Shown: positions 1 through 64,000 of the stretch, piece by piece
Layout: each line of letters begins with the position of its first letter
Position numbering within the stretch: the first letter of the stretch is position 1
NCBI RefSeq assembly: GCF_000682775.1
Contig: NZ_AWFI01000001.1
Span: forward strand, 248,001-312,000
Direction of reading: 5' to 3'
From: Hyphomonas sp. L-53-1-40
GTDB lineage: Bacteria; Pseudomonadota; Alphaproteobacteria; Caulobacterales; Hyphomonadaceae
DNA: 64,000 nucleotides
The notes under the pieces: model-generated
The model's input: only the letters and a program-made list of their open reading frames with translations
Database searches by the model: none
What the model was told of the DNA's origin: nothing
Translations under genes and position numbers: made by a program

Positions 1-90
1 GGTATAGTCGACGCCGCGCCAGTCGAGATAAGCGCGCGCTTTGCCCGTGTAATAGCTGACGTCGGCGCCGTACAATGTATAGCCGGGCAT
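1..90 (-). CDS. Glutathione S-transferase family protein, N-terminal fragment
   Basis: Only the first 30 codons lie in the window; the rest runs off the left edge. The reading starts at an ATG at 90, preceded on the minus strand by CGGAGGATCT, a strong ribosome binding site. The visible peptide begins MPGYTLYGADVSYYTGKARA, which resembles the thioredoxin-fold N-terminus of GSTs, with a short strand, then the S-Y-x-GK-R-A-Y-L helix start near the glutathione site. It is divergent from fghA, a glutathione-dependent enzyme, which fits but does not prove a thiol-related role. The family call rests on a short fragment. Confidence 0.6.
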   Translation of the reverse strand, partial: MPGYTLYGADVSYYTGKARAYLDWRGVDYT

Positions 91-256
91 AGATCCTCCG
101 AAGGCTTTGGTGGGCTGGGCCCTGTTTTGGGCTAGCGGGGCGAGGCTGGCAAGGCTGACCTCGGGCGACCATGTGCGCGGCGGGGCCTTGTCCTGCAGGC
201 TCAACCGGGCCACATCAGTGAGGTTACTTTCACTCGAATGGACAGGACCTCAGCAC

Positions 257-1099
257 ATGACCCTCACTCAGGTATCCGCATGGCAATCCTTTGGCGGCAT
301 GCTGTCCGTGCATGACCATGACAGCGCGCTGCAGAACTGCACGATGCGGTTCGCGGTCTACACGCCGTCACAGGCGAATCCGGAAAAGGTGCCGGTGCTG
401 TGGTATCTCTCCGGCCTGACCTGCAGCTGGGCGAATGTGATGGAGAAATCGGGGCTGCAACGCGCTGCCTCCAAGCATGGCATCATGATCATCGCGCCGG
501 ATACGAGCCCGCGCGGCGATGACGTGCCGGATGATGATTCCTATGATCTGGGGCAAGGCGCCGGCTTCTACCTGACGGCCACGCAAGAGCCGTGGGCGAA
601 GCACTACAAGATGGACCAGTACATCACGGATGAACTTCCGAAAGTGATCGCGGAACACTTCCCCTATGCGGACATGGACCGGCAAGGCATCTTCGGCCAT
701 TCCATGGGCGGCCATGGCGCGATCACGCTGCACCTGAAGCATCCGAAAATATACAAATCCTGTTCGGCGTTCAGCCCGATCACAAGCCCGGCGCAGGTTC
801 CGTGGGGCCAGAAGGCCTTCACCGCCTATCTCGGCGAACCTTCCGTGGCATGGGAGCAGTATGATGCGACCGAACTCGTCAAGGAGCGCCAGACCAAGGC
901 GACGATCCTCGTGGATACCGGCACGGCCGACACATTTCTGGAGCGCGAACTGAAGCCGGAAATCTTCACCGACGCCTGCGCAAAGCATGGCCAGCGGCTG
1001 GATTACAATATGCGCGATGGCTACGGCCACGATTACTATTTCATCGCGACCTATATGGATGAGCATATTGCCCATCATGCGCGGGCGCTGGGCGCTTAG
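257..1099 (+). CDS. fghA: S-formylglutathione hydrolase
   Basis: This cytosolic esterase hydrolyses S-formylglutathione to formate and glutathione, the second step of glutathione-dependent formaldehyde detoxification. The ATG at 257 gives 280 aa, the usual family length (about 280). A longer in-frame reading from 107 adds a non-conserved 50-residue leader and is rejected. The alpha/beta-hydrolase nucleophile elbow GHSMGGHGA places Ser149. Asp225 (in DTGTAD) and His258 (in GYGHDYYF) complete the triad. The LSGLTC segment near residue 51 is also typical. No S-hydroxymethylglutathione dehydrogenase is next to it in this window. The neighbour on the left is a probable GST. Confidence 0.95.
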   Translation: MTLTQVSAWQSFGGMLSVHDHDSALQNCTMRFAVYTPSQANPEKVPVLWYLSGLTCSWANVMEKSGLQRAASKHGIMIIAPDTSPRGDDVPDDDSYDLGQGAGFYLTATQEPWAKHYKMDQYITDELPKVIAEHFPYADMDRQGIFGHSMGGHGAITLHLKHPKIYKSCSAFSPITSPAQVPWGQKAFTAYLGEPSVAWEQYDATELVKERQTKATILVDTGTADTFLERELKPEIFTDACAKHGQRLDYNMRDGYGHDYYFIATYMDEHIAHHARALGA

Positions 1100-1119
1100 G
1101 CGACGTAGAGCGTCTCTGG

Positions 1120-1317
1120 CTAAACCTGTTCAGCTTCCAGAAAAGTGATCAGGTCATCCAGATCTTCCCGAACCAGGAGGCTGGATATTTCGCTGTCGCC
1201 ACCAAATTCCAGCCACGTGCCAGCTTCGTCATGGGGCCGCAGCATGCGTACATGCTCGATATTCACGACGCGCACCTTGTTATTATTTTTCTGATGCAGG
1301 ACCAGGAATTCAGCCAT
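1120..1317 (-). CDS. Small FlbD-like hypothetical protein (65 aa)
   Basis: This 65-aa ORF starts at an ATG at 1317. It has no signal peptide or membrane segment. Its pattern (short N-terminal strand, V-x-N-I-E-H-V, a central glycine-containing turn, then V-R-E-D-L-D-D-L-I) loosely resembles the small flagellar FlbD fold, where an L-N-x-x-x-I-E strand is followed by V-x-E-S-x-x-E-V. I see no flagellar gene nearby, so I do not transfer a function. It lies between fghA and hemN, convergent with fghA and 20 bp from its stop. Confidence 0.55.
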   Translation of the reverse strand: MAEFLVLHQKNNNKVRVVNIEHVRMLRPHDEAGTWLEFGGDSEISSLLVREDLDDLITFLEAEQV

Positions 1318-1403
1318 GGGATTTCACGCTCCGGATTGTAGAGCCTGCGTGTAACACCAGATCGAGTATCTGCAAGGGATGCCGTATGTCCAAACGCGCG
1401 GGA

Positions 1404-2753
1404 TTAGACTGCCTTGGCATGGCGCCGCGGCGCGGGCTTGTAGCGACCATCAAGACACTGGGCGACCGTGCGCAGGAAAAGGCGTGCGTCTGGTGGTACT
1501 TGGATAGTGCTGCCGTCGATCCGGCAAAGGCCTGCGGACTGGAGAAAGCGGGCAGTTTCCAGCGCGTCGGCGAGGCTGTCGGGAGCAGCGCCCATTTCGC
1601 GGCAGAGCGCGTCCAAATCCACTTCCATCTGGCACATCAGCGTCTCGATGGCGCGGGCGCGCAGACGGTCATCCTCAGTCAGGGCGACACCGCGCTCGAC
1701 CGGCAGGCGACCCGCTTCAATCGCTGCGCGCCATGCCATGCGCTCCTTGAAGTTCTGGATGTAACCGCCTGAAAACTGGGAGATTGCCGTGCTGCCTATG
1801 CCGACCAGCGTGTCGCACGGATCGTCCGTATAACCCTGGAAATTACGGTGAAGCGCACCGGTTCGGGCGGCTTGGGTGAGCGAGTCGTCAGCGCGGGCGA
1901 AATGATCGAGGCCGATGACCTGGTAGCCTGCCAGTTCCAGCGTGCGTGCGCCCGCCTCGGCCTGTTCAAAGCGGGCTTCAAGGCCGGGCAGGGCATCTTC
2001 GTCGATGGCGGCCTGGTGCTTGGCAAACCATGGCACATGCGCATAGCCGAACAGGGAGATGCGGGCGGCGCCCATCTCGGCGGCGAAGTGTGCGGCCTCC
2101 TCGACGTCGGTGAAGGTCTGGTGCGGCAGGCCGTACATGAGGTCCATGTTGATCGCGCCGATGCCTGCTTCATGCAGTCGGGCGATACCCTCGCTGAGGA
2201 GGACTTTCGGTTGGATCCGGCCCACGGCTTGCTGCACGGTGGGGGAGAGGGTCTGGACCCCGAAGCTGACGCGATTGACGCCTGACGCAGCCATGGCATG
2301 GATGAAATCCGGGGTCAGGCTACGCGGATCGATCTCGACGGCGATCTCCGCGCCGGGGCGAAGACCGAAGGCCCGGCAGGCGTGCGCGATAAGGTCTTTG
2401 AAGTCCTCGGCAGACAGCGCATTGGGAGAGCCGCCCCCGAAATGCAGGTGAGCCATACCGGCATGGGTCCCCAGCGCCTTGGCCCAGAGGTCGATTTCGC
2501 GATGTAATGTCTCCAGGTAGGCGGCGATGCGCGTATAACCATTCGGCACGCTGGTCGCGCATCCGCAATAGAAGCAAAGCTTCTCGCAGAACGGCACGTG
2601 GATATAGACCGAGATCGGTTTGTCCGACGCAGTCTGGCTGGCCCAGATCTCGGCCTCCGTCTCCGCCACCTGCGGCGTGAAATCAGCCGCCGTGGGATAG
2701 CTTGTATAGCGCGGGACGGGGCGCGACGCTAAGGGAATCCATGCCTGTTTCAT
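1404..2753 (-). CDS. hemN: Oxygen-independent coproporphyrinogen III oxidase (radical SAM)
   Basis: HemN oxidatively decarboxylates coproporphyrinogen III to protoporphyrinogen IX under low oxygen, using SAM and a [4Fe-4S] cluster. The 449-aa length fits the HemN family (about 450). The radical SAM motif lies in IHVPFCEKLCFYCGC, with cluster ligands Cys56, Cys60 and Cys63 and the HemN-type extra Cys65. The GGGSPNAL SAM-binding stretch follows. The ATG at 2753 has TAGGAA 9 nt upstream. The upstream region shows only a TTGAT half-site, not a full FNR/FixK box, so anaerobic regulation is expected but not shown. Confidence 0.95.
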   Translation of the reverse strand: MKQAWIPLASRPVPRYTSYPTAADFTPQVAETEAEIWASQTASDKPISVYIHVPFCEKLCFYCGCATSVPNGYTRIAAYLETLHREIDLWAKALGTHAGMAHLHFGGGSPNALSAEDFKDLIAHACRAFGLRPGAEIAVEIDPRSLTPDFIHAMAASGVNRVSFGVQTLSPTVQQAVGRIQPKVLLSEGIARLHEAGIGAINMDLMYGLPHQTFTDVEEAAHFAAEMGAARISLFGYAHVPWFAKHQAAIDEDALPGLEARFEQAEAGARTLELAGYQVIGLDHFARADDSLTQAARTGALHRNFQGYTDDPCDTLVGIGSTAISQFSGGYIQNFKERMAWRAAIEAGRLPVERGVALTEDDRLRARAIETLMCQMEVDLDALCREMGAAPDSLADALETARFLQSAGLCRIDGSTIQVPPDARLFLRTVAQCLDGRYKPAPRRHAKAV

Positions 2754-2871
2754 GGCGATGTTCCTAGCAATGGTGGGCGGCCCGGTGACTACGCAAAAGC
2801 CCGTACATCAAATGCGGCTCGACGTCGCTGGCGCCACCGCCTAGGGTCAGTGGCACTCAGAGGAGATGTCC

Positions 2872-3387
2872 ATGATACGATCAATCCTTTCCGCTACCGC
2901 GGCTTTGCTGCTGGTTGCGCCTGCGCTGGCGGGTCCTGATGATTTCAAACCCGGTATGGCGATCCCTGCATTCGGGAAAGTGGCAAGTGTGCCGGACGCC
3001 GAGCGGCTGTCGAAGGACGCCGTGTTCAAGATCGCATTCGACACCGCGGCGCCTGCTGAGCCGGGCAAGGTGAACCGGACATTGGAAAGCGCAGCGCGTT
3101 TCCTGAACATGCACGAGGCGGTCGGTATCCCTGCTGCCAACATCAAGCTGGCGGTGGTTGTGCATGGCGGAGCCTCGGCGGACCTCGTGGTAGGAGAGGG
3201 TAATGCGAATGCGCCTTTGGTGGCCGCGCTTATCAAGCACCGGGTCCGGATTATTCTGTGTGGCCAGACTGCGGCCTATCGTGACATCGAGAAATCAGAT
3301 TTGCTGCCGGGTGTCGAAATCGCGCTTTCGGCGATGACCGCGCACGCGAAACTGCAACAGGATGGCTACACGCTGAACCCGTTCTGA
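2872..3387 (+). CDS. Exported DsrE/DsrF-like family protein
   Basis: The 171-aa protein has a clear signal peptide (MIRSILSATAALLLVAPALA) ending near residue 20, so it is probably periplasmic. The mature part is a DsrE-like fold: the LAVVVHGG strand-turn and the VRIILCGQTA segment with a single Cys match the DsrE-like family, whose members are linked to sulfur transfer. I chose the ATG at 2872 because AGGAG ends 6 nt before it. The in-frame ATG at 2866 abuts the same AGGAG with no spacer. It is convergent with the RusA-like gene. A small inverted repeat (ACCCGT/ACGGGT, 3377-3392) spans the two stops. No sulfur-oxidation genes are adjacent. Confidence 0.8.
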   Translation: MIRSILSATAALLLVAPALAGPDDFKPGMAIPAFGKVASVPDAERLSKDAVFKIAFDTAAPAEPGKVNRTLESAARFLNMHEAVGIPAANIKLAVVVHGGASADLVVGEGNANAPLVAALIKHRVRIILCGQTAAYRDIEKSDLLPGVEIALSAMTAHAKLQQDGYTLNPF

Positions 3388-3391
3388 CGGG

Positions 3392-3754
3392 TCAGTCCAG
3401 CGCTTCGGCTTTCAGCCAGATGCCTTCGCGTTCTCCCACGCGCCGCTCGACCAGCAGGCGGGCGACTTGGTGGTCGTCCTCGAAGACATTGCCGGTCAGG
3501 CTGTCGAGCAGCGCCTTGGCGAGATTGTCGAGGTCCATCCATGGCGCATCGCCGGTATATTCCATCATGATGTGGACTGAGTAATCCCCATAGCCGGGCC
3601 GCAGGGGTGGGAACTCCTTCCGGAAGAATTCCTTGAGCAAGGTTTTGTAGTATTTCGCCTGCGTCGTCAGTCCGTGACAGCGTACTTCCAACGCGCCTTC
3701 ATCGGTGATGCGCGCGCGCACCTTTCCGGCGGAAACCCATTCGGCAAGGCTCAT
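3392..3754 (-). CDS. RusA-like Holliday junction resolvase family protein
   Basis: This 120-aa protein matches the RusA endonuclease fold: D-L-D-N at residues 74-77, K80, and a second acidic pair E-D-D-H-Q-V with Asp93 and Asp94. These correspond to the metal-binding aspartates and the lysine of E. coli RusA, so the catalytic set looks intact. RusA resolves four-way DNA junctions and is normally a phage gene, but no other phage gene is nearby. The ATG at 3754 overlaps the stop of the upstream gene as ATGA, which fixes the start. A longer frame to 3895 only reads through the neighbour. The gene is translationally coupled to the L7/L12-like membrane protein. Confidence 0.75.
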   Translation of the reverse strand: MSLAEWVSAGKVRARITDEGALEVRCHGLTTQAKYYKTLLKEFFRKEFPPLRPGYGDYSVHIMMEYTGDAPWMDLDNLAKALLDSLTGNVFEDDHQVARLLVERRVGEREGIWLKAEALD

Positions 3755-4062
3755 CCCCGCATCCGATGACGTGATTGCATGCGTGCCTCCACGGCTTCCT
3801 TCGAGGCCTTCAGGCCGAGACCCGTTTGTTCGCGCAGCAGTTTGATAGCAAGGATTTTCTTGCGGTCGTCGGTTGCCCGGTCGATCTCGGCCCACTTGGC
3901 CTTGGTGACTTTCGAAAGGGCTTCTTCGATCTGGGTCTCGGTCATGAGGGGTGGCGACAAGGAGTTAAGCCCGATGCCGCGCACGAGAAAACCGAGGAAA
4001 AACGCAATCACGACCAGAAAGAGCGTGGCCGGTTGCGTCAGGGCGTGGGCGAATGCGTTCAA
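3751..4062 (-). CDS. Membrane-anchored protein with ribosomal L7/L12 C-terminal-like domain
   Basis: The 103-aa protein starts at a TTG (4062), with a purine-rich AAGAGACGGG upstream. Residues about 12-30 form one hydrophobic segment. After a linker, residues about 66-93 read K-K-I-L-A-I-K-L-L-R-E-x-T-G-L-G-L-K-A-S-K-E-A-V-E, which closely resembles the C-terminal domain of L7/L12 (K-I-x-V-I-K-x-V-R-E-x-T-G-L-G-L-K-E-A-K). It is far too short and wrongly built to be L7/L12 itself. In the ribosomal stalk this domain binds translation factors. What it binds here is unknown. Its stop overlaps the start of the RusA-like gene, so the two are one operon. Confidence 0.65.
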   Translation of the reverse strand: MNAFAHALTQPATLFLVVIAFFLGFLVRGIGLNSLSPPLMTETQIEEALSKVTKAKWAEIDRATDDRKKILAIKLLREQTGLGLKASKEAVEARMQSRHRMRG

Positions 4063-4262
4063 TGGGTAACCCGTCTCTTGTTTATGGGCTCTGACCGACC
4101 CGGTTGAACAATAATCTAGGCGGGCGGGGCCGTCGCAGGCAAGCCGTGAATCGGTACGACGAACTGCGACCGATCCGGCCCGCGACCGGGATGCACCTTG
4201 TCTTGTGCGCCCACTTGGCTAAACCCGGCGCGAAAGCTCTCCACGCAAGAGGATACGAGATC

Positions 4263-5648
4263 ATGACGACGCGCACCGAAACCGACACGATGGGCCCTAT
4301 TGAGGTCTCTGATGACGCCTATTGGGGCGCGCAGGCTCAGCGCAGCCTTGGAAACTTCAAGATCGGCTGGGAAAAACAGCCAGAGCCAATCATCCGTGCC
4401 CTTGGCATCGTCAAGAAGGCCGCCGCCGAAGCCAATATGGACCTCGGCAAGATGGACCCGGACCTGGGCAAGTTCATCGTACAGGCCGCCGAAGAAGTCA
4501 TTGACGGCAAGCTGAACGATCATTTCCCGCTCGTCGTCTGGCAGACCGGCTCGGGCACGCAGTCGAACATGAACTCGAACGAAGTCATCTCGAACCGCTC
4601 GATCGAAATCCTTGGCGGTGAAAAAGGCTCCAAGAAGCCGGTTCACCCGAATGACCATGTGAACATGTCCCAGTCGTCAAACGACACATTCCCCACCGCG
4701 ATGCACATTGCATGCGCCGAGGAAGTCGTTCATCGCCTGATTCCGGCGCTGCAGGTCTTGCACAATGCGCTCGATTCCAAAGCCAAGGAGTGGGCTGACA
4801 TCATCAAGATTGGCCGCACGCATACGCAAGACGCCACGCCGGTCACGCTCGGCCAGGAATTCTCCGGCTATGCCCAGCAGCTGAAGAACGGCATCGAGCG
4901 GATCGAGTTGACCCTGCCAAAGCTGATGGAACTCGCGCAAGGCGGCACGGCCGTCGGCACGGGCCTCGCCTCGCCGGTCGGATTTGCAGAAAAGGTCGCC
5001 GAGAAGATCGCTGGCATTACCGGCCTGAAATTCACCACCGCGCCGAACAAGTTCGAAGCGCTCGCCGCCCATGACGCGATGGTGTTCACGCATGGCGCAA
5101 TCACGACGGTCGCCATGTCCTGCTTCAAGATCGCCAATGATATTCGTTTCCTCGGGTCCGGCCCGCGTTCCGGCCTTGGCGAACTGGCCCTGCCGGAAAA
5201 CGAGCCGGGCAGCTCGATCATGCCGGGCAAGGTCAACCCGACCCAGTGCGAAGCGCTGACCCAGGTTTGCGCGCACATTCATGGCAACAATGCCGCCATC
5301 GGCTTTGCCGACAGTCAGGGCCATTTCGAGCTGAACGTGTTCAACCCGATGATGGCCTACAACTTCCTCCAGTCGGTGCGCCTGCTTGCCGATGCGGCGG
5401 TGAGCTTCACGGAGAATTGCGTTGTGGGAATCGAGCCACGGCTGGAGAATATCCAGCGCGGCCTCGAGAATTCCCTCATGTTGGTGACGCCGCTGAAGGA
5501 AAAATATGGTTACGACCGCGCGGCCAAGATCGCCAAGACGGCCCACAAGAACGGGACGACGCTTCGCGAGGAAGCGATCAAGGACGGCATTCCCGGCGAA
5601 GATTTCGACAATATCGTCGATCCGTCCAAGATGATCTCGCCTGGCTGA
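4263..5648 (+). CDS. fumC: Class II fumarate hydratase
   Basis: FumC hydrates fumarate to L-malate in the TCA cycle and works as an iron-free homotetramer. The ATG at 4263 gives 461 aa, the family norm, with AAGAGGA upstream. The in-frame extension to 4104 is not conserved. The superfamily signature [16 protein letters not shown] is present, as are the GSGTQSNMN and [14 protein letters not shown] substrate-site loops and TGLASPVGF. It stands alone on the plus strand, followed 16 nt later by a methyltransferase gene. mdh, the next TCA enzyme, is about 28 kb away on the other strand. Confidence 0.97.
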
Positions 5649-5664
5649 TATGCTATGAGCGGGC

Positions 5665-6402
5665 ATGCTGGATTTTGATCCCGAGACGTTTGGCGCGCTC
5701 AATGCGGATGATTATGACGCTCTCCATGATCCGGGGACGACGGAGGATTCTGTCGCCCTGATTGCGGAGCTGGCTGGCAAGGGCCGCATTCTTGAGTTGG
5801 CAATCGGCACAGGCCGCATGGCCCTGCCACTGGCAAAGCGCGGCTTTGCCATATCCGGCATCGAAGGCTCTGCCGCCATGGTGGAGAAACTGCGCGAAAA
5901 GCCGGGCGGGGCAGACATTCCGGTCGTCATCGGCGATATGGCCGACTGTGCCATAGACGGCGATTTCGAGTTTGCTTTCCTCGTCTTCAACACGCTGTTC
6001 AACCTGACCAGTCAGGACGCTCAGGTGCGCTGTTTCCGCCATGTTGCTGACAGGCTGGTACCCGGCGGTGGGTTTCTGGTGGAAACCTTTGTGCCGGATT
6101 TTTCCGCGTATCACGACAATCAGAGCATGCGCACGACGCAGATTGGCTTCAAGTCCCTTTGGTTTGAAGCGAAGATGCATGATCCAACCCGGCAAGTGAT
6201 CCAATACCAGCGCGTGCGTATCACCGAGGGCGGTACAAAACTTGTGCCGCTGGTCATGCGCTATGCCTGGCCGCAGGAAATGGACCTGATGGCAGAGTTG
6301 GGCGGCCTGATGCTGGAACACCGCTGGGGCGGATGGAAGCGAGAGCCTTTCACCCCCGAAAGCAGGATGCACGTTTCATTGTACAGGAAACCGGCAGACT
6401 GA
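5665..6402 (+). CDS. Class I SAM-dependent methyltransferase
   Basis: This 245-aa protein has a Rossmann methyltransferase core. Motif I is ILELAIGTGRMALPLA (residues about 41-56), followed by the acidic GIEGS at the end of strand 2, GDM near residue 91 and the post-I FLVFNTLFNL strand. The ATG at 5665 is 16 nt after the fumC stop, so co-transcription is likely. The sequence resembles generic Methyltransf_25 proteins. Nothing visible defines the substrate. Confidence 0.8.
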   Translation: MLDFDPETFGALNADDYDALHDPGTTEDSVALIAELAGKGRILELAIGTGRMALPLAKRGFAISGIEGSAAMVEKLREKPGGADIPVVIGDMADCAIDGDFEFAFLVFNTLFNLTSQDAQVRCFRHVADRLVPGGGFLVETFVPDFSAYHDNQSMRTTQIGFKSLWFEAKMHDPTRQVIQYQRVRITEGGTKLVPLVMRYAWPQEMDLMAELGGLMLEHRWGGWKREPFTPESRMHVSLYRKPAD

Positions 6403-6426
6403 AGTCTCCCGGCCAGTTTCTTCACG

Positions 6427-6445
6427 CCTGCGGTTGCGCCGCAGG
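6427..6445. repeat. Perfect 7-bp hairpin downstream of the methyltransferase gene
   Basis: CCTGCGG and CCGCAGG flank the loop TTGCG, 25 nt after the methyltransferase stop. No T-run follows on either strand, so it is not a textbook terminator. It could still limit read-through into sulP. Confidence 0.5.
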
Positions 6446-6505
6446 GGGAAGATCGCCATACGGCGGCAAACATCTTCCTGCCCTCAGATCGAAGAGTGTC
6501 ATCCC

Positions 6506-8143
6506 GTGGTAAAATCGACTTTTGCAGCCTTCGCAGATCGCCTTGGCGCCCAGGGCCTGTCGCAGGCCAGCTTCACGCAGTTCACGCCGAACCGGATCAA
6601 GATCGAATTGCTGTCCGGCCTGACAGTCGCATTGGCGCTCGTGCCGGAGGCCGTGGCCTTCGCTTTCGTGGCCGGTGTGCACCCGCTGGTCGGGCTGTAT
6701 GCGGCCTTCATTGTCGGCCTCGTGACGGCCGTGATTGGTGGCCGTCCGGGCATGATATCGGGCGCGACCGGCGCTCTGGCCGTGGTGATGGTTTCTCTGG
6801 TGGCGCAGCATGGCGTTGAGTACCTGTTCGCGACTGTTGTGCTGATGGGTATCCTCCAGCTGGCGGCGGGCATTTTCCGGTTCGGAAAATTCATCCGCCT
6901 CGTACCGCATCCGGTGATGCTCGGCTTCGTGAACGGCCTCGCCATCGTGATCTTCATGGCGCAGCTGACCCAGTTCCAAGTGCCGGGCACGGCTGAAGTG
7001 TCGGCGCACGGCATGTCCGGCGGGGAATGGATGAGCGGCTGGCCGCTCGCGGTCATGCTGGCGCTGGTTGGCCTGACCATGGCGATCATCTGGCTGTTGC
7101 CGAAATTCACCAAAATCATTCCTGCGCCACTGGCCGGGATCGGCATTGTCGCCGCCGTGGTCATCGGCTTCGGCCTTGATGTCCCGCGCGTGGGCGATCT
7201 CGCCTCCATTCAGGGCGGCCTGCCGAGTTTCCATATGCCGAGCGTGCCGCTGACATTTGAGACGTTCAAGATCATCCTGCCCTACGCGGTCATTCTCGCA
7301 GCTATCGGCCTCATCGAGAGCCTGCTGACGCTCAATCTTGTCGGGGAGATCACCGGCAAGCGAGGCGGAGCGAGCCAGGAGTGCGTGGCGCAGGGCACCG
7401 CAAACCTGATCACAGGCTTCTTTGGCGGCATGGGCGGCTGCGCCATGATCGGCCAGTCGATGATCAATGTGAAATCCGGCGGGCGTACGCGCCTCGCAGG
7501 CATCGCCGCCGCACTGTTCCTGCTGGCCTTCATTCTCGTTGGTTCTGGCCTCATCGAACAGATCCCGTTGGCCGCGCTGGTCGGCGTCATGTTCATGGTC
7601 GTGATCGGCACATTCGCATGGAACAGCCTGCGCATCATGACGCGGATCCCGCTGCTGGACGCCGCCGTGATCGTACTGGTGACCATCGTCACCGTCTTCT
7701 ATGACCTGGCGACGGCTGTGGTCGTTGGAGTGATTGTCTCGGCGCTCGCCTATGCGTGGAACAATGCCCGCCGCATCCACGTCATCGAACGTGACAGCGT
7801 GCGCACACCGGGCGCGCATGTCTACGAGATCGAAGGCCCGCTTTTCTTCGGATCGACCGATGGTTTTGCCGAACTGTTCCATCCGGAAACCGACCCAGAT
7901 GTGGTGATCGTGGATTTCATGCGCTCGCGTGTTGTGGACCAGTCCGCATTGCAAGCAATCGAAGACCTTGCGCGTCGCTATGAGGCCCTCGGGAAGACCC
8001 TGCAGCTGCGCCATCTCTCGCGTGATTGCCACAAGTTGCTCAGCAAGGCCGGGCAGCTAATGGTCGATTCCGACGATGATCCTGAATACGCGATTGCGGT
8101 GGATTACTCAGTCAAGACGGGTGCCTTCGGCGGAGCGCACTGA
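6506..8143 (+). CDS. SulP family anion transporter with STAS domain
   Basis: SulP proteins are inner-membrane permeases for sulfate, bicarbonate or other anions. The N-terminal 400 or so residues hold about 10-12 hydrophobic segments, including LTVALALVPEAVAFAFVAG, the first conserved SulP helix. The C-terminal 110 residues form a STAS domain (YEIEGPLFFGSTDGF, then DFMRSRVVDQSALQAIEDL). I prefer the GTG at 6506, giving 545 aa with GAAGAG upstream, over a TTG at 6434 that lies inside a hairpin. The substrate cannot be told from sequence. No carbonic anhydrase is fused or adjacent. Confidence 0.88.
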   Translation: MVKSTFAAFADRLGAQGLSQASFTQFTPNRIKIELLSGLTVALALVPEAVAFAFVAGVHPLVGLYAAFIVGLVTAVIGGRPGMISGATGALAVVMVSLVAQHGVEYLFATVVLMGILQLAAGIFRFGKFIRLVPHPVMLGFVNGLAIVIFMAQLTQFQVPGTAEVSAHGMSGGEWMSGWPLAVMLALVGLTMAIIWLLPKFTKIIPAPLAGIGIVAAVVIGFGLDVPRVGDLASIQGGLPSFHMPSVPLTFETFKIILPYAVILAAIGLIESLLTLNLVGEITGKRGGASQECVAQGTANLITGFFGGMGGCAMIGQSMINVKSGGRTRLAGIAAALFLLAFILVGSGLIEQIPLAALVGVMFMVVIGTFAWNSLRIMTRIPLLDAAVIVLVTIVTVFYDLATAVVVGVIVSALAYAWNNARRIHVIERDSVRTPGAHVYEIEGPLFFGSTDGFAELFHPETDPDVVIVDFMRSRVVDQSALQAIEDLARRYEALGKTLQLRHLSRDCHKLLSKAGQLMVDSDDDPEYAIAVDYSVKTGAFGGAH

Positions 8144-8228
8144 CGCGCCCCTGCGACGTAATCTCCTTGCCTCGGATCGGCAGTTCCGCCACTAGGAACG
8201 CCAATCAGAAACTTGGAGGAACAGTCGC

Positions 8229-9038
8229 ATGGATATGGATTTCAGCAATTTGTTTTCGGTGGCCGGCAAGACCGTTGTGATTACGGGCGGCTCGCGCGGC
8301 ATTGGCGAAATGATCGCGGCAGGCTTTCTAGCCAATGGCGCGAAGGTCATCATCTCCTCGCGCAAGGCCGACGCCTGTGAGGAAACGGTTGAGCGCCTGA
8401 AAGCGAAATATGGTGGCGAGATCTATGCCATTCCTTCCGATGTAGGCCAGATGGTCGGCATCGAACATCTCGCGAATACGCTCGCCGAGCGGGAAGAAAA
8501 GGTCGACGTTCTGGTCAACAATGCCGGTGTGGCTTGGGGTGCCAAGCTGGAAGACTTCCCGGAGCATGGCTGGGACAAGGTGATGGACGTCAATGTGAAG
8601 GGGCTCTTCTTCCTGACCCAGAAGCTGATGCCGCTGCTGCGCAAGGCGGCAAGCGCGGACTCTCCGGCCCGCGTGATCAACATCGCCTCGATTGACGGCA
8701 TGCACACCTCACCGATGAGCGGCTTTGCCTATGGCACGTCCAAAGCGGCCGTCATCCATCTGACGCGCTTCATGGGCGCGCATCTGGCCGGTGAGCATAT
8801 TCTCTGCAACGGTATCGCGCCGGGCCCATTCCCGACCTATATGTTATCCACCGGCGTCGGCTTCAAAGGCGAAACCGAAGGCGTCGACTGGCAGAAGATT
8901 GGCGACCAGAATCCGTCTGGCCGGGTGGGCCAGCCCTCCGACATTGCCGGCCTCGCCATGTTCCTGTCATCCAAGGCCTCCAATTATATCACCGGGCACA
9001 CCGTCCCGTGCGATGGCGGCATTGTCTCGTCCAGCTAG
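8229..9038 (+). CDS. Short-chain dehydrogenase/reductase, RhlG-like
   Basis: This is a 269-aa classical SDR. It has the cofactor motif TGGSRGIG (residues 19-26), the NNAGVAWGA motif, Ser in NIASIDG, and the catalytic YGTSK tyrosine/lysine. The R after GGS suggests NADP(H). Its overall pattern is close to the RhlG group of 3-oxoacyl reductases (for example SSRKADACEET, the NIAS/IDG region and the MTG/ITG-x-x-x-P-DGG C-terminus), so an NADPH-dependent ketoreductase is the best guess. GGAGGA sits 8 nt before the ATG at 8229. It is convergent with the DUF2306 gene, with a 4-nt overlap. Confidence 0.88.
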   Translation: MDMDFSNLFSVAGKTVVITGGSRGIGEMIAAGFLANGAKVIISSRKADACEETVERLKAKYGGEIYAIPSDVGQMVGIEHLANTLAEREEKVDVLVNNAGVAWGAKLEDFPEHGWDKVMDVNVKGLFFLTQKLMPLLRKAASADSPARVINIASIDGMHTSPMSGFAYGTSKAAVIHLTRFMGAHLAGEHILCNGIAPGPFPTYMLSTGVGFKGETEGVDWQKIGDQNPSGRVGQPSDIAGLAMFLSSKASNYITGHTVPCDGGIVSSS

Positions 9039-9859
9039 AGCTGCGGGAACCAGAGAAACGTCGACGCTCCGAAAATGCCGATCGCGGTGAAGACGGTGGC
9101 CGCTGCGACAAGCAGACTGGCTCCCGCCTTTGCGGCGGCGGAGCGACTCCGGCGGGCGGCACAATAGAGTTCAAGCACGGCCAGCGGAATCAGGTAGCTG
9201 CCATAGGTGATGATGATGTCGGCAGGACCGCTCATCGTGCTGTTCATCCAGCGAGGGGACTGGTTGATCATTATCCAGCCCATCAGGCCGACCCGAACGA
9301 ACCAGACGCCATTGGCAACCATGAACAGGCGCATGGCCCAGCGTTGATGGTCGGCGAGTCGGCGCGCCAACGCAAAGCGGATTGTGTAGACGGCGCAGAC
9401 CAGAATCAGCACGGCGTTCAGCGACACGCTGGCGGCTCCCACCAGAGACAGGTATGTGTCGCGCCCCCACGTCAGCCAGAGCCCACCCAGTGCAAGGGTG
9501 CAAGCCAGCACCAAAAAGATGCGGCCAGACCATCTGTGCAGGGTTGGGAACCGCCGTCGCAGAGCCGGAATGAGCTGTATGAGGCCGGTCAGCGTCATTG
9601 CGGCCGCCAGCAAGACGTGACTTGCAAACATCAGATTGCCCGCATCGTCTCCCGGAACATGGCCTTTGATGAGTTGCTTGTCGTTCCACCCTGCGAAATT
9701 TCCCGTGGCTGTGCGGGTGCCATAATGAGCAATGATAAAGGCGATGAAGGCCAGTTGGCCGATCGCAGCAATGCAAAACCACGCTATGCCTGTGCGGCTC
9801 AGGAGCTTGTTCCATTTTCCGAGATTTTGTGAAGTGGGTGCCACCGATAATCCTTCCAT
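9035..9859 (-). CDS. DUF2306 family integral membrane protein
   Basis: This 274-aa polytopic membrane protein shows about seven hydrophobic segments (for example around residues 22-45, 75-100, 115-130, 140-160). The conserved H-R-W-S-G-R-I-F and H-Q-R-W-A-M-R-L-F histidine motifs are typical of DUF2306 proteins, and could be haem or metal ligands. The function of the family is unknown. It is divergent from a membrane-bound AraC-type regulator gene, which may control it. A GTG five codons downstream, with GAAGGA before it, is an alternative start. Confidence 0.75.
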   Translation of the reverse strand: MEGLSVAPTSQNLGKWNKLLSRTGIAWFCIAAIGQLAFIAFIIAHYGTRTATGNFAGWNDKQLIKGHVPGDDAGNLMFASHVLLAAAMTLTGLIQLIPALRRRFPTLHRWSGRIFLVLACTLALGGLWLTWGRDTYLSLVGAASVSLNAVLILVCAVYTIRFALARRLADHQRWAMRLFMVANGVWFVRVGLMGWIMINQSPRWMNSTMSGPADIIITYGSYLIPLAVLELYCAARRSRSAAAKAGASLLVAAATVFTAIGIFGASTFLWFPQL

Positions 9860-10005
9860 GTTTCAAACAGGGGAGGTGTGGTTGGGATCGGTGACATCGT
9901 CTTGCCGATTTGGAAATCGGCGAGGATTTCCGCAGAAAATCGTCGATATTACTCCGATATGCTTCTAAACTCGTCCCAGTTGCTGGCCGACTGGAAGACA
10001 TGCTT

Positions 10006-10989
10006 ATGAAGATCGCCCACATACGCATCGAGAACGATGACATGTTCAGGCAAGGCCTGCCATTTGGTCCGGTTGCTCCGCTGACCCTATATTGGGCGGC
10101 ATTTGCGCTTTCGGTATGTGCTTTCATTGCCGAGTATTTCGTCGGCGGCATTGTCCCCCAGCTCGGTATTGTGCTGGTGCTTATCGGTTTCGTGCCTTGC
10201 GGTATGGCCTGGCTTTTGTCGCGCGAATTGTTCCGGCAGGAGACCGAGCGAAAAGCCTGGCCGCTCGTTGTGGTCGTGACGCTGTATCTGACCTGCCTGA
10301 TCAGCTACGTCGTCCCGGAAGGGCATGCGGGCAGACTGGTCGGAATGGTGGCCAGCATGAAGGGGCTGATTGGGTCAGCCATGCTGCTCATGACTTTCGT
10401 GGAGGCCATTGATGGCTTGAAGGCCTCATCTGCGGAGCGACGGTTCCGCTTATGCTTTGCGGGTGGCTATGCCGCGATCGTCTTTGTTTCCCTCATGAAC
10501 GACCAGCGCGGACTCGATGTTTGGCAGGAAGAGTTCAGGATTGTCGCCGCCACGCTCGCATTGGTCGGTGCAAGCGCGGCAGTGCTCTATCGAAGGCAAC
10601 ATCCTCTTGCACAGACCAAGCGGCAAAAGTCAGCGGCAGGACATCCGGCGCTCGCCTTGCGACTAGTGCGTCTGATTGAGACTGATCACGTGTTTCTGGA
10701 GCCCCAGATAAAAGTCGCCGATGTAGCCGAACGTTTGCGTGAACCGGAATACAAGATCAGCCAATGCATCGTTTCCGATCTTGGCTTCGCCAATTTCAAC
10801 CAGATGATCAATTCCTACCGCATAGACGAGGCGAAGCGCAGGCTTGCCCGTCCTGATCTTGAGGATCAGCCTATCCTGTCCATTGCGATGGATTGCGGAT
10901 TTGGCTCGCTGGGCCCATTCAACAGGTCATTCAAGGCGATGACGGGCCTGACGCCGAGCGCATATCGCCGGCAAGCGGCGGTGCAGTGA
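10006..10989 (+). CDS. Membrane-integrated AraC-family transcriptional regulator
   Basis: The C-terminal 100 or so residues form an AraC-type double helix-turn-helix: INSYRIDEAKRRL as the first linker helix, then SIAMDCGFGSLGPFNRSFKAMTGLTPSAYRRQ, the canonical recognition half. The N-terminal 200 residues are not a sugar-binding cupin but about six or seven hydrophobic helices. The protein is therefore probably a one-component sensor in the inner membrane. I chose the ATG at 10006 (327 aa) because GGAAG lies 8 nt upstream. Longer TTG starts reach 9910. Divergent placement next to the DUF2306 gene suggests that as a target. Confidence 0.8.
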   Translation: MKIAHIRIENDDMFRQGLPFGPVAPLTLYWAAFALSVCAFIAEYFVGGIVPQLGIVLVLIGFVPCGMAWLLSRELFRQETERKAWPLVVVVTLYLTCLISYVVPEGHAGRLVGMVASMKGLIGSAMLLMTFVEAIDGLKASSAERRFRLCFAGGYAAIVFVSLMNDQRGLDVWQEEFRIVAATLALVGASAAVLYRRQHPLAQTKRQKSAAGHPALALRLVRLIETDHVFLEPQIKVADVAERLREPEYKISQCIVSDLGFANFNQMINSYRIDEAKRRLARPDLEDQPILSIAMDCGFGSLGPFNRSFKAMTGLTPSAYRRQAAVQ

Positions 10990-11062
10990 GGGCTGGCGAT
11001 TGGCGCGCTGAAGACTAGACTGCACGACACAGAATCACTTCCCGCCAAGAAAGGCCGTCTCC

Positions 11063-11362
11063 ATGGCAAACGCTCCCGTCGGATCCAAATCCAACCCGTC
11101 CCAGTTCGATATCCTGGACAAGCTGGCCGAGGACGAGCCGTACTTCGTGATCCGAGCGCATGATCCGCTATCTTCTGCGCTGGTCGAGCTGCACGCCTAT
11201 ATCGGCGCAGGCCAGTCCGGCGCGGCCCACAACAAGCTGGCCGAGATCATGGCGATGACGGCCGCCAAGGCTCCGCGCCCGGCCTCCAGCCCGAAATATC
11301 GCGAAACCTTTGCCATCTCGCTGGCCATGGAACAGTGGCGCGAAACGCATTCCGACGATTAA
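11063..11362 (+). CDS. Hypothetical protein (99 aa)
   Basis: This is a soluble 99-aa protein that I do not recognise. It starts at an ATG at 11063 with AAGAAAGG upstream. The sequence is mildly acidic with predicted helices (FDILDKLAEDEPYFVIRAHD and ALVELHAYI). It opens a four-gene plus-strand cluster with the GNAT, DUF4169 and 40-aa genes, and its stop is 13 nt before the GNAT start. Confidence 0.65.
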   Translation: MANAPVGSKSNPSQFDILDKLAEDEPYFVIRAHDPLSSALVELHAYIGAGQSGAAHNKLAEIMAMTAAKAPRPASSPKYRETFAISLAMEQWRETHSDD

Positions 11363-11375
11363 GGGATTTGCCGGT

Positions 11376-11975
11376 TTGCAGATTGCGCCCGTCACGCTGG
11401 AAAACCGTTTCGTACGGATCGTTCCGTTTGATATTGACGCGCATGTCGAAGCGTTGCGGGACATGGCTGAGCGGTCTGGCCAGCGGCTGGCGACGTGGCC
11501 GTATTTCAATCCGCCGGGCGACTGGATTTCGGTTTGGGTGAAAGCGATCCGGAAACGCGCAGAGGCTGGCACGCTGGTGCCGTTTGCCGTTCTGACGCCG
11601 GAGGGTCACTTCGCTGGGATGAGTGCCTATCTCAACCCGGATGCAGTGTCGAAGAATGTCGAGGTCGGCATGACGATATATGCGCCCGAATTTCAGGGTG
11701 GCGCGACAAATCCCGCTTGCAAGCACCTGCTGCTCGGCCATGCCTTCGGGCAGGGAGCAATCCGAGTCTGTTTCAATGTGGATGAACGCAACGCCCGGTC
11801 TCGTGCAGCAGTGACCAAGCTGGGCGGCGTGCAGGAAGGCGTTCTGCGCGACAATCGTATCCTGCCAGATGGCTTTGTCCGCACCACTGTGGTGTTTTCG
11901 ATCCTGGCCCGCGAATGGCCTGGCGTGAAAGAGGGCCTAGAGGCGCGGCTGGCGCGTTTCGAGAGGAAGGACTGA
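11376..11975 (+). CDS. GNAT family N-acetyltransferase (RimJ/RimL type)
   Basis: This 199-aa protein has the GNAT core: VEVGMTIYAPEFQGGATNPA is the acyl-CoA binding strand-loop-helix, and VCFNVDERNARSRAAVTKLG is the conserved RimJ/RimL-like N-x-R-S-x-x-A-x-x-K-L-G motif. The usual R/Q-G-x-G-x pyrophosphate loop appears as FQGGATN. I take the TTG at 11376 as start, 9 nt after AAGGGA, because no ATG gives a sensible N-terminus. Its stop overlaps the ATG of the DUF4169 gene by 1 nt. The substrate is unknown; such enzymes often act on protein N-termini or small amines. Confidence 0.82.
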   Translation: MQIAPVTLENRFVRIVPFDIDAHVEALRDMAERSGQRLATWPYFNPPGDWISVWVKAIRKRAEAGTLVPFAVLTPEGHFAGMSAYLNPDAVSKNVEVGMTIYAPEFQGGATNPACKHLLLGHAFGQGAIRVCFNVDERNARSRAAVTKLGGVQEGVLRDNRILPDGFVRTTVVFSILAREWPGVKEGLEARLARFERKD

Positions 11976-12169
11976 TGGCGGAACCGATCAATCTCAACAA
12001 GTTTCGAAAAGCGAAAGCCAAGGCCGAGAAAGACAAGTTGGCCAAGGAAAACCGCGCGAAATTTGGCCGCACCAAGTCTGATCGATCCCTGGAGCAAGCG
12101 CGCGCGGACAAAGCGCGCCGCGAGACCGATGCCCACCGCCGGGACGATGATCCCGAAGATCATGGTTAA
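11975..12169 (+). CDS. DUF4169 family protein (64 aa)
   Basis: This very short, highly charged Lys/Arg/Glu-rich protein begins MAEPINLNKFRKAKAKAEK, the hallmark of DUF4169, an alphaproteobacterial family of unknown function. It is predicted to be almost wholly helical. The ATG at 11975 overlaps the GNAT stop (TGATG), with AGAGGAAGG just upstream. In many alphaproteobacteria this gene sits near fumC; here fumC is about 6 kb away. Confidence 0.85.
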   Translation: MAEPINLNKFRKAKAKAEKDKLAKENRAKFGRTKSDRSLEQARADKARRETDAHRRDDDPEDHG

Positions 12170-12241
12170 TCAGGTCTTACTAACCGGCCTCTGACTTGCA
12201 GTGTGTCTTCCGACTTTGTTTCAAAGCGGGAGGACACGCCG

Positions 12242-12364
12242 ATGGGTCGCATTCTGGGGAAATTCGTGCTGGCCGGTATCGCATTTGCGGCCGGAATCAC
12301 TTGGGGCATCGTGGCAGACGCGGCTGAAGCCGGTATTCCGATCCGCGCGCTGCTTGGCTTTTAG
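12242..12364 (+). CDS. Small hydrophobic protein (40 aa)
   Basis: This is a 40-codon ORF starting MGRILGKFVLAGIAFAAG and ending LLGF. GGGAGGA lies 7 nt before the ATG at 12242. Residues 7-25 form a single hydrophobic, glycine/alanine-rich helix with a basic N-terminus, so it is a likely single-pass membrane protein or a very short exported peptide. It has no recognised family. It ends 8 bp from the convergent lipoprotein gene. Confidence 0.55.
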   Translation: MGRILGKFVLAGIAFAAGITWGIVADAAEAGIPIRALLGF

Positions 12365-12372
12365 GCTTCCAT

Positions 12373-13383
12373 TCAGCTGGCTGGTTCTTCCGGGTAGAGG
12401 ATCGAATTGATCAGGGCATCATCCATGCGGCGGCCCGAAACGCGCTCCAGTGCGCTGAAGATCGGCTTGGCCTGTTTGTCTTCGAGCAGGGGGATTGACT
12501 GGGCCAATTCGGCGGCGCGGGCATAACGCAACTGGGCCGTGGCCATGTCGCCGCGCGCCTCGGCGCAGGCGCCCAGATTGTGGAGCACGGCTGGCGCATG
12601 AGTCCATTCCCGTCCCAATTCGTCCCATTGCGCACAGGCGCCCATGAAATTCCCGTCCTTGGTGGCCTTCACGGCAGCAGCGAAGCGAGGGTCGTTCTGG
12701 GCTTCTGGGGTCAGGCCGTCCGTCATGATTTCGGCGCGCATGGTCTGGTAGTAAGGCGCGATATCATTGCGGAACCGGCGAACGGCTTCCACGGTCGCAT
12801 CCCGCACCATGCCAATCGGGGCATTGTAGGGATCGTAGCTGGACTGGTGAGGGTCGCGCCAAACGCCGAGGTCATGGCCGCGATCTTCATATTCGGCCAC
12901 GTCGACACATGTTTCCCGATTTGCCCCGCCGAGTTGTTGCTGGCTGAAGACCAGCCGGTTGGTGCGATAGTCCACCAGATTGGCGGTGACAACGACTTCG
13001 ACGGTTTCTTCGCGACATTCCGTTTCAACGATGGCGCGGTGCTCGCAATCGAACAGGCCGTCATATTCAACGCATCGCTTCTCGCGTTCAAAGCGCGTTT
13101 CGGCATCCCAGGACTCTATGTCGACCCGGCCCTCATAAATTCCGTCCGGATCGCCGGACGGCAAGGTGAACCAGTAGGATCCATCCAGCGTAACCTGTTC
13201 GATCATGTCGGCGAACTCGGCTTCGGCGACATTCCCGGCTGGCCCGCGGAACTGGCCCACGGCGACATCGCGATATTCTGCGGCCTGAGGAAAGCCGGGC
13301 GCCATGCGCGCCTCATAGTCATATCCGGGCGTGGCACAGGCAGCGGCCAAAGCGGGCAGGAAGAATAACAGGGCGTGTCTCAT
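12373..13383 (-). CDS. Hypothetical lipoprotein with C-terminal TPR-like helices
   Basis: From the ATG at 13383 (GAAGG 8 nt upstream) the protein has 336 aa. It has a signal peptide MRHALLFFLPALAAACA, whose A-A-A-C can serve as a lipobox. The middle contains several cysteines (REKRCVEYDGLFDCEHRAIVETEC) and resembles exported CsgG/TolB-type beta domains only vaguely. The last 100 residues (GACAQWDELGREWTHAPAV, LHNLGACAEARGDMATAQLR, YARAAELAQ) look like tetratricopeptide helices. The reading upstream to 13503 is not supported. The function is unknown; an envelope location is likely. Confidence 0.7.
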   Translation of the reverse strand: MRHALLFFLPALAAACATPGYDYEARMAPGFPQAAEYRDVAVGQFRGPAGNVAEAEFADMIEQVTLDGSYWFTLPSGDPDGIYEGRVDIESWDAETRFEREKRCVEYDGLFDCEHRAIVETECREETVEVVVTANLVDYRTNRLVFSQQQLGGANRETCVDVAEYEDRGHDLGVWRDPHQSSYDPYNAPIGMVRDATVEAVRRFRNDIAPYYQTMRAEIMTDGLTPEAQNDPRFAAAVKATKDGNFMGACAQWDELGREWTHAPAVLHNLGACAEARGDMATAQLRYARAAELAQSIPLLEDKQAKPIFSALERVSGRRMDDALINSILYPEEPAS

Positions 13384-13531
13384 GTGGAGAGCCTTCAACA
13401 GTTTCAAGTCAGTAGCGTTGAGAGATACTGAACAGACACTGAACCATGCAATGGCTGTCTTTGCGTAGGGGAAAATCTTGACCTTGGGGGAGGGTGCCGC
13501 CACCTGTCTCGCAACATTGATGGAGCCCTAA

Positions 13532-14641
13532 ATGACAAGTTCACTGTTCACCCCCTTCAAGATGAAGTCCCTCGACTTGCCTAACCGCATCGTGATGGCC
13601 CCGATGACGCGGTCGAAGTCGCCGAACGGCGTGCCGGGCAATGATGTTGCAGACTATTATGCGCGTCGCGCCGAAAACGAGGTTGGCCTGATCCTGACCG
13701 AAGGCACCACAATCCGCCGTGGTGGGGCATCGAACGACCCGAACGTTCCGAACTTCCATGAGCCGGACTCCCTGGCTGGTTGGAAAAATGTGGTTGAGAA
13801 GGTCCACGCCAAGGGTGGCAAGATCGCGCCCCAGATCTGGCATATGGGCATGGTGCGCAAGGAAGGCAGTGGTCCGAATCCGGACGCGCCGACCGACAGC
13901 CCTTCGGGCATGACGCATACCGGTAAAGCTGTGATTGAGGCACCCACATCAGCTGAAGTCGACGACATGGTGCTCGCATATGCTGACGCCGCCGCTGAAG
14001 CGGAAAAGCTCGGTTTTGACTGTGTCGAAGTGCATGGCGCGCATGGCTACCTGATCGACCAGTTCTTCTGGGATGTCATGAACAAGCGCGATGACAAGTT
14101 TGGCGGCACATCGCTGGTCGACCGCGCCAGCTTTGCCTCTGATATCCTGAAGGAAATTCGCAAGCGTGTCTCTCCGGATTTCCCGATCATCCTGCGCTAC
14201 TCGCAGTGGAAACAACAGCAATATGATGCGCGCCTGGCTACGACGCCGGAAGACCTCGAAGCTTTCCTGAAAGTGTTTGTCGATGGCGGCGTGGACGTAT
14301 TGCACGCCTCCCAGCGCCGCTACTGGGAACCCGAATTCCCTGAGGTCGATGGCGAAAACGGTCTGAACGGTGCAGGTTGGGCCAAGAAGCTGACTGGCCT
14401 GCCCACCATTACCGTCGGGTCGGTTGGCCTGTCAGGCGATTTCATCAAGGCTTTCCAGGGTGAGGGTTCGGGGACACGGTCGCTCGATGACCTCGAAGAG
14501 CGCTTGTCGCGCGGTGAGTTTGACCTTGTTGCGGTTGGGCGCGCGCTGCTTCAGGATCCGGCATGGGCCCGCAAGGTGCATGAAGGTCGCCTTGATGAGT
14601 TGAACGATTATGATGCCGCGAGTTTGGCAACGCTATCTTAG
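13532..14641 (+). CDS. NADH:flavin oxidoreductase, Old Yellow Enzyme family (alkene reductase)
   Basis: This 369-aa FMN-dependent TIM-barrel reductase matches the NemA/OYE group. The N-terminus LFTPFKMKSLDLPNRIVMAP is typical, as are the EGTTI segment, QIWHMG near residue 108 (histidine of the FMN/substrate site), and EVHGAHGYLIDQFF. The usual H-x-x-N/H pair of the active site reads H-G-A-H. The C-terminal FDLVAVGRALLQDPAWARKV binds the FMN phosphate. Such enzymes reduce activated C=C bonds and nitro compounds. It is a single gene with its own upstream region. A strong terminator lies about 290 nt downstream. Confidence 0.92.
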   Translation: MTSSLFTPFKMKSLDLPNRIVMAPMTRSKSPNGVPGNDVADYYARRAENEVGLILTEGTTIRRGGASNDPNVPNFHEPDSLAGWKNVVEKVHAKGGKIAPQIWHMGMVRKEGSGPNPDAPTDSPSGMTHTGKAVIEAPTSAEVDDMVLAYADAAAEAEKLGFDCVEVHGAHGYLIDQFFWDVMNKRDDKFGGTSLVDRASFASDILKEIRKRVSPDFPIILRYSQWKQQQYDARLATTPEDLEAFLKVFVDGGVDVLHASQRRYWEPEFPEVDGENGLNGAGWAKKLTGLPTITVGSVGLSGDFIKAFQGEGSGTRSLDDLEERLSRGEFDLVAVGRALLQDPAWARKVHEGRLDELNDYDAASLATLS

Positions 14642-14987
14642 GTCGATTTGGACTTGCATCCGATCGTCAGGAATGGTTTTGGTTAATTCAGCTGGGCCGA
14701 AGGTGGCTATTCCGCCAAGGTCCAGTTGGATGGTGGGGACAGTTTAGGCCATCCCGATACAATTTGACGATGAAGGCGTGTGGGGGACCCGTACATCACA
14801 CGCACTTTGTCCGCGCTTCGACGCCACCTGCGCGATAGCCGTCTTGTTCGGATGACCTTTTCCCCCTTCTGACGCGGGCCAAGCCCGTACCAAAGTGAGA
14901 TGCCTTCACACCAGCATCTCGCTCGACCCTGCAAGGCTGCGTCCCGCACACCTGACGCATCCCTGCAGGGTTTTTTTGGTGTGCATA
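14642..14987 (+). other. Gene-free region with clustered hairpins, possible small RNA
   Basis: No convincing protein-coding ORF is present. An 80-codon minus-strand frame (14707-14949) has no family resemblance and is Arg-rich, as expected of a GC-rich shadow. On the plus strand hairpins crowd toward the end: GCGGGC/GCCCGT (14874-14888), GAGATGC/GCATCTC with a 10-nt loop (14897-14920), then the terminator at 14927-14977. This layout fits a short structured transcript, or a long 3' UTR of the Old Yellow Enzyme gene. I do not recognise an Rfam class. Confidence 0.4.
14927..14977 (+). terminator. Rho-independent terminator
   Basis: CCCTGCA (14927-14933) pairs with TGCAGGG (14964-14970), and inside it GCGTC (14939-14943) pairs with GACGC (14954-14958). 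Seven T follow (14971-14977). It would stop plus-strand transcription from the Old Yellow Enzyme gene or from a small RNA in the gap. Confidence 0.8.
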
Positions 14988-15539
14988 TCAGGCCTGGGTG
15001 TAAGCCTCTGCCAACCAGACCTTTAGCTCAGCGTCGACGTCTGCGACGGATGTGAGCCGAACTTTGTGCGTACACATGCCGCCGGGCTTTTCCTCCAGCA
15101 AACGGTTGGTGCCCCGCGTCCCCTTGAGGTTAAGGCCCAGATCAACGCGTGTCTTCGTTGCCGGCGTTACCACGGCAAAGTTCTTGGAGCGACGGAACGC
15201 GACCGAGGTCTTTTTCGGCGCGACCTCGACATCTTTGCCAAGAGCGCCAGCATGGGCCGCAAGTGCGTCAAAGATCGGTCGCAGGCTTTCCTTGCCGCTG
15301 TACTGGTTGGCCAACATAACACCCTCATTTGCATCCAGTCGGCCCTTGGCCGCCTGGCAGGCGAGGTTGGCATAGCCGTGGGTCAGGCCGTGCTCGGTCT
15401 TGAGCAGTTTCATCTGGTCGCCGAATTTTTCCAGCCCGCTCTTGCGGACGAGGTCTGTCCAGTGATCCAGCGGCTTGCCGGTGTTTTCCAGCAGGCCCTG
15501 TTTCATGCTTTCTAGCATTTGTTCAGGCGATTTAGCCAT
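14988..15539 (-). CDS. DUF4287/DUF5655 domain protein
   Basis: This 183-aa soluble protein has two parts: an N-terminal helical DUF4287-like region (residues about 5-65: EQMLESMKQ, GKPLDHW and HGLTHGYANL) and a C-terminal DUF5655-like region containing KTSVAFRRSKNFAVVTPATK. The function is unknown. Its ATG lies within the 3' end of the SRPBCC gene (8-nt overlap), so it is the third, translationally coupled gene of the arsR operon. Confidence 0.8.
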   Translation of the reverse strand: MAKSPEQMLESMKQGLLENTGKPLDHWTDLVRKSGLEKFGDQMKLLKTEHGLTHGYANLACQAAKGRLDANEGVMLANQYSGKESLRPIFDALAAHAGALGKDVEVAPKKTSVAFRRSKNFAVVTPATKTRVDLGLNLKGTRGTNRLLEEKPGGMCTHKVRLTSVADVDAELKVWLAEAYTQA

Positions 15540-16122
15540 GCGGCGTCTCCTTTTCCGGGGTGGGCATTTCTAGGGTCGGCTCGACAAGGGGCCAGTGGTC
15601 GAGACGACACTGCGCCGGCGTGAACAGGGCCATGACAGGCCCCAGCATCATCACCATGCGACCGGAAAATCTGGGCTTGCCGGTCTCGACCAGCGCCTTG
15701 AGATTCTCGGTGATGAACTTGCCTCCAGGCACCATGGACTTTTCTGTCTTCGTACCGGCGGGCACGTTTTCCGTGATCAGGCGGAACCGGGTGCCGCCGT
15801 CTATCTCGGCCAATTCGTAGATGACCGTGCAGGGGGCATCTTCGTATTGGGTGAACTTCAGCGTGTGCGCATAGCGGTGAGGTGGGGAGAATTCCAGCAC
15901 TTCGCCTACGACGGAGGCAAACTTCCGATTGGGCGTGATCATGCGCATCGGCTTGCCGGGTTTCAGCCCGTCGACCGTGTCGCACACGGCCCCGAAAAAG
16001 AAGGGCAGGGCTTCGTCGGTTTTGACTAGCGTATCCCAGACAGTGTGAATGGGCGCTTCGATAAAGACTTCGTAGATGGCGCGGTCGGCAATCATGGCCG
16101 CGTCGGCGGATGTGGCAGTCAT
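15532..16122 (-). CDS. SRPBCC/AHSA1-like domain protein
   Basis: From the ATG at 16122, with AGAAGGAGG upstream, the protein has 196 aa. It has the START/SRPBCC pattern of AHSA1-like proteins: IYEVFIEAPIHTVWDTLVKT at the N-terminus, then beta strands ending in PHRYAHTLKF and a C-terminal helix. These form a hydrophobic ligand pocket; the ligand is unknown. ArsR-SRPBCC pairs are common in Proteobacteria, and this one sits directly behind an ArsR regulator. Confidence 0.85.
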   Translation of the reverse strand: MTATSADAAMIADRAIYEVFIEAPIHTVWDTLVKTDEALPFFFGAVCDTVDGLKPGKPMRMITPNRKFASVVGEVLEFSPPHRYAHTLKFTQYEDAPCTVIYELAEIDGGTRFRLITENVPAGTKTEKSMVPGGKFITENLKALVETGKPRFSGRMVMMLGPVMALFTPAQCRLDHWPLVEPTLEMPTPEKETPHG

Positions 16123-16447
16123 TGAGGGTCCTCCTTCTGCCGGGCGGCCGCCTCGGCGGCATCGCGAATTGACTGGAATAGGCACTCATCCAACGATCCT
16201 GGATCATCTGGATGGGCGCCGCGTTGAGATAGAGCCGACGGCTGCGGCCGTCCTTCTCACTGACCACGAGGCCCGCCTTCTCAAGCACGGCCAGATGGTT
16301 CATCACCGCAATGCGGCTGACATCGAAATGCTTTGCCAGTTCTCCCACCGGACAGCCGGGATTGGCTTTCAATATGTCGAGGATTTGCCGCCGGCTCTCA
16401 TGGGCGAGTGCGTGGAAAACAGCAGACATGTCCTGATCAGTAATCAT
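16119..16447 (-). CDS. ArsR-family winged-helix regulator with apparent C-terminal frameshift
   Basis: The N-terminal 90 residues are a complete ArsR helix-turn-helix: VFHALAHESRRQILDILK, then GELAKHFDVSRIAVMNHLAV with the recognition helix, and the wing KDGRSRRLYLNAAPIQ. No metal-binding ELCVCDL motif is seen. After DRWMSAYSSQF the frame runs on without a stop through the SRPBCC gene. A different frame reads S-I-R-D-A-A-E-A-A-A-R-Q-K-E-D-P-Q-stop and ends in an ATGA overlap with the SRPBCC start, the normal layout. I therefore infer a 1-base-class frame change near 16165-16195 and give the repaired end as 16119. Confidence 0.7.
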
Positions 16448-16465
16448 GTAATTACTAAATTACAT
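16446..16465. promoter_or_regulatory. Perfect palindrome at the arsR start, probable ArsR operator
   Basis: ATGTAATT (16446-16453) and AATTACAT (16458-16465) form an exact 8-bp inverted repeat around ACTA. It overlaps the arsR start codon (16447), a position suited to autorepression. The A/T-rich arms stand out in this GC-rich DNA. Confidence 0.75.
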
Positions 16466-16515
16466 ATAAAGGTGTGAGTCAACACCCTTTGGTTCACAAT
16501 GGTCAGGAGAGGGGA

Positions 16516-16830
16516 TCAGCTGATCTTGTCGCTATTGTCGAAGGGTTTGGTTGGCGTGCATCGGGCCCCGTCATTGTTCTCCCCGGACAATTGCTCGCCT
16601 TTCAAGTCCCGCAGATTGGTCTCAAACTCTTTCAGCAATACGGCATCCTGTTCGGTAGGATTTTCCAGTTGCTGCAGGGCGGTCACGCGATCTTCAAGCC
16701 ATTCGACTACCCTGGCCGCGCCTTCACCCACCACGGCGTTGCATGCGGTTGGATGGGACGGCGCATCAGCCTGCGCGGGCAATAGGGAAGACGCGATGGC
16801 AGCGGCTATGAGAAAGCTGGCCTTCTTCAT
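16516..16830 (-). CDS. Secreted hypothetical protein (104 aa)
   Basis: From the ATG at 16830 the 104-aa product starts with a clean signal peptide (MKKASFLIAAAIASSLLPAQA, cleavage near residue 21). The mature 83-residue part is acidic, with two cysteines (in TACNAV and ARCTPT) that could form a disulfide, and a helical middle (VVEWLEDRVTALQQL). It is probably periplasmic. I recognise no family. It lies upstream of arsR on the same strand and is divergent from uvrD. Confidence 0.7.
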   Translation of the reverse strand: MKKASFLIAAAIASSLLPAQADAPSHPTACNAVVGEGAARVVEWLEDRVTALQQLENPTEQDAVLLKEFETNLRDLKGEQLSGENNDGARCTPTKPFDNSDKIS

Positions 16831-16934
16831 CTTGGGGTCTCCAAGTTCTACTTCCAAGAGCATGACAGGGTGCTGGCACATGCACAACACCCGTCTGTGC
16901 CGCAAACCCTGCCCAACGGGGCATTCGGTGCTAT

Positions 16935-19274
16935 ATGTTCGCTATGAGTTCTAATCCGAATCGCCTGTCCATTTCCCAAATGGCCGCCGTCAAACCGCCC
17001 GCTGCCAAGAGCGAGGCGGAGTATCTGGACGGCCTGAACCCGGAGCAGCGCGAGGCCGTGCTGACGACCGAAGGCCCTCTGCTGGTGCTTGCCGGTGCCG
17101 GCACGGGCAAGACGCGCGTGCTGACCACGCGTCTCGCGCACATCATCGGCACGCGGCTGGCCTGGCCGTCGCAGACGCTGACCGTGACCTTCACCAACAA
17201 GGCCGCCCGGGAAATGCGCGAGCGGGCGCTGAACATGCTGGGCGAGGCGGGCGAGGGCCTGCGCTGGCTTGGCACGTTCCACTCGATCAGCGCGCAGATT
17301 TTGCGCAAACATGCCGAACTGGCAGGGCTTAAATCGACTTTCACCATCATCGACACCGATGATCAGGTGCGCCTGTGCAAACAGATCATTCAGGCCGAGA
17401 ACATTGATCCGAAACGCTGGACGCCGCGCTATCTCGCCAGCCTCATTGATGGCTGGAAGAACCGGGCGCTGACGCCGGACAAGGTGCCGCCGGAAGAGGC
17501 TCACCAGTTCGCTGACGGCAAGGGCATCACCTGTTACCAGATTTATCAGGCGCGGCTGAAAGTGCTGAATGCGTGCGACTTTGGCGATTTGCTGATCCAC
17601 AACATCACGATCTTCCAGAAAAACCCTGATTTGTTGAAGGAATATCACGACAAGTTTCGTTATGTTTTGGTCGACGAATATCAGGATACGAACGTTGCGC
17701 AGTATCTGTGGCTGCGCCTTCTGGCGCAGGGCTCGCAGAATATATGCTGTGTGGGCGATGACGATCAGTCGATCTATGGCTGGCGCGGGGCGGAAGTCGA
17801 CAACATCCTCCGCTTCGAGAAGGATTTCCCCGGCGCGCATGTGATCCGGCTGGAAAAGAACTACCGTTCGACCAAGCATATTCTTGCCGCTGCTTCCTCG
17901 GTGATCAGTCACAACAAGAGCCGTCTCGGCAAAACGCTCTATGTCGGCGACGACAATGCAATTGATGATATTGACGCCTCCAAGGTGAAGGTGCGCGGCC
18001 TGTGGGATGGCGAGGCCGAGAGCCGCCTGATCGCGGATGATATCGAAAGTTGGGTGTCGAAAGGCGGCAGCCATGAGGATTGCGCCGTGCTGGTGCGCGC
18101 TTCGTGGCAGATGCGGGCCTTTGAGGAACGCTTCATCATGCTGGGCATCCCATACCGTGTAATCGGAGGTCCGCGCTTCTTCGAGCGCGCCGAGATCCGC
18201 GATGCGCTGGCCTATTTGCGGCTCGTGCGGTCGCCGGATGATGATCTTGCGTTCGAGCGAGTCGTGAACCAGCCGAAGCGCGGCGTGGGCAATACATCGC
18301 TCGCCAAGCTGCAATCCTATGCGCGCGAGGATGGCCGCAGCCTGTTCGTGCTGACGCCAATGGTGCTGCAGACTGACGAGATCAAGGGCGGCGCGAAGCG
18401 CGGGCTGAACCAGTTCATCGACCAGATCAATCTCTGGCGAGACAAATTGGCCAATGGCATGCCGCATACGGAACTTGCCGAAACGATTCTCGAAGAGTCC
18501 GGCTATACCGACATGCTTCAGAAGGACCGCAGCCCGCAGGCACAGACACGGCTCGACAACCTGAAGGAACTGGTCCGCGCGATGAGCGAGTTCGACTCAC
18601 TGGCCGGCTTCCTGGAACATATCGAACTGGTCATGGACGCTTCGACCGGCGGGGCCGGTGAAGACCAGGTGCAGATCCTGACCCTGCACGGCGCCAAAGG
18701 GCTGGAATGGCCCGTCGTCTTCTTGCCCGGCTGGGAAGAGGAAGTCTTCCCATCCCGCCGCAGCCTGGATGAAAGCGGCATGAAGGGGCTCGAGGAAGAG
18801 CGTCGGCTGGCCTATGTCGGCATCACCCGCGCGCGTCAGCACGCCTATATTTCCTTCGTCGCAAACCGCCAGATCTATGGGCGCTGGCAGAGCGTGCTGC
18901 CGAGCCGTTTTGTCGATGAGTTGCCACATGACCATGTCGAGGCGATTTCGGAGACGGGCTTTTCCGGCATGCCCGGAGGCGAGAGCGGATTTAGCGGATC
19001 TGTCGAAGACCTTGGCGAACGTTCGAACTACAAGAGCCCGGGCTGGCAGCGCCTGAAGGAAAATGCGGGCCGGTTCGACACGCGCCCGCCGCGAGACAAC
19101 ACGACCCTGTCGGCCACTTCAGGCGGACCGGCAACTTTCAAGGTCGGCACACGTATCTTCCATGACAAGTTCGGCTATGGCCGGGTGGCTCATACGGAAG
19201 GCAACAAGCTGACCGTGGATTTCGAAAAGTCCGGACGGAAGAAGGTGATCGCCACATTCGTGCAACCCGTTTGA
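16935..19274 (+). CDS. uvrD: UvrD/PcrA-type DNA helicase
   Basis: This SF1 3'-5' helicase acts in nucleotide excision and mismatch repair. Its 779 aa contain all the classic motifs: Q motif LNPEQREAV, Walker A AGAGTGKT (residues 53-60), TFTNKAAREM, Walker B VDEYQDTN, motif III GDDDQSIYGWRGA, motif IV LEKNYRST, motif V LHGAKGLEWPVV and motif VI EERRLAYVGITRA. The C-terminal DKFGYGRVAHTEGNKLTVDF is the UvrD/PcrA-type Tudor-like tail. Two nearby ATGs (16935, 16944) are possible starts; a third is at 16980. A GTTC-N7-GTTC box overlaps the start, suggesting SOS control. Confidence 0.95.
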   Translation: MFAMSSNPNRLSISQMAAVKPPAAKSEAEYLDGLNPEQREAVLTTEGPLLVLAGAGTGKTRVLTTRLAHIIGTRLAWPSQTLTVTFTNKAAREMRERALNMLGEAGEGLRWLGTFHSISAQILRKHAELAGLKSTFTIIDTDDQVRLCKQIIQAENIDPKRWTPRYLASLIDGWKNRALTPDKVPPEEAHQFADGKGITCYQIYQARLKVLNACDFGDLLIHNITIFQKNPDLLKEYHDKFRYVLVDEYQDTNVAQYLWLRLLAQGSQNICCVGDDDQSIYGWRGAEVDNILRFEKDFPGAHVIRLEKNYRSTKHILAAASSVISHNKSRLGKTLYVGDDNAIDDIDASKVKVRGLWDGEAESRLIADDIESWVSKGGSHEDCAVLVRASWQMRAFEERFIMLGIPYRVIGGPRFFERAEIRDALAYLRLVRSPDDDLAFERVVNQPKRGVGNTSLAKLQSYAREDGRSLFVLTPMVLQTDEIKGGAKRGLNQFIDQINLWRDKLANGMPHTELAETILEESGYTDMLQKDRSPQAQTRLDNLKELVRAMSEFDSLAGFLEHIELVMDASTGGAGEDQVQILTLHGAKGLEWPVVFLPGWEEEVFPSRRSLDESGMKGLEEERRLAYVGITRARQHAYISFVANRQIYGRWQSVLPSRFVDELPHDHVEAISETGFSGMPGGESGFSGSVEDLGERSNYKSPGWQRLKENAGRFDTRPPRDNTTLSATSGGPATFKVGTRIFHDKFGYGRVAHTEGNKLTVDFEKSGRKKVIATFVQPV
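16937..16951 (+). promoter_or_regulatory. LexA-type SOS box at uvrD
   Basis: GTTC-GCTATGA-GTTC is an exact match to the alphaproteobacterial LexA operator GTTC-N7-GTTC. It lies across the two possible uvrD start codons. If it is active, the transcript may start close by and the true translation start may be the ATG at 16944 or 16980. Confidence 0.6.
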
Positions 19275-19332
19275 TGGTTGACCGCGCGTTCCATTCCGAA
19301 TTGGATGGGTAAGGCAAAGCGGCGAGGCAGTC

Positions 19333-19767
19333 ATGGCCGGTTATCTTGAGAAGCGGCTCTATGAGGGCGAGGTCCTGCGCTATCGCGGCCAGTTCCATTG
19401 GCTGGAATATGCCAAGGCATGGGCGATGCTGATCATCTTTGGCATCATCATCTTCGGGATTTTCTATTTTATCGCCCAGATGATCCGGCTGAACACGACC
19501 GAGTTTGTGGTGACAGATCGCCGGGTTGTGAAGAAAACCGGGCTTTGGTCGGCCAATGTCGAGGAGATCACGCTCGATTCCATAGAAGGCAGTTCTCTCA
19601 ATCAAGGCATCCTGGGGCGTATATTCGGCTTCGGAAAACTGTCGGTCCATGGGCGTGGTGAAACCCACATCAACTTCCCCAACATGGCCCATCCCCAGAG
19701 GTTTCGGGCTGAAGCGGAAAAGTCCAAGCAGACAGCGCTTGCGCCGGGCGGGCCTCTGGTCGGCTGA
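19333..19767 (+). CDS. Bacterial PH domain membrane protein
   Basis: This 144-aa protein has two close hydrophobic segments (residues about 29-52) followed by a bPH_2 domain: TEFVVTDRRVVKKTGLWSA, then EEITLDSIEGSSLNQGILG, a very typical pattern of YdbS/YdbT-like proteins. It probably sits in the inner membrane with the PH domain in the cytosol. The role of the family is not established. The gene follows uvrD after 58 nt on the same strand. Confidence 0.85.
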   Translation: MAGYLEKRLYEGEVLRYRGQFHWLEYAKAWAMLIIFGIIIFGIFYFIAQMIRLNTTEFVVTDRRVVKKTGLWSANVEEITLDSIEGSSLNQGILGRIFGFGKLSVHGRGETHINFPNMAHPQRFRAEAEKSKQTALAPGGPLVG

Positions 19768-19788
19768 TCTGTTTCGCGAGAAAGGATA

Positions 19789-19894
19789 TGCAGCACCGGG
19801 GGCCTGGTCAGGGGGGAGGGAGTCCGGCCGGCCTCATGAAGCGCGATGGGTGGAGGCGCTTGCCCGGAAGGGCGAAGGCTGACCCGGTGCTGCA
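19789..19894. repeat. Long-stem inverted repeat, possible structured RNA
   Basis: TGCAGCACCGGG (19789-19800) is exactly complementary to CCCGGTGCTGCA (19883-19894). The stem continues inward past a 2-nt bulge as GGCCT (19801-19805) with AGGCT (19876-19880). Inside lie GCCTC/GAGGC and a GCCC-GGAA-GGGC GNRA-type hairpin. It lies between two convergent genes. No T-run follows, and I cannot match it to SRP RNA or 6S RNA. Confidence 0.5.
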
Positions 19895-19964
19895 GGACCT
19901 GTTCTCGCATGAACCACGCGAACGCAAACCGAATGGCGCGTTCATCTGAGGCTCATCTGGATTC

Positions 19965-22900
19965 CTATTCAGCGGCGGGCAGGGACCGGTCAGACGGCTC
20001 GTTCTCGTTGGCTGTGGTATGTTCGGATATACTGCCGGTCGCTGCCTGTTTGCCCCGGACCCGATCCTTCAGGCGACCTGCCCAACGGCGAATACGGTGT
20101 GGTGCAAGCAGCCAGACAGGCGTCACCAGCAAGATCATGATTGTGGAGAAGCCAAGGCCAAATACCACGGCCGTTGCCAGTTGTACCCACCATTCGGAGC
20201 TGGCACCCCCGAAATTGATCGAGCCTTCGAAGAAGTTCACGTTCATCTGGATGATCATCGGCAACAGGCCACAGATCGTCGTGCCGGTCGTCAGCAGGAT
20301 CGGACGAATACGCTGGGCGGCTGTCGCGACGGCGGCTTCTTCCGGCGTGCGGCCATCGCTGAGCAGACGGTTATACGTGTCGATGAGGACGATATTGTTG
20401 TTCACCACGATCCCGGCGAGCGCGACAATGCCCGTACCGATCATCAACTGGGAAACGTAAGGCAGGACAAGCTGGATACCCACGAGCACACCAGCGGTCG
20501 AAATGATTACGGCCGTCAGGGTCAGGAAGACCTGCCAGAAATTGTTGAACTCCCACAGCAGGATGATGGCCATCATGAACAGCATGGCGAGCAGGGCTCC
20601 TTGGAAGAAAGCAGCCGCATCGGCGCTATCTTCATCCGCGCCTTCAAAGCGCACTTCGACCGTGCCGGGAATATCCTGTTCGGCAACCCAGGCCTTGACC
20701 TCTTCGACGATCGCAGCGCCTGCACCCTGTTCCACGGCATTGGCGCGGACATCCACCACCCGGGCTCCATCACGGCGCGTAATCTGGCTGACCCGCGGGG
20801 CGGGCACGCGCTCGACAAACAATGAGAGCGGAACATTGCCGCGCGGCGTGGCGATACGAAGATCGTCAATTGCGCTGGCGCTGCGGTCTGCCTGTGGGAA
20901 GCGGACGCGGATGTCGACTTCGTCATTGGCATCGTCCGGCCGATAGCGACCGACGAGCACGCCATTTGTAATCAGCTGCACGGCTGCGCCGACCTGGCTG
21001 ATGTCCAGTCCATACTTGCCAGCTTCGGCGCGGTCGACTTCGAGCTGGTATTCGATACCGGGCAGAGGGCGCGTGTCTTCAACTTCGCGCAGGTCAGGTC
21101 GGGAATCGAGGTAGTTGCGGATCATGCGCGCAGTGGAATTGAGGGAGGCGGCATCCTCGGAGAGTAGAGCGATCTGAATGTCCTTGCCCGAGGGTGGGCC
21201 TTGTTCGCGGGCGGCGATTTCGAAGCGAAGGCCAGGAATTTCAGCCAGCCGGGTGCGGATGTTCGCGAGTGTGCGGCGGCCATTGTGCACGCCATCTGCC
21301 GTGGCCAAGTCGACCAGTAGCTGCCCAACCGTGTCGGTCGGCTTGCTGGACGATCCGTCAGGCGAAAAGATCGCGCCACCGGAGGCGCCGGCTTCGGTCG
21401 AGATGTCTTCAACGCCGTCCATGCCGGTAATCGCCACTTCGGCCCGTTTGACGAGAGAAAGCTGTTCCGCGGTGGAGAGGCTGCCCTGAGCCTGTACGAA
21501 AACAAAGGCTTGTTCCGGTTCGACATCCAGAAACAGTTCGGTCTTGTGCGGTGTCGAGCCAAACCAGACAAAGATCATCATGACCCCGGAAATGGCGACG
21601 CCTGTCACAGCCAAAGGGCGCGCCAGCAGCACTTTCAGCAGGCGAACATATCCGCCGAGCCAACCGGTGGCTTCCGATGGATCGGCGTCTGCCGCCAATG
21701 CCGCAAGGCTTTCATCGGTGCCGTCCGGCCGTGCGCCGATCACCGATCCGAGCACCGGCAGGAAGATCAGCGCCATAACCAGCGACGCCGACAAGACGAA
21801 AATCAGCGTAATCGGCAAATAGGCCATGAACTTGCCAGGCATTGAGTTCCAGAACAGGAATGGAATGAAAGCCGCAAGGGTTGTCGCGGTCGATGCAACC
21901 ACTGGCCAGAACATTCGCTTGCCGGCCATGCCGTAAGCCTCTTTTCGGTCGAGGCCCTCGGCCATTTTGCGGTCGGCATATTCGGTTACGACAATGGCGC
22001 CATCGACCAGAATACCTACCGCGATGACCATGCCGAACATGACCATCATGTTGATCGTGTAACCAAATGCCCCAAGAAGCAGGAACGCCATCACGAAGGA
22101 GGCGGGGATGGAGATACCCACCAGCAGCGCGGAACGCCAACCAAGTGCGGCCACACAGATGATCATCACCAGCATGACAGCGGTGATGATCGAGTTCTGG
22201 AGTTGTCCCAGCTGATCCCCAATCAGTTCCGAGGCGTCTGATGTGATGCGGACATCTACCGTGCTGGGCCAGCTTTCCTGCTGGGCCGCGACGGTGTCGC
22301 GCACGAAATTTGCCGTGTCGAGAATGTTGGCACCGGAGCGTTTGACGATCTGCAATTGCAGGGAGGGTTGGCCGTTGAACGTCGCGTAGCCGGTTGCATC
22401 CTTGTAGGTGCGGCGAATTTCGGCCACGTCCGACAGGGTCACCGTGGCATTGTCAGAGCGTTTGACCGGCAGGTTGAGCGCATCCTGGGCGGATCGGATC
22501 AGGCCGGGTACCTTGACCGCAAAGCTGCCTTCGCCGGTGTCGATCTGGCCAGCCGGGACGAGCTGGTTGTTCGCGGTCACGACGGCGTAGATGTCCTGAT
22601 AGGACAGATTGTAAGTTTCGAGTTTGACGGGGTCGACGACGATTTCGAGCACGTCTTCGCGTTGCCCGATAATGTTGGCTTCCAGCACGCCCGGATTGCG
22701 CTCCAGCATGTCCTGCAGGGTCTCGGCGATCTGGTTCAGTCCGCGCTCAGGCGCCTGGCCGAACAGGTTCACGACCATGATCGGGAATTGTGAAGCATTC
22801 ACCTCGGTGATGATGGGCTCGCGTGCATCAGCCGGGAAGAAACGCTTGGCAAGGTCGACCTTGTCCTTCACGTCCAACACTGCCTGGTCGACATCGGTTT

Positions 22901-23195
22901 CGATTTCGAATTCCAGAACCAGTTGGCCAGCGCCCTCTGCGCCGATGCCGATAAAGGTTTTCAGCCCTTCAAGAGATTGGATTTCCTGTTCGATGGGTTT
23001 GACCAGAAGGCGCTCGGCATCTTCCGGCGTCACGCCAGCCAGCGGCACCGTGATGCCAACAAAAGGAATTGGAATGTCCGGATCCGCTTCTTTGGGCAAT
23101 CCGATATACGTCGCCGTACCGGCAATGATGGCGCAGATCAGGATGGACAACACCATCCGCGCACGGCCGATGGCACCCTCGACGATCTGGGTCAT
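19965..23195 (-). CDS. RND multidrug efflux transporter, AcrB/HAE1-like permease
   Basis: This is a 1076-aa inner-membrane RND pump, the usual length for HAE1 and related permeases. It starts with a first TM helix (MVLSILICAIIAGTATYIG) and the PEADPDIPIPFV periplasmic entry. It has the duplicated 6+6 TM architecture with two large periplasmic loops. The GILVDGAIVVTEYADR segment (TM4) holds the conserved acidic proton-relay region. Such pumps export hydrophobic or amphiphilic compounds with a periplasmic adaptor and an outer-membrane channel. Its ATG overlaps the stop of the adaptor gene as ATGA. No outer-membrane channel gene or TetR repressor is adjacent. Confidence 0.93.
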   Translation of the reverse strand: MTQIVEGAIGRARMVLSILICAIIAGTATYIGLPKEADPDIPIPFVGITVPLAGVTPEDAERLLVKPIEQEIQSLEGLKTFIGIGAEGAGQLVLEFEIETDVDQAVLDVKDKVDLAKRFFPADAREPIITEVNASQFPIMVVNLFGQAPERGLNQIAETLQDMLERNPGVLEANIIGQREDVLEIVVDPVKLETYNLSYQDIYAVVTANNQLVPAGQIDTGEGSFAVKVPGLIRSAQDALNLPVKRSDNATVTLSDVAEIRRTYKDATGYATFNGQPSLQLQIVKRSGANILDTANFVRDTVAAQQESWPSTVDVRITSDASELIGDQLGQLQNSIITAVMLVMIICVAALGWRSALLVGISIPASFVMAFLLLGAFGYTINMMVMFGMVIAVGILVDGAIVVTEYADRKMAEGLDRKEAYGMAGKRMFWPVVASTATTLAAFIPFLFWNSMPGKFMAYLPITLIFVLSASLVMALIFLPVLGSVIGARPDGTDESLAALAADADPSEATGWLGGYVRLLKVLLARPLAVTGVAISGVMMIFVWFGSTPHKTELFLDVEPEQAFVFVQAQGSLSTAEQLSLVKRAEVAITGMDGVEDISTEAGASGGAIFSPDGSSSKPTDTVGQLLVDLATADGVHNGRRTLANIRTRLAEIPGLRFEIAAREQGPPSGKDIQIALLSEDAASLNSTARMIRNYLDSRPDLREVEDTRPLPGIEYQLEVDRAEAGKYGLDISQVGAAVQLITNGVLVGRYRPDDANDEVDIRVRFPQADRSASAIDDLRIATPRGNVPLSLFVERVPAPRVSQITRRDGARVVDVRANAVEQGAGAAIVEEVKAWVAEQDIPGTVEVRFEGADEDSADAAAFFQGALLAMLFMMAIILLWEFNNFWQVFLTLTAVIISTAGVLVGIQLVLPYVSQLMIGTGIVALAGIVVNNNIVLIDTYNRLLSDGRTPEEAAVATAAQRIRPILLTTGTTICGLLPMIIQMNVNFFEGSINFGGASSEWWVQLATAVVFGLGFSTIMILLVTPVWLLAPHRIRRWAGRLKDRVRGKQAATGSISEHTTANENEPSDRSLPAAE

Positions 23196-24268
23196 GGCTG
23201 GGCACCGCCTTGGGGAACAGGTTTCACTTCGACCCCTTCAGCCAGATAGTCCTGGCCAATCGAGATCAGTCTGACAGTAGCAGGCAGGCCTGTGACCCAC
23301 GCGCCCTGAGGCGTCTCATCAATCACTTTGATGGGCGCGAACTGTACCGTGTTCTGGTCGTCAACATAGCGTACGCCGAGTTCGCCAGCGTCTGACAAGG
23401 TCAGAAGGCCGGGAGAGATCAGCGTAGCGGGAACTTCGCCCATTGGAATAAAGAGTTCTGCAGTGACACCCGCAGCGACCGGATCGTCACCCGTGTCGAG
23501 TTCACCTTCGATCAAGAAGGTACGTGTGCCCTCGTCAGCCGTGCGTGAGACATAGCGCAGTGTCGCAGGATAGGTCTTGCCGCTGGGCAGGCGGGCTGTC
23601 CCAGTCATACCAGTCGTCAGTTGGCCAGCATTGGCCTCGGCCACTTCGACGGCGACAATGACCGGGTCCATGTCGACCATGGTGCCACAAGGCTGACCGG
23701 GTGAAAGATAATCACCCGCCTCGGCGAGGCGGTTTTCAAAGATACCGTCGAACGGGGCCCGTATCTGCGTCTTGGAAAGTTCCACCCGCGCGGCATTCAC
23801 CGAGGCTTCTGCAGCGTCGAGAGCTGCCTTCGCAGAGGCTTCATTATTGGCGGGGGCCAGGCCCTTTTCGGCCAGGGTTCTTGCCGCCTCGAAATCAATC
23901 CGTGCAGCGTCGCGGCGAGCTTCGGCCTCTTCCAGACGGGCGGCGCGGGCTTCAACATCCAGCCCGCAGAGCAGCGTGCCTCGTGAGACGCGCGTACCTT
24001 CACGTACGGGCGTCGATGTGACGTTGCCCGCGGTTCCAGCTTTTACCGTCACCGATTTATCAGGGGCCGTAAGTCCCTTGGCCTTGAGGCGGATGCCGTG
24101 AGTTTGTGCCGAAACCGTGAAAGTGACCGCTTCGGGCGCGACCTCGCTGGCTTCCAGTCGAACATCTTCATGCTGCGTGCTGATGTCGCCCCGAATGACA
24201 CTCCGGATCACGAACCAGGCCAATAGGCCCACAAAGATAGCGATGGCAATTTTTAAGGATCGGTTCAC
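23192..24268 (-). CDS. RND efflux periplasmic adaptor (membrane fusion protein)
   Basis: This 358-aa HlyD/MFP-type adaptor has an N-terminal membrane anchor (residues 8-25). It has a split biotinyl-lipoyl domain (GTAGNVTSTPVREGTRVSRG and, after the hairpin, TQIRAPFDGIFENRLAEAGD) around an alpha-helical hairpin (ARAARLEEAEARRDAARIDF and the matching helix). Beta-barrel strands follow. It links the pump to an outer-membrane channel. The start is a GTG at 24268 with a weak ribosome site. It is the first gene of the two-gene operon. Confidence 0.92.
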   Translation of the reverse strand: MNRSLKIAIAIFVGLLAWFVIRSVIRGDISTQHEDVRLEASEVAPEAVTFTVSAQTHGIRLKAKGLTAPDKSVTVKAGTAGNVTSTPVREGTRVSRGTLLCGLDVEARAARLEEAEARRDAARIDFEAARTLAEKGLAPANNEASAKAALDAAEASVNAARVELSKTQIRAPFDGIFENRLAEAGDYLSPGQPCGTMVDMDPVIVAVEVAEANAGQLTTGMTGTARLPSGKTYPATLRYVSRTADEGTRTFLIEGELDTGDDPVAAGVTAELFIPMGEVPATLISPGLLTLSDAGELGVRYVDDQNTVQFAPIKVIDETPQGAWVTGLPATVRLISIGQDYLAEGVEVKPVPQGGAQP

Positions 24269-24446
24269 GGTTCAGTCTTTCGCACGGCTGGCGCTGTATC
24301 AGATATAGGGCGCGGCGTCGCCTGAATAAGGTCGCCGCTCGATCATAGTTAACAGCCGATTGTTGCAATCCGGCAAAGCTGGCGCGCAGATTTCGGGTTT
24401 CAGTGCAAGGTGTGATTAATAAATGCCGCGATCAGCGTGGGCAGAA

Positions 24447-25457
24447 TCAGATCCAGCGTCGCCAGCGGAAGATAGCCAGCATCAGGATCGTCGCCACTGC
24501 GAGAGCTCCGACGAGGATGGCAAATGCGCCAGTGCTTTGAACCCCCGGCATGCCGCCGACATTTACGCCGAAAAGGCCCGTCACAAAGCTGATCGGCAGG
24601 AAGACCGCTGACAGGATCGACAGAACGAAGAGGCGTTGGTTCATCACTTCCGCGCGCTCCTCTATCACCTGTTCCTGCAACACGGTGCAGCGGTCCCGGA
24701 TCGTGTCGAGTTCTTCCGCCAGCCGTGTGACCCGATCAGCGGACTCGCGGAGGAACAGCAGATCGTGATCGGAGAACAGGCCGGACTGGGTGCCTTCGCG
24801 GACGAGTTGGGAAAGCGCCTCGCGCTGGGGCAAAATATAGCGACGTACCTGCAATACGCGGCGGCGCAACTCCGACAGTTTCGAGCGCGGCAGACGCGTG
24901 CCAGGATCGAGCAGATCATCCTCGAACTGGTCCGCCTGTTCATCGAAACGCGACACTTCCGGTTCCATCCGGTCGGTCAACGCATCGGCAAGTGCGGCAA
25001 CAAGGCCGCCTGTAGAATTGGGCGCATTGCCCTCTTTGACTTTTTGTTCGACATCGCGCGTCGCCTGGATGGGTTTGGCGCGCAACGTGATCAGAGAGCT
25101 TTCACTGGCCCACATGCGCAAAGCCAGCATGTCTTCCAGTGCTTCGCCTTCGTTCAGGTTCATGCCGCGCAAATTGATCAGGAAACCTGCACCATGCCGG
25201 GTCGAGCGCGGGCGAGTGTCTTCCTGAAGCAGTGCCTCGGTGGCGATACGGTCCAGTCCGCTCTGGCGAGCGAGCCAGGTTCTCACCTCCGACGACAAAC
25301 GGTTGAGGTGCAACCAGTGGCGACTGAACTCGTTCAACCGGCCGGAGGTCACATCCTCCCAGTTCAGCGATGCGATCGTGCCGTCAGCCGCCATTCCGTA
25401 GCCGAAGACCAGCGGCGCCGTCATTGCGTCAGTTGAGGAAACAGCGGGCGACACCAT
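24447..25457 (-). CDS. zntB: CorA-superfamily zinc transporter ZntB
   Basis: This 336-aa protein belongs to the CorA/Mrs2/Alr superfamily. A long cytosolic N-terminal domain with helical funnel precedes two C-terminal membrane helices (about residues 273-292 and 305-327). The pore motif between them is GVNVGGMPG, the ZntB variant of the CorA G-M-N motif, so Zn2+ is favoured over Mg2+. The ATG at 25457 lies 6 nt after the amidase stop, so the two genes are probably co-transcribed. An ATG 11 codons downstream is an alternative. Confidence 0.85.
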   Translation of the reverse strand: MVSPAVSSTDAMTAPLVFGYGMAADGTIASLNWEDVTSGRLNEFSRHWLHLNRLSSEVRTWLARQSGLDRIATEALLQEDTRPRSTRHGAGFLINLRGMNLNEGEALEDMLALRMWASESSLITLRAKPIQATRDVEQKVKEGNAPNSTGGLVAALADALTDRMEPEVSRFDEQADQFEDDLLDPGTRLPRSKLSELRRRVLQVRRYILPQREALSQLVREGTQSGLFSDHDLLFLRESADRVTRLAEELDTIRDRCTVLQEQVIEERAEVMNQRLFVLSILSAVFLPISFVTGLFGVNVGGMPGVQSTGAFAILVGALAVATILMLAIFRWRRWI

Positions 25458-25463
25458 GCAGGA

Positions 25464-26978
25464 TCAGAGCGCCGAGACTGGCGGCGTGCGCGCAATCCAG
25501 GGGCGTGTCATTTCGAGCTGCATGGCCAGTTCAAACAGCAGGCCATCCTCGCCCCGTTTGGCAGAGAACATGGAGCCGATCGGCAGGCCGCCCGACGACC
25601 ATGACAAGGGCACGCTCATCGAGGCTGCGCCTGCAACGTTCATCGGCGCAGTGAAAGCGGCAAAGTTCAGAACACTCTCCATGACGGCGTCGAAATCTCC
25701 ATCCGGGGCCTGTTCGCCAATCGGTACGGCGGGGCTGCCTGTTACGGGTGTGAGTAGCACATCCATGTCGCTGAACCAGTCGTCATAGACGGCTTCGAAT
25801 GCCTTGAGATACGTGATTGTGTCTTCCATTTCCGACTGTCGGGCCTGGAACATGGCAGCCAGGCCGAGCGTCCATGGTTCAACAATGTCGGGACCGACTG
25901 GCTTGCCGGAATAGGCACTGGCCTGCTGGGTGAACTCAGCGGCGCCAGCAGCCCAGTAGAGGAGGAACTTGTCAGTGAACTCCTTGCCGTCGAGCGGAAT
26001 TTTGAAACCTATCACCTCATGGCCCAAATCGCGGCAGAGCTGAGCGACGTCCTCAAGCGCTGCGGTGGTTTCAGGGGATACGCGTGTGCCGCTGATCGAG
26101 TCAGGTGCGAAGCCGATCCGTAGCGGACGGTTTAGGGTCGATATATCTCCCAGCGGTGCATAGGTCCCGTCATTGATCTCCGCCACACGAAACAGCTCAA
26201 TGGAATCCTGCACCGTGATGGTCACGGCATGGTTGACCGAGATATCGACGGGCGGAGCGTTGGCCGCGTCCCGCTTGTCCAGTCGGGCACGTGATGGCTT
26301 CAGCCCAAAAACACCACACGTAGAAGCGGGAATGCGGATGGATCCGCCGCCATCGCTGGCATGCGCGAACGGGACGACACGTGCGGCCACGAGGGCGGCT
26401 GCGCCACCGGAGGATCCACCCGGAATTCGGGATAGGTCCCAAGGATTGCGGGTCGGGCCTGTTACGAGCGGCTCGGTTGATGAAATGAGCCCCATTTCGG
26501 GTGTCGTGGATTTACCGAGAGAAACGACGCCTGCCTTTCTCCACGCTGCGGCAAAGGGGGAATCCTCCTGGGAAATATTGCCCACGAAAGCGCGGCTACC
26601 CCACATGGATTGCGTGCCCTTCCACCCGACAAGGTCTTTCATGAATGTGGGCACGCCACTGAACGTTCCCGGCGCGGGGGCGGCTGCGTCGCGCAAGGCC
26701 TGGTCAAAGCTGTCGGTGGCGATCGCATTGAGATCGCCATTCACGGCCTTGGCGCGAGCGATGGCTTTTTCCGTTTCAGCGAGCGAAGTGGTTTCGCCGG
26801 AGGCAATTCGGGCGGCGATGGTGAGACCGCTTTCCCAACCGGCTGGTGGGACCGCTTTTGCTGCCACGGGACCTGTCGGCACGGTGGCCGCGGCGTCGCT
26901 CGGCGTTTGTCCACATGCCGCAAGTGTCGCGATGGCTGCCCCGCCCAGCAGAGCTTCCCGCCGTGAAAATCCAGTCAT
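25464..26978 (-). CDS. Exported amidase-signature hydrolase
   Basis: The ATG at 26978, behind GGGAGGA, gives 504 aa. The N-terminus ([19 protein letters not shown]) combines a twin-arginine motif with a lipobox ending at Cys22, so a Tat-exported lipoprotein is likely. The amidase signature is complete: Lys114 in FMKDLVG, the GGSSGG loop with the cis-Ser near 190, and the nucleophile near Ser213 in [12 protein letters not shown]. The substrate is unknown; export suggests an environmental or cell-wall amide. A frame extension to 27146 crosses a terminator and is rejected. zntB follows closely. Confidence 0.9.
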
Positions 26979-27051
26979 TCTATTCCTCCCAATTCCCATT
27001 TTTAGCGAAGCCTGTAACGGGAATTGGAATTTCGCAACCACCAAATCGTGG

Positions 27052-27079
27052 AAAAGCCGCGCGAAATTGCGCGGCTTTT
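27052..27079. terminator. Bidirectional-looking terminator hairpin after sodC
   Basis: AAAAGCCGCGC (27052-27062) and GCGCGGCTTTT (27069-27079) form a perfect 11-bp stem with loop GAAATT. A's on one side and T's on the other let it work on both strands. It lies between the sodC stop and the amidase start, both on the minus strand. Confidence 0.88.
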
Positions 27080-27102
27080 CAATATTTCTGATCTGGTGGT
27101 GC

Positions 27103-27696
27103 CTATTGAATAACGCCGCACGCCACTCGCGCACCGGCGCCGCCAATAGGCTGGGTCATGTGGTCGTCTTCGGCCTCATGGATGATGAGCGCCGAGCCGT
27201 CTTCATCCAACAGGGAGTCGAGTGCGGTCAGGCGTGTGAACGCCTCATATCCGGCCGAACCATCTTCCGCGACCCAGATATTTGGCAGGTCGCCGGCTTC
27301 CGGTCCCTTCGGATTGAGCAGGCCATGCGCACCTTCGATCTTTCCATGATGACCACCGGATGCCTTGAACACGCCAACATCTTCACACGTGCCGGTGCCG
27401 TGTAAGTGGATGCCGTGCCAGCCGGGCGTCAAGCTGCCGGAATTGAGTTCAACACGAATCATTTCGCCATTCGGACCATCGAGAAAATTCGCGGTGCCGA
27501 TCTCCGTGCCTTCCGCGCCAATGATGGAGGCCGTCGCGGTCATCATGGACGGGAACACGCCCTCATCCGGCCCGGGCATTTCGTTTGTCGTTGGCAATCC
27601 ATTGTCGCTGTCGGGCATCTCCTGCGGGGTCGCGCCTTGCTGTCCGCAAGCGGCAAGGGCGATGGCGAGTGAGGCGATTGCAGTTCGAGTGATCAT
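27103..27696 (-). CDS. sodC: Cu/Zn superoxide dismutase, periplasmic lipoprotein
   Basis: SodC dismutates superoxide in the periplasm. The 197-aa product has a lipoprotein signal (lipobox LAAC, Cys17) and a Pro/Asp-rich linker before the beta-barrel domain. Copper ligands are visible in [13 protein letters not shown] (first H-x-H) and at the second histidine in [12 protein letters not shown], which also holds zinc ligands. The C-terminal [12 protein letters not shown] supplies the conserved Arg and the disulfide Cys that pairs with Cys in GTC. AGGAGA precedes the ATG at 27696. Confidence 0.95.
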
Positions 27697-27762
27697 GGGG
27701 GTCTCCTGTCAGCGGGGTTCTGATATAGGCGTAACGTCTATTTGGCAGGAAGGCTCCATGTC

Positions 27763-28491
27763 GTGAAGGACCGCGCGGATAAATTGCTCGTTAGTCTGGG
27801 GTTGTTCGACAGCCGAGCCTCTGCGCGCGCCGCGATTGAGGCAGGCAATGTGACGGCTGGCGGCGTCGTGGTAACCAAACCATCGCAAATGCTGTCACGC
27901 GACGACCGCATCGAGGCACAACCGGCGCACCCTTACGTATCGCGAGGAGGATTGAAACTGGCGCACGGCCTGAGCGCTTTTGGCGTTGATCCGGCTGGGC
28001 GCGTTTGCCTTGACATCGGGGCGTCCACAGGCGGTTTCACAGACGTGCTGTTGCGGGCCGGTGCGACGCATGTCGTCGCGGTCGATGTCGGGCGAGGCCA
28101 GCTTCACTCCTCTCTTTCCGATGAGGACCGCGTCACGAGCCTGGAAGCTCAAGACGCCCGGACCCTGACCGGAGGGATGCTGGGCGACACGCCTTCCTTG
28201 CTCGTATGCGATGCGAGCTTCATTGCGCTCGAAAAGCTGCTGGCCGTTCCTCTGTCGCTCGCGGCTGAGCGGGCGGAAATTGTCGGCCTGTTCAAGCCGC
28301 AATTCCAGGTTGGTCGGGAGCACATCGGCAAGGGTGGACTGGTCACAGATTCCGAAAAGGCAGACTCAGCGGCGGCCGTTTTTGCGGAATGGATGGCGGG
28401 GCAGGGGTGGCCAATCCAGTCATGGACGCAAAGCCCTATCACCGGGGGCGACGGCAATGCAGAACGCCTGTTTTATGCGGTGCGAACCTAG
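27763..28491 (+). CDS. tlyA: TlyA family rRNA (cytidine-2'-O)-methyltransferase
   Basis: TlyA-type proteins methylate ribose of 16S/23S rRNA cytidines; some were first named haemolysins. The protein has an N-terminal S4 RNA-binding domain (residues 1-60: DKLLVSLGLFDSRASARAAI) and an FtsJ-like Rossmann domain with SAM motif CLDIGASTGGFTDVLL. Further on are KPQFQVGREHIGKGGLV and the C-terminal SPITGGDGNAE. I use the GTG at 27763, 9 nt after AGGAAGG (242 aa). A TTG at 27742 is less likely. Confidence 0.93.
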   Translation: MKDRADKLLVSLGLFDSRASARAAIEAGNVTAGGVVVTKPSQMLSRDDRIEAQPAHPYVSRGGLKLAHGLSAFGVDPAGRVCLDIGASTGGFTDVLLRAGATHVVAVDVGRGQLHSSLSDEDRVTSLEAQDARTLTGGMLGDTPSLLVCDASFIALEKLLAVPLSLAAERAEIVGLFKPQFQVGREHIGKGGLVTDSEKADSAAAVFAEWMAGQGWPIQSWTQSPITGGDGNAERLFYAVRT

Positions 28492-28500
28492 TTCCGGCGC

Positions 28501-29229
28501 CTAGTAGTTCTCGTCCCCGAAACCGTCATTGATCTCCCATGTGCCATCATAGGGATCGCGGCATGCGGTGATCGGGTCGCGGATGACCTGACCATCGGGC
28601 AGCCGCGTTTCGCGCTCAATCGTGCGGCACTCGATATCTGTGCCCGGTTGGGGCGGCAGGGTCGGTCCCGCAGTCGTTGACGCCGGATATGTGCGGCTTG
28701 GCGGCGGCGTGTTGGGATAGTTCATGATCTCCGGTCCGCCATACAGGCCGTCGGTCGTGCGCGGAATGCCGCCGGCTGGATAGGTACCGCTCGTGGCCGA
28801 TCCATAAGGTGTTGCAACCTTACAGGGTCGGCTTGTGTCTTCTGCAATGGCTCCGCCAGCAAGACCGCCCACGATCGCGCCAAGAATGGCGCCCGCAGCG
28901 ACTTCATCAGAGTTTCCGTTGCCATGATGGTATCCGCCGTGACGCCGATGACCGCGATAGCCTCTATGGCCCCGATACCCTCTGTGACCCCGGTAGTGGT
29001 ATGCGTCACCATCATCCACATTATTGCCAATCGCACCGCCGATCAGGCCGCCAGCAATGGCGCCGACCAGCACACCCGCAAACTGGTCATCCTTGCGCTG
29101 GCGCTCGCATTGGACGTTCTGTACGGGGGGATTATAGGTGTAGCCATATCCGCTTTGGGCCGAGGCCGTGGCTGGTATGGCAAGGCTGGCCATGGCCAGC
29201 GCACCGATCAACAGCGATTGGGATTTCAT
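28501..29229 (-). CDS. Exported glycine-zipper protein with His/Arg/Tyr repeats
   Basis: This 242-aa protein has a signal peptide (cleavage near ATASA, residue 24). Two glycine-zipper segments, AGVLVGAIAGGLIGGAIG and AAGAILGAIVGGLAGGAI, resemble the Rick_17kDa/YMGG outer-membrane family. Between them is a short tandem repeat of Y-R-G-H-R-G units. The C-terminal third holds paired Cys residues (DIECRTIERETRLPDGQV and ITACRDP), a module often found at the end of surface-antigen-like proteins. It is probably an envelope protein; no activity is known. AAGGAG precedes the ATG. Confidence 0.8.
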   Translation of the reverse strand: MKSQSLLIGALAMASLAIPATASAQSGYGYTYNPPVQNVQCERQRKDDQFAGVLVGAIAGGLIGGAIGNNVDDGDAYHYRGHRGYRGHRGYRGHRRHGGYHHGNGNSDEVAAGAILGAIVGGLAGGAIAEDTSRPCKVATPYGSATSGTYPAGGIPRTTDGLYGGPEIMNYPNTPPPSRTYPASTTAGPTLPPQPGTDIECRTIERETRLPDGQVIRDPITACRDPYDGTWEINDGFGDENY

Positions 29230-29347
29230 CGCAATACTCCTTGTCGCGGATACACGCCCGCCAGTGTCAGACTAGCATACTGCCGGGCCGAACCTGAACA
29301 GTAGGTGAAAACTGGACGCCGGGTACACCTGACCACATATTGAATAT

Positions 29348-30421
29348 ATGGGAGTGTTCGACATCGCCACCCGCACCGCCGGTCGGGCGCGTTACGCCGC
29401 TGCACAAGGGCTGCGGTCGGCTTGGTATGGCGCGCAGATGAGCGCGGCGCGTCGGCGTGCCAGTGGTTTTGATCGCCCGGGCGAACCAGCGTTCCAGCCC
29501 ACCCGAGGCCAGCCCGACCTTGCTGTCCTGCGCCGAGCCTATTTCGAACTGTTCATCAAGGACCGCCTGAATGTTGAGGCAGGGCTGTATCCAGCGCCAT
29601 CGGATGTGCGCCTGAAGGATTTGCCGAAAGCGTTGAGATCGGCGCGGGCTTTCCGGGAAGATGTCGAGGACGTTGATCGGCGCCGATTGGAACGCAATGG
29701 AACGGAAGTACGGCAACAAGTGACCGACGGGCATAACCGGTATCCCGCCTACTATCTCCAGAATTTCCACTATCAGTCCGGCGGCTGGTTTACCGAGGAC
29801 AGCGCCGATATCTATGACACTCAGGTCGAAGCATTGTTTACTGGCACAGCAGATGCGATGCGCCGCGCCGTTCTGGCCGAGATTTCACGAGAGCTCAGGG
29901 GACGCGACCAACGCGGTGTCAGCCTGTTGGATGTGGCGTGCGGCAATGGCCGCTTCCTGTCGCAAGTGATGCAGGTATATCCAAGGTTAATGGCGAGCGG
30001 GCTGGACCTGTCACCGACCTATACCGACGCCGCCCGCACACGTCTGAAACCGTGGAAACAGGTAGAGATCCTGCACGAGGCGGCCGAGGCGATGGCCGTA
30101 GAGGACAATAGCCTCGATATGGTGGTCTCCATTTTCCTGTTCCACGAATTGCCGCCCCGCGTGAGGGAGAAGGTGTTGGCGGAAATTCGACGAGTCCTGA
30201 AGCCGGGCGGTCTGTTTGTCCTGGCAGATAGCGCGCAATTTGGAGACTATTCGGACCTTGATGGACTGTTGGAATATTTTCCCCACGGTTTCCACGAGCC
30301 ATACTACAAGAGCTATCTGTCCTGGGACGCCGTACAAGCATGCGATTTGGCAGGATTGGTGCCTGAAACGCAGTCACTGGCATTTCTTACAAAAATCAGC
30401 ACCTTCCGGCTATCAACATAA
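29348..30421 (+). CDS. SAM-dependent methyltransferase with N-terminal extension
   Basis: This 357-aa protein has a methyltransferase domain in its C-terminal half: motif I LLDVACGNGRFLSQVM, DLSPTYTDAAR, DMVVSIFLFHELP, and the motif beginning I-R-R-V-L-K-P-G-G. The first 170 residues are a conserved-looking helical region ending in RYPAYYLQNFHYQSGGWFTE, which suggests a bound large substrate. Proteins of this layout occur in alphaproteobacteria without assigned function. No clear Shine-Dalgarno sequence precedes the ATG at 29348. Confidence 0.8.
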   Translation: MGVFDIATRTAGRARYAAAQGLRSAWYGAQMSAARRRASGFDRPGEPAFQPTRGQPDLAVLRRAYFELFIKDRLNVEAGLYPAPSDVRLKDLPKALRSARAFREDVEDVDRRRLERNGTEVRQQVTDGHNRYPAYYLQNFHYQSGGWFTEDSADIYDTQVEALFTGTADAMRRAVLAEISRELRGRDQRGVSLLDVACGNGRFLSQVMQVYPRLMASGLDLSPTYTDAARTRLKPWKQVEILHEAAEAMAVEDNSLDMVVSIFLFHELPPRVREKVLAEIRRVLKPGGLFVLADSAQFGDYSDLDGLLEYFPHGFHEPYYKSYLSWDAVQACDLAGLVPETQSLAFLTKISTFRLST

Positions 30422-30503
30422 CGCCTTGAAATAAAACTTTTTTCCAGAGATGCGGGCGCTGCTTAATCCTGGATGAAAAAATATTGATTTGCGCGAATGG
30501 AAC

Positions 30504-30543
30504 ATGACAGTAATATGACAGTTACGTTACGGTCATGTGACAC
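30504..30543. promoter_or_regulatory. PHO box with four 11-bp repeats (PhoB site)
   Basis: On the minus strand the site reads CTGTCAT-ATTA-CTGTCAT (30521 to 30504), an exact match to the PhoB consensus. Two weaker 7-mers upstream keep the 11-bp phase (GTGTCAC and CCGTAAC). Just downstream on the plus strand is a TATATA (30548-30553) and then the 56-aa ORF. The consensus orientation points the other way, toward the 3' end of the methyltransferase gene. Confidence 0.75.
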
Positions 30544-30575
30544 GAACTATATACCAGGAATGAAAGGAGCTACCT

Positions 30576-30746
30576 ATGGCAGTCCTAGATCATAATGATA
30601 ATCACGTTTCCTGGCTGGCGCACAGGGACCTGACCCTCAACGAGTCGAGCCTGCGCGTCCTGCGGGGAGCCATGCTGGCACTGGCAGGCGTCGTCGGGGT
30701 AAGTCTCGCGATCGCGCTCGATCCGATCTTTAACCTGTTCGCCTAA
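30576..30746 (+). CDS. Small single-pass membrane protein (56 aa), possible Pho-regulon member
   Basis: This 56-codon ORF starts MAVLDHNDNHVSWLAHRDL and ends IFNLFA. AAAGGAG lies 7 nt before the ATG at 30576. The first 30 residues are charged and hydrophilic. Residues about 32-54 form one hydrophobic helix, so it is probably an inner-membrane protein with a cytosolic N-terminus. I recognise no family. A PHO box lies 33-72 nt upstream, and its stop is 12 bp from the convergent PiT-like transporter gene, so a phosphate-related role is inferred. Confidence 0.65.
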   Translation: MAVLDHNDNHVSWLAHRDLTLNESSLRVLRGAMLALAGVVGVSLAIALDPIFNLFA

Positions 30747-30758
30747 ACGCCAACGGGG

Positions 30759-31814
30759 CTAGAAGCTCGGAAGCTTACCTGTCCCCATGAGGGGCATGGC
30801 AAAAGCCAGAATGATCGAAATAATGAGGCCGAGGAAGGCACGTCCGGCATCGCCGAGAACGTCTTTCACGGCCTCATTCTTTTCGCGCAGATGCGCGACG
30901 TAGGAGATCGCGAGTTCGCGACCGGCCAACAGGCCAAGGAATACCCAAGTCGTGCTCATCGGCACATTGCTGACCTCTTTGAACAGGAACAAGATGATTC
31001 CGTAGATCAGGTCGACGATTGTCGCGGCGCGGACATCCACCGTATTGATCTTGCGTTCCACAATCTTCTGAATCTGGCCGCCGCGCGTGGCGAAGATGTA
31101 GCCTTGGATGGCCACAAGCAGGACTGCGCCGAAAATGACGTAGCCGAGCGAGAAGGCCACATGCGTCTCGTCACCAGTGACTGTAACCGTCCGCGGCAGG
31201 TAAACGAAGATATTCGCCAGATCCTGCATCAGCCATTGTGACCAGAGGAAAGTCGTCGTCAGCCACTGGAATGTGATCCAGTAGGGCCAAGGCAATTCGT
31301 CTTTCGTATGAAAGACCCAACGCTCGAACGTGCGGGAAATTATTATCCAGATCACAGCGCCGCACGCGAACGCCACGACATAGCCCATTGCCGACTTGAT
31401 GATCATTTTCTCAAGGATGCCATCGCTGGCAGACCCGCCCGACAAGGCAAACAGGGTCAGCACCAGGAAGGTCGTCGACACAGGGATGCCAAATCGAGTC
31501 AGGAATAGCAGGACCAGTGGAGGCAGGGCGTGCCACCATTGAATGCCGGGCATCAGCACCGCGGTGCGATCCCCTTCACCGGGCAGCACAGACAATTTGT
31601 CGAGACGTTCGTAGGCAACGTCTCCCTGACCATTGAAATACCCGTAAAAGAGCACGGCCAGCAAAATTGCGCTGGCAAAAATCCAAAGGACCCACCAGGG
31701 ACGCTTTGCGTTCGAGGACAGGAACGTCCCCAGTGTCTGGATCGAATCATTCGCGACGACGGCGTAGCACGCCAGCATAAATCCAATGATGCCGAAAACT
31801 TCTACGCCACCCAT
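30759..31814 (-). CDS. PiT-like (inorganic phosphate transporter family) membrane protein
   Basis: This 351-aa protein has about eight to ten hydrophobic segments and an internal duplication seen in PiT permeases. The first half has AVVANDSIQTLGTFLSSN, related to the PiT signature G-A-N-D-V-A-N-A-x-G-T, and GIPVSTTFLVL. The second half has NVPMSTTWVFLGLLAGREL. The two P-x-S-T-T motifs are especially telling. The sequence is divergent from classical PitA, so the substrate (phosphate or sulfate) is inferred. A PHO-like repeat in the proper orientation lies about 72 nt upstream of the ATG. Confidence 0.7.
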   Translation of the reverse strand: MGGVEVFGIIGFMLACYAVVANDSIQTLGTFLSSNAKRPWWVLWIFASAILLAVLFYGYFNGQGDVAYERLDKLSVLPGEGDRTAVLMPGIQWWHALPPLVLLFLTRFGIPVSTTFLVLTLFALSGGSASDGILEKMIIKSAMGYVVAFACGAVIWIIISRTFERWVFHTKDELPWPYWITFQWLTTTFLWSQWLMQDLANIFVYLPRTVTVTGDETHVAFSLGYVIFGAVLLVAIQGYIFATRGGQIQKIVERKINTVDVRAATIVDLIYGIILFLFKEVSNVPMSTTWVFLGLLAGRELAISYVAHLREKNEAVKDVLGDAGRAFLGLIISIILAFAMPLMGTGKLPSF

Positions 31815-31885
31815 TACGCCAACCCATCGCTATGTGAATAATGAACGCGAGGTAGCAGGTTCAATGTGCAATGCCGATAGCAGGT

Positions 31886-31904
31886 ATGTGAACTTACTGT
31901 GACA
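31886..31904 (-). promoter_or_regulatory. Degenerate PHO-like box upstream of the PiT-like gene
   Basis: On the minus strand TGTCAC and GTTCAC recur with 11-bp spacing (ATGTCAC-AGTA-AGTTCAC). This matches the PhoB direct-repeat geometry but not the full consensus. It is oriented toward the transporter gene, with a CTATCG -10-like element a few bases further on. Confidence 0.4.
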
Positions 31905-31917
31905 TGCGCATTTGCGG

Positions 31918-32980
31918 TCATTTTCCCGTCTGCCCTCTATGTCGCAACTTCGCGTCGGCCAGCACACAGGCGAGCATTGCCTCCGCCACCGGCACCGCAC
32001 GAATGCCAACACAGGGATCATGCCGTCCGACGGTCCGCACGTCTACCTCTTCACCGTCACGCGTCACACTCTGGACGGGCGTGAGAATGGAAGACGTAGG
32101 CTTGATAGCGATTCGCACGATAACAGGCTGACCCGTCGAAATGCCGCCCGCGATGCCGCCATTATGGTTCGACAGGAAACGGGCGCCGTCATTGCCAGTG
32201 CGCATCTGGTCGGCGTTTTCCTCGCCGGACAAAGCCGCAGCTGCAAAGCCTTCGCCGATTTCCACGCCTTTGGCCGCGTTGATGCTCATCATGGCACCCG
32301 CGAGTTCGCTGTCCAGTTTTCCGTATATGGGCGCGCCCCAACCGGCAGGAATCCCCGTCGCTTCGACCTCTACAATTGCGCCTGCAGAGCTTCCAGCCTT
32401 GCGAGTCTCGTCGAGAAAGGTCTCCCAGACCGGCACCATTTCGGCGTCAGGACACCAAAATGGGTTTGATTTGGTCGAATCCCAGCTCCATCGGGAGCGA
32501 TCAATCGCGTGCGGTCCGATCTGGACGACAGCGCCGCGCAAGATGATTCCGTCGCCAAGCACGCGGCGCGCCACCGCGCCTGCAGCTACCCGCGCGGCGG
32601 TCTCGCGCGCGCTGGACCTATTTCTGATCGTAGGAATAGTCGGCATGACCGGGGCGGTACCGATCACGGATCTCACCATAATCTTTCGACCGTTGATCTG
32701 TATTTTCGATCATCAGAGAGATGGGCGTGCCCGTGGTGACAGGGCCGCCGGTCCGGTCATCCTCAAAGACGCCAGACAGGATTTTCACCTGATCGGATTC
32801 CTGGCGCTGGGTCACGAATCGCGAGGTGCCGGGGCGGCGCTGGTCTAGGAATTGCTGAATGAAGGCCTCATCCAGCGGAAGATTCGGCGGGCAGCCATCC
32901 ACCACGCATCCGAGTGCGGGCCCGTGGCTTTCGCCCCAAGTGGTCACGCGGAAGAGGTGGCCGAACGTGTTGTGAGACAT
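31918..32980 (-). pseudogene. aroC: Chorismate synthase, disrupted by an apparent 29-nt deletion
   Basis: AroC makes chorismate from EPSP, the last shikimate-pathway step. The N-terminal part (32980 to 32618, 120 aa) carries [16 protein letters not shown] and [12 protein letters not shown], then hits TAG. The remainder continues in another frame as [17 protein letters not shown] to the normal C-terminus. In other AroC proteins ten residues of the type Y-G-x-R-D-Y-R-G-G-G lie between Q-K and R-S-S-A-R. Their loss leaves exactly 29 nt missing. With them restored the protein would be 363 aa, the family length. Either the gene is inactive or the assembly dropped bases. It follows mdh after 29 nt. 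Confidence 0.88.
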
Positions 32981-33009
32981 GGCTGCCCGTTTCAGTATTG
33001 AGTCAGGGC

Positions 33010-34026
<1,017 letters not shown>

Positions 34027-34163
34027 TCAATGACGAATTTGTCAGAGAAGGGCAAGCGGCCATGCGCCTATGCCGCAGGATGTCGCCGCCGTAGCGGTAT
34101 GACTCCGCGCCCGATTGGCCTATATGACGGCCAGCCCCCACAGCCTGACGAGCGGACAGATCG

Positions 34164-34835
34164 ATGAGCCAGAGCGACCAACCCGACATCATTCCCCCTT
34201 CACCCAGCGCGACGGATTATCTGACCGACCCGTCGGGAAAACCCCTGATTCCAGACGTGGCTGACCCGATAGCCCTGTTCAAAGAGTGGATGGCGGCGGC
34301 GCGCGAAGCCGAACCGAATGATTCCAACGCAATGTCTCTGGCGACCGTGGACGCTGACGGCATGCCGGATGTCCGTATTGTATTGTTGAAAGAGGTGACT
34401 GAGGCGGGGTTTGTTTTCTTCACCAATCTCGAAAGTGCCAAAGGCCAGCAACTGACCGAGACCCCCAAAGCAGCGCTTGGCTTTCATTGGAAGAGCCAGC
34501 GCCGGCAGGTGCGGGTGCGCGGGACGGTTATGCCAGTCTCCGATGAGGCCGCCGATGAGTATTTTGCCACCCGTGCCGCCCAGAGCCGTATCAGCGCCAT
34601 AGCGTCTGACCAGTCGCGTCCACTGGCCGATCGGGCCGAGTTTGAACAGCGCGTGGCTGAACTCTCGGAAATCTTCGGCGACGGACCAGACATTCCCCGC
34701 CCCGAATTCTGGGGCGGGTTCCGTATCGTGCCGGTCGAGATCGAGTTCTGGCAGGACCAGGCTTTCCGGATGCACGACCGGCTGAAGTTTGTCCGTTCAA
34801 ATGATGGTTGGACCACCGGTCGACTCTATCCGTAG
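34164..34835 (+). CDS. pdxH: Pyridoxamine 5'-phosphate oxidase
   Basis: PdxH uses FMN and oxygen to make pyridoxal 5'-phosphate from pyridoxine or pyridoxamine phosphate. The 223-aa protein shows the conserved split-barrel segments: [20 protein letters not shown] and [20 protein letters not shown] for FMN, and [12 protein letters not shown]. The C-terminal [19 protein letters not shown] leads to the expected R-L-x-P end. It is divergent from mdh. Confidence 0.96.
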
Positions 34836-34850
34836 CGTTTCGCTGCCAGA

Positions 34851-35300
34851 TCAAACGATCCCGTTTGAGACGGCTTCGATGACGAGGTGGGGGACGCCAT
34901 CACTGGTCTTTGCCCATGAGATGCCATCACCGCTCACCATGGCGGTCACGCGCTGGCGAAATCCCGAGAAGCTCTCGAACTCAACCACATCTACCGGCGT
35001 GTCGAAGTGCAGGGTCACTTCGTACCCCATGCCACCCGCCAGTTCGCGGATTGCATGCACGCGCCCCTCAAAGGATTGTTTGAGGTAGCGGCCCGAGATG
35101 CGGTCACCCAGCTGGCAGGGTGCCTCGGGTTTGTTCGACAGGCGCGCCGATGCGGTATTCCAGTCGCGGTAGCCGAGTTCAGTCGCGACGAGCTCAAGTG
35201 CTCTCGCATGTGAGATGGACCTACCGGCATTTGCCTGTTCTGTCCGTATGTCGCGGGCACGGGCCTTCGCCTGTTCGCGCGTTGTTATTGAAATAGACAT
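34851..35300 (-). CDS. Glyoxalase-superfamily-annotated protein with HTH-like N-terminus
   Basis: From the ATG at 35300 (AAGGA upstream) the protein has 149 aa. The first 60 residues, with ARARDIRTEQ, SISHARALELVATELGYRDW and NTASARL, match a widespread N-terminal module in proteins annotated as glyoxalase superfamily. The remainder is beta-rich, with GGMGYEVTLHFDTPVDVVEF. No glyoxalase metal ligands are obvious, so enzymatic activity is doubtful. It is convergent with pdxH, 15 bp from its stop. Confidence 0.65.
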   Translation of the reverse strand: MSISITTREQAKARARDIRTEQANAGRSISHARALELVATELGYRDWNTASARLSNKPEAPCQLGDRISGRYLKQSFEGRVHAIRELAGGMGYEVTLHFDTPVDVVEFESFSGFRQRVTAMVSGDGISWAKTSDGVPHLVIEAVSNGIV

Positions 35301-35571
35301 TGGAAACATCCTTGTCCGGGCAGTCACTTCTCAGCGGGAGCTCGCCTTGCCGCGGGACTGCCGGATGGACCGGTGTTCCGTGATCAAAAGTCGCGGCGCG
35401 GTGTGCGCCGGGGGATCTTCACCGAAAGACTAAAGGCCTTGCGAGCGGCGGGCGTCCCAGAGCCACGCCTGGGAAGACGTTGCGTCAATCATTGTCACCA
35501 GACATTTGCCGTGAGTAGGTGACGGCAGGGCGTACGGAAACGATGCGCCATTAGGGGAGGTACACCACATA

Positions 35572-35949
35572 ATGAAACGCGGACTTCAGATTGCCCTTGG
35601 CATTTTCTCACTCATTCCCGTTATTTTTGCCCTAATGGGCTTTCTGCACGGGGCGGAACGATTGTCCCCGGCAGGCGTCACGACAGAACTGGACAATCAG
35701 TATCGGTACTTCTCCGGTATGTATCTTGTGGTGAGCTTCCTGATTTGGTCGATCATTCCATCCATCGAAAAACAAGGGCGGCTTCTTCTGGTGGTTAGCG
35801 CAGCCATCTTTATCGGAGGGCTCGGTCGTCTTGTCTCAGTGGTGACCGTCGGTCAGCCCGCGCAGGACCAGATGGTCGCGCTGGGTATCGAGCTGGTTGT
35901 GCCTGTGATCTTTGTGCTCTGGCAACGGATGGTTTCTGCCCGAGCCTAG
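35572..35949 (+). CDS. DUF4345 family membrane protein
   Basis: This 125-aa protein has four hydrophobic helices (residues about 6-24, 48-65, 70-90 and 100-120) and the conserved DNQYRYFSGMYLVV stretch typical of DUF4345. The function is unknown. GGGGAGG lies upstream with rather long spacing. The stop overlaps the convergent GDPD gene by 4 nt. The 270-bp upstream region contains no further gene that I can support. Confidence 0.8.
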   Translation: MKRGLQIALGIFSLIPVIFALMGFLHGAERLSPAGVTTELDNQYRYFSGMYLVVSFLIWSIIPSIEKQGRLLLVVSAAIFIGGLGRLVSVVTVGQPAQDQMVALGIELVVPVIFVLWQRMVSARA

Positions 35950-36863
35950 CCACCACACGCGGCGATGGCGGTGTCATCTGCGGTCATTGCCGCGGCCATG
36001 ACGAGGCCGTCATCGGCAAGATCCTGAAACTCCGATCCGTTGCCGTCGGCCAGATAGATATCGTCCAATCGCTCGCCGGAACGACCCAGCGTGCCGAAAG
36101 CGGATTCGACATCATTGCGGGCATTGCGATCCCAAGCTGCGGCGTCGGGGCGGCCAGTGCCGGTCCAAGCGATCAGCCGACGGGAGTCCACACCGCGTGC
36201 CTCAAGTGCCGCAATGTCACGGCCGCCGCGTGCCGAGGCGGTCATCATGAATTGAGGGTCAATGGCCGCGATTTCGGCGGCTTCGTCATCATTGTAGGAA
36301 ATCATGATGATGTTCTCTTCCGCGCCCGCTGCATAGACGGCCTCGGCCATATTGGCGAAGCTTGTGGTCTTCTTGCGGTCGAGTTCCAGAATGGCGCCGC
36401 TGTTTCGGGCCCAGATCAGGGCGTCGGTCAGCTTGGGCGGGCTAAAGCGCGTGTGACGATCATCATTGTCGACCAGGGTCAGGCCCGAGAGTTCTTCCCA
36501 GCTGATATCGGAGACATAGCCCCGGCCGGTCGTCGTTCGGTTCAGCCGGTCATCATGCATCAGGGTCAACACGCCGTCTCGAGTTTCGGCAACATCAATC
36601 TCGAAGACCCGGACTCCCTTGTCGAAATTGAACTGCATCGTCTCAATGGCATTCTCAGGATAGCCCGGCGCAGGGCCCCCGCGATGCGCAGCGATCACCA
36701 CGCCTCCGTTTTCACGCAGGCAGTCGAAATAGTCGGGCAGGCGCATGCGCGCAGAAGCTTCGGTGAGTGCGGGCTCCACGGCCCCTGACTGTGGGGTATC
36801 GCTTGACGGGCCGCAGCCAGACAGCAGGATGAGAGCGATAACAAGCAGTGCGGAGTGGTTCAT
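35946..36863 (-). CDS. Glycerophosphodiester phosphodiesterase, lipoprotein
   Basis: GDPD enzymes cleave glycerophosphodiesters to glycerol 3-phosphate and an alcohol. From the ATG at 36863 (AGAGGA upstream) the protein has 305 aa, with a lipobox LSGC at Cys17, so it is periplasmic and lipid-anchored. The catalytic motifs are intact: AHRGGPAPGYPENAIET (His and Arg), EIDVAETRDGVLTLMHDD (Glu, Asp and second His) and LELDRKKT. The glycerol-phosphate link suggests phosphate or phospholipid salvage, but I see no PHO box directly upstream. Confidence 0.9.
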   Translation of the reverse strand: MNHSALLVIALILLSGCGPSSDTPQSGAVEPALTEASARMRLPDYFDCLRENGGVVIAAHRGGPAPGYPENAIETMQFNFDKGVRVFEIDVAETRDGVLTLMHDDRLNRTTTGRGYVSDISWEELSGLTLVDNDDRHTRFSPPKLTDALIWARNSGAILELDRKKTTSFANMAEAVYAAGAEENIIMISYNDDEAAEIAAIDPQFMMTASARGGRDIAALEARGVDSRRLIAWTGTGRPDAAAWDRNARNDVESAFGTLGRSGERLDDIYLADGNGSEFQDLADDGLVMAAAMTADDTAIAACGG

Positions 36864-36963
36864 TCGGGTGGTCCTCTTCTTGCGCTGCAGCAATCGCACG
36901 CATAAACCGGTTCTAAATCAGGCAATTATTGCCGAAGACAAAAACATTACAGGGAGACTTACC

Positions 36964-38589
36964 ATGCTGGGTATCATGCAGGACTGGCCGCTGACGGTTA
37001 ACAAAATCCTCGAACACGCCAAGCGCATCAATCCTACACGAGAAATCATCACTCGGCGCGTGGAAGGCCATATTGTCCGCACGACCTATGCCAATCTCTT
37101 TGACCAGTCCAAGCAGGTCTCGAATGCGCTTATCGATAGCGGCATTCAGTTGGGCGACCGCGTGGCGACGCTGGGCTGGAACTCTGAACGACATATGGCC
37201 TCCTGGTATGGCGCCATGGGCATTGGCGCGGTGCTCCACACGATCAATCCACGCCTGCACCCTGAACAGGTCGCCTGGATCGCAAATCACGCCGAAGACA
37301 AGGTGCTCATCTTCGACAAGACCTTCCTGCCTATTGTGGAGGCCATCAAGGACCATCTGCAGACGGTGAAGACTTTCGTCATATACGCTGATGCTGACAC
37401 GATGCCGGAAAACTCTCTCGGTGCAATCCCGTTTGATATCTGGATTGATGGTCGCTCGACCGAGGTCCGCTGGGGCGACTTCCCGGAAGATACCGCATGT
37501 GGCCTTTGTTATACGTCGGGCACTACAGGCGATCCGAAAGGAGTTCTCTACTCCCACCGCTCGAACGTGTTGCACACGCTGATCACGATGGGCAAGGATG
37601 TGATGGGCATGGGCGCTGACGATGTGGTGCTGCCGGTTGTGCCGATGTTCCACGCCAATGCCTGGGGCCTCGCACTGTCCTGTCCTGCTGTCGGCTCGAA
37701 CATGGTAATGCCGGGGGCACAGATGGATGGCGCATCCATCTATGAATTGCTGGATACGGAAAAGGTGACGATCACCGCCGCGGTTCCAACCGTCTGGCTG
37801 ATGCTGCTGACACATTTGCAGGAAAACAACCTGAAGCTGCCGCACTTGAAGAAGGTACTCATCGGGGGCTCAGCCATTCCGGAAAAGATTCTTCGTGCCT
37901 TCGAGCAGGATTATGAAGTGGACGTTGTCCACGCTTGGGGCATGACCGAAACCTCGCCGCTAGGAACGCTGGGCGCCTTGCCGCCCCATCTCGTGAATGC
38001 CGACATCGACACGCGTATGGAGCAGAAGCTCAAGCAGGGGCGCCCGCCATTCGGCGTGGAGCTCAAGATCGTCGATGACGAAGGCAAGGTGCTGCCGAAT
38101 GATGGCGAGACGTCTGGCCGGTTGATGGTGAGCGGCGCTGCGATTGCAGCCGGATACTTCAAGGGCGTCGGCGGGGACGTGCTGGATGATGAGGGTTATT
38201 TCGATACCGGCGACGTCGCCAATATCGATGAGTACGGTACGATGACGATCACCGATCGCGCGAAGGATGTGATCAAGTCAGGCGGCGAGTGGATTTCCTC
38301 CATCGACATCGAGAACATCGCAGTCGGCCACCCGAAAGTGGCCAATGCGGCCGCTATCGGCATCTATCACCCGAAATGGGACGAGCGCCCACTGCTGGTG
38401 GTTCAAGCTGCGCCGGGCGAAACGCCGAGCAAGGAAGATGTGCTGGCCCAACTGGAAGGCAAGATCGCCAAATGGTGGACACCGGACGATGTCGTCTTTG
38501 TTGATGAAATTCCGCTTGGCGCCACGGGCAAGATCAACAAGCTGGCCCTGCGCAACCAGTTCAAGGACTACAAGCTGCCGACGGCCTAG
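36964..38589 (+). CDS. Fatty-acid/medium-chain acyl-CoA ligase
   Basis: This ANL-superfamily enzyme activates a carboxylic acid to acyl-AMP and then acyl-CoA. The ATG at 36964 (GGGAG upstream) gives 541 aa. A frame extension back to 36745 crosses the divergent lipoprotein start and is rejected. Motifs present are the P-loop [12 protein letters not shown], the WGMTETSP A5 motif, [29 protein letters not shown] with the hinge, and [14 protein letters not shown] with the catalytic lysine. Its close match to long-chain fatty-acid ligases of the FadD/AlkK type suggests medium- to long-chain acids. Confidence 0.92.
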
Positions 38590-39104
38590 TTTGGGCTGAA
38601 CTCGGGAACAGGACGGGCGGCCGCTTCTTCGGGAGTGGCCGCTTTTCCATTTCTGGAGATGTCATCGATTAGCCATTCCATTTCGGCTATTTCCACCTTC
38701 TGAGCCTTGAGGATGTCATCGGCTAATTGCCGAACGCGTACGTCTTCTATGCCCGCCCTTTCGCTGGTCATGATGGCGATGGAATGATGCGGAATCATGG
38801 CGCGCATGTATGATTGGTCGCCTACAGTTGCTTGCGAGCGCACCAGAAGCAGGGCAGCAACAAAGAGCAGCCCACTGCCGACGAATATAGCGAGGTTCTT
38901 GCGGCTATCCTGATACATGTTGAGCATGAAGGCCAACATTACGATCGCCATCGACGCGGCCATGATGAGGGTCATGTAGAAGCGGGTCTCACTCCAATGC
39001 ACATGAGGCAGGGCGTAAGTGTTTAGATACATAAGTCCGAACATGACAATGGCGGAGGTCGTGATCATCAGGCCGAAGCGAAGATAGCTGCCGGAATGGT
39101 CCAT
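38586..39104 (-). CDS. DUF305 domain membrane protein
   Basis: This 172-aa protein has three N-terminal membrane helices (residues about 10-30, 42-62 and 70-89) and a C-terminal DUF305-like helical domain with the MIPHHSIAIMTSERA motif (His106, His107). That motif in related proteins is linked to metal (often copper) handling. The function of this one is unproven. Its stop overlaps the acyl-CoA ligase gene by 4 nt, tail to tail. Confidence 0.82.
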   Translation of the reverse strand: MDHSGSYLRFGLMITTSAIVMFGLMYLNTYALPHVHWSETRFYMTLIMAASMAIVMLAFMLNMYQDSRKNLAIFVGSGLLFVAALLLVRSQATVGDQSYMRAMIPHHSIAIMTSERAGIEDVRVRQLADDILKAQKVEIAEMEWLIDDISRNGKAATPEEAAARPVPEFSPN

Positions 39105-39257
39105 GGTCTTTCCTTTCGAATTAACGCTCAGGAGGTTCAGTTTGAACGTGAAGCAGCGGGCGCTGTTCCGAACGAATCTGTTTCATGAGACTGGTTGAGC
39201 TGGGCAGTGTGATCTATGTCAGGTGACAGGGATCATCCGGAGAGGGTTGAAAATACA

Positions 39258-40130
39258 ATGGATACGACAGAACAGACACAGGATGCCGGATGGCGCGGTA
39301 TGGTTGCCAAGGCGTCGCTTGCTTTGTCCATCTTTACCATTCTCTGGTTCATCATCGCAGCGCTTGGCACCAAGCTGGGCCTGTGGAACTGGCAGGTCGG
39401 GCTAGGTCTGATGACGATAAATTGGGGCCTCAAGCTGATCTTCGTGGCGCTCGGTGTCTCGGTTATTGCGGTGATCTTGTCATTGATCAAAGCCCCTCGC
39501 AAACGCGCTTTCATTCTGGCGTTCGCCTCGCTCTTGATTGCCGGGCTCAGCTTTGGACGTGTCGCAGCGTTTGGCGGGGAAGCGTCCCGCTTGCCGCCGA
39601 TCCACGACGTTCAGACTGACTGGTCCAATCCGATCATGCCGAGCGATGCCCTGCTGGCCGTCCGGGCCGAGACCGAGGCCATGAACCCGGTCGAAGCTGC
39701 ACCGATTGTTCCGGAATATGCTGAAGACCGTTGGCCGGGCACACCGGGGCGCCTCGTGTCCGAATTGCAGGAAGAAGCCGAATTCGATCCGACCCAGCAG
39801 GAAGACCGTGCGGACGCTCCTTATCCGAAACTCGACTCCTATATCACTCAAGCTCCCTCGGAAGCTGCATTCGAGGCCATCCTCACGCTTGTGAAGGAGC
39901 GCGGCTGGGCAATCGTTACCAGTGATGAGGCGACCGGTCGCATCGAGGCGACCGAAACGAGCTTCTGGTTTGATTTCAAGGACGACGTCATGATCCGTAT
40001 CCAGCCGACCGAAGAGGGCGGTTCACGCATTGATGTGCGTTCCACCAGTCGGGTGGGCCTGTCTGACCTTGGTGCGAATGCCAAACGGGTCCGCAATCTG
40101 CTCGACGATATCGAGATCACGCTGCGCTAG
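39258..40130 (+). CDS. DUF1499 domain membrane protein
   Basis: From the ATG at 39258 the protein has 290 aa. Three hydrophobic segments occupy about residues 15-35, 50-75 and 82-100. The C-terminal 150 residues form a DUF1499 domain (AFEAILTLVKERGWAIVTSD, IEATETSFWFDFKDDVMIRI and SRVGLSDLGANAKRVR). The function is unknown. An ATG at 39216 would add 14 residues; neither start has an ideal ribosome site. It overlaps the antiporter gene tail to tail by 4 nt. Confidence 0.8.
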   Translation: MDTTEQTQDAGWRGMVAKASLALSIFTILWFIIAALGTKLGLWNWQVGLGLMTINWGLKLIFVALGVSVIAVILSLIKAPRKRAFILAFASLLIAGLSFGRVAAFGGEASRLPPIHDVQTDWSNPIMPSDALLAVRAETEAMNPVEAAPIVPEYAEDRWPGTPGRLVSELQEEAEFDPTQQEDRADAPYPKLDSYITQAPSEAAFEAILTLVKERGWAIVTSDEATGRIEATETSFWFDFKDDVMIRIQPTEEGGSRIDVRSTSRVGLSDLGANAKRVRNLLDDIEITLR

Positions 40131-41338
40131 GTATCGGTTGTTTCCTTTGCCTGGGCTTCCGGGCCCAGGCGGAGGAGTCGTGCCGCCGGGGCAATGGTCC
40201 AGCCCTGAATGGTCAGCGAAATTGCCACGATCACGAACACGACGTTGAAAAAGCCAATGGAAATGGGTCCTGGTGCGATCACAGGATAGATCGCGAGAAG
40301 GATCGGTACGGCGCCGCGCAGGCCGACCCAGCTCAGGAAGACATTCTCACGGAAAGAAAAGCCCATCCATCCCACGCTGGCAAATACGGCGAGCGGTCGA
40401 GCGATCAGCATCAATACGGCGGCGCATCCGATGGCAGGCCAGATGTCCTCCAACAACGCACTCGGTGTGACGAGCAGGCCGAGAGTCAGGAATAGCACCA
40501 TCTGACAGAGCCACTGGAAGGCTTCGTTGAAGTCAACAATGCGATCAATGGGGCGCTTCAATTTGGCCTTGAGACTGAGGCCGGCAAGATATGCCGCGAG
40601 AAAGCCGCTGCCCCCAGCCAGCGAAACGCCGGTAAAGATGACGAGGGCGCCTGCAAGCGTCATGATGGGATACGTGCCCATTGGCAGGAAAAGGCGATCA
40701 AGAATGCGGGCCAGAAGCCTGCCGCCAAGGACGCCGCCCAAAATGCCGATACCGGCTTGCATGAGCAGAAACAGAGCCATGCCGGGGAGGTCCGCCGGCG
40801 CATTGGTCTGTATGGAGGCGACCAGCGTGGTAAGCGACACTGTCAGGAAAATGGCCATCGGGTCGTTCAGGCCGGATTCCAACAGCAGCGTATCCTTCAG
40901 GCGTTGTCTCAGGGCTATGCCGCTTTGCTGAACGAGAAGGAAGGTCGCGGCCGCGTCGGTAGAGGCGACCGCTGCGCCAAGCAATAGACCAACTTGCCAG
41001 GGCAGGCCCATGAATAGACAGGCCGCAACACCCGTGATGCCTGCTGTAATCAGCACACCGATGGTTGCGAGTAGGGATGCCGGCGCACCAGCGGAACGGA
41101 AGACGCTGCGTCCAGTTTCCAATCCGCCAGCAAACAGGATGACGGCCAGGGCCACGCTGCCAAGGTCGAACGCAAAGTTGAAATTACTGAATTGAATACG
41201 GCCGGGACCATCTTCTCCCAGCAGCATGCCGATGAGAAGTGCGATCAAGAGAAATGGAGCTCCTGCTCGCCTTGCCAGCGGCATCAGCGCAAAGCTGACA
41301 AATATGATGAGGCTGCAAAGGAAGACAAAGAGTTCCAA
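40127..41338 (-). CDS. CPA1-type cation/proton antiporter, short NhaP2-like form
   Basis: This 403-aa Na+(K+)/H+ exchanger-like protein has about twelve hydrophobic segments. Typical motifs are ILFAGGLETG, ASTDAAATFLL, LLESGLNDPMAIFLT (the transport-site aspartates) and SWVGLRGAVPILLA. It resembles the E. coli CvrA/NhaP2 membrane part but lacks the C-terminal TrkA_C/CorC-like regulatory region, since E. coli CvrA has about 580 aa. The start is a TTG at 41338 with GAGG upstream. The ion specificity is unknown. Confidence 0.88.
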   Translation of the reverse strand: MELFVFLCSLIIFVSFALMPLARRAGAPFLLIALLIGMLLGEDGPGRIQFSNFNFAFDLGSVALAVILFAGGLETGRSVFRSAGAPASLLATIGVLITAGITGVAACLFMGLPWQVGLLLGAAVASTDAAATFLLVQQSGIALRQRLKDTLLLESGLNDPMAIFLTVSLTTLVASIQTNAPADLPGMALFLLMQAGIGILGGVLGGRLLARILDRLFLPMGTYPIMTLAGALVIFTGVSLAGGSGFLAAYLAGLSLKAKLKRPIDRIVDFNEAFQWLCQMVLFLTLGLLVTPSALLEDIWPAIGCAAVLMLIARPLAVFASVGWMGFSFRENVFLSWVGLRGAVPILLAIYPVIAPGPISIGFFNVVFVIVAISLTIQGWTIAPAARLLRLGPEAQAKETTDT

Positions 41339-41446
41339 CGGGCATCCTCGGGTCTGAAATGGGGGAACTCTTTAGATAAGAGTGCCGCACCGCGTACCGC
41401 AAGGTGCAGATTCATTCGAATTCAAATAAGTTCGACTCCGCAGACT

Positions 41447-42886
41447 CTAATCGCGCGCGTATTTATCTTCGTATCGTATGATGTCATCCTCACCGAGATA
41501 GCTGCCAGTTTGAACTTCGATGAGGACGACGGGCAATTTCCCCGGATTTTCCAGCCGGTGAACGGATCCTACAGGGATGTATACGGACTGGTTCTCGGTG
41601 ACGATCTTGACGTCCTCATTGATCGTGACCTTGGCTGTTCCGGATACGACAATCCAGTGCTCGGCGCGATGATGGTGCGATTGAAGGGACAGCGACTGGC
41701 CTGGCTTTACCTGGATGCGCTTGACCTGAAAACGTTCGCCCATCGCAATGGACTCAAACCAGCCCCAGGGGCGATAGTCCCGCGGAAATTGCTCGGCCTG
41801 GCGTGCCTGCTTGGCCTTGAGCTCGGTAACGGCCAGTTTCACGTCCTGTGCGCGGGACGCATCCGCGATCAGCACCGCATCCGGCATGGCAACGGCTATG
41901 ATGTTCTTCAGACCGATACCGACGACTTCCAGTCCATTGTCTTCGGACCTGATCAGGGAGTCTTGGCAATCCATGACCGTGACATGTCCGCTGGTCGAAA
42001 CCCCATGCTTGTCCGGCCCGGTTTCGCGCAATACGGCGTCCCAGCCGCCAAGGTCTGACCATCCGCCCGAAAATGGCACGACGCTAAGATTTTCGGTGCG
42101 TTCCATGACTGCATAGTCGATCGAGATCGACTGGGCCCGGTTCCAGCTCTCCGGATCGAGCCTCATAAAGCCGAGATCCATCTGCAGGTCATCGACAGAC
42201 TTGCTCACGCATTCAACCATGCCCGGTTCATGTTTCTGGAAAGCTTCGACAATGCTTTTGACGCTGAACAGGAAGATCCCTGCGTTCCAGAGGTAGTCAC
42301 CACTATTCACCATTTTAAGGGCATTGGTCGCAGAGGGCTTCTCCACGAAACGCTTCAACTTGATGGGGGACAGACTATTGTCTTCCACCGGCTTGCTGAG
42401 CTCCAGATATCCGTATCCGGTTTCGGGATGTGTGGGCTGGATTCCGAACGTGACGAGCTGGCCTTTTTGGGCCGCATCGACGGCCGCATTGATTGACTCC
42501 AGAAATGCATCACTGTCCGGGATGACATGGTCGGATGGTGCGATCAGCATCAGGGCATCTGGTTGGGTCTTTTGCAGATGCAGAGCCGCAGCCAGGATTG
42601 CCGGGGCCGTGTTGCGCGCGTCTGGCTCGATCATGATGGAAGCGTCATCGATTTCGATGTCGGTGAGCTGTTCTTGCACGATGAACCGGAAATCCGCATT
42701 GGTGAGGACAAGCGGCGGCGTGAAGGCGCCTCCGGTCAATCTCAGCGCGGATGCCTGGAACAGGGATGTATCGCCGATCAGTGGAACAAATTGCTTGGGA
42801 TAGCTCTTTCGCGACAGCGGCCAGAGCCGCGTGCCTGCTCCACCGCACATCAGTACCGGAACGATGCTGGTCATCGATTTTGCCAT
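41447..42886 (-). CDS. manC: Mannose-1-phosphate guanylyltransferase / mannose-6-phosphate isomerase
   Basis: This bifunctional enzyme makes GDP-mannose for polysaccharides. The N-terminal nucleotidyltransferase carries MCGGAGTRLWPLSRKSYPKQ and FVEKPS. The C-terminal cupin isomerase carries RPWGWFESI, SLQSHHHRAEHWIVVSGTA and the terminal GEDDIIRYEDKYAR. The 479-aa length from the ATG at 42886 fits ManC/AlgA. No other exopolysaccharide gene is adjacent; glmS and a DegT sugar aminotransferase are elsewhere in the window. Confidence 0.95.
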   Translation of the reverse strand: MAKSMTSIVPVLMCGGAGTRLWPLSRKSYPKQFVPLIGDTSLFQASALRLTGGAFTPPLVLTNADFRFIVQEQLTDIEIDDASIMIEPDARNTAPAILAAALHLQKTQPDALMLIAPSDHVIPDSDAFLESINAAVDAAQKGQLVTFGIQPTHPETGYGYLELSKPVEDNSLSPIKLKRFVEKPSATNALKMVNSGDYLWNAGIFLFSVKSIVEAFQKHEPGMVECVSKSVDDLQMDLGFMRLDPESWNRAQSISIDYAVMERTENLSVVPFSGGWSDLGGWDAVLRETGPDKHGVSTSGHVTVMDCQDSLIRSEDNGLEVVGIGLKNIIAVAMPDAVLIADASRAQDVKLAVTELKAKQARQAEQFPRDYRPWGWFESIAMGERFQVKRIQVKPGQSLSLQSHHHRAEHWIVVSGTAKVTINEDVKIVTENQSVYIPVGSVHRLENPGKLPVVLIEVQTGSYLGEDDIIRYEDKYARD

Positions 42887-43015
42887 CGTTTGCTCTTTCA
42901 AATTACCCGCGAATCTCTTGCCTCAGCGCACCAGCAAAGGCCACCCTGAACACCAAGATTTTCCCTGTGTGACGGGCATTTGGTCCAGTCTGTCCAGGTG
43001 CCGGGTGAATACTGT

Positions 43016-43927
43016 CTAGCGGTCTTTCGGATCCAGCGCATCGCGCAGGCCGTCGCCGATGAAGTTGAGGCACAACAAGGTGACTGCCATCGTGACGGCG
43101 GGTGCCAGCAGCATCCAGGGCTTTTCTTCCATCCGGTGTGCGCCGTCCGAAATCAGCACGCCAAGTGAGGTAAGGGGCTCGTTCACACCGAGGCCGAGGA
43201 AGGACAGGAAGCTCTCGGCGAGGATCACCACCGGGATGGTCAGTGTGACATAGACAGCGACCGGGCCGATCACGTTCGGCAGGATGTGGCGCACAATGAT
43301 GTCCATGCGGCTGACGCCAGAGGCGCGCGCCGCTTCAATGAACTCCTTGCCCTTGATGGCGAGCGTCTGGCCACGCACAATCCGCGCCATGGTCAGCCAC
43401 TCAATGGCGCCAATGGCTGCGAAGATCAGTACGATATTGCGCTCGAATACGGTGAGCAGCAGGATCACGAAGAAGATGAAGGGCAGAGCGTAGAGCACGT
43501 CGACAATGCGCATCATGAAATTATCGACGCGACCACCGAGATAACCTGCCGTGGCACCCCAACTGACGCCGATCACGAGGCTGACAGCCGTGGCGACAAT
43601 GCCGACCATGAGCGAGATACGCAGGCCGATCATCAGGCGCGCAAGCAGGTCTCGTCCCTGCAGGTCGGTTCCGAGCGGATGCAGGCCTTCCAGCGTCGGC
43701 GCAATGGTGCGCAGGTCAGAAATGGTGCTGTATTTGTGGACCCAGACAAACGGCCCGACGACTGCAAACAGAATGAGGAAGCCGAGAATCCACATGGAGA
43801 CGACGGCGGCGCGGTTGCGGAACAGGCGCGCCCGGGCATCTTCCCATAGCGAGCGCCCCCCAATAATGGCATTCTGGACCGGTTCGATGCGACCAGTCGG
43901 GTCGAGGAGAGGATCAAGATCCGTCAT
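43016..43927 (-). CDS. oppC: Oligopeptide ABC transporter permease, OppC/DppC type
   Basis: This 303-aa inner-membrane permease has an N-terminal OppC_N segment (RNRAAVVSMWILGFLILFAV) and six core helices. The EAA coupling loop is EAARASGVSRMDIIVRHILP. The C-terminal FIGDGLRDALDPKDR is the classic OppC end. The ATG at 43927 overlaps the oppB stop (TGATG); a TTG one codon upstream is unlikely. No substrate-binding protein or ATPase gene is adjacent. Confidence 0.92.
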   Translation of the reverse strand: MTDLDPLLDPTGRIEPVQNAIIGGRSLWEDARARLFRNRAAVVSMWILGFLILFAVVGPFVWVHKYSTISDLRTIAPTLEGLHPLGTDLQGRDLLARLMIGLRISLMVGIVATAVSLVIGVSWGATAGYLGGRVDNFMMRIVDVLYALPFIFFVILLLTVFERNIVLIFAAIGAIEWLTMARIVRGQTLAIKGKEFIEAARASGVSRMDIIVRHILPNVIGPVAVYVTLTIPVVILAESFLSFLGLGVNEPLTSLGVLISDGAHRMEEKPWMLLAPAVTMAVTLLCLNFIGDGLRDALDPKDR

Positions 43928-44898
43928 CAATCGTACTTCACTTTCGGATCAAGCAGGGCGTAGAGAATGTCTGCTACAAGATTGAGCAGTACGATCAGGC
44001 CCGCATAGACAATGATTGCGCCCATCACGAGCGTGTAGTCCCGGTTGAGGGCGCCATCGACAAAATAAGAGCCCAGACCGGGCAGGCCGAAAATCTTTTC
44101 GATCACCACTGACCCGGTCATGACGCGTGCCATTGCGGGACCGGCATACGAGATCAGTGGCAGCAGGGCCGATGGCAGGGCGTGACGGGCAATTACCTGG
44201 CGTTCGGTCAGACCCTTGGAACGCGCCGTTCGAATATGGTTGGAGCGCATGGTCTCGATGATCGAAGCGCGCATCAGGCGGGAGATGATCGCAATCTGCG
44301 GCAGGGCCAGCGTGATCACCGGCAACGTCATGTTATGCCAGTTCATCCCGATATTCGGATAGGTTCCGAGACCGCCGACCGCGAAGATGCCGGCACCAAG
44401 GGCAAAGATCAGGATCAGGATCGGGCCGGTAACAAAGGTAGGGATCGAAATCCCTGCCATCGCAATGCCCATCACACCGTAATCGGCCGCTGAATTCTGC
44501 CTGAGTCCCGCAAAGACACCCAGCAATGTGCCCACCGCTATGCCCAGGCCCATGGAGAGAAACCCGATGGTAAGGGAGATTGGAAGCCCGTCGGCTATCA
44601 GGTCGTTCACGCTCTTGCCGAGCGTTTTGTAGGACGGTCCGAAATCACCTGTGACTACGCCGCCAACATAGCTCAGATATTGTTCGTGAAGTGGTTTGTC
44701 GAAACCGAACTTGGCTGCAATGGCAGCTTCGGTCGCAGGCGGCAGTTTCCGCTCACCATCGAACGGACCGCCCGGAGCGGCGCGCATCATCAGGAAAGCC
44801 ATCGTTATGATGGCGAGCATTGTGGGGATTGCAATTAGCAGACGCCTGAACGTATAGGCCCACGGAATTCGGCTGATGACACGTTGAAATGAGGACAC
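43927..44898 (-). CDS. oppB: Oligopeptide ABC transporter permease, OppB/DppB type
   Basis: This 323-aa permease is the first gene of the pair. The N-terminal helix is preceded by FRRLLIAIPTMLAIITMAF; then come RAAPGGPFDGER and FDKPLHEQYLSYVGGVVTGD, a typical periplasmic loop. The EAA loop reads RTARSKGLTERQVIARHALP, and PGLGSYFVDGALNRDYTLVM is near the C-terminus. The start appears to be a GTG at 44898 with no strong Shine-Dalgarno sequence. It pairs with oppC to form the membrane pore. Confidence 0.92.
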   Translation of the reverse strand: MSSFQRVISRIPWAYTFRRLLIAIPTMLAIITMAFLMMRAAPGGPFDGERKLPPATEAAIAAKFGFDKPLHEQYLSYVGGVVTGDFGPSYKTLGKSVNDLIADGLPISLTIGFLSMGLGIAVGTLLGVFAGLRQNSAADYGVMGIAMAGISIPTFVTGPILILIFALGAGIFAVGGLGTYPNIGMNWHNMTLPVITLALPQIAIISRLMRASIIETMRSNHIRTARSKGLTERQVIARHALPSALLPLISYAGPAMARVMTGSVVIEKIFGLPGLGSYFVDGALNRDYTLVMGAIIVYAGLIVLLNLVADILYALLDPKVKYD

Positions 44899-45034
44899 GT
44901 ACTTAAGTTATTCCGCTGCTGGTAGTAGGAATTTGATCATGCTGCCGTCACCGACGCTTGGCATAACGATCTGCAATCCTTAGCTTGTAGCGACAGCCGA
45001 TCAAGACCGCAGACTCAGGCAGGGACACTAAAAT

Positions 45035-45445
45035 ATGGCCGATATTCGCCGCGTTACGGAAGCTTTTGCTGTCGCCCCCCAGATTAATGAGGAGGATGTT
45101 GCGCAAATTCAGGCTGCAGGCTTCAAAACCATCGTCGCGAACCGCCCAGATGGCGAAGGCGGCGTGGACCAGCCCCGGATGGGCGCTATTCGTGCCAAAG
45201 CCGAATCCTTGGGTTTGGCTTTTGTGGCGCTGCCTTTCTCAGGCGCACCCACCCCAGAAGTCGTCGAGCGGATGAGCAATATCCTGAACGAAGCGCCTCA
45301 GCCAGTGTTGGCGTATTGCCGCACCGGGACACGATGCATTACGGCGTGGGCCCTGACCCATGCCGGGCAGGGTACAGGTCAGGAAATCGTCGATGCTGCC
45401 GCAGATGCGGGCTATGATCTGTCGAGTCTGCAATCGCTGCTCTGA
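45035..45445 (+). CDS. TIGR01244-type (DUF442) phosphatase-like/sulfur transferase family protein
   Basis: This 136-aa protein has the DUF442 fold, related to dual-specificity phosphatases. The active-site-like loop is AYCRTGTRCITAW with Cys95 and Arg100. The GFKTIVANRPDGEG strand-turn is the family's hallmark. Members occur alone or fused to beta-lactamase-like sulfur dioxygenases. Whether it moves sulfur or hydrolyses phosphate is unsettled. It is divergent from oppB. Confidence 0.85.
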   Translation: MADIRRVTEAFAVAPQINEEDVAQIQAAGFKTIVANRPDGEGGVDQPRMGAIRAKAESLGLAFVALPFSGAPTPEVVERMSNILNEAPQPVLAYCRTGTRCITAWALTHAGQGTGQEIVDAAADAGYDLSSLQSLL

Positions 45446-45469
45446 TCATCCTCCCAGCAGGCATTGTGA

Positions 45470-45487
45470 GCAAGTGGTCACACTTGC
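45470..45487. repeat. Inverted repeat between the TIGR01244 gene and the ATP-grasp-like gene
   Basis: GCAAGTG (45470-45476) and CACTTGC (45481-45487) flank GTCA in a perfect 7-bp inverted repeat. There is no T-run, so it looks more like an operator or a weak hairpin than a terminator. Confidence 0.4.
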
Positions 45488-45584
45488 GCCGCATTATGTG
45501 TGTTGTCAGTGATGACCGGTCATGCGAAGGCCAAGACAGGGAGGCGCTGGCCATGAGGCTGTATGCGCAAGAGGAGTGGAATGG

Positions 45585-46523
45585 ATGAGCGATCGTCTGT
45601 GGATCACCGATTTCAAATACGATGACGGCGCCATGCTGGTGAAGAAGACCGGGCACCGCGTTCCGCTCACATTTTCGCTCGCGCACGACATCTTCACCTG
45701 GTTCTGTTTCTATTTCTTTGCGCAGACATGGCGCACCTGGCGCCGGGTCACCGGACACAAGCGCCCCACGATTGCATTCTATCCTGACAAGCCACGCCCA
45801 TGGTATTTCATCTGGCCCGTGACACATGTGTCAGGTGCCAAATTGATTGATGACGTCGCGACGGCCGACATTGTCATGCAGTTTGATGACTCCACCGAAA
45901 CCGACAATACGGTCCCGATGGTTCGTGATGGGGCGAAACTGGTCAATTTCACCTGCGACGATATTTCAAAATCGACTGTCGCAGCCGCTTTTGGTCAGGC
46001 TGCGGGATATTCTCTCTCCGTTGATCCTACGACTCACCAGGGCCGCATGGTCGAAAAGTCTGAATTGAACGCCGCGCATGATGGCCGAATTCTGGAAGGT
46101 CCGCTGGATACGCCGCTGCCGGGCAAGACCTATCAGCGCCTCGTCGACAATGAGATCGAAGGCGGTCTGGTCGAGGATCTGCGCTGTTGCATCGTGGCCG
46201 GCTCACCCGTCATCGTGTTCCGCAAGCGTCGGCCCTTGGAGCGCCGTTTCCTGAATGAGAATGTTCAGGTTTTGCTCGACGAGCCTCGCAATTGCTACAC
46301 GAGCGATGAAATTGCCGTGATTGAGCGGTTTGCTGCATCTATCGGACTGGACTGGGGCGGCGTTGACGTCCTACGTGACCGCTCATCCGGACGAATCTAC
46401 ATCGTCGATGCAAACAAGACGGATATGGGTCCGCCAGTGGCGCTGAAGCTTGGCGCCAAGCTGAGGGCCACACGCCGCATGGCGCAAGCCTTTGCCGTCG
46501 CCTTTGCTTCGAAGAAGCGTTGA
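45585..46523 (+). CDS. ATP-grasp-like hypothetical protein
   Basis: The ATG at 45585 (GAGGAG 8 nt upstream) gives 312 aa. The C-terminal third looks like an ATP-grasp ligand-binding end: FAASIGLDWGGVDVLRDRSS followed by GRIYIVDANKTDMGPP, where D and N would hold Mg-ATP. The N-terminal half includes TIAFYPDKPRPWYFIW and has no recognised domain. A hydrophobic HDIFTWFCFYFFAQTW stretch (residues about 34-49) may touch the membrane. I do not know the substrate. Confidence 0.6.
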   Translation: MSDRLWITDFKYDDGAMLVKKTGHRVPLTFSLAHDIFTWFCFYFFAQTWRTWRRVTGHKRPTIAFYPDKPRPWYFIWPVTHVSGAKLIDDVATADIVMQFDDSTETDNTVPMVRDGAKLVNFTCDDISKSTVAAAFGQAAGYSLSVDPTTHQGRMVEKSELNAAHDGRILEGPLDTPLPGKTYQRLVDNEIEGGLVEDLRCCIVAGSPVIVFRKRRPLERRFLNENVQVLLDEPRNCYTSDEIAVIERFAASIGLDWGGVDVLRDRSSGRIYIVDANKTDMGPPVALKLGAKLRATRRMAQAFAVAFASKKR

Positions 46524-46565
46524 TCGCTCCGGCAGGCCAGGATCGCTGCAAGAGACTAAAATAAT

Positions 46566-47477
46566 ATGGCAATTCCCTACGTTCGCGAAATCGAGTTTGA
46601 ATACGGCATTGTAGAGCAGGTCTCCCCGCTCATCCGCCGTGTAATCGCGAACAATCCCGGGCCGTTCACCTATGTTGGCACCGGCGTCTACATCATCGGT
46701 CATGGCGAAGTGGCCGTCATTGATCCCGGTCCGGAAGATGCTGAGCATTTCGAAGCCCTGAAGCGGGCGCTGGAGGGGGAGACGGTCACCCACGTTCTGG
46801 TCACTCATGGCCATTCCGACCATTCCCCGCTGGCGACGCCTTTGGCCGAGTGGGCTGGTTGCAAGACTTACGCGAAAAATTGCGGCGTGCCGACCGCCAA
46901 GGGCGAGCTTGGCAGTGCAGACGACCTTGGCTTCATGCCGGATGTCAAAGTTGGCGATGGCGACGTGATTTCGGGCCCCGGCTGGACACTCGATGTGATT
47001 GAGACGCCGGGTCATACTTGCAACCATCTCTGCTTTGGTTTGCGCGAAGAGAATGCTTGCCTGTCGGGTGATCACATCATGGGCTGGTCGACGACCGTTG
47101 TCGCGCCGCCCGATGGTGACATGGGTGACTACATGCGCAGCCTCGACAAGATTCAAGCTAGGAAATTCGACACGCTTTGGCCAACCCATGGTGATCCGGT
47201 GCGTGGCCGTGAATTCGTCGACCACTTCATCACTGAGTACGCCAATCATCGCCGGGCTCGCGAGGCTGCGATTCTGGACCAGCTTCGGGCGGGTCAGTCC
47301 TCGATCCCTGAAATGGTCAAGGTGATGTACGCCGAGGTCGACAAGCGCCTGCATCCCGCGGCGGCCATGTCTGTGCTCGGTCATATGATCGAGCTTATCA
47401 AGACCGGTGTTGCGGTCTCGCCGGATGACAAACCCACCGTCCGGTCTCATTTCGAACTGGTGAAAACCCCGGTGTGA
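46566..47477 (+). CDS. MBL-fold hydrolase, LACTB2-like
   Basis: This 303-aa metallo-beta-lactamase-fold hydrolase has the metal motif THGHSDHS (His81, His83, Asp85, His86), the third-site His in ETPGHTCNH, and Asp in LSGDHIMGWSTTVV. The C-terminal 60 residues (REAAILDQLRAGQSSIPEMV and LHPAAAMSVLGHMIELIKTG) form a winged helix as in LACTB2-type enzymes, which can act on RNA or small thioesters. Its 3' end lies 25 bp from that of the convergent gpsA gene. Confidence 0.88.
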   Translation: MAIPYVREIEFEYGIVEQVSPLIRRVIANNPGPFTYVGTGVYIIGHGEVAVIDPGPEDAEHFEALKRALEGETVTHVLVTHGHSDHSPLATPLAEWAGCKTYAKNCGVPTAKGELGSADDLGFMPDVKVGDGDVISGPGWTLDVIETPGHTCNHLCFGLREENACLSGDHIMGWSTTVVAPPDGDMGDYMRSLDKIQARKFDTLWPTHGDPVRGREFVDHFITEYANHRRAREAAILDQLRAGQSSIPEMVKVMYAEVDKRLHPAAAMSVLGHMIELIKTGVAVSPDDKPTVRSHFELVKTPV

Positions 47478-47502
47478 CGGGCTTGGTGTTGGTAAACGCG
47501 TC

Positions 47503-48507
47503 CTAGACTGTTTCAACCTTGTTCGGACGCATCAGCAGGCGTTGAATCGCTTCATCGACGCTGATCGCGCCTTCAATCACATCCGCAACTGCATCACAGA
47601 TCGGCATGTCGACGCTGTAATCTGCTGCGATCCGTTTCAGAACCGGCGCCGTTGCGACGCCTTCGGTCACGGCGTTTCGCGCGCCCATGATGTCTTCGAG
47701 CGGCTCACCTCTGCCCAAAGCCAGTCCGCAGCTCATGTTGCGGCTGGTCTCGGAAGAACAGGTCAGGACGAGGTCGCCCAGCCCTGACAGGCCGGAAAGG
47801 GTTTCGCGCTCGGCGCCCAGGGCAAGAGCGAGCCGGGTCATTTCCGCGCTGCCGCGGGCAATCAGCGCTGCATGAGCCGAGCGGCCCAGGCCCTTGCCAA
47901 GTGCGATACCACACGCAATGGCGAGCACATTCTTCACCGCGCCGCCGATCTCCGCGCCCAGCAGATCGTGTGCTAGGTACGGGCGGAAATTCGGGGTCGC
48001 AACAGCGGCGATCAGTTCGGCGCCGAGGGTTTCATTTTCGATGGCAAAGGTCACAGCCGTCGGCAGGCCCTTGGCCACATCGATGGCAAAGCTCGGGCCG
48101 GACATCACGGCCGGAACCGCTTCGGGAAGTTCGTCGGCGAGCACTTGCGTCATGAATTCGCCAGTCTTCAGTTCGATGCCTTTAGAACACAGGACAACCG
48201 GTGTGCCGGGGCGGATATGCTCTTTCAGCGCCTGCAAGGTTGCGCGCGTGTGCTGGGCAGGGGCGACAGAAAAAAGCGCGTCCATCAAGTGCAGGTCTGC
48301 AAGGTCCGATGTTGCCTTGAGCGCGGGGTTCAAAGATACGCCCGGCAGGAAGACCGTATTCTCATGGTGCGTATTGATGGCTTCAGCCACCTCCGCTTCG
48401 CGGCACCAAATCAGCACGTCCTGGGCCTCACGGGTCAGCATCTGGGCAATCGCTGTGCCCCATGCGCCGCCGCCAATGACGCCGAATGTCTTGAAGTGTT
48501 TCGTCAT
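47503..48507 (-). CDS. gpsA: NAD(P)-dependent glycerol-3-phosphate dehydrogenase
   Basis: GpsA reduces dihydroxyacetone phosphate to sn-glycerol 3-phosphate for phospholipid synthesis. From the ATG at 48507 it has 334 aa, the usual length. The motifs include GVIGGGAWGTAIA (Rossmann), VAPAQHTRATL, GPSFAIDVAKGLPTAV, the catalytic lysine in GGAVKNVLAIACGIALG, and LSGLGDLVLTCSS, all typical of GpsA. The thiolase-like gene lies upstream on the same strand. Confidence 0.96.
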   Translation of the reverse strand: MTKHFKTFGVIGGGAWGTAIAQMLTREAQDVLIWCREAEVAEAINTHHENTVFLPGVSLNPALKATSDLADLHLMDALFSVAPAQHTRATLQALKEHIRPGTPVVLCSKGIELKTGEFMTQVLADELPEAVPAVMSGPSFAIDVAKGLPTAVTFAIENETLGAELIAAVATPNFRPYLAHDLLGAEIGGAVKNVLAIACGIALGKGLGRSAHAALIARGSAEMTRLALALGAERETLSGLSGLGDLVLTCSSETSRNMSCGLALGRGEPLEDIMGARNAVTEGVATAPVLKRIAADYSVDMPICDAVADVIEGAISVDEAIQRLLMRPNKVETV

Positions 48508-48552
48508 GCGCCGGAGATTGGTCGAAACCGGGGGGCGGGGCAAGCGCCTCGG

Positions 48553-50070
48553 TCAGATGAAACTGAACGTGCCACGCTCCTTTTCAGAGTCGACGCTGAC
48601 GGCAACCTTGCGGCCGACCGGCGAGGCATCTTCACGTAACGTCGCGAGCGCAGCGGGGGATGCGACGGCAAGTGCCCGGCGCCCATCCTCGAGGCGTACG
48701 AACGCGATGCCCTTGTTCGGCCCCTCCTTCCCATGCGTAACCGTGAAGGTTTCCAGCACGCCCTCGCAATCCTCGCCGCAAAGCGTGACTTGCTCGGTCG
48801 GTGTTGCGTAGGATTCTGCGGGTGTGAAACGGGTCGGCTTCTGGGTCGAATAGATACCCACCGCTTCCTTTGTCATCCAGCCACCATTGGCGAGGACAAG
48901 GCCATAGCTGCCGGGATCGGCGCGAAGTGTTGACACCATTTCGGCGATGCCGTGGAGAGAATAATTGTTTCCGGGGCCACCAAAGAAGGGCAGGCCGCCC
49001 GTCAGGGTAAGGGAGCGTGGATCATTCTTCCAGTCGATGCCCAACGCGGCGGTCGAGGAGAACACGGCGCAAGGGAAGCAGGAATAGAGATCCAGATGCT
49101 TGATATCGCCGGGGGTCTTTGCAGCCTGATCCAATGCGCGATCTATGGCGGTTTGCATCGCCCATGAGCCGTCGAGTCTTGGGCGCAGCGAGATCAGATC
49201 GTCGGCGGCTTCGCCTGCGCCGTGAAGATAGACACGCTTGTCTTCCGGAATACCCATTGCGTCGGCTTTGGAGCTACTCATCAGTATCGCAGCAGCGCCT
49301 TGATTGACCGCGTCCTGGGCGATGAACCATTTCAGGAAGGGATCAGCATACTCGTAATTCGCCTTGGACGGTGTTGAAAGAAACTCAACCGAGCGTTCCT
49401 CCGGGAATTGAGAATATGGGTTCTTTGCGGCAACAGCAGAGAAGGGCTGGAACAGTTCGGCCATGGCCTTGCGGTGCTGGCTGCGCGAATGGCCTTCGCG
49501 GGCGGCGATGGCGTTTTCGAACAGGCCATAGAAATAAGCTGGCGCGACGATGCCGTGCTTGATTTCTTCACGCGACAGCATCATCGGACCCATGCCGCGA
49601 TCTTCGTAATCCGCATCAGCGCTGTCGGCCCAGTCAATTTCCACATCATTCCGGCGCGCGCCCTTTGAGGCCCGATTTGCCTCCGAACCGGAAATCAGCA
49701 CGCAGTCAGCATCGCCCGCATGGATGCGTGCGGCCATCTCATTGACAAGGGCCTGCGGGCTTTGACCGCCAACGGTTTCATAGATCAGCGTGTCAGGTGC
49801 AGCGCCAATATCGCGCGCCAGTGTGCCGGGAAGATTGGTGTTATGTCCGTGCGGGTGTGGTGCGCCACCGACTGAATCTTCAAAGATGCGAACAACCGCA
49901 ATCGTGTCGATGGCCTTGGCGAGGTCTGCACCACTGTCAGAGAGAGCCGCCTTGGACGCGTCGACCATGAGTGACAGGGGCGACGGCGCACCGTCTGGTC
50001 CGCTTGTTCCATCCCACTGGCTGAGGCTTTGTCCCACGCCAACCAGAACCGGCTGATCACCTTTTGCCAT
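48553..50070 (-). CDS. Thiolase-like acetyl-CoA acetyltransferase family protein
   Basis: The ATG at 50070 (AAGGGAG 7 nt upstream) gives 505 aa. It has the thiolase fold: VLVGVGQSLSQW at the N-terminus, a first-half active region IYETVGGQSPQALVNEMAAR, in which the usual nucleophilic Cys position is replaced by Gly/Gln, and a second-half LDLYSCFPCAVFSSTAALGI and GNNYSLHGIAEMV. It resembles the SCP2/thiolase-like enzymes annotated as acetyl-CoA acetyltransferases, which have an extra C-terminal OB-like domain. The lack of the standard Cys suggests a different or lost reaction. Confidence 0.75.
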   Translation of the reverse strand: MAKGDQPVLVGVGQSLSQWDGTSGPDGAPSPLSLMVDASKAALSDSGADLAKAIDTIAVVRIFEDSVGGAPHPHGHNTNLPGTLARDIGAAPDTLIYETVGGQSPQALVNEMAARIHAGDADCVLISGSEANRASKGARRNDVEIDWADSADADYEDRGMGPMMLSREEIKHGIVAPAYFYGLFENAIAAREGHSRSQHRKAMAELFQPFSAVAAKNPYSQFPEERSVEFLSTPSKANYEYADPFLKWFIAQDAVNQGAAAILMSSSKADAMGIPEDKRVYLHGAGEAADDLISLRPRLDGSWAMQTAIDRALDQAAKTPGDIKHLDLYSCFPCAVFSSTAALGIDWKNDPRSLTLTGGLPFFGGPGNNYSLHGIAEMVSTLRADPGSYGLVLANGGWMTKEAVGIYSTQKPTRFTPAESYATPTEQVTLCGEDCEGVLETFTVTHGKEGPNKGIAFVRLEDGRRALAVASPAALATLREDASPVGRKVAVSVDSEKERGTFSFI

Positions 50071-50203
50071 GACACGCTCCCTTATCGTTGTGTGGAACGA
50101 CACCTAGCGTGCGAAATTCGGCAAGGCGAGCCGGTACGTTGGGGAAGGAGGCAATGATCGGCGCCGTGCCCGGTCAGGTGGGCGCGGCGCCATCAATACT
50201 GGA

Positions 50204-52114
50204 TCACCCGCCGTTCAGCAGACCCTTTTCGCGCATGAAACCAAGGATGACTTCAGCGGCTTCTTCCGGAGAATTGTTCACCGTGTCGATGCGCAGTTCA
50301 GGCGCCCGAGGTGGCTCGTACGGACTATCGATGCCGGTGAAGTTCTTGATCTCTCCAGCGCGGGCTTTCTTGTAGAGGCCCTTCACGTCCCGGTCCTCCG
50401 CGACGCTGAGTGGTGTGTCGACATAGACTTCAATAAACTCGCCATCAGCCATCAGGTTGCGCGCCATTTGACGCTCAGACCGGAACGGCGAGATGAACGA
50501 GACCAGTGTGATCAATCCGGCGTCGGACATCAGGCGTGCGACATTGGCGACGCGGCGAATGTTCTCGACGCGGTCAGCATCGGTAAATCCGAGATCGCGG
50601 TTCAGGCCGTGACGGACATTGTCCCCGTCCAGCGTGAAAGTGTGCTTGCCTTGGGCAAACAACAGCTTCTGCAGGGCGTTGGCGATGGTCGACTTGCCGG
50701 ATCCAGACAGGCCGGTAAACCAGAGCACGGCTGGCTTCTGGCCCTTCTGTTCCGCAAGCGCAGACCGATCAACATCCATGGCTTGCCAGTGGATGTTTGA
50801 TGCGCGGCGGAGTGCGAAGTCGACAAGGCCGAGACCAACCGTGTCATTCGTCATCCGGTCGATCAGAATGAAGCCGCCCATCTCACGATTGACATCATAC
50901 GGATCATACGGGATGGCTTGGTCTAGAGACAGGGTTGTAACGCCAATCTGGTTGAGCTCCAGCGTCTTCGCTGGAACATCGTTCAGTGTATTGACATCAA
51001 TGCCATACTTCGGCGCGTTGACCGTGGCCGTGACAGTTTTCGCCCCCATCTTCAGCAGGTAGCGGCGACCGGGCAGGAGTGGCGTTTCGCTCATCCAAAG
51101 CAGGCGAGCCTGAAATTGGTCAGACACTTCGGAAGGGTCTTCGGCTGAAACGAGAACGTCGCCGCGCGAACAGTCGATTTCGTCATCCAGTGTGATCGTA
51201 ACGGATTGTCCGGCGATTGCCTGCTCAAGGTCACCCGTCGCCGTGACAATTCTCTGGACGGTGGACTGCTTCCCGGACGGCATGGATTTGACGCGGTCAC
51301 CAGGTTGGATCGTGCCCGCAGCAATCTGTCCGGAGAAACCCCGGAAGTCGAGATTGGGGCGATTGACCCATTGGACAGGCATACGGAAAGGCGTGTTCAG
51401 TCGGCGATCGCCAACCGGCACGGTTTCCAGATAATCCATCAAGCTTGGGCCATCATACCAGTCTGTTTCGTTGGATTTGCTGGTAATATTCACGCCCTCG
51501 AGGGCAGACATCGGGATTGGCTGGATTTCCAAATCCGTCGCCAACTCGTCTGCGAAGGCGTAGAAATCATCTACGATGTCGTCATAGGCCTGTTGGCTAT
51601 AATTGATCAGGTCCATCTTGTTGATGGCCAGCACGACCTTGCGAATGCCCAGCAGAGACGTGATGAAGCTGTGGCGCCGGGTTTGCGTCAAGATGCCCTT
51701 GCGCGCATCCACCATCAGGATGGCCACATCTGCAGTTGATGCGCCGGTGGCCATATTGCGCGTATACTGTTCATGTCCAGGGGTATCGGCCACGATGAAT
51801 TTACGTTTCTCGGTGGCGAAAAAGCGATAGGCCACGTCGATCGTGATGCCTTGTTCCCGTTCAGCCGTCAGTCCGTCAACGAGCAGGGCAAAGTCGATAT
51901 TCTCGCCCTGAGTTCCGACTTTCTTGGAGTCGCTTTCGAGGGACGCCAGCTGATCCTCGAAGATCATCTTTGCGTCATAGAGCAGGCGGCCGATCAGCGT
52001 CGACTTGCCATCATCTACGGATCCACAGGTGATGAAGCGAAGCAGGGATTTATGCTCATGCTTCTCCAGATAGGCGGCGATATCTGATTCAATCAGGTCG
52101 TCATTGAGGCGCAT
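50204..52114 (-). CDS. cysNC: Bifunctional sulfate adenylyltransferase subunit 1 / adenylylsulfate kinase
   Basis: The N-terminal 450 or so residues are CysN, a GTPase that drives ATP sulfurylase: G1 GSVDDGKST (31-39), G3 DTPGHEQY and G4 NKMDL. The C-terminal 180 residues are CysC, APS kinase, with P-loop [24 protein letters not shown] and FISPFRSER. Together with CysD it converts sulfate to APS and then PAPS. The NodQ-like fusion and 636-aa length are normal for alphaproteobacteria. Its ATG overlaps the cysD stop as TGATG. No PAPS/APS reductase gene is adjacent. Confidence 0.97.
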
Positions 52115-53016
52115 CAGAAATAGCCTTCCTGTTTCTTCTTTTCCATGGATCCGGACTGGTCGGCGTCGATAACGCGGCCCTGGCGTTCGGATGTGGTGGT
52201 CAGGAGCATTTCCTGGATGATGTCTTCGAGGGTTGCGGCTGTGCTTTCGACCGCGCCGGTCAGCGGGTAGCAGCCAAGTGTACGGAAGCGGACGGATTTG
52301 GTGACCGCCGTGCTGCGCAGTTCTTCCGGCATTCGGTCATCATCAACCATGATGTCCACACCATTCCAGTTCACGACGGGACGCGGGGCAGCAAAGTAGA
52401 GCGGGACAATCTCGATGTTTTCGCGGCGTATATACTGCCAGATGTCCAGTTCGGTCCAGTTGGACAGCGGGAAGACTCGAACGCTTTCGCCCTGATTGAT
52501 GCGGGTATTGTAAACGTTCCACGGCTCTGGCCGCTGGCGTTTCGGGTCCCACCGGTGCTCGGCTGAGCGAAAGGAGAAAATGCGTTCCTTGGCGCGAGAT
52601 TTTTCCTCGTCGCGTCGGGCACCGCCAAAGGCTGCATCGAACTTGTACTTGTCGAGCGCCTGTTTCAGGGCGAGCGTTTTCATCACATCTGTGTGCACAG
52701 CTGATCCGTGGCTGAACGGTCCGACGCCATCGCGGACGCCATCTTCGTTCACATGTACCAGCAGATCGAAGCCCAGCTCCTTGGCTTTCCGGTCGCGGAA
52801 CTCGATCATTTCCCGGAATTTCCAGGTTGTATCGACGTGCATCAGCGGGAAGGGAGGGCGCGATGGATAGAACGCCTTCATCGCAAGATGCAGCATCACC
52901 GCCGAATCCTTGCCAACGGAATAGAGCATGACCGGATTTTCGCACTCGGCGGCCACTTCGCGGATGATGTGCAGGCTTTCAGCCTCCAGCCTGTCGAGGT
53001 GGGTGAGGTTTTTCAA
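52114..53016 (-). CDS. cysD: Sulfate adenylyltransferase subunit 2
   Basis: CysD is the catalytic ATP sulfurylase subunit. The 300-aa protein has the PP-loop [20 protein letters not shown] and conserved [16 protein letters not shown]. It also has [20 protein letters not shown] and, at the C-terminus, [20 protein letters not shown]. The start is a TTG at 53016: an in-frame TGA lies just upstream and AAGGA is 11 nt away. It is divergent from glmS across a 249-bp region. Confidence 0.96.
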
Positions 53017-53265
53017 AACGCGTACAGTCCTTCAAGCATCATCGGTATATGTAAGTTCTTGATATCCCAGATATAGCGGGCTTGCGTGGGCGATAGACCC
53101 GAATGTGTGTGACATCCATAATTTGATCGTTCAGCAGAGCTAAAGCATGCAATATGCCCGCCATGAGACGGTTTTGCCCGTCTGTTGTCGCATTCCTACA
53201 CAAAGTGTCATTATCCTGGCGGATTCAGGCGGTCTAAATACGCTTTACCCGAATGGAGGTAGAGT

Positions 53266-55092
53266 ATGTGCGGAATTGTTGCGATCACAGGTACGGAAAC
53301 CGTTGCCGGGCGTCTCGTCGATGGCCTGAAGCGTTTGGAGTATCGTGGCTATGACAGCGCCGGCATAGCTGTGCTGGCCGGAGATGCGATTGAGCGGCGC
53401 CGCGCCGAGGGCAAGATCGTCAATCTGGAAGCCCTTATCGACGACGCACCGGCAGATGGCCCGACTGGCATCGCCCATACGCGCTGGGCCACGCATGGTA
53501 AGCCGAACGAGACCAACGCTCATCCCCACATGTCGGGCAAGGTCGCGATTGTGCACAATGGCATCATCGAAAACTTCCGCGAGTTGCGTGAAGATCTGCA
53601 GGCTCGCGGACGGACATTCGAATCCGAGACGGACAGTGAAGTCATCGCACAGCTGATCGATCAGAACATGGCCGAAGGCATGGACGCGGTTGATGCGTTC
53701 GAGGCCGCACTCAAGAAACTATCGGGCGCTTTCGCCATCGCTGCCATCTTTTCCGGCAAGACGGACTTGCTGATGGGTGCGCGCAAGGGCAGCCCGCTGG
53801 TCCTCGGATACGGGCAAGGCGAAATGTTTCTTGGCTCAGACGCTATCGCGCTGGCGCCTCTCACCCGCGACGTCACTTATCTGGAAGAGGGCGACTGGGT
53901 CGTTCTGACACACGATAGTCATGATGTCCGAAATGCCAATGGGGACCGCGTAAACCGTCCCCGCGTGAAATCTGCTGTGAACGAAGGCCTGATTGAGCGT
54001 GGTGAGTATGATCATTTCATGCTGAAGGAAATTCACGAGCAACCGGAATCTCTCGCGCGCTCGATCCTGCCTTATATCGATCAGGCAACGCAGACGCTCA
54101 ATCTGGGCGAAGTGGCCGATACGATGTTCGCCAAGGCTGATCGGGCTGTCGCGATTGCCTGTGGCACAGCGTATTATGCCGCCCATACAGCGAAATACTG
54201 GTTTGAACAGAAAGCCAGACTGGCGTTCGAGACCGATATCGCATCGGAATTCCGCTATCGTGAACCTGTACTGCCGCAGACCGGTCCAGCAATGTTTGTC
54301 AGCCAATCCGGAGAGACAGCAGATACATTGGCGGCCCTGCGGTACTGTCGTCAGAACGGCACGCCAGCCGTGGCCGTGGTGAACGTGCCGGAAAGCTCGA
54401 TTGCCCGTGAAGCGGCCGCGATCGTGCCAACCTATGCCGGGCCAGAGATTGGCGTAGCCTCCACGAAGGCTTTCACCGCGCAATTGTCTGTTCTGGCTGT
54501 GCTCGCCCTTAATGCAGCCAAGGCTCGGGGGCATCTTTTGCCTGGTGATGAGGTAATGGCGGTCAAAAGTCTGATGGCGTTGCCACGCAAGGTGACCGAG
54601 GCACTTGAGGCACAAGATGATATCCGCGAGATCGCAAAGACGTTGGCCCCTTGCCGGGATGTCTTGTTTCTTGGGCGGGGGCGGTACTTTCCGCTGGCGC
54701 TGGAAGGTGCACTCAAGCTGAAGGAAGTGTCCTATATTCACGCCGAAGGCTATGCCGCCGGCGAGTTGAAGCATGGCCCCATCGCGCTGATCGAAAAAGA
54801 CCTTCCGGTCGTTGTAATCGCGCCAAAAGACGAGCTGTTCGAGAAGACCATTTCAAATGTCGAGGAAATCCGCGCACGTGGCGCGCGTGTCATCCTCATT
54901 TCGGATGAAGCCGGCATCAAAGCTGCCGGTAACCGGGCTGATCATGTGATTTGCTTGCCGGATGGTGATGATATCAGCCTGCCAGTGCTGGCCGCAGTGC
55001 CGTTGCAATTGCTGGCCTATCATGTGGCTGTTGCCAAAGGGACTGATGTCGACCAGCCACGCAACCTCGCCAAGTCAGTGACCGTTGAGTGA
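53266..55092 (+). CDS. glmS: Glutamine-fructose-6-phosphate aminotransferase (isomerizing)
   Basis: GlmS makes glucosamine 6-phosphate for peptidoglycan and LPS. The start MCGIVAITG exposes the catalytic Cys (after Met removal), followed by the glutaminase motifs HTRWATHGKPNETNAHPH and VHNGIIENFRELR. Two SIS isomerase domains include FVSQSGETADTL. The C-terminal end DQPRNLAKSVTVE is invariant in GlmS. GGAGGT precedes the ATG at 53266. No glmS ribozyme is expected or seen. glmU is not adjacent. Confidence 0.98.
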   Translation: MCGIVAITGTETVAGRLVDGLKRLEYRGYDSAGIAVLAGDAIERRRAEGKIVNLEALIDDAPADGPTGIAHTRWATHGKPNETNAHPHMSGKVAIVHNGIIENFRELREDLQARGRTFESETDSEVIAQLIDQNMAEGMDAVDAFEAALKKLSGAFAIAAIFSGKTDLLMGARKGSPLVLGYGQGEMFLGSDAIALAPLTRDVTYLEEGDWVVLTHDSHDVRNANGDRVNRPRVKSAVNEGLIERGEYDHFMLKEIHEQPESLARSILPYIDQATQTLNLGEVADTMFAKADRAVAIACGTAYYAAHTAKYWFEQKARLAFETDIASEFRYREPVLPQTGPAMFVSQSGETADTLAALRYCRQNGTPAVAVVNVPESSIAREAAAIVPTYAGPEIGVASTKAFTAQLSVLAVLALNAAKARGHLLPGDEVMAVKSLMALPRKVTEALEAQDDIREIAKTLAPCRDVLFLGRGRYFPLALEGALKLKEVSYIHAEGYAAGELKHGPIALIEKDLPVVVIAPKDELFEKTISNVEEIRARGARVILISDEAGIKAAGNRADHVICLPDGDDISLPVLAAVPLQLLAYHVAVAKGTDVDQPRNLAKSVTVE

Positions 55093-55196
55093 TGAGACGC
55101 GCCTGATCGTATCAAATGCGGATCGTGACCACCTGACCTTGCTGGACAGCGTCTTCCTGGCCTGCCTTACTCCTGCAGAATGTAGGAGATTCGTGC

Positions 55197-56123
55197 GTGC
55201 CAACCTATGATTTGAAAGATATTGAAGCCCGGATCGAGACGGTCCTGGCGGAGAAGGGGCCCCGGCTTGGCAAGGAGTTGGCTGACGATCTTTATGGCGT
55301 TCCACATCTGGCCTTGTGGCAAGCCTGTTATCAGAGCCGCAAGCTGCACGTGTCCCATTTCGCCAGCTACTATTTGCGATTTGATATCACGCGCGACGAT
55401 CAGGTGCGGCTGAGCCCGTCCATCCTGCGGGATTTTCTGTCCTTCACCTTGTTCGGCTTGCCGGGCCAACGCGACAAGATGATCGAGCGGCAGGGCACCC
55501 TGTCGAACATGCATCGGGAGATCAGCCGCGAAAAGTTGTCGGTTGCCCAAGCCGTGATGAAGCAGGTATTCGTCACTCTGGGACGCGATATTCGCAGCCA
55601 ACTCTGCGCCTTTATCGCAGGCGATCTCGCCTACTATCTTGCGCACAATGAGCCTCGGGAACACGTCGCGAGCGGGGAGATGGTGAAGGGCTCGGATATC
55701 GATATCATCATCATTCTCAGTGAATCCCTGCCGGAAGATGTGCAGGCCCGGATCGACACGGAGATGACCGCGCTGAAGAATTTCTACTTGCGCCATCCTG
55801 AACACCGGCACGAGATTGATTTCATCTGCAAGCGCAAATCGGTGATGGAGCGGCAATTCCAGTATTCTGACATCCATGACAAAATCGCCAGCAAGATTGC
55901 CTATGAGTCCATGTTTCTCGGCGGATCGCTGACGCTGTATATGGAAGTGCGCGATGCGATGGTTCGGACCGGTGTTGACCGCATGATTGAGGGTGATTTC
56001 GATCACGCGCTCAAGGATCGCAAAAACGCCATGCACAAATTGCTGGAAGCCCACAATGACACAATTGATGAGGAGACGCGCTCGCTGTTCTACTTCTCGC
56101 AAGAACGTGTCGAATTTTCCTGA
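55197..56123 (+). CDS. Nucleotidyltransferase-like hypothetical protein
   Basis: This 308-aa protein starts at a GTG at 55197, 9 nt after AGGAG. The central GEMVKGSDIDIIIILSES contains the G-S-x-x-D pattern with D-I-D typical of minimal or polymerase-beta-type nucleotidyltransferases. A further D (HRHEIDFIC) could be the third catalytic acid. The N-terminal 130 residues are helical. I do not know the substrate. It lies between glmS and the subtilase gene on the same strand. Confidence 0.6.
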   Translation: MPTYDLKDIEARIETVLAEKGPRLGKELADDLYGVPHLALWQACYQSRKLHVSHFASYYLRFDITRDDQVRLSPSILRDFLSFTLFGLPGQRDKMIERQGTLSNMHREISREKLSVAQAVMKQVFVTLGRDIRSQLCAFIAGDLAYYLAHNEPREHVASGEMVKGSDIDIIIILSESLPEDVQARIDTEMTALKNFYLRHPEHRHEIDFICKRKSVMERQFQYSDIHDKIASKIAYESMFLGGSLTLYMEVRDAMVRTGVDRMIEGDFDHALKDRKNAMHKLLEAHNDTIDEETRSLFYFSQERVEFS

Positions 56124-56227
56124 CAAGCTGAGCGAAGTGTTTGCCCCGTGGTTATCTTTGGGGTGGAATATTGCTTGGAAGGCACCGGCCGCAGGACGAG
56201 TTGGATGCCGCTATGGGAGGAATCTGC

Positions 56228-58696
56228 ATGAACCGGTATCGCAATGTAAAGTCAGCGAAGCCCATTCCGCGGTCCATGCTGGCGGCTGCCATGCTGGGTG
56301 CGTCGGCCATTGTGCTGGGGGCATGCGCAGGCGGCGGTGGAGGCGGCGGCAGTTCCGCTGTCACGCCGATGCCTCCTCCACCGCCGCCGCCTCCACCGCC
56401 GCCGCCTTCGAATCCGTTTCCTGACTCGATTGCCGAGCCGGAACAGTTTGAAACACGCGAGTATAATGCCACAGTAGGCCTGCCCATCATCGGTGCGTCA
56501 GCAGCCTATGCACTTGGCGCGACAGGCCAGGGGCAGACTGTGGCGGTCATCGATACGGGGACGGATTCTGATCATCCCGATCTCCAAGGGGCTGTTGTGC
56601 AGATGTTCGATGTCTGTGCGGACACCGCCTGTGCTGGCTTCAACGCTGCGGGAGACCGGGTCACCATCACTCGTCAGGATGGCGATATCGACACTGAAGG
56701 CCATGGCACACTGGTTACGGGCGTCATTGCTGCGCGTAGGCAGGACAATTTCAACAGCGTGTTGGACGACGACACGCCGAACGGCATTCAGGGCGCCGCA
56801 TATGAGGCTTCCATACTCGATATCCGGGCTGACTCGCCCGGCAGCTGTGCGCGCACCGGGGAAGATGAAGGTTGCGTCTACAACGATGATACGCTGGTCC
56901 GTGCGATCGAATACGCCGTGGCTCAGGGTGCTTCGATCATCAACATGTCTCTCGGTGGCGAGATCGACAATGATCCGCGACTGGAGAACGCCGTCCGCGC
57001 TGCGGCCGCGGCGGGTGTGCTGGTCGTCATCTCTGCCGGCAATGAAGCTGAACCGGCAGGGACAGATGAAGATGGCAATGACACCGAGGCGGTCGGGGAA
57101 CGCCCAACCGAGCCTGCGTATATCGCAGGTGAAACATCTTCACTCGGGCGGGTTGTCGCCGTGGGCGCGGTCGACCCGAATGGCATTCTGTCGGACTTCT
57201 CGAACAGGGCAGGCAGTGCGGCGCAGAACTTCTACCTGCTCGCACCCGGTGAGGACGTAATCTCGACTGGCCCGGACGATGATGTTGCATTCCCGGGCGA
57301 CCCGACGAATGATGCCGACAGTGATGGAGACTATTATCGCATTTCGGGGACATCATTTGCAGCCCCCTATGTTGCCGGCGCATTGGCGCTCTTGCTGGAC
57401 GCGTTCCCGAACTTGCAGTCCCAACCTGAAGTCGCTCTCCAGATCCTGCTGGATACCGCGACAGACTATGTAGACACATCACCCGACCTGATCACGGGTG
57501 AGATCGCGGGTGCTGGTACTGACAGCGTTTCCGGTGTGGGCCTCTTGAACCTCGAAGAAGCATTCCGCCCACAAGGCCAGCAGAATCTGGACTTCGGTCT
57601 CGAGAAAGTCAGCTTTACCGACGCGCTAGCGCCCAGCGGTGGCGCGTTTGGGGATTGGGCCACCAATTCCGGCGCGTTCAACAGCCTCGTCTTTCAGGAC
57701 CAGTACCAACGCGGTTTCCGCCTGAATGCCGATGCCATTGCTGCGACCCTGCCGTCAGATGCGCTCGGCTCACGCCTGGTGAATTTTGAAACCCGCGCTG
57801 ATTGGGCGGCGGGCGAATCCTATGCCGTTAATGCTGGAAACATGTCGTTCAGCTGGTCCCAGGCGCGGTTGCAGGATGATCCGACAGCCCCTTATCAGGA
57901 AGACCCGCAATCAACATTCCAGATGCGCTACAGTTTCGGCGAGAGCCAGGTGGAATTGGGACGAGGTGGATCATTGACGCATCTGGCGCCAGATATTTCC
58001 CTGCTCAACGAACCCGGTGTCGGGAACGCTTTTTCGACCGGCGGTGCATGGGCGAAATTCAGTCATGCCGTTACGGATGACCTCGTCATGGACATATTCT
58101 CTGCCGAGCAGGGCGGTCGCAGTCAGTCCGGCTTCATGTTCGGCCGCGATGCCCAGGACTGGTCAATTCGTGCAGGCGCATCCTTCATTTCGGATGAGGG
58201 TACGGCGCTCGGTGGAACACTGCAGGAGCGCTTTGGCGCGCGAGACCAGACCGAGATGACGGCATATTCGCTGGAGGGAGCATGGTTCGCTGGTTCCGAC
58301 TGGGTCCTGTCTTCAGGAGTGGAAATGGCGAGCGTCGACCTGCCAGGTGTTGATGTGGAAGGCATCTGGACGAGCCGCTGGTCGGTGGGCGCAGACCGAT
58401 CACTGGGTGAAGGGCGGGTACACTTCATCATGGCGCAGCCACGGCGAGCCGAAACCGGATTCTTGAACCTTGATGCGCCGATTGGTGTGGATATGAACAG
58501 TCAATTGATCCGGGATCTGGTGCAGGCTGAATTGACCCCCAGCGGTCGGCAAATCGATTTTGAAACGCGCTACACATTCGGACTGACCGACACGTGGTCT
58601 GGCGAGGCCGCAGCTGTGGTCTCCACGTCGCCCAACCATATCAGCAGTGCTGAAGACCAAGAGGCGCTGTGGATGCGGCTGTCGACCCCATGGTAG
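56228..58696 (+). CDS. Subtilisin-like (S8) serine protease lipoprotein, NalP-like layout
   Basis: From the ATG at 56228 (GGGAGGA 7 nt upstream) the protein has 822 aa. The signal peptide ends in a lipobox LGAC (Cys33), followed by seven glycines and then twelve prolines (49-60). The S8 triad is complete: Asp109 (VAVIDTGTDSDHPD), His159 (DTEGHGTLVTG), Ser376 (ISGTSFAAPYVAG) and oxyanion Asn272. The C-terminal 290 or so residues alternate polar and hydrophobic and end in W, as outer-membrane barrels do. The layout recalls the Neisseria autotransporter NalP, a surface lipoprotein that sheds other proteins, but a translocator barrel is only inferred. Confidence 0.85.
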   Translation: MNRYRNVKSAKPIPRSMLAAAMLGASAIVLGACAGGGGGGGSSAVTPMPPPPPPPPPPPPSNPFPDSIAEPEQFETREYNATVGLPIIGASAAYALGATGQGQTVAVIDTGTDSDHPDLQGAVVQMFDVCADTACAGFNAAGDRVTITRQDGDIDTEGHGTLVTGVIAARRQDNFNSVLDDDTPNGIQGAAYEASILDIRADSPGSCARTGEDEGCVYNDDTLVRAIEYAVAQGASIINMSLGGEIDNDPRLENAVRAAAAAGVLVVISAGNEAEPAGTDEDGNDTEAVGERPTEPAYIAGETSSLGRVVAVGAVDPNGILSDFSNRAGSAAQNFYLLAPGEDVISTGPDDDVAFPGDPTNDADSDGDYYRISGTSFAAPYVAGALALLLDAFPNLQSQPEVALQILLDTATDYVDTSPDLITGEIAGAGTDSVSGVGLLNLEEAFRPQGQQNLDFGLEKVSFTDALAPSGGAFGDWATNSGAFNSLVFQDQYQRGFRLNADAIAATLPSDALGSRLVNFETRADWAAGESYAVNAGNMSFSWSQARLQDDPTAPYQEDPQSTFQMRYSFGESQVELGRGGSLTHLAPDISLLNEPGVGNAFSTGGAWAKFSHAVTDDLVMDIFSAEQGGRSQSGFMFGRDAQDWSIRAGASFISDEGTALGGTLQERFGARDQTEMTAYSLEGAWFAGSDWVLSSGVEMASVDLPGVDVEGIWTSRWSVGADRSLGEGRVHFIMAQPRRAETGFLNLDAPIGVDMNSQLIRDLVQAELTPSGRQIDFETRYTFGLTDTWSGEAAAVVSTSPNHISSAEDQEALWMRLSTPW

Positions 58697-59064
58697 GCCG
58701 CAGGTCATTGCTGGCAGTCGCGAGTGGGTTCATCCTGACCGGATGCGCCTGGCTGCCGTTTGGCGAAACCGCGTGCCCGGAAATCACGGACACGTCGGCA
58801 TGGATCAATCGTATGCCGGGCCCGGGTCAGTCCGGGGGCAAATTGCACGTTGTTGTCCGTGTTGCGGATGAGCAGTCCTGGCGGCTTGGCTCTGTTCCGA
58901 CTGAGGATGAGGGCTTGCTGATCCTCAACCTCACGGAAGGTGGGCCGTCCGTTCCCGGAACGGCAGCTTACCAGCAGTCGCGGAAGCCATTGCCCCAGCG
59001 AGTCAAAATAGAATGCCACGGCAAGACCGTGGCATTCATTGACAAAATCACTGTCGCGTATTGA
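58690..59064 (+). CDS. Small lipoprotein coupled to the subtilase
   Basis: The ATG at 58690 lies inside the last codons of the protease gene (7-nt overlap), giving 124 aa. GRRSLLAVASGFILTGC is a lipoprotein signal with lipobox L-T-G-C, and its arginine pair could even direct Tat export. The mature part is beta-rich with a further Cys pair (ETACPEI and KIECHGK). I recognise no family. Coupling suggests it helps or inhibits the protease; no inhibitor fold is visible. An ATG at 58669 is an alternative start. A terminator hairpin for metK lies within its 3' coding end. Confidence 0.65.
   Translation: MVGRRSLLAVASGFILTGCAWLPFGETACPEITDTSAWINRMPGPGQSGGKLHVVVRVADEQSWRLGSVPTEDEGLLILNLTEGGPSVPGTAAYQQSRKPLPQRVKIECHGKTVAFIDKITVAY
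59011..59037 (-). terminator. metK terminator nested in the convergent lipoprotein gene
   Basis: GAATGCCACGG and CCGTGGCATTC make a perfect 11-bp stem with a 5-nt loop. On the minus strand it is followed by TATTTTGAC. It lies 34 nt beyond the metK stop and inside the final codons of the plus-strand lipoprotein gene. Confidence 0.7.
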
Positions 59065-59071
59065 GGCGGCG

Positions 59072-60253
59072 CTAATTCGCGAGGCGCTTCAGTTCGTCTA
59101 CAAGGTCCGTCTTTTCCCAGCTGAACCCACCATTTTCGGTTGGGGTCCGGCCGAAATGCCCGTAGGCCGCGGACGGGCCGTAGATCGCCTGATTCAGCTT
59201 GAGGTGCGTGCGAATGCCTTTGGGCGACAGGTCGAACAATTCGCGCAGCGCCGCGGCGATACGGTCCTCGTCTGCATTGCCCGTATCATGCGTGTCCACA
59301 TAGATTGAGAGCGGCTGCGCCACACCGATCGCATAGCTGACCTGAATGGTACAGCGATCAGCGAGGCCAGCGGCCACAATGTTCTTGGCAAGGTAGCGCG
59401 TGGCGTACGCGGCCGACCGGTCCACTTTGGACGGGTCCTTGCCGGAGAATGCACCGCCGCCATGGGGCGCAGCGCCACCATACGTGTCAACAATGATCTT
59501 GCGGCCGGTCAGGCCGGCGTCGCCGTCAGGTCCGCCAATGACAAAGCGTCCGGTGGGGTTCACGAAAAACTTGTCTTCGTCCGGAAACCAACCATCGGGA
59601 AGGATATCTTTGATCACAGGGCGGACGATTTCACGCAATTGTTCCAGCGTGGCGCTATCCTTGTGCTGATGGGATACGACAAGCGCGTTTACACCGACAG
59701 GCTTTGACCCTTCATACTGCAGCGTAACCTGGCTTTTTGCATCAGGCTCGAGCTCGGGGTGTGTGCCATCATGGCGAAGTTGCGCGAGGCGCTGAAGGAT
59801 CTGGTGCGAATAGACCAGTGTGGCTGGCATCAGTTCCGGGGTCTCGTTCGTGGCATAGCCAAACATGATGCCCTGGTCGCCTGCACCTTCCTCAGCATAG
59901 AGGCCTTGTCCAGCTTCGACACCTTGCGCGATCTCAACCGACTGGCCGTGGACGTGATTGGCGATTTCCATGTTTTCCCAATGGAAGCCGTCCTGCTCAT
60001 AGCCGATCCGTTTGACCACATCGCGGGCCGCCTGGTTCATTTGGTCGTGCGTGATGACGGCGCCGTTATTGGTGCGCACTTCACCGGCAAGGACGACACG
60101 ATTGGTCGTCGTAAGGGTCTCGACGGCGACTTTCGCTGTTGGATCGCGCGACAGGAACAGGTCGACAATTGCGTCTGAAATCTGGTCAGCCACCTTGTCC
60201 GGATGGCCTTCGGAAACGCTCTCGCTGGTAAATTCGTGGCTGGCAAGTTTCAT
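59072..60253 (-). CDS. metK: S-adenosylmethionine synthetase
   Basis: MetK makes SAM from methionine and ATP. The 393-aa protein has all hallmarks: [20 protein letters not shown] at the N-terminus (His and Asp for ATP/Mg), [31 protein letters not shown] and the end [11 protein letters not shown]. It is the last gene of the ahcY-purU-metK operon, 24 nt after purU. That gap is too small for a riboswitch. Confidence 0.98.
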
Positions 60254-60277
60254 GTCTGGCTCTCTATCAGTGTTCTT

Positions 60278-61132
60278 TTACCGGGCAAAAACGACCGTCT
60301 TTCCGGAATTTATGAAGATGCGGTGCTCTGCATGAGCCTTGACCGCGCGAAGCAGGGCGTTGCCCTCCAGATGCCGTCCGCTCTCGATCATGTCAGCCGG
60401 GCTGAACGTATGGTCGATGGCTTCGGTGAGCTGGGTAATGATTGGCCCTTCATCCAGATCGGCCGTCACATAGTGCGCCGTCGCGCCGATCATTTTCACG
60501 CCGCGGGCATGGGCCTGATGATAGGGGCGTGCGCCCTTGAATCCCGGCAGGAAGGAGTGATGGATATTGATGCACCGCTTTTCGAGACGACGGCAGGCTT
60601 CATCACTCAGTACCTGCATATACCTGGCGAGTACGACGAGATCAGCTTGCGTGTCTTCAACGATGTTGAACAGTCGAGCTTCAGCTTCCGGCTTTGTGTC
60701 CTTTGTTACTGGAACATGAAACCAGGGAAGGCCCCAATGGGCAAAATCATCCTTGAGCGTCTCATTATTGGAGACGATACCGACGACATCGATTGGCAAC
60801 TCACCCCGACGCGCCGCGTAGAGGAGCGTGTTTGCGCAATGCTCTGATTTCGACACCATCAACAGTGTCCGTACGGCCTCACCTTCGGGATGGACTGTCC
60901 AGTCAGCACCCAACTCGTGAGCCATTTCAGCTAGATCATCTTCAAGTCCAGCTGGCAGGGCGTCGGTCGTCCCGTGGAAGACCAGTCGTGCAAAGAAGCG
61001 GCTGGTTTCCGTATCCCCAAATGTACGCGACGCGGCGATGAAGCAATCATGACGCTCCATCAGTTTTGCCAGCCCTGCGACCAGTCCAACGCGGTCGGGG
61101 CAGGCAAATTTGAGGATATAGGGACGTGCCAC
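60278..61132 (-). CDS. purU: Formyltetrahydrofolate deformylase
   Basis: PurU hydrolyses 10-formyl-THF to THF and formate, balancing one-carbon pools. The 284-aa protein has an N-terminal ACT domain (CPDRVGLVAGLAKLMERHDC) and a C-terminal formyltransferase fold with the catalytic triad region INIHHSFLPGFKGARPYHQA (Asn-His) and the Asp in ADLDEGPIITQ. The start is a GTG at 61132. It lies 15 nt after ahcY and 24 nt before metK. Confidence 0.96.
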   Translation of the reverse strand: MARPYILKFACPDRVGLVAGLAKLMERHDCFIAASRTFGDTETSRFFARLVFHGTTDALPAGLEDDLAEMAHELGADWTVHPEGEAVRTLLMVSKSEHCANTLLYAARRGELPIDVVGIVSNNETLKDDFAHWGLPWFHVPVTKDTKPEAEARLFNIVEDTQADLVVLARYMQVLSDEACRRLEKRCINIHHSFLPGFKGARPYHQAHARGVKMIGATAHYVTADLDEGPIITQLTEAIDHTFSPADMIESGRHLEGNALLRAVKAHAEHRIFINSGKTVVFAR

Positions 61133-61147
61133 GGAAGAAGGTTTCCC

Positions 61148-62542
61148 CTAGTAGCGGTAGTGTTCAGGCTTGAACGGACCGGTCGTCTGAACGCCGATAT
61201 AGTCAGCCTGTTCGCCGGAAAGCTCTGTCAGCTGAACGCCAAGCTTTTCGAGATGAAGCAGGGCGACTTTCTCGTCGAGGTGCTTGGGCAGCGTGTAGAC
61301 CTTGTTCTCATACTGCTCACCGCGCACATGCAGTTCGATCTGCGCCAGCGTCTGGTTGGTGAAGGATGCCGACATCACGAAGGAAGGGTGACCCGTGGCA
61401 TTGCCGAGGTTCACGAGGCGGCCTTCAGAAAGCAGGATGATCCGCTTGCCATCCGGAAAGGTGATCATGTCGACTTGCGGCTTGATGTTCGTCCATTCGA
61501 AATTGCGCAGACCTTCGACCTGAATTTCATTGTCGAAGTGACCAATGTTGCAGACGATGGCCATGTCCTTCATCGCACGCATATGGTCGACGGTCAGAAT
61601 ATCCTTGTTGCCAGTCGCGGTGACAAAGATGTCGAATTTCGGTGCGGCTTCATCGACCGTCAGGACTTCATAGCCGTCCATCGCGGCCTGAAGGGCGCAG
61701 ATCGGGTCAACTTCGGAAACGGCAACGCGCGCGCCGGAACCGGACAGCGACGCAGCCGAGCCTTTGCCAACATCGCCATAACCGGCGACGAAGGCTTTCT
61801 TGCCAGCCATCATCACATCCGTGCCGCGACGGATCGCGTCGACCAGAGATTCCTTGCAACCATACTTGTTGTCGAATTTCGACTTGGTGACGGAGTCGTT
61901 CACATTGATGGCCGGGAAGGGCAGCTCACCCTTCTTCTCAAGCTGGTAGAGACGGTTCACGCCGGTCGTTGTTTCTTCCGACACGCCGCGGATCGCTGCC
62001 TTGGTCTTGGCGAACCAGCCCGGCGAAGCGGCGAGACGCTTCTTGATCTGCGCGAAGAGGAATTTCTCTTCTTCCGAGCCCGGCTTCTCTAGGAAGGCCG
62101 GGTCGGATTCGGCACGCTCGCCGAGGATCAGGTACATGGTGGCATCGCCGCCATCATCGAGGATCAGGTTTGCGCCGGTGCCGTCATGCCAGTGGAACAT
62201 GCGGTCGGTGAATTCCCAGTACTCTTCCAGCGTTTCACCTTTATAGGCGAAGACAGGCGTGCCATTTGCCGCGATGGCGGCGGCGGCATGGTCTTGCGTT
62301 GAGTAGATGTTGCACGACACCCACTGAACGTCGGCGCCGAGGGCTTCGAGCGTCTGGATCAGCACAGCCGTCTGGATCGTCATGTGCAGGGAGCCAGCGA
62401 TCTTCGCGCCCTTGAGCGGCTGCGACGGGCCGAACTCTTCGCGCGCGGCCATCAGACCCGGCATTTCTGTCTCGGCGATGGCGATTTCCTTGCGACCATA
62501 CTCGGCGAGGGAAATATCGGCGACGCGGTAGTTTTCAGCCAT
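61148..62542 (-). CDS. ahcY: S-adenosylhomocysteinase
   Basis: AhcY splits SAH to homocysteine and adenosine with bound NAD, relieving product inhibition of methyltransferases. It has 464 aa, typical of the bacterial form with the 40-residue insertion ([20 protein letters not shown] region). NAD site [20 protein letters not shown] is intact, as are the active-site [16 protein letters not shown] and the C-terminal KPEHYRY with the conserved Lys-Tyr. It is the first gene of the SAM-cycle operon. An operator-like inverted repeat overlaps its start. Confidence 0.98.
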
Positions 62543-62561
62543 ATCAATGATCCTTTATATG
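62540..62561. promoter_or_regulatory. Inverted repeat overlapping the ahcY start, candidate SahR-type operator
   Basis: CATATCAA (62540-62547) and TTTATATG (62554-62561) form a near-perfect A/T-rich inverted repeat (7 of 8) around TGATCC. It overlaps the ahcY ATG. Methyl-cycle genes of Proteobacteria are often controlled by the ArsR-type repressor SahR through A/T-rich palindromes of this kind. I cannot confirm its exact consensus. Confidence 0.45.
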
Positions 62562-62587
62562 TTTGTATCGCGGCTAACATGACGCAC

Positions 62588-62616
62588 AAAAAAAGGCAAC
62601 GCGCGAAGTGCGCGTT
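62588..62616 (-). terminator. Rho-independent terminator after the DegT aminotransferase gene
   Basis: On the minus strand AACGCGC and GCGCGTT form a 7-bp stem around a 5-nt loop, followed by GCC and seven T. It ends the upstream aminotransferase transcript and separates it from ahcY. Confidence 0.85.
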
Positions 62617-62647
62617 ACCCGTACTGAGTTCTGATTTCGCGGACGGC

Positions 62648-63808
62648 TTATCCGTTGAATGCCCGGATCGTATCTATGACGCGTGTCTGGTCCGCCTCTT
62701 CCAGATAGGGGTGCATCGGCAGCGCAATCACTTGTTCGCTCGCAGCTTCGGTTACCGGCAGGGTGCCGTCGGCGGGTTTGAAACGGGCGCAGAAATCCTG
62801 CTCGTGGATCGGCACCGGATAGTAGACGGCGGTGGGGATCCCCTGCGCCGAGAGATGCGCCTGAAGGCCGTCGCGGTTTTCATGCTCGATGACATATTGC
62901 GCCCAGACGCTCTTGCCGCCCTCAATGACGCTCGGCACGCGTTTGACATGGCCGGTCAGGCCCGCGGCATAGCGATCTGCCACGATCTGGCGTTTCTCGA
63001 TCTCGTCAGCGAAGATTTTCAGTTTCTCCAGCAGGACTGCGGCCTGGATCGTGTCGAGGCGGGAGTTCATACCGACGCGCAGGGAGAGGTATTTCGGATC
63101 ATGATGGAAATTGCGCTCGGCCGCGTCGGTCGGAGTGACTTTGCCATAGACGCGCAGCGATTCGATCCGCTCGGCGAGTTTGGCGTCATTCGTGATAATC
63201 GCGCCGCCATCGCCGTAACAGCCCAGCGGCTTGGCAGGGAAGAAGCTGGTCGTGGCAATATCGGCCCAATCGGACGGGTGCTTGCCGTTCAGCGTACAGC
63301 CATAGCCCTGCGCCGTATCGGCGATCAGTTTAAGGCCGAACTCGTCACAGATTGCCTTGATTTCAGGATAGTTGGCGGGCTGGCCGAACAGGTCGACGGC
63401 GATTACGACTTTCGGCGTCAGCTTGCCCTCGGCTTTCACGGCCTCGATCTGCTTGCGCAGATGTGCCGGGTCGATGTTGTAGGTCTCTGGCAGAATGTCG
63501 ACAAAGACCGGCGCAGCACCAAGCCAAGGCACGACTTGCGCCGTCGCGACGAAGGTGAAGGATGGGCAGAAAACGGCGTCGCCGGGCTTCAGTTCCCACG
63601 CCATCAGCGCGAGCGCGAGGGCGTCTGTGCCGTTGGCGCAGCTGACGGAATGCGCAGCGCCACACCAGGCCGCAAGCTGGTTTTCCAACTCGGTGACTTC
63701 GGGGCCAAGGACGTATCGCCCGCTTTCCACCACGCCCTGAATGGCCGTATTGATTTCGGCTTCGATGCGCTTGCGCTGTGCTTGAAGGTCAATGAAGGGA
63801 ATGGACAC
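62648..63808 (-). CDS. DegT/DnrJ/EryC1/StrS aminotransferase
   Basis: This PLP-dependent sugar aminotransferase adds an amino group to a nucleotide-linked keto-sugar for surface glycans. The GTG at 63808 gives 386 aa starting V-S-I-P-F-I-D-L-Q-A-Q, the standard N-terminus; frames back to 63871 are not conserved. The PLP lysine lies in TTSFFPAKPLGCYGDGGAI, a form typical of WbpE/WlbC-like (3-keto-glucuronate-derived) enzymes, and ADTAQGYGCTLNGKHPSDWA precedes it. No neighbouring glycan gene is visible inside the window. Confidence 0.9.
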   Translation of the reverse strand: MSIPFIDLQAQRKRIEAEINTAIQGVVESGRYVLGPEVTELENQLAAWCGAAHSVSCANGTDALALALMAWELKPGDAVFCPSFTFVATAQVVPWLGAAPVFVDILPETYNIDPAHLRKQIEAVKAEGKLTPKVVIAVDLFGQPANYPEIKAICDEFGLKLIADTAQGYGCTLNGKHPSDWADIATTSFFPAKPLGCYGDGGAIITNDAKLAERIESLRVYGKVTPTDAAERNFHHDPKYLSLRVGMNSRLDTIQAAVLLEKLKIFADEIEKRQIVADRYAAGLTGHVKRVPSVIEGGKSVWAQYVIEHENRDGLQAHLSAQGIPTAVYYPVPIHEQDFCARFKPADGTLPVTEAASEQVIALPMHPYLEEADQTRVIDTIRAFNG

Positions 63809-64000
63809 GAGGAACCTGCCTGTTCTGCGATCTGATGTTGGCCGAATACGATCAACCCAAAATGGGTGCAAGTCACGAGCAGTTACAGACTAATTCCGCG
63901 AATGCTTTCACACTCACGCCTCCGGGAAGTCATGGCGCGAGGGATTGTGACCGAATGCTACCGAATAATGTGCCGATTGGTTGCTGTGACAGCGGACTTG

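Follow-up and report, generated by a model that had tools for sequence, protein, structure and literature searches.

Chorismate synthase, encoded by aroC, appears in two pieces in the genome assembly of Hyphomonas sp. L-53-1-40 (G000), which raises the question of whether the gene is broken in the cell or only in the sequence. The window, that is, the whole 64,000-nt stretch of DNA analysed here, corresponds to positions 248001-312000 of contig C1 of this genome, and aroC spans window positions 31918-32980 on the minus strand. An earlier note on this DNA had described an N-terminal frame that ends prematurely at a TAG and a family match that resumes in another frame, and this arrangement was confirmed to the base by the reading frames and the family profiles (Table 1).

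Table 1. Features of the aroC locus (window positions) and the named genes split by similar gaps elsewhere in the assembly (contig positions).
Feature	Position	Strand	Description	Support
N-terminal aroC (chorismate synthase) fragment	32618..32980	-	120 aa, premature TAG at 32618-32620	PRK05382 1-104, TIGR00033 1-105, PF01264 1-113
C-terminal aroC fragment	31918..32619	-	different frame, start of the family lacking	PRK05382 114-344, TIGR00033 114-350, PF01264 114-326
Junction of the two fragments	32618..32619	-	blunt, 29 nt of the relatives absent from the assembly	29/29 genus copies and 80/80 named loci
Malate dehydrogenase gene	33010..33990	-	intact, upstream of aroC	NCBIfam PRK05442, E 8.1e-170
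gyrB split	C1 near 218011 (L139)		22-nt out-of-frame gap	
hisS split	C1 near 117524 (L134)		22-nt out-of-frame gap	
gltX-family gene split	C18 near 175225 (L221)		22-nt out-of-frame gap	

DNA alignment to 29 copies from the genus showed that the assembled aroC is short of exactly 29 nt at the junction, which creates the stop, changes the frame and removes ten conserved residues, bearing out the exact loss that had been proposed from the window alone; the only other gaps of the window copy in this alignment are of 12 and 3 nt. Both fragments resemble the bacterial chorismate synthase AroC (PF01264, TIGR00033, NF003793/PRK05382), lying at the expected places and covering the family apart from the gap, and the C-terminal piece also matches solved chorismate synthases, e.g., 5z9a and 4lj2. 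The N-terminal and C-terminal family blocks are thus both present by PF01264 and PRK05382, but the assembly differs from the family in lacking the 29 nt and hence one open frame and the ten residues, and its sequence contains no continuous AroC frame with the conserved loop before RSSARET. The fault is taken to lie in the sequence and not in the gene. The available parts of the literature on the chorismate synthase loop say nothing about the role of these ten residues. When the whole genome was searched with PF01264, only the two adjoining pieces were recovered (E 8.8e-45 for the N-terminal and 8.7e-73 for the C-terminal one, out of 327 profile positions), and the search for a second aroC that the earlier note had suggested therefore found none. 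Among named plasmids, no same-species copy of the locus was present. The 351-aa ORF that adjoins aroC (window 30759-31814, minus strand) has no NCBIfam match at E 0.001.

The genus search covered 42 genomes, G000 included. In 37 of the 41 relatives, PF01264 1-326 was matched in one open, stop-free frame, and the other four (G033, G013, G031, and G016) gave partial matches, those of G033 and G016 sitting at the very start of a contig. Thirty relative loci were fetched, from which a start-motif filter took the 29 aligned copies and left out L031, and the 29-nt stretch is kept in every one of the 29. In all 80 named loci compared, which are the best 80 of at least 500 confirmed, the HAD and RET blocks lie the same distance apart, so that the comparison with related AroC sequences, also suggested in the earlier note, brought up no member with a shorter loop among them.

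A real, very recent deletion of the 29 nt would make the isolate an aromatic auxotroph, kept on rich medium or fed by its neighbours. Bacterial aro mutants can be maintained on rich medium, and this possibility has in its favour the lack of a second aroC in the genome and the conservation of the lost stretch in every relative copy examined (the best 80 of at least 500 named loci and the 29 genus copies), by which a true loss would most likely be inactivating. However, the signs expected of a genuine pseudogene, such as further lesions and relaxed selection, were found neither in aroC nor in the pathway genes searched. Outside the gap, comparison of aroC with its two nearest relatives over 352 codons gave a dN/dS of 0.024, and all pairs among five aroC copies range from 0.024 to 0.070, with dS above 1 in several. 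The rest of the gene is under strong purifying selection without relaxation, in agreement with the good conservation of its other parts that had been noted, and judged by its sequence it looks fully functional there. The pathway genes searched, which stand before or after the chorismate step, were all matched in open frames. They comprise two EPSP-synthase-family genes, taken from family and length to be aroA and murA, aroB, pheA, and aroE (N-terminal domain), together with two chorismate-binding genes of the trpE/pabB type; gene names within families were assigned by family and length. The auxotrophy once proposed has thus found no support beyond the sequence itself, the tested pathway genes being open and aroC being without relaxation.

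Within the compared parts of the window, aroC is the sole case of such a gap. When the ORFs of a second Hyphomonas genome, G035, were placed on the window, 44 of 49 were matched over at least 85% in one frame, aroC was split and four matched partially without a split; with those of H. atlantica (G002; NZ_AWFH01000001.1), 41 of 43 matched, the exceptions being aroC and one partial match. A single real event in aroC was first favoured on account of this clean window and was overturned by a wider audit of C1. In that audit, positions 1-612000 of C1 were compared with H. atlantica through 246 + 99 = 345 genes, on 1-297 kb and 301-454 kb, and with G035 through 49 + 101 genes; the compared stretch amounts to about 450 kb and the compared coding sequence to about 346 kb. 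Against the two relatives, 12 C1 genes lack between 16 and 29 nt, out of frame, at 12 places (16, 19, 20, 20, 20, 22, 22, 22, 23, 25, 26, and 29 nt). The comparison with H. atlantica alone gave out-of-frame gaps of at least 16 nt at 11 places in its 345 genes, and G035 confirms, within its own ranges, those of 29, 23, 26, and 20 nt. Five gaps were found with both relatives, that in aroC (29 nt) and those of 23, 26, 20, and 21 nt; the twelfth out-of-frame gap (20 nt at C1 438502) passed with G035 only and did not pass with H. atlantica, although the latter covers the range, and the remaining C1 gaps come from H. atlantica alone. C1 also has two in-frame gaps, of 21 and 24 nt, which fall within the length range of the 12 and may be natural or artefactual; there is one further in-frame gap of 12 nt. 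Two gaps at C1 2955 (16 nt) and 45600 (22 nt) were removed by the flank-identity filter and stand outside the 12. Mechanical STOP flags were not counted, since most of them presumably come from stop-to-stop ORFs that run upstream of the true start, nor were four "splits" in the reverse direction, with the ORFs of G000 on H. atlantica, which lie near ORF starts or in short ORFs.

The relatives do not show the same pattern. Compared with G000, they have four gaps of at least 10 nt (27, 27, 12, and 15 nt), all multiples of three and unchanged whichever side supplies the ORFs, and the comparison of H. atlantica with G035 (97-100 and 41-42 genes) gave four gaps of at least 10 nt (27, 15, 21, and 12 nt), again all multiples of three. 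In the compared genes, there is no out-of-frame gap of at least 10 nt in either H. atlantica or G035, whether against G000 or against each other. Losses of this kind therefore recur in genes of G000 that are unrelated to one another and are absent from the two relatives compared, as is expected of an artefact.

The broken genes were named by the NCBIfam and Pfam matches of their counterparts in H. atlantica and G035. On C1, they include gyrB, hisS, a PBP1A-family penicillin-binding protein, a histone-deacetylase-like protein, two histidine kinases, an MFS transporter, and an alpha/beta hydrolase, as well as three other genes of 693, 261, and 580 aa, of which the 693-aa gene has no NCBIfam match and the 261-aa gene has no match in NCBIfam or Pfam. 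The in-frame 21-nt gap lies in a phosphoenolpyruvate-carboxylase-like gene of 950 aa. Two of the broken genes carry particular weight. GyrB and HisRS are essential to bacteria, and a culture grown for sequencing cannot have both broken in all of its cells. At the equivalog cut-offs, no intact gyrB or hisS was found elsewhere in the genome. For gyrB, there are two pieces on C1 and one full-length match on C18 that falls below the gyrB cut-off (670.2 vs 882.4 bits) and is most likely parE; for hisS, there are only two pieces, of 271 and 70 bits, both under the equivalog cut-off, with all other matches at about 40 bits or less. Since gyrB and hisS are broken by gaps like the one in aroC, such gaps cannot be trusted as real deletions, and a real loss in aroC must be regarded as very unlikely.

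The missing stretches share a sequence character. Read in the relatives, the 12 out-of-frame C1 stretches have a G+C content of 0.715, compared with 0.597 for random stretches (P 0.0002), and a GGCNG/CNGCC motif occurs within the stretch or 8 nt on either side of it in all 12 cases, compared with 5.6 expected, a count reached in none of 5000 random draws. The motif was tested after it had been met in a report on Illumina sequencing, the available part of which states that coverage falls at GGCNG/CCNGCC motifs (PMC4872057). The missing stretches resemble that bias in being rich in G+C and in having the motif within 8 nt; they differ in that the available text reports drops in coverage and not clean assembly losses of 16-29 nt (PMC4872057), and its link to the G000 assembly is inferred. 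Predicted hairpins are mildly stronger than the background (14 events, mean percentile 0.25, KS P 0.017). Judged by eye, the two sides of a junction have no more than one or two bases in common, which argues against slippage deletion and against a false assembly overlap, and for aroC, too, speaks against a real deletion of the slippage kind. The examined stretches of G000 (612, 220, and 106 kb) are free of N.

The gaps are spread unevenly over the contigs, with 12 on C1 (about 346 kb compared), one probable case on C15 (190 kb), and one clear case on C18 (72 kb). On C15, where 183 genes in 190 kb were compared, the flank filter let through no out-of-frame gap; a probable loss of about 19 nt in one split gene appears as two alignment gaps in a poorly aligned stretch. 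Two more C15 genes matched in two frames were not counted, one showing a 1-nt difference near its N-terminal end and the other being a short, poorly aligned ORF. The comparison of C15 150001-370000 (L191-L201) with H. atlantica gave in-frame gaps of 12, 21, 21, 21, 24, and 24 nt; the reverse comparison gave none. The five longer ones show no bias in G+C content (0.604 vs 0.596), and these in-frame gaps may be natural indels, artefacts or the mark of a different error rate. On C18, 71 genes in 72 kb were compared with G035, and the clear out-of-frame gap, in the gltX-family gene (Table 1), indicates that the problem is not confined to C1; as evidence from an essential gene it is weaker than gyrB and hisS, since the genome may contain a second GluRS-type gene. 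Further gaps in G000 on this contig measure 13 and 16 nt (weaker cases), 30 nt and, in three instances, 12 nt, while no gap of at least 10 nt was listed in the other direction for the 71 genes.

The split of aroC is very probably a systematic artefact of sequencing or assembly, and the cell most likely carries a normal aroC in a single frame, a reading that draws its force from the like gaps that break genes essential to the cell. Of the two readings that the earlier note had offered, the dropout in a GC-rich GGC run is accordingly supported, by the recurrent gaps at GGCNG/CNGCC and by the hits in gyrB and hisS, and the very recent real loss with auxotrophy is not. Read coverage or quality may have been poor at G+C-rich GGCNG/CNGCC motifs, 16-29 nt would have been dropped at a time and the contigs joined without N, and such blunt joining of the flanks would make the genes there look frameshifted. 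The loss of unreadable bases followed by blunt joining fits best, despite two observations that count against an artefact. The losses keep to a narrow range of 16-29 nt, which matches no assembler behaviour that could be demonstrated, and the spread over the contigs is uneven, with aroC as the only case in the compared parts of the window.

The tight length range could instead point to a real genome-wide process, such as a mutator or damage in a non-viable DNA sample, that removes about 22 nt at a time from GC-rich motifs, and the motif and G+C bias and the somewhat stronger predicted hairpins would agree with it. However, cells in which gyrB and hisS are broken would not grow, aroC shows no other decay, and the motif bias equals the sequencing bias described in the available part of PMC4872057, so that such a process is highly improbable. 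Equally hard to credit is that the gaps truly exist in the sequenced DNA as microhomology-free deletions of about 16-29 nt at GC-rich GGCNG sites throughout the genome, made by a process active in the sampled culture that would disrupt even essential genes in some of its cells. A functional variant of AroC, made of two separate subunits or having a loop that is shorter by nature, is barely conceivable despite the good family matches of both fragments, because the length of the gap is not divisible by three, neither piece contains the residues and the spacing is the same in all 80 of the named loci (the best 80 of at least 500) and in all 29 genus copies.

The probable artefact in aroC bears on how this genome can be used. 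G000 is rated 99.94% complete without contamination, yet it contains repeated short gaps that break reading frames, so that its apparent pseudogenes and absent functions cannot be relied on. Hits of like gaps in essential genes, taken together with a bias in frame or motif, provide a cheap test for other findings of a "broken essential gene". For the biology of the organism, the reading of the aroC split as an artefact averts a false claim of aromatic auxotrophy in marine Hyphomonas.
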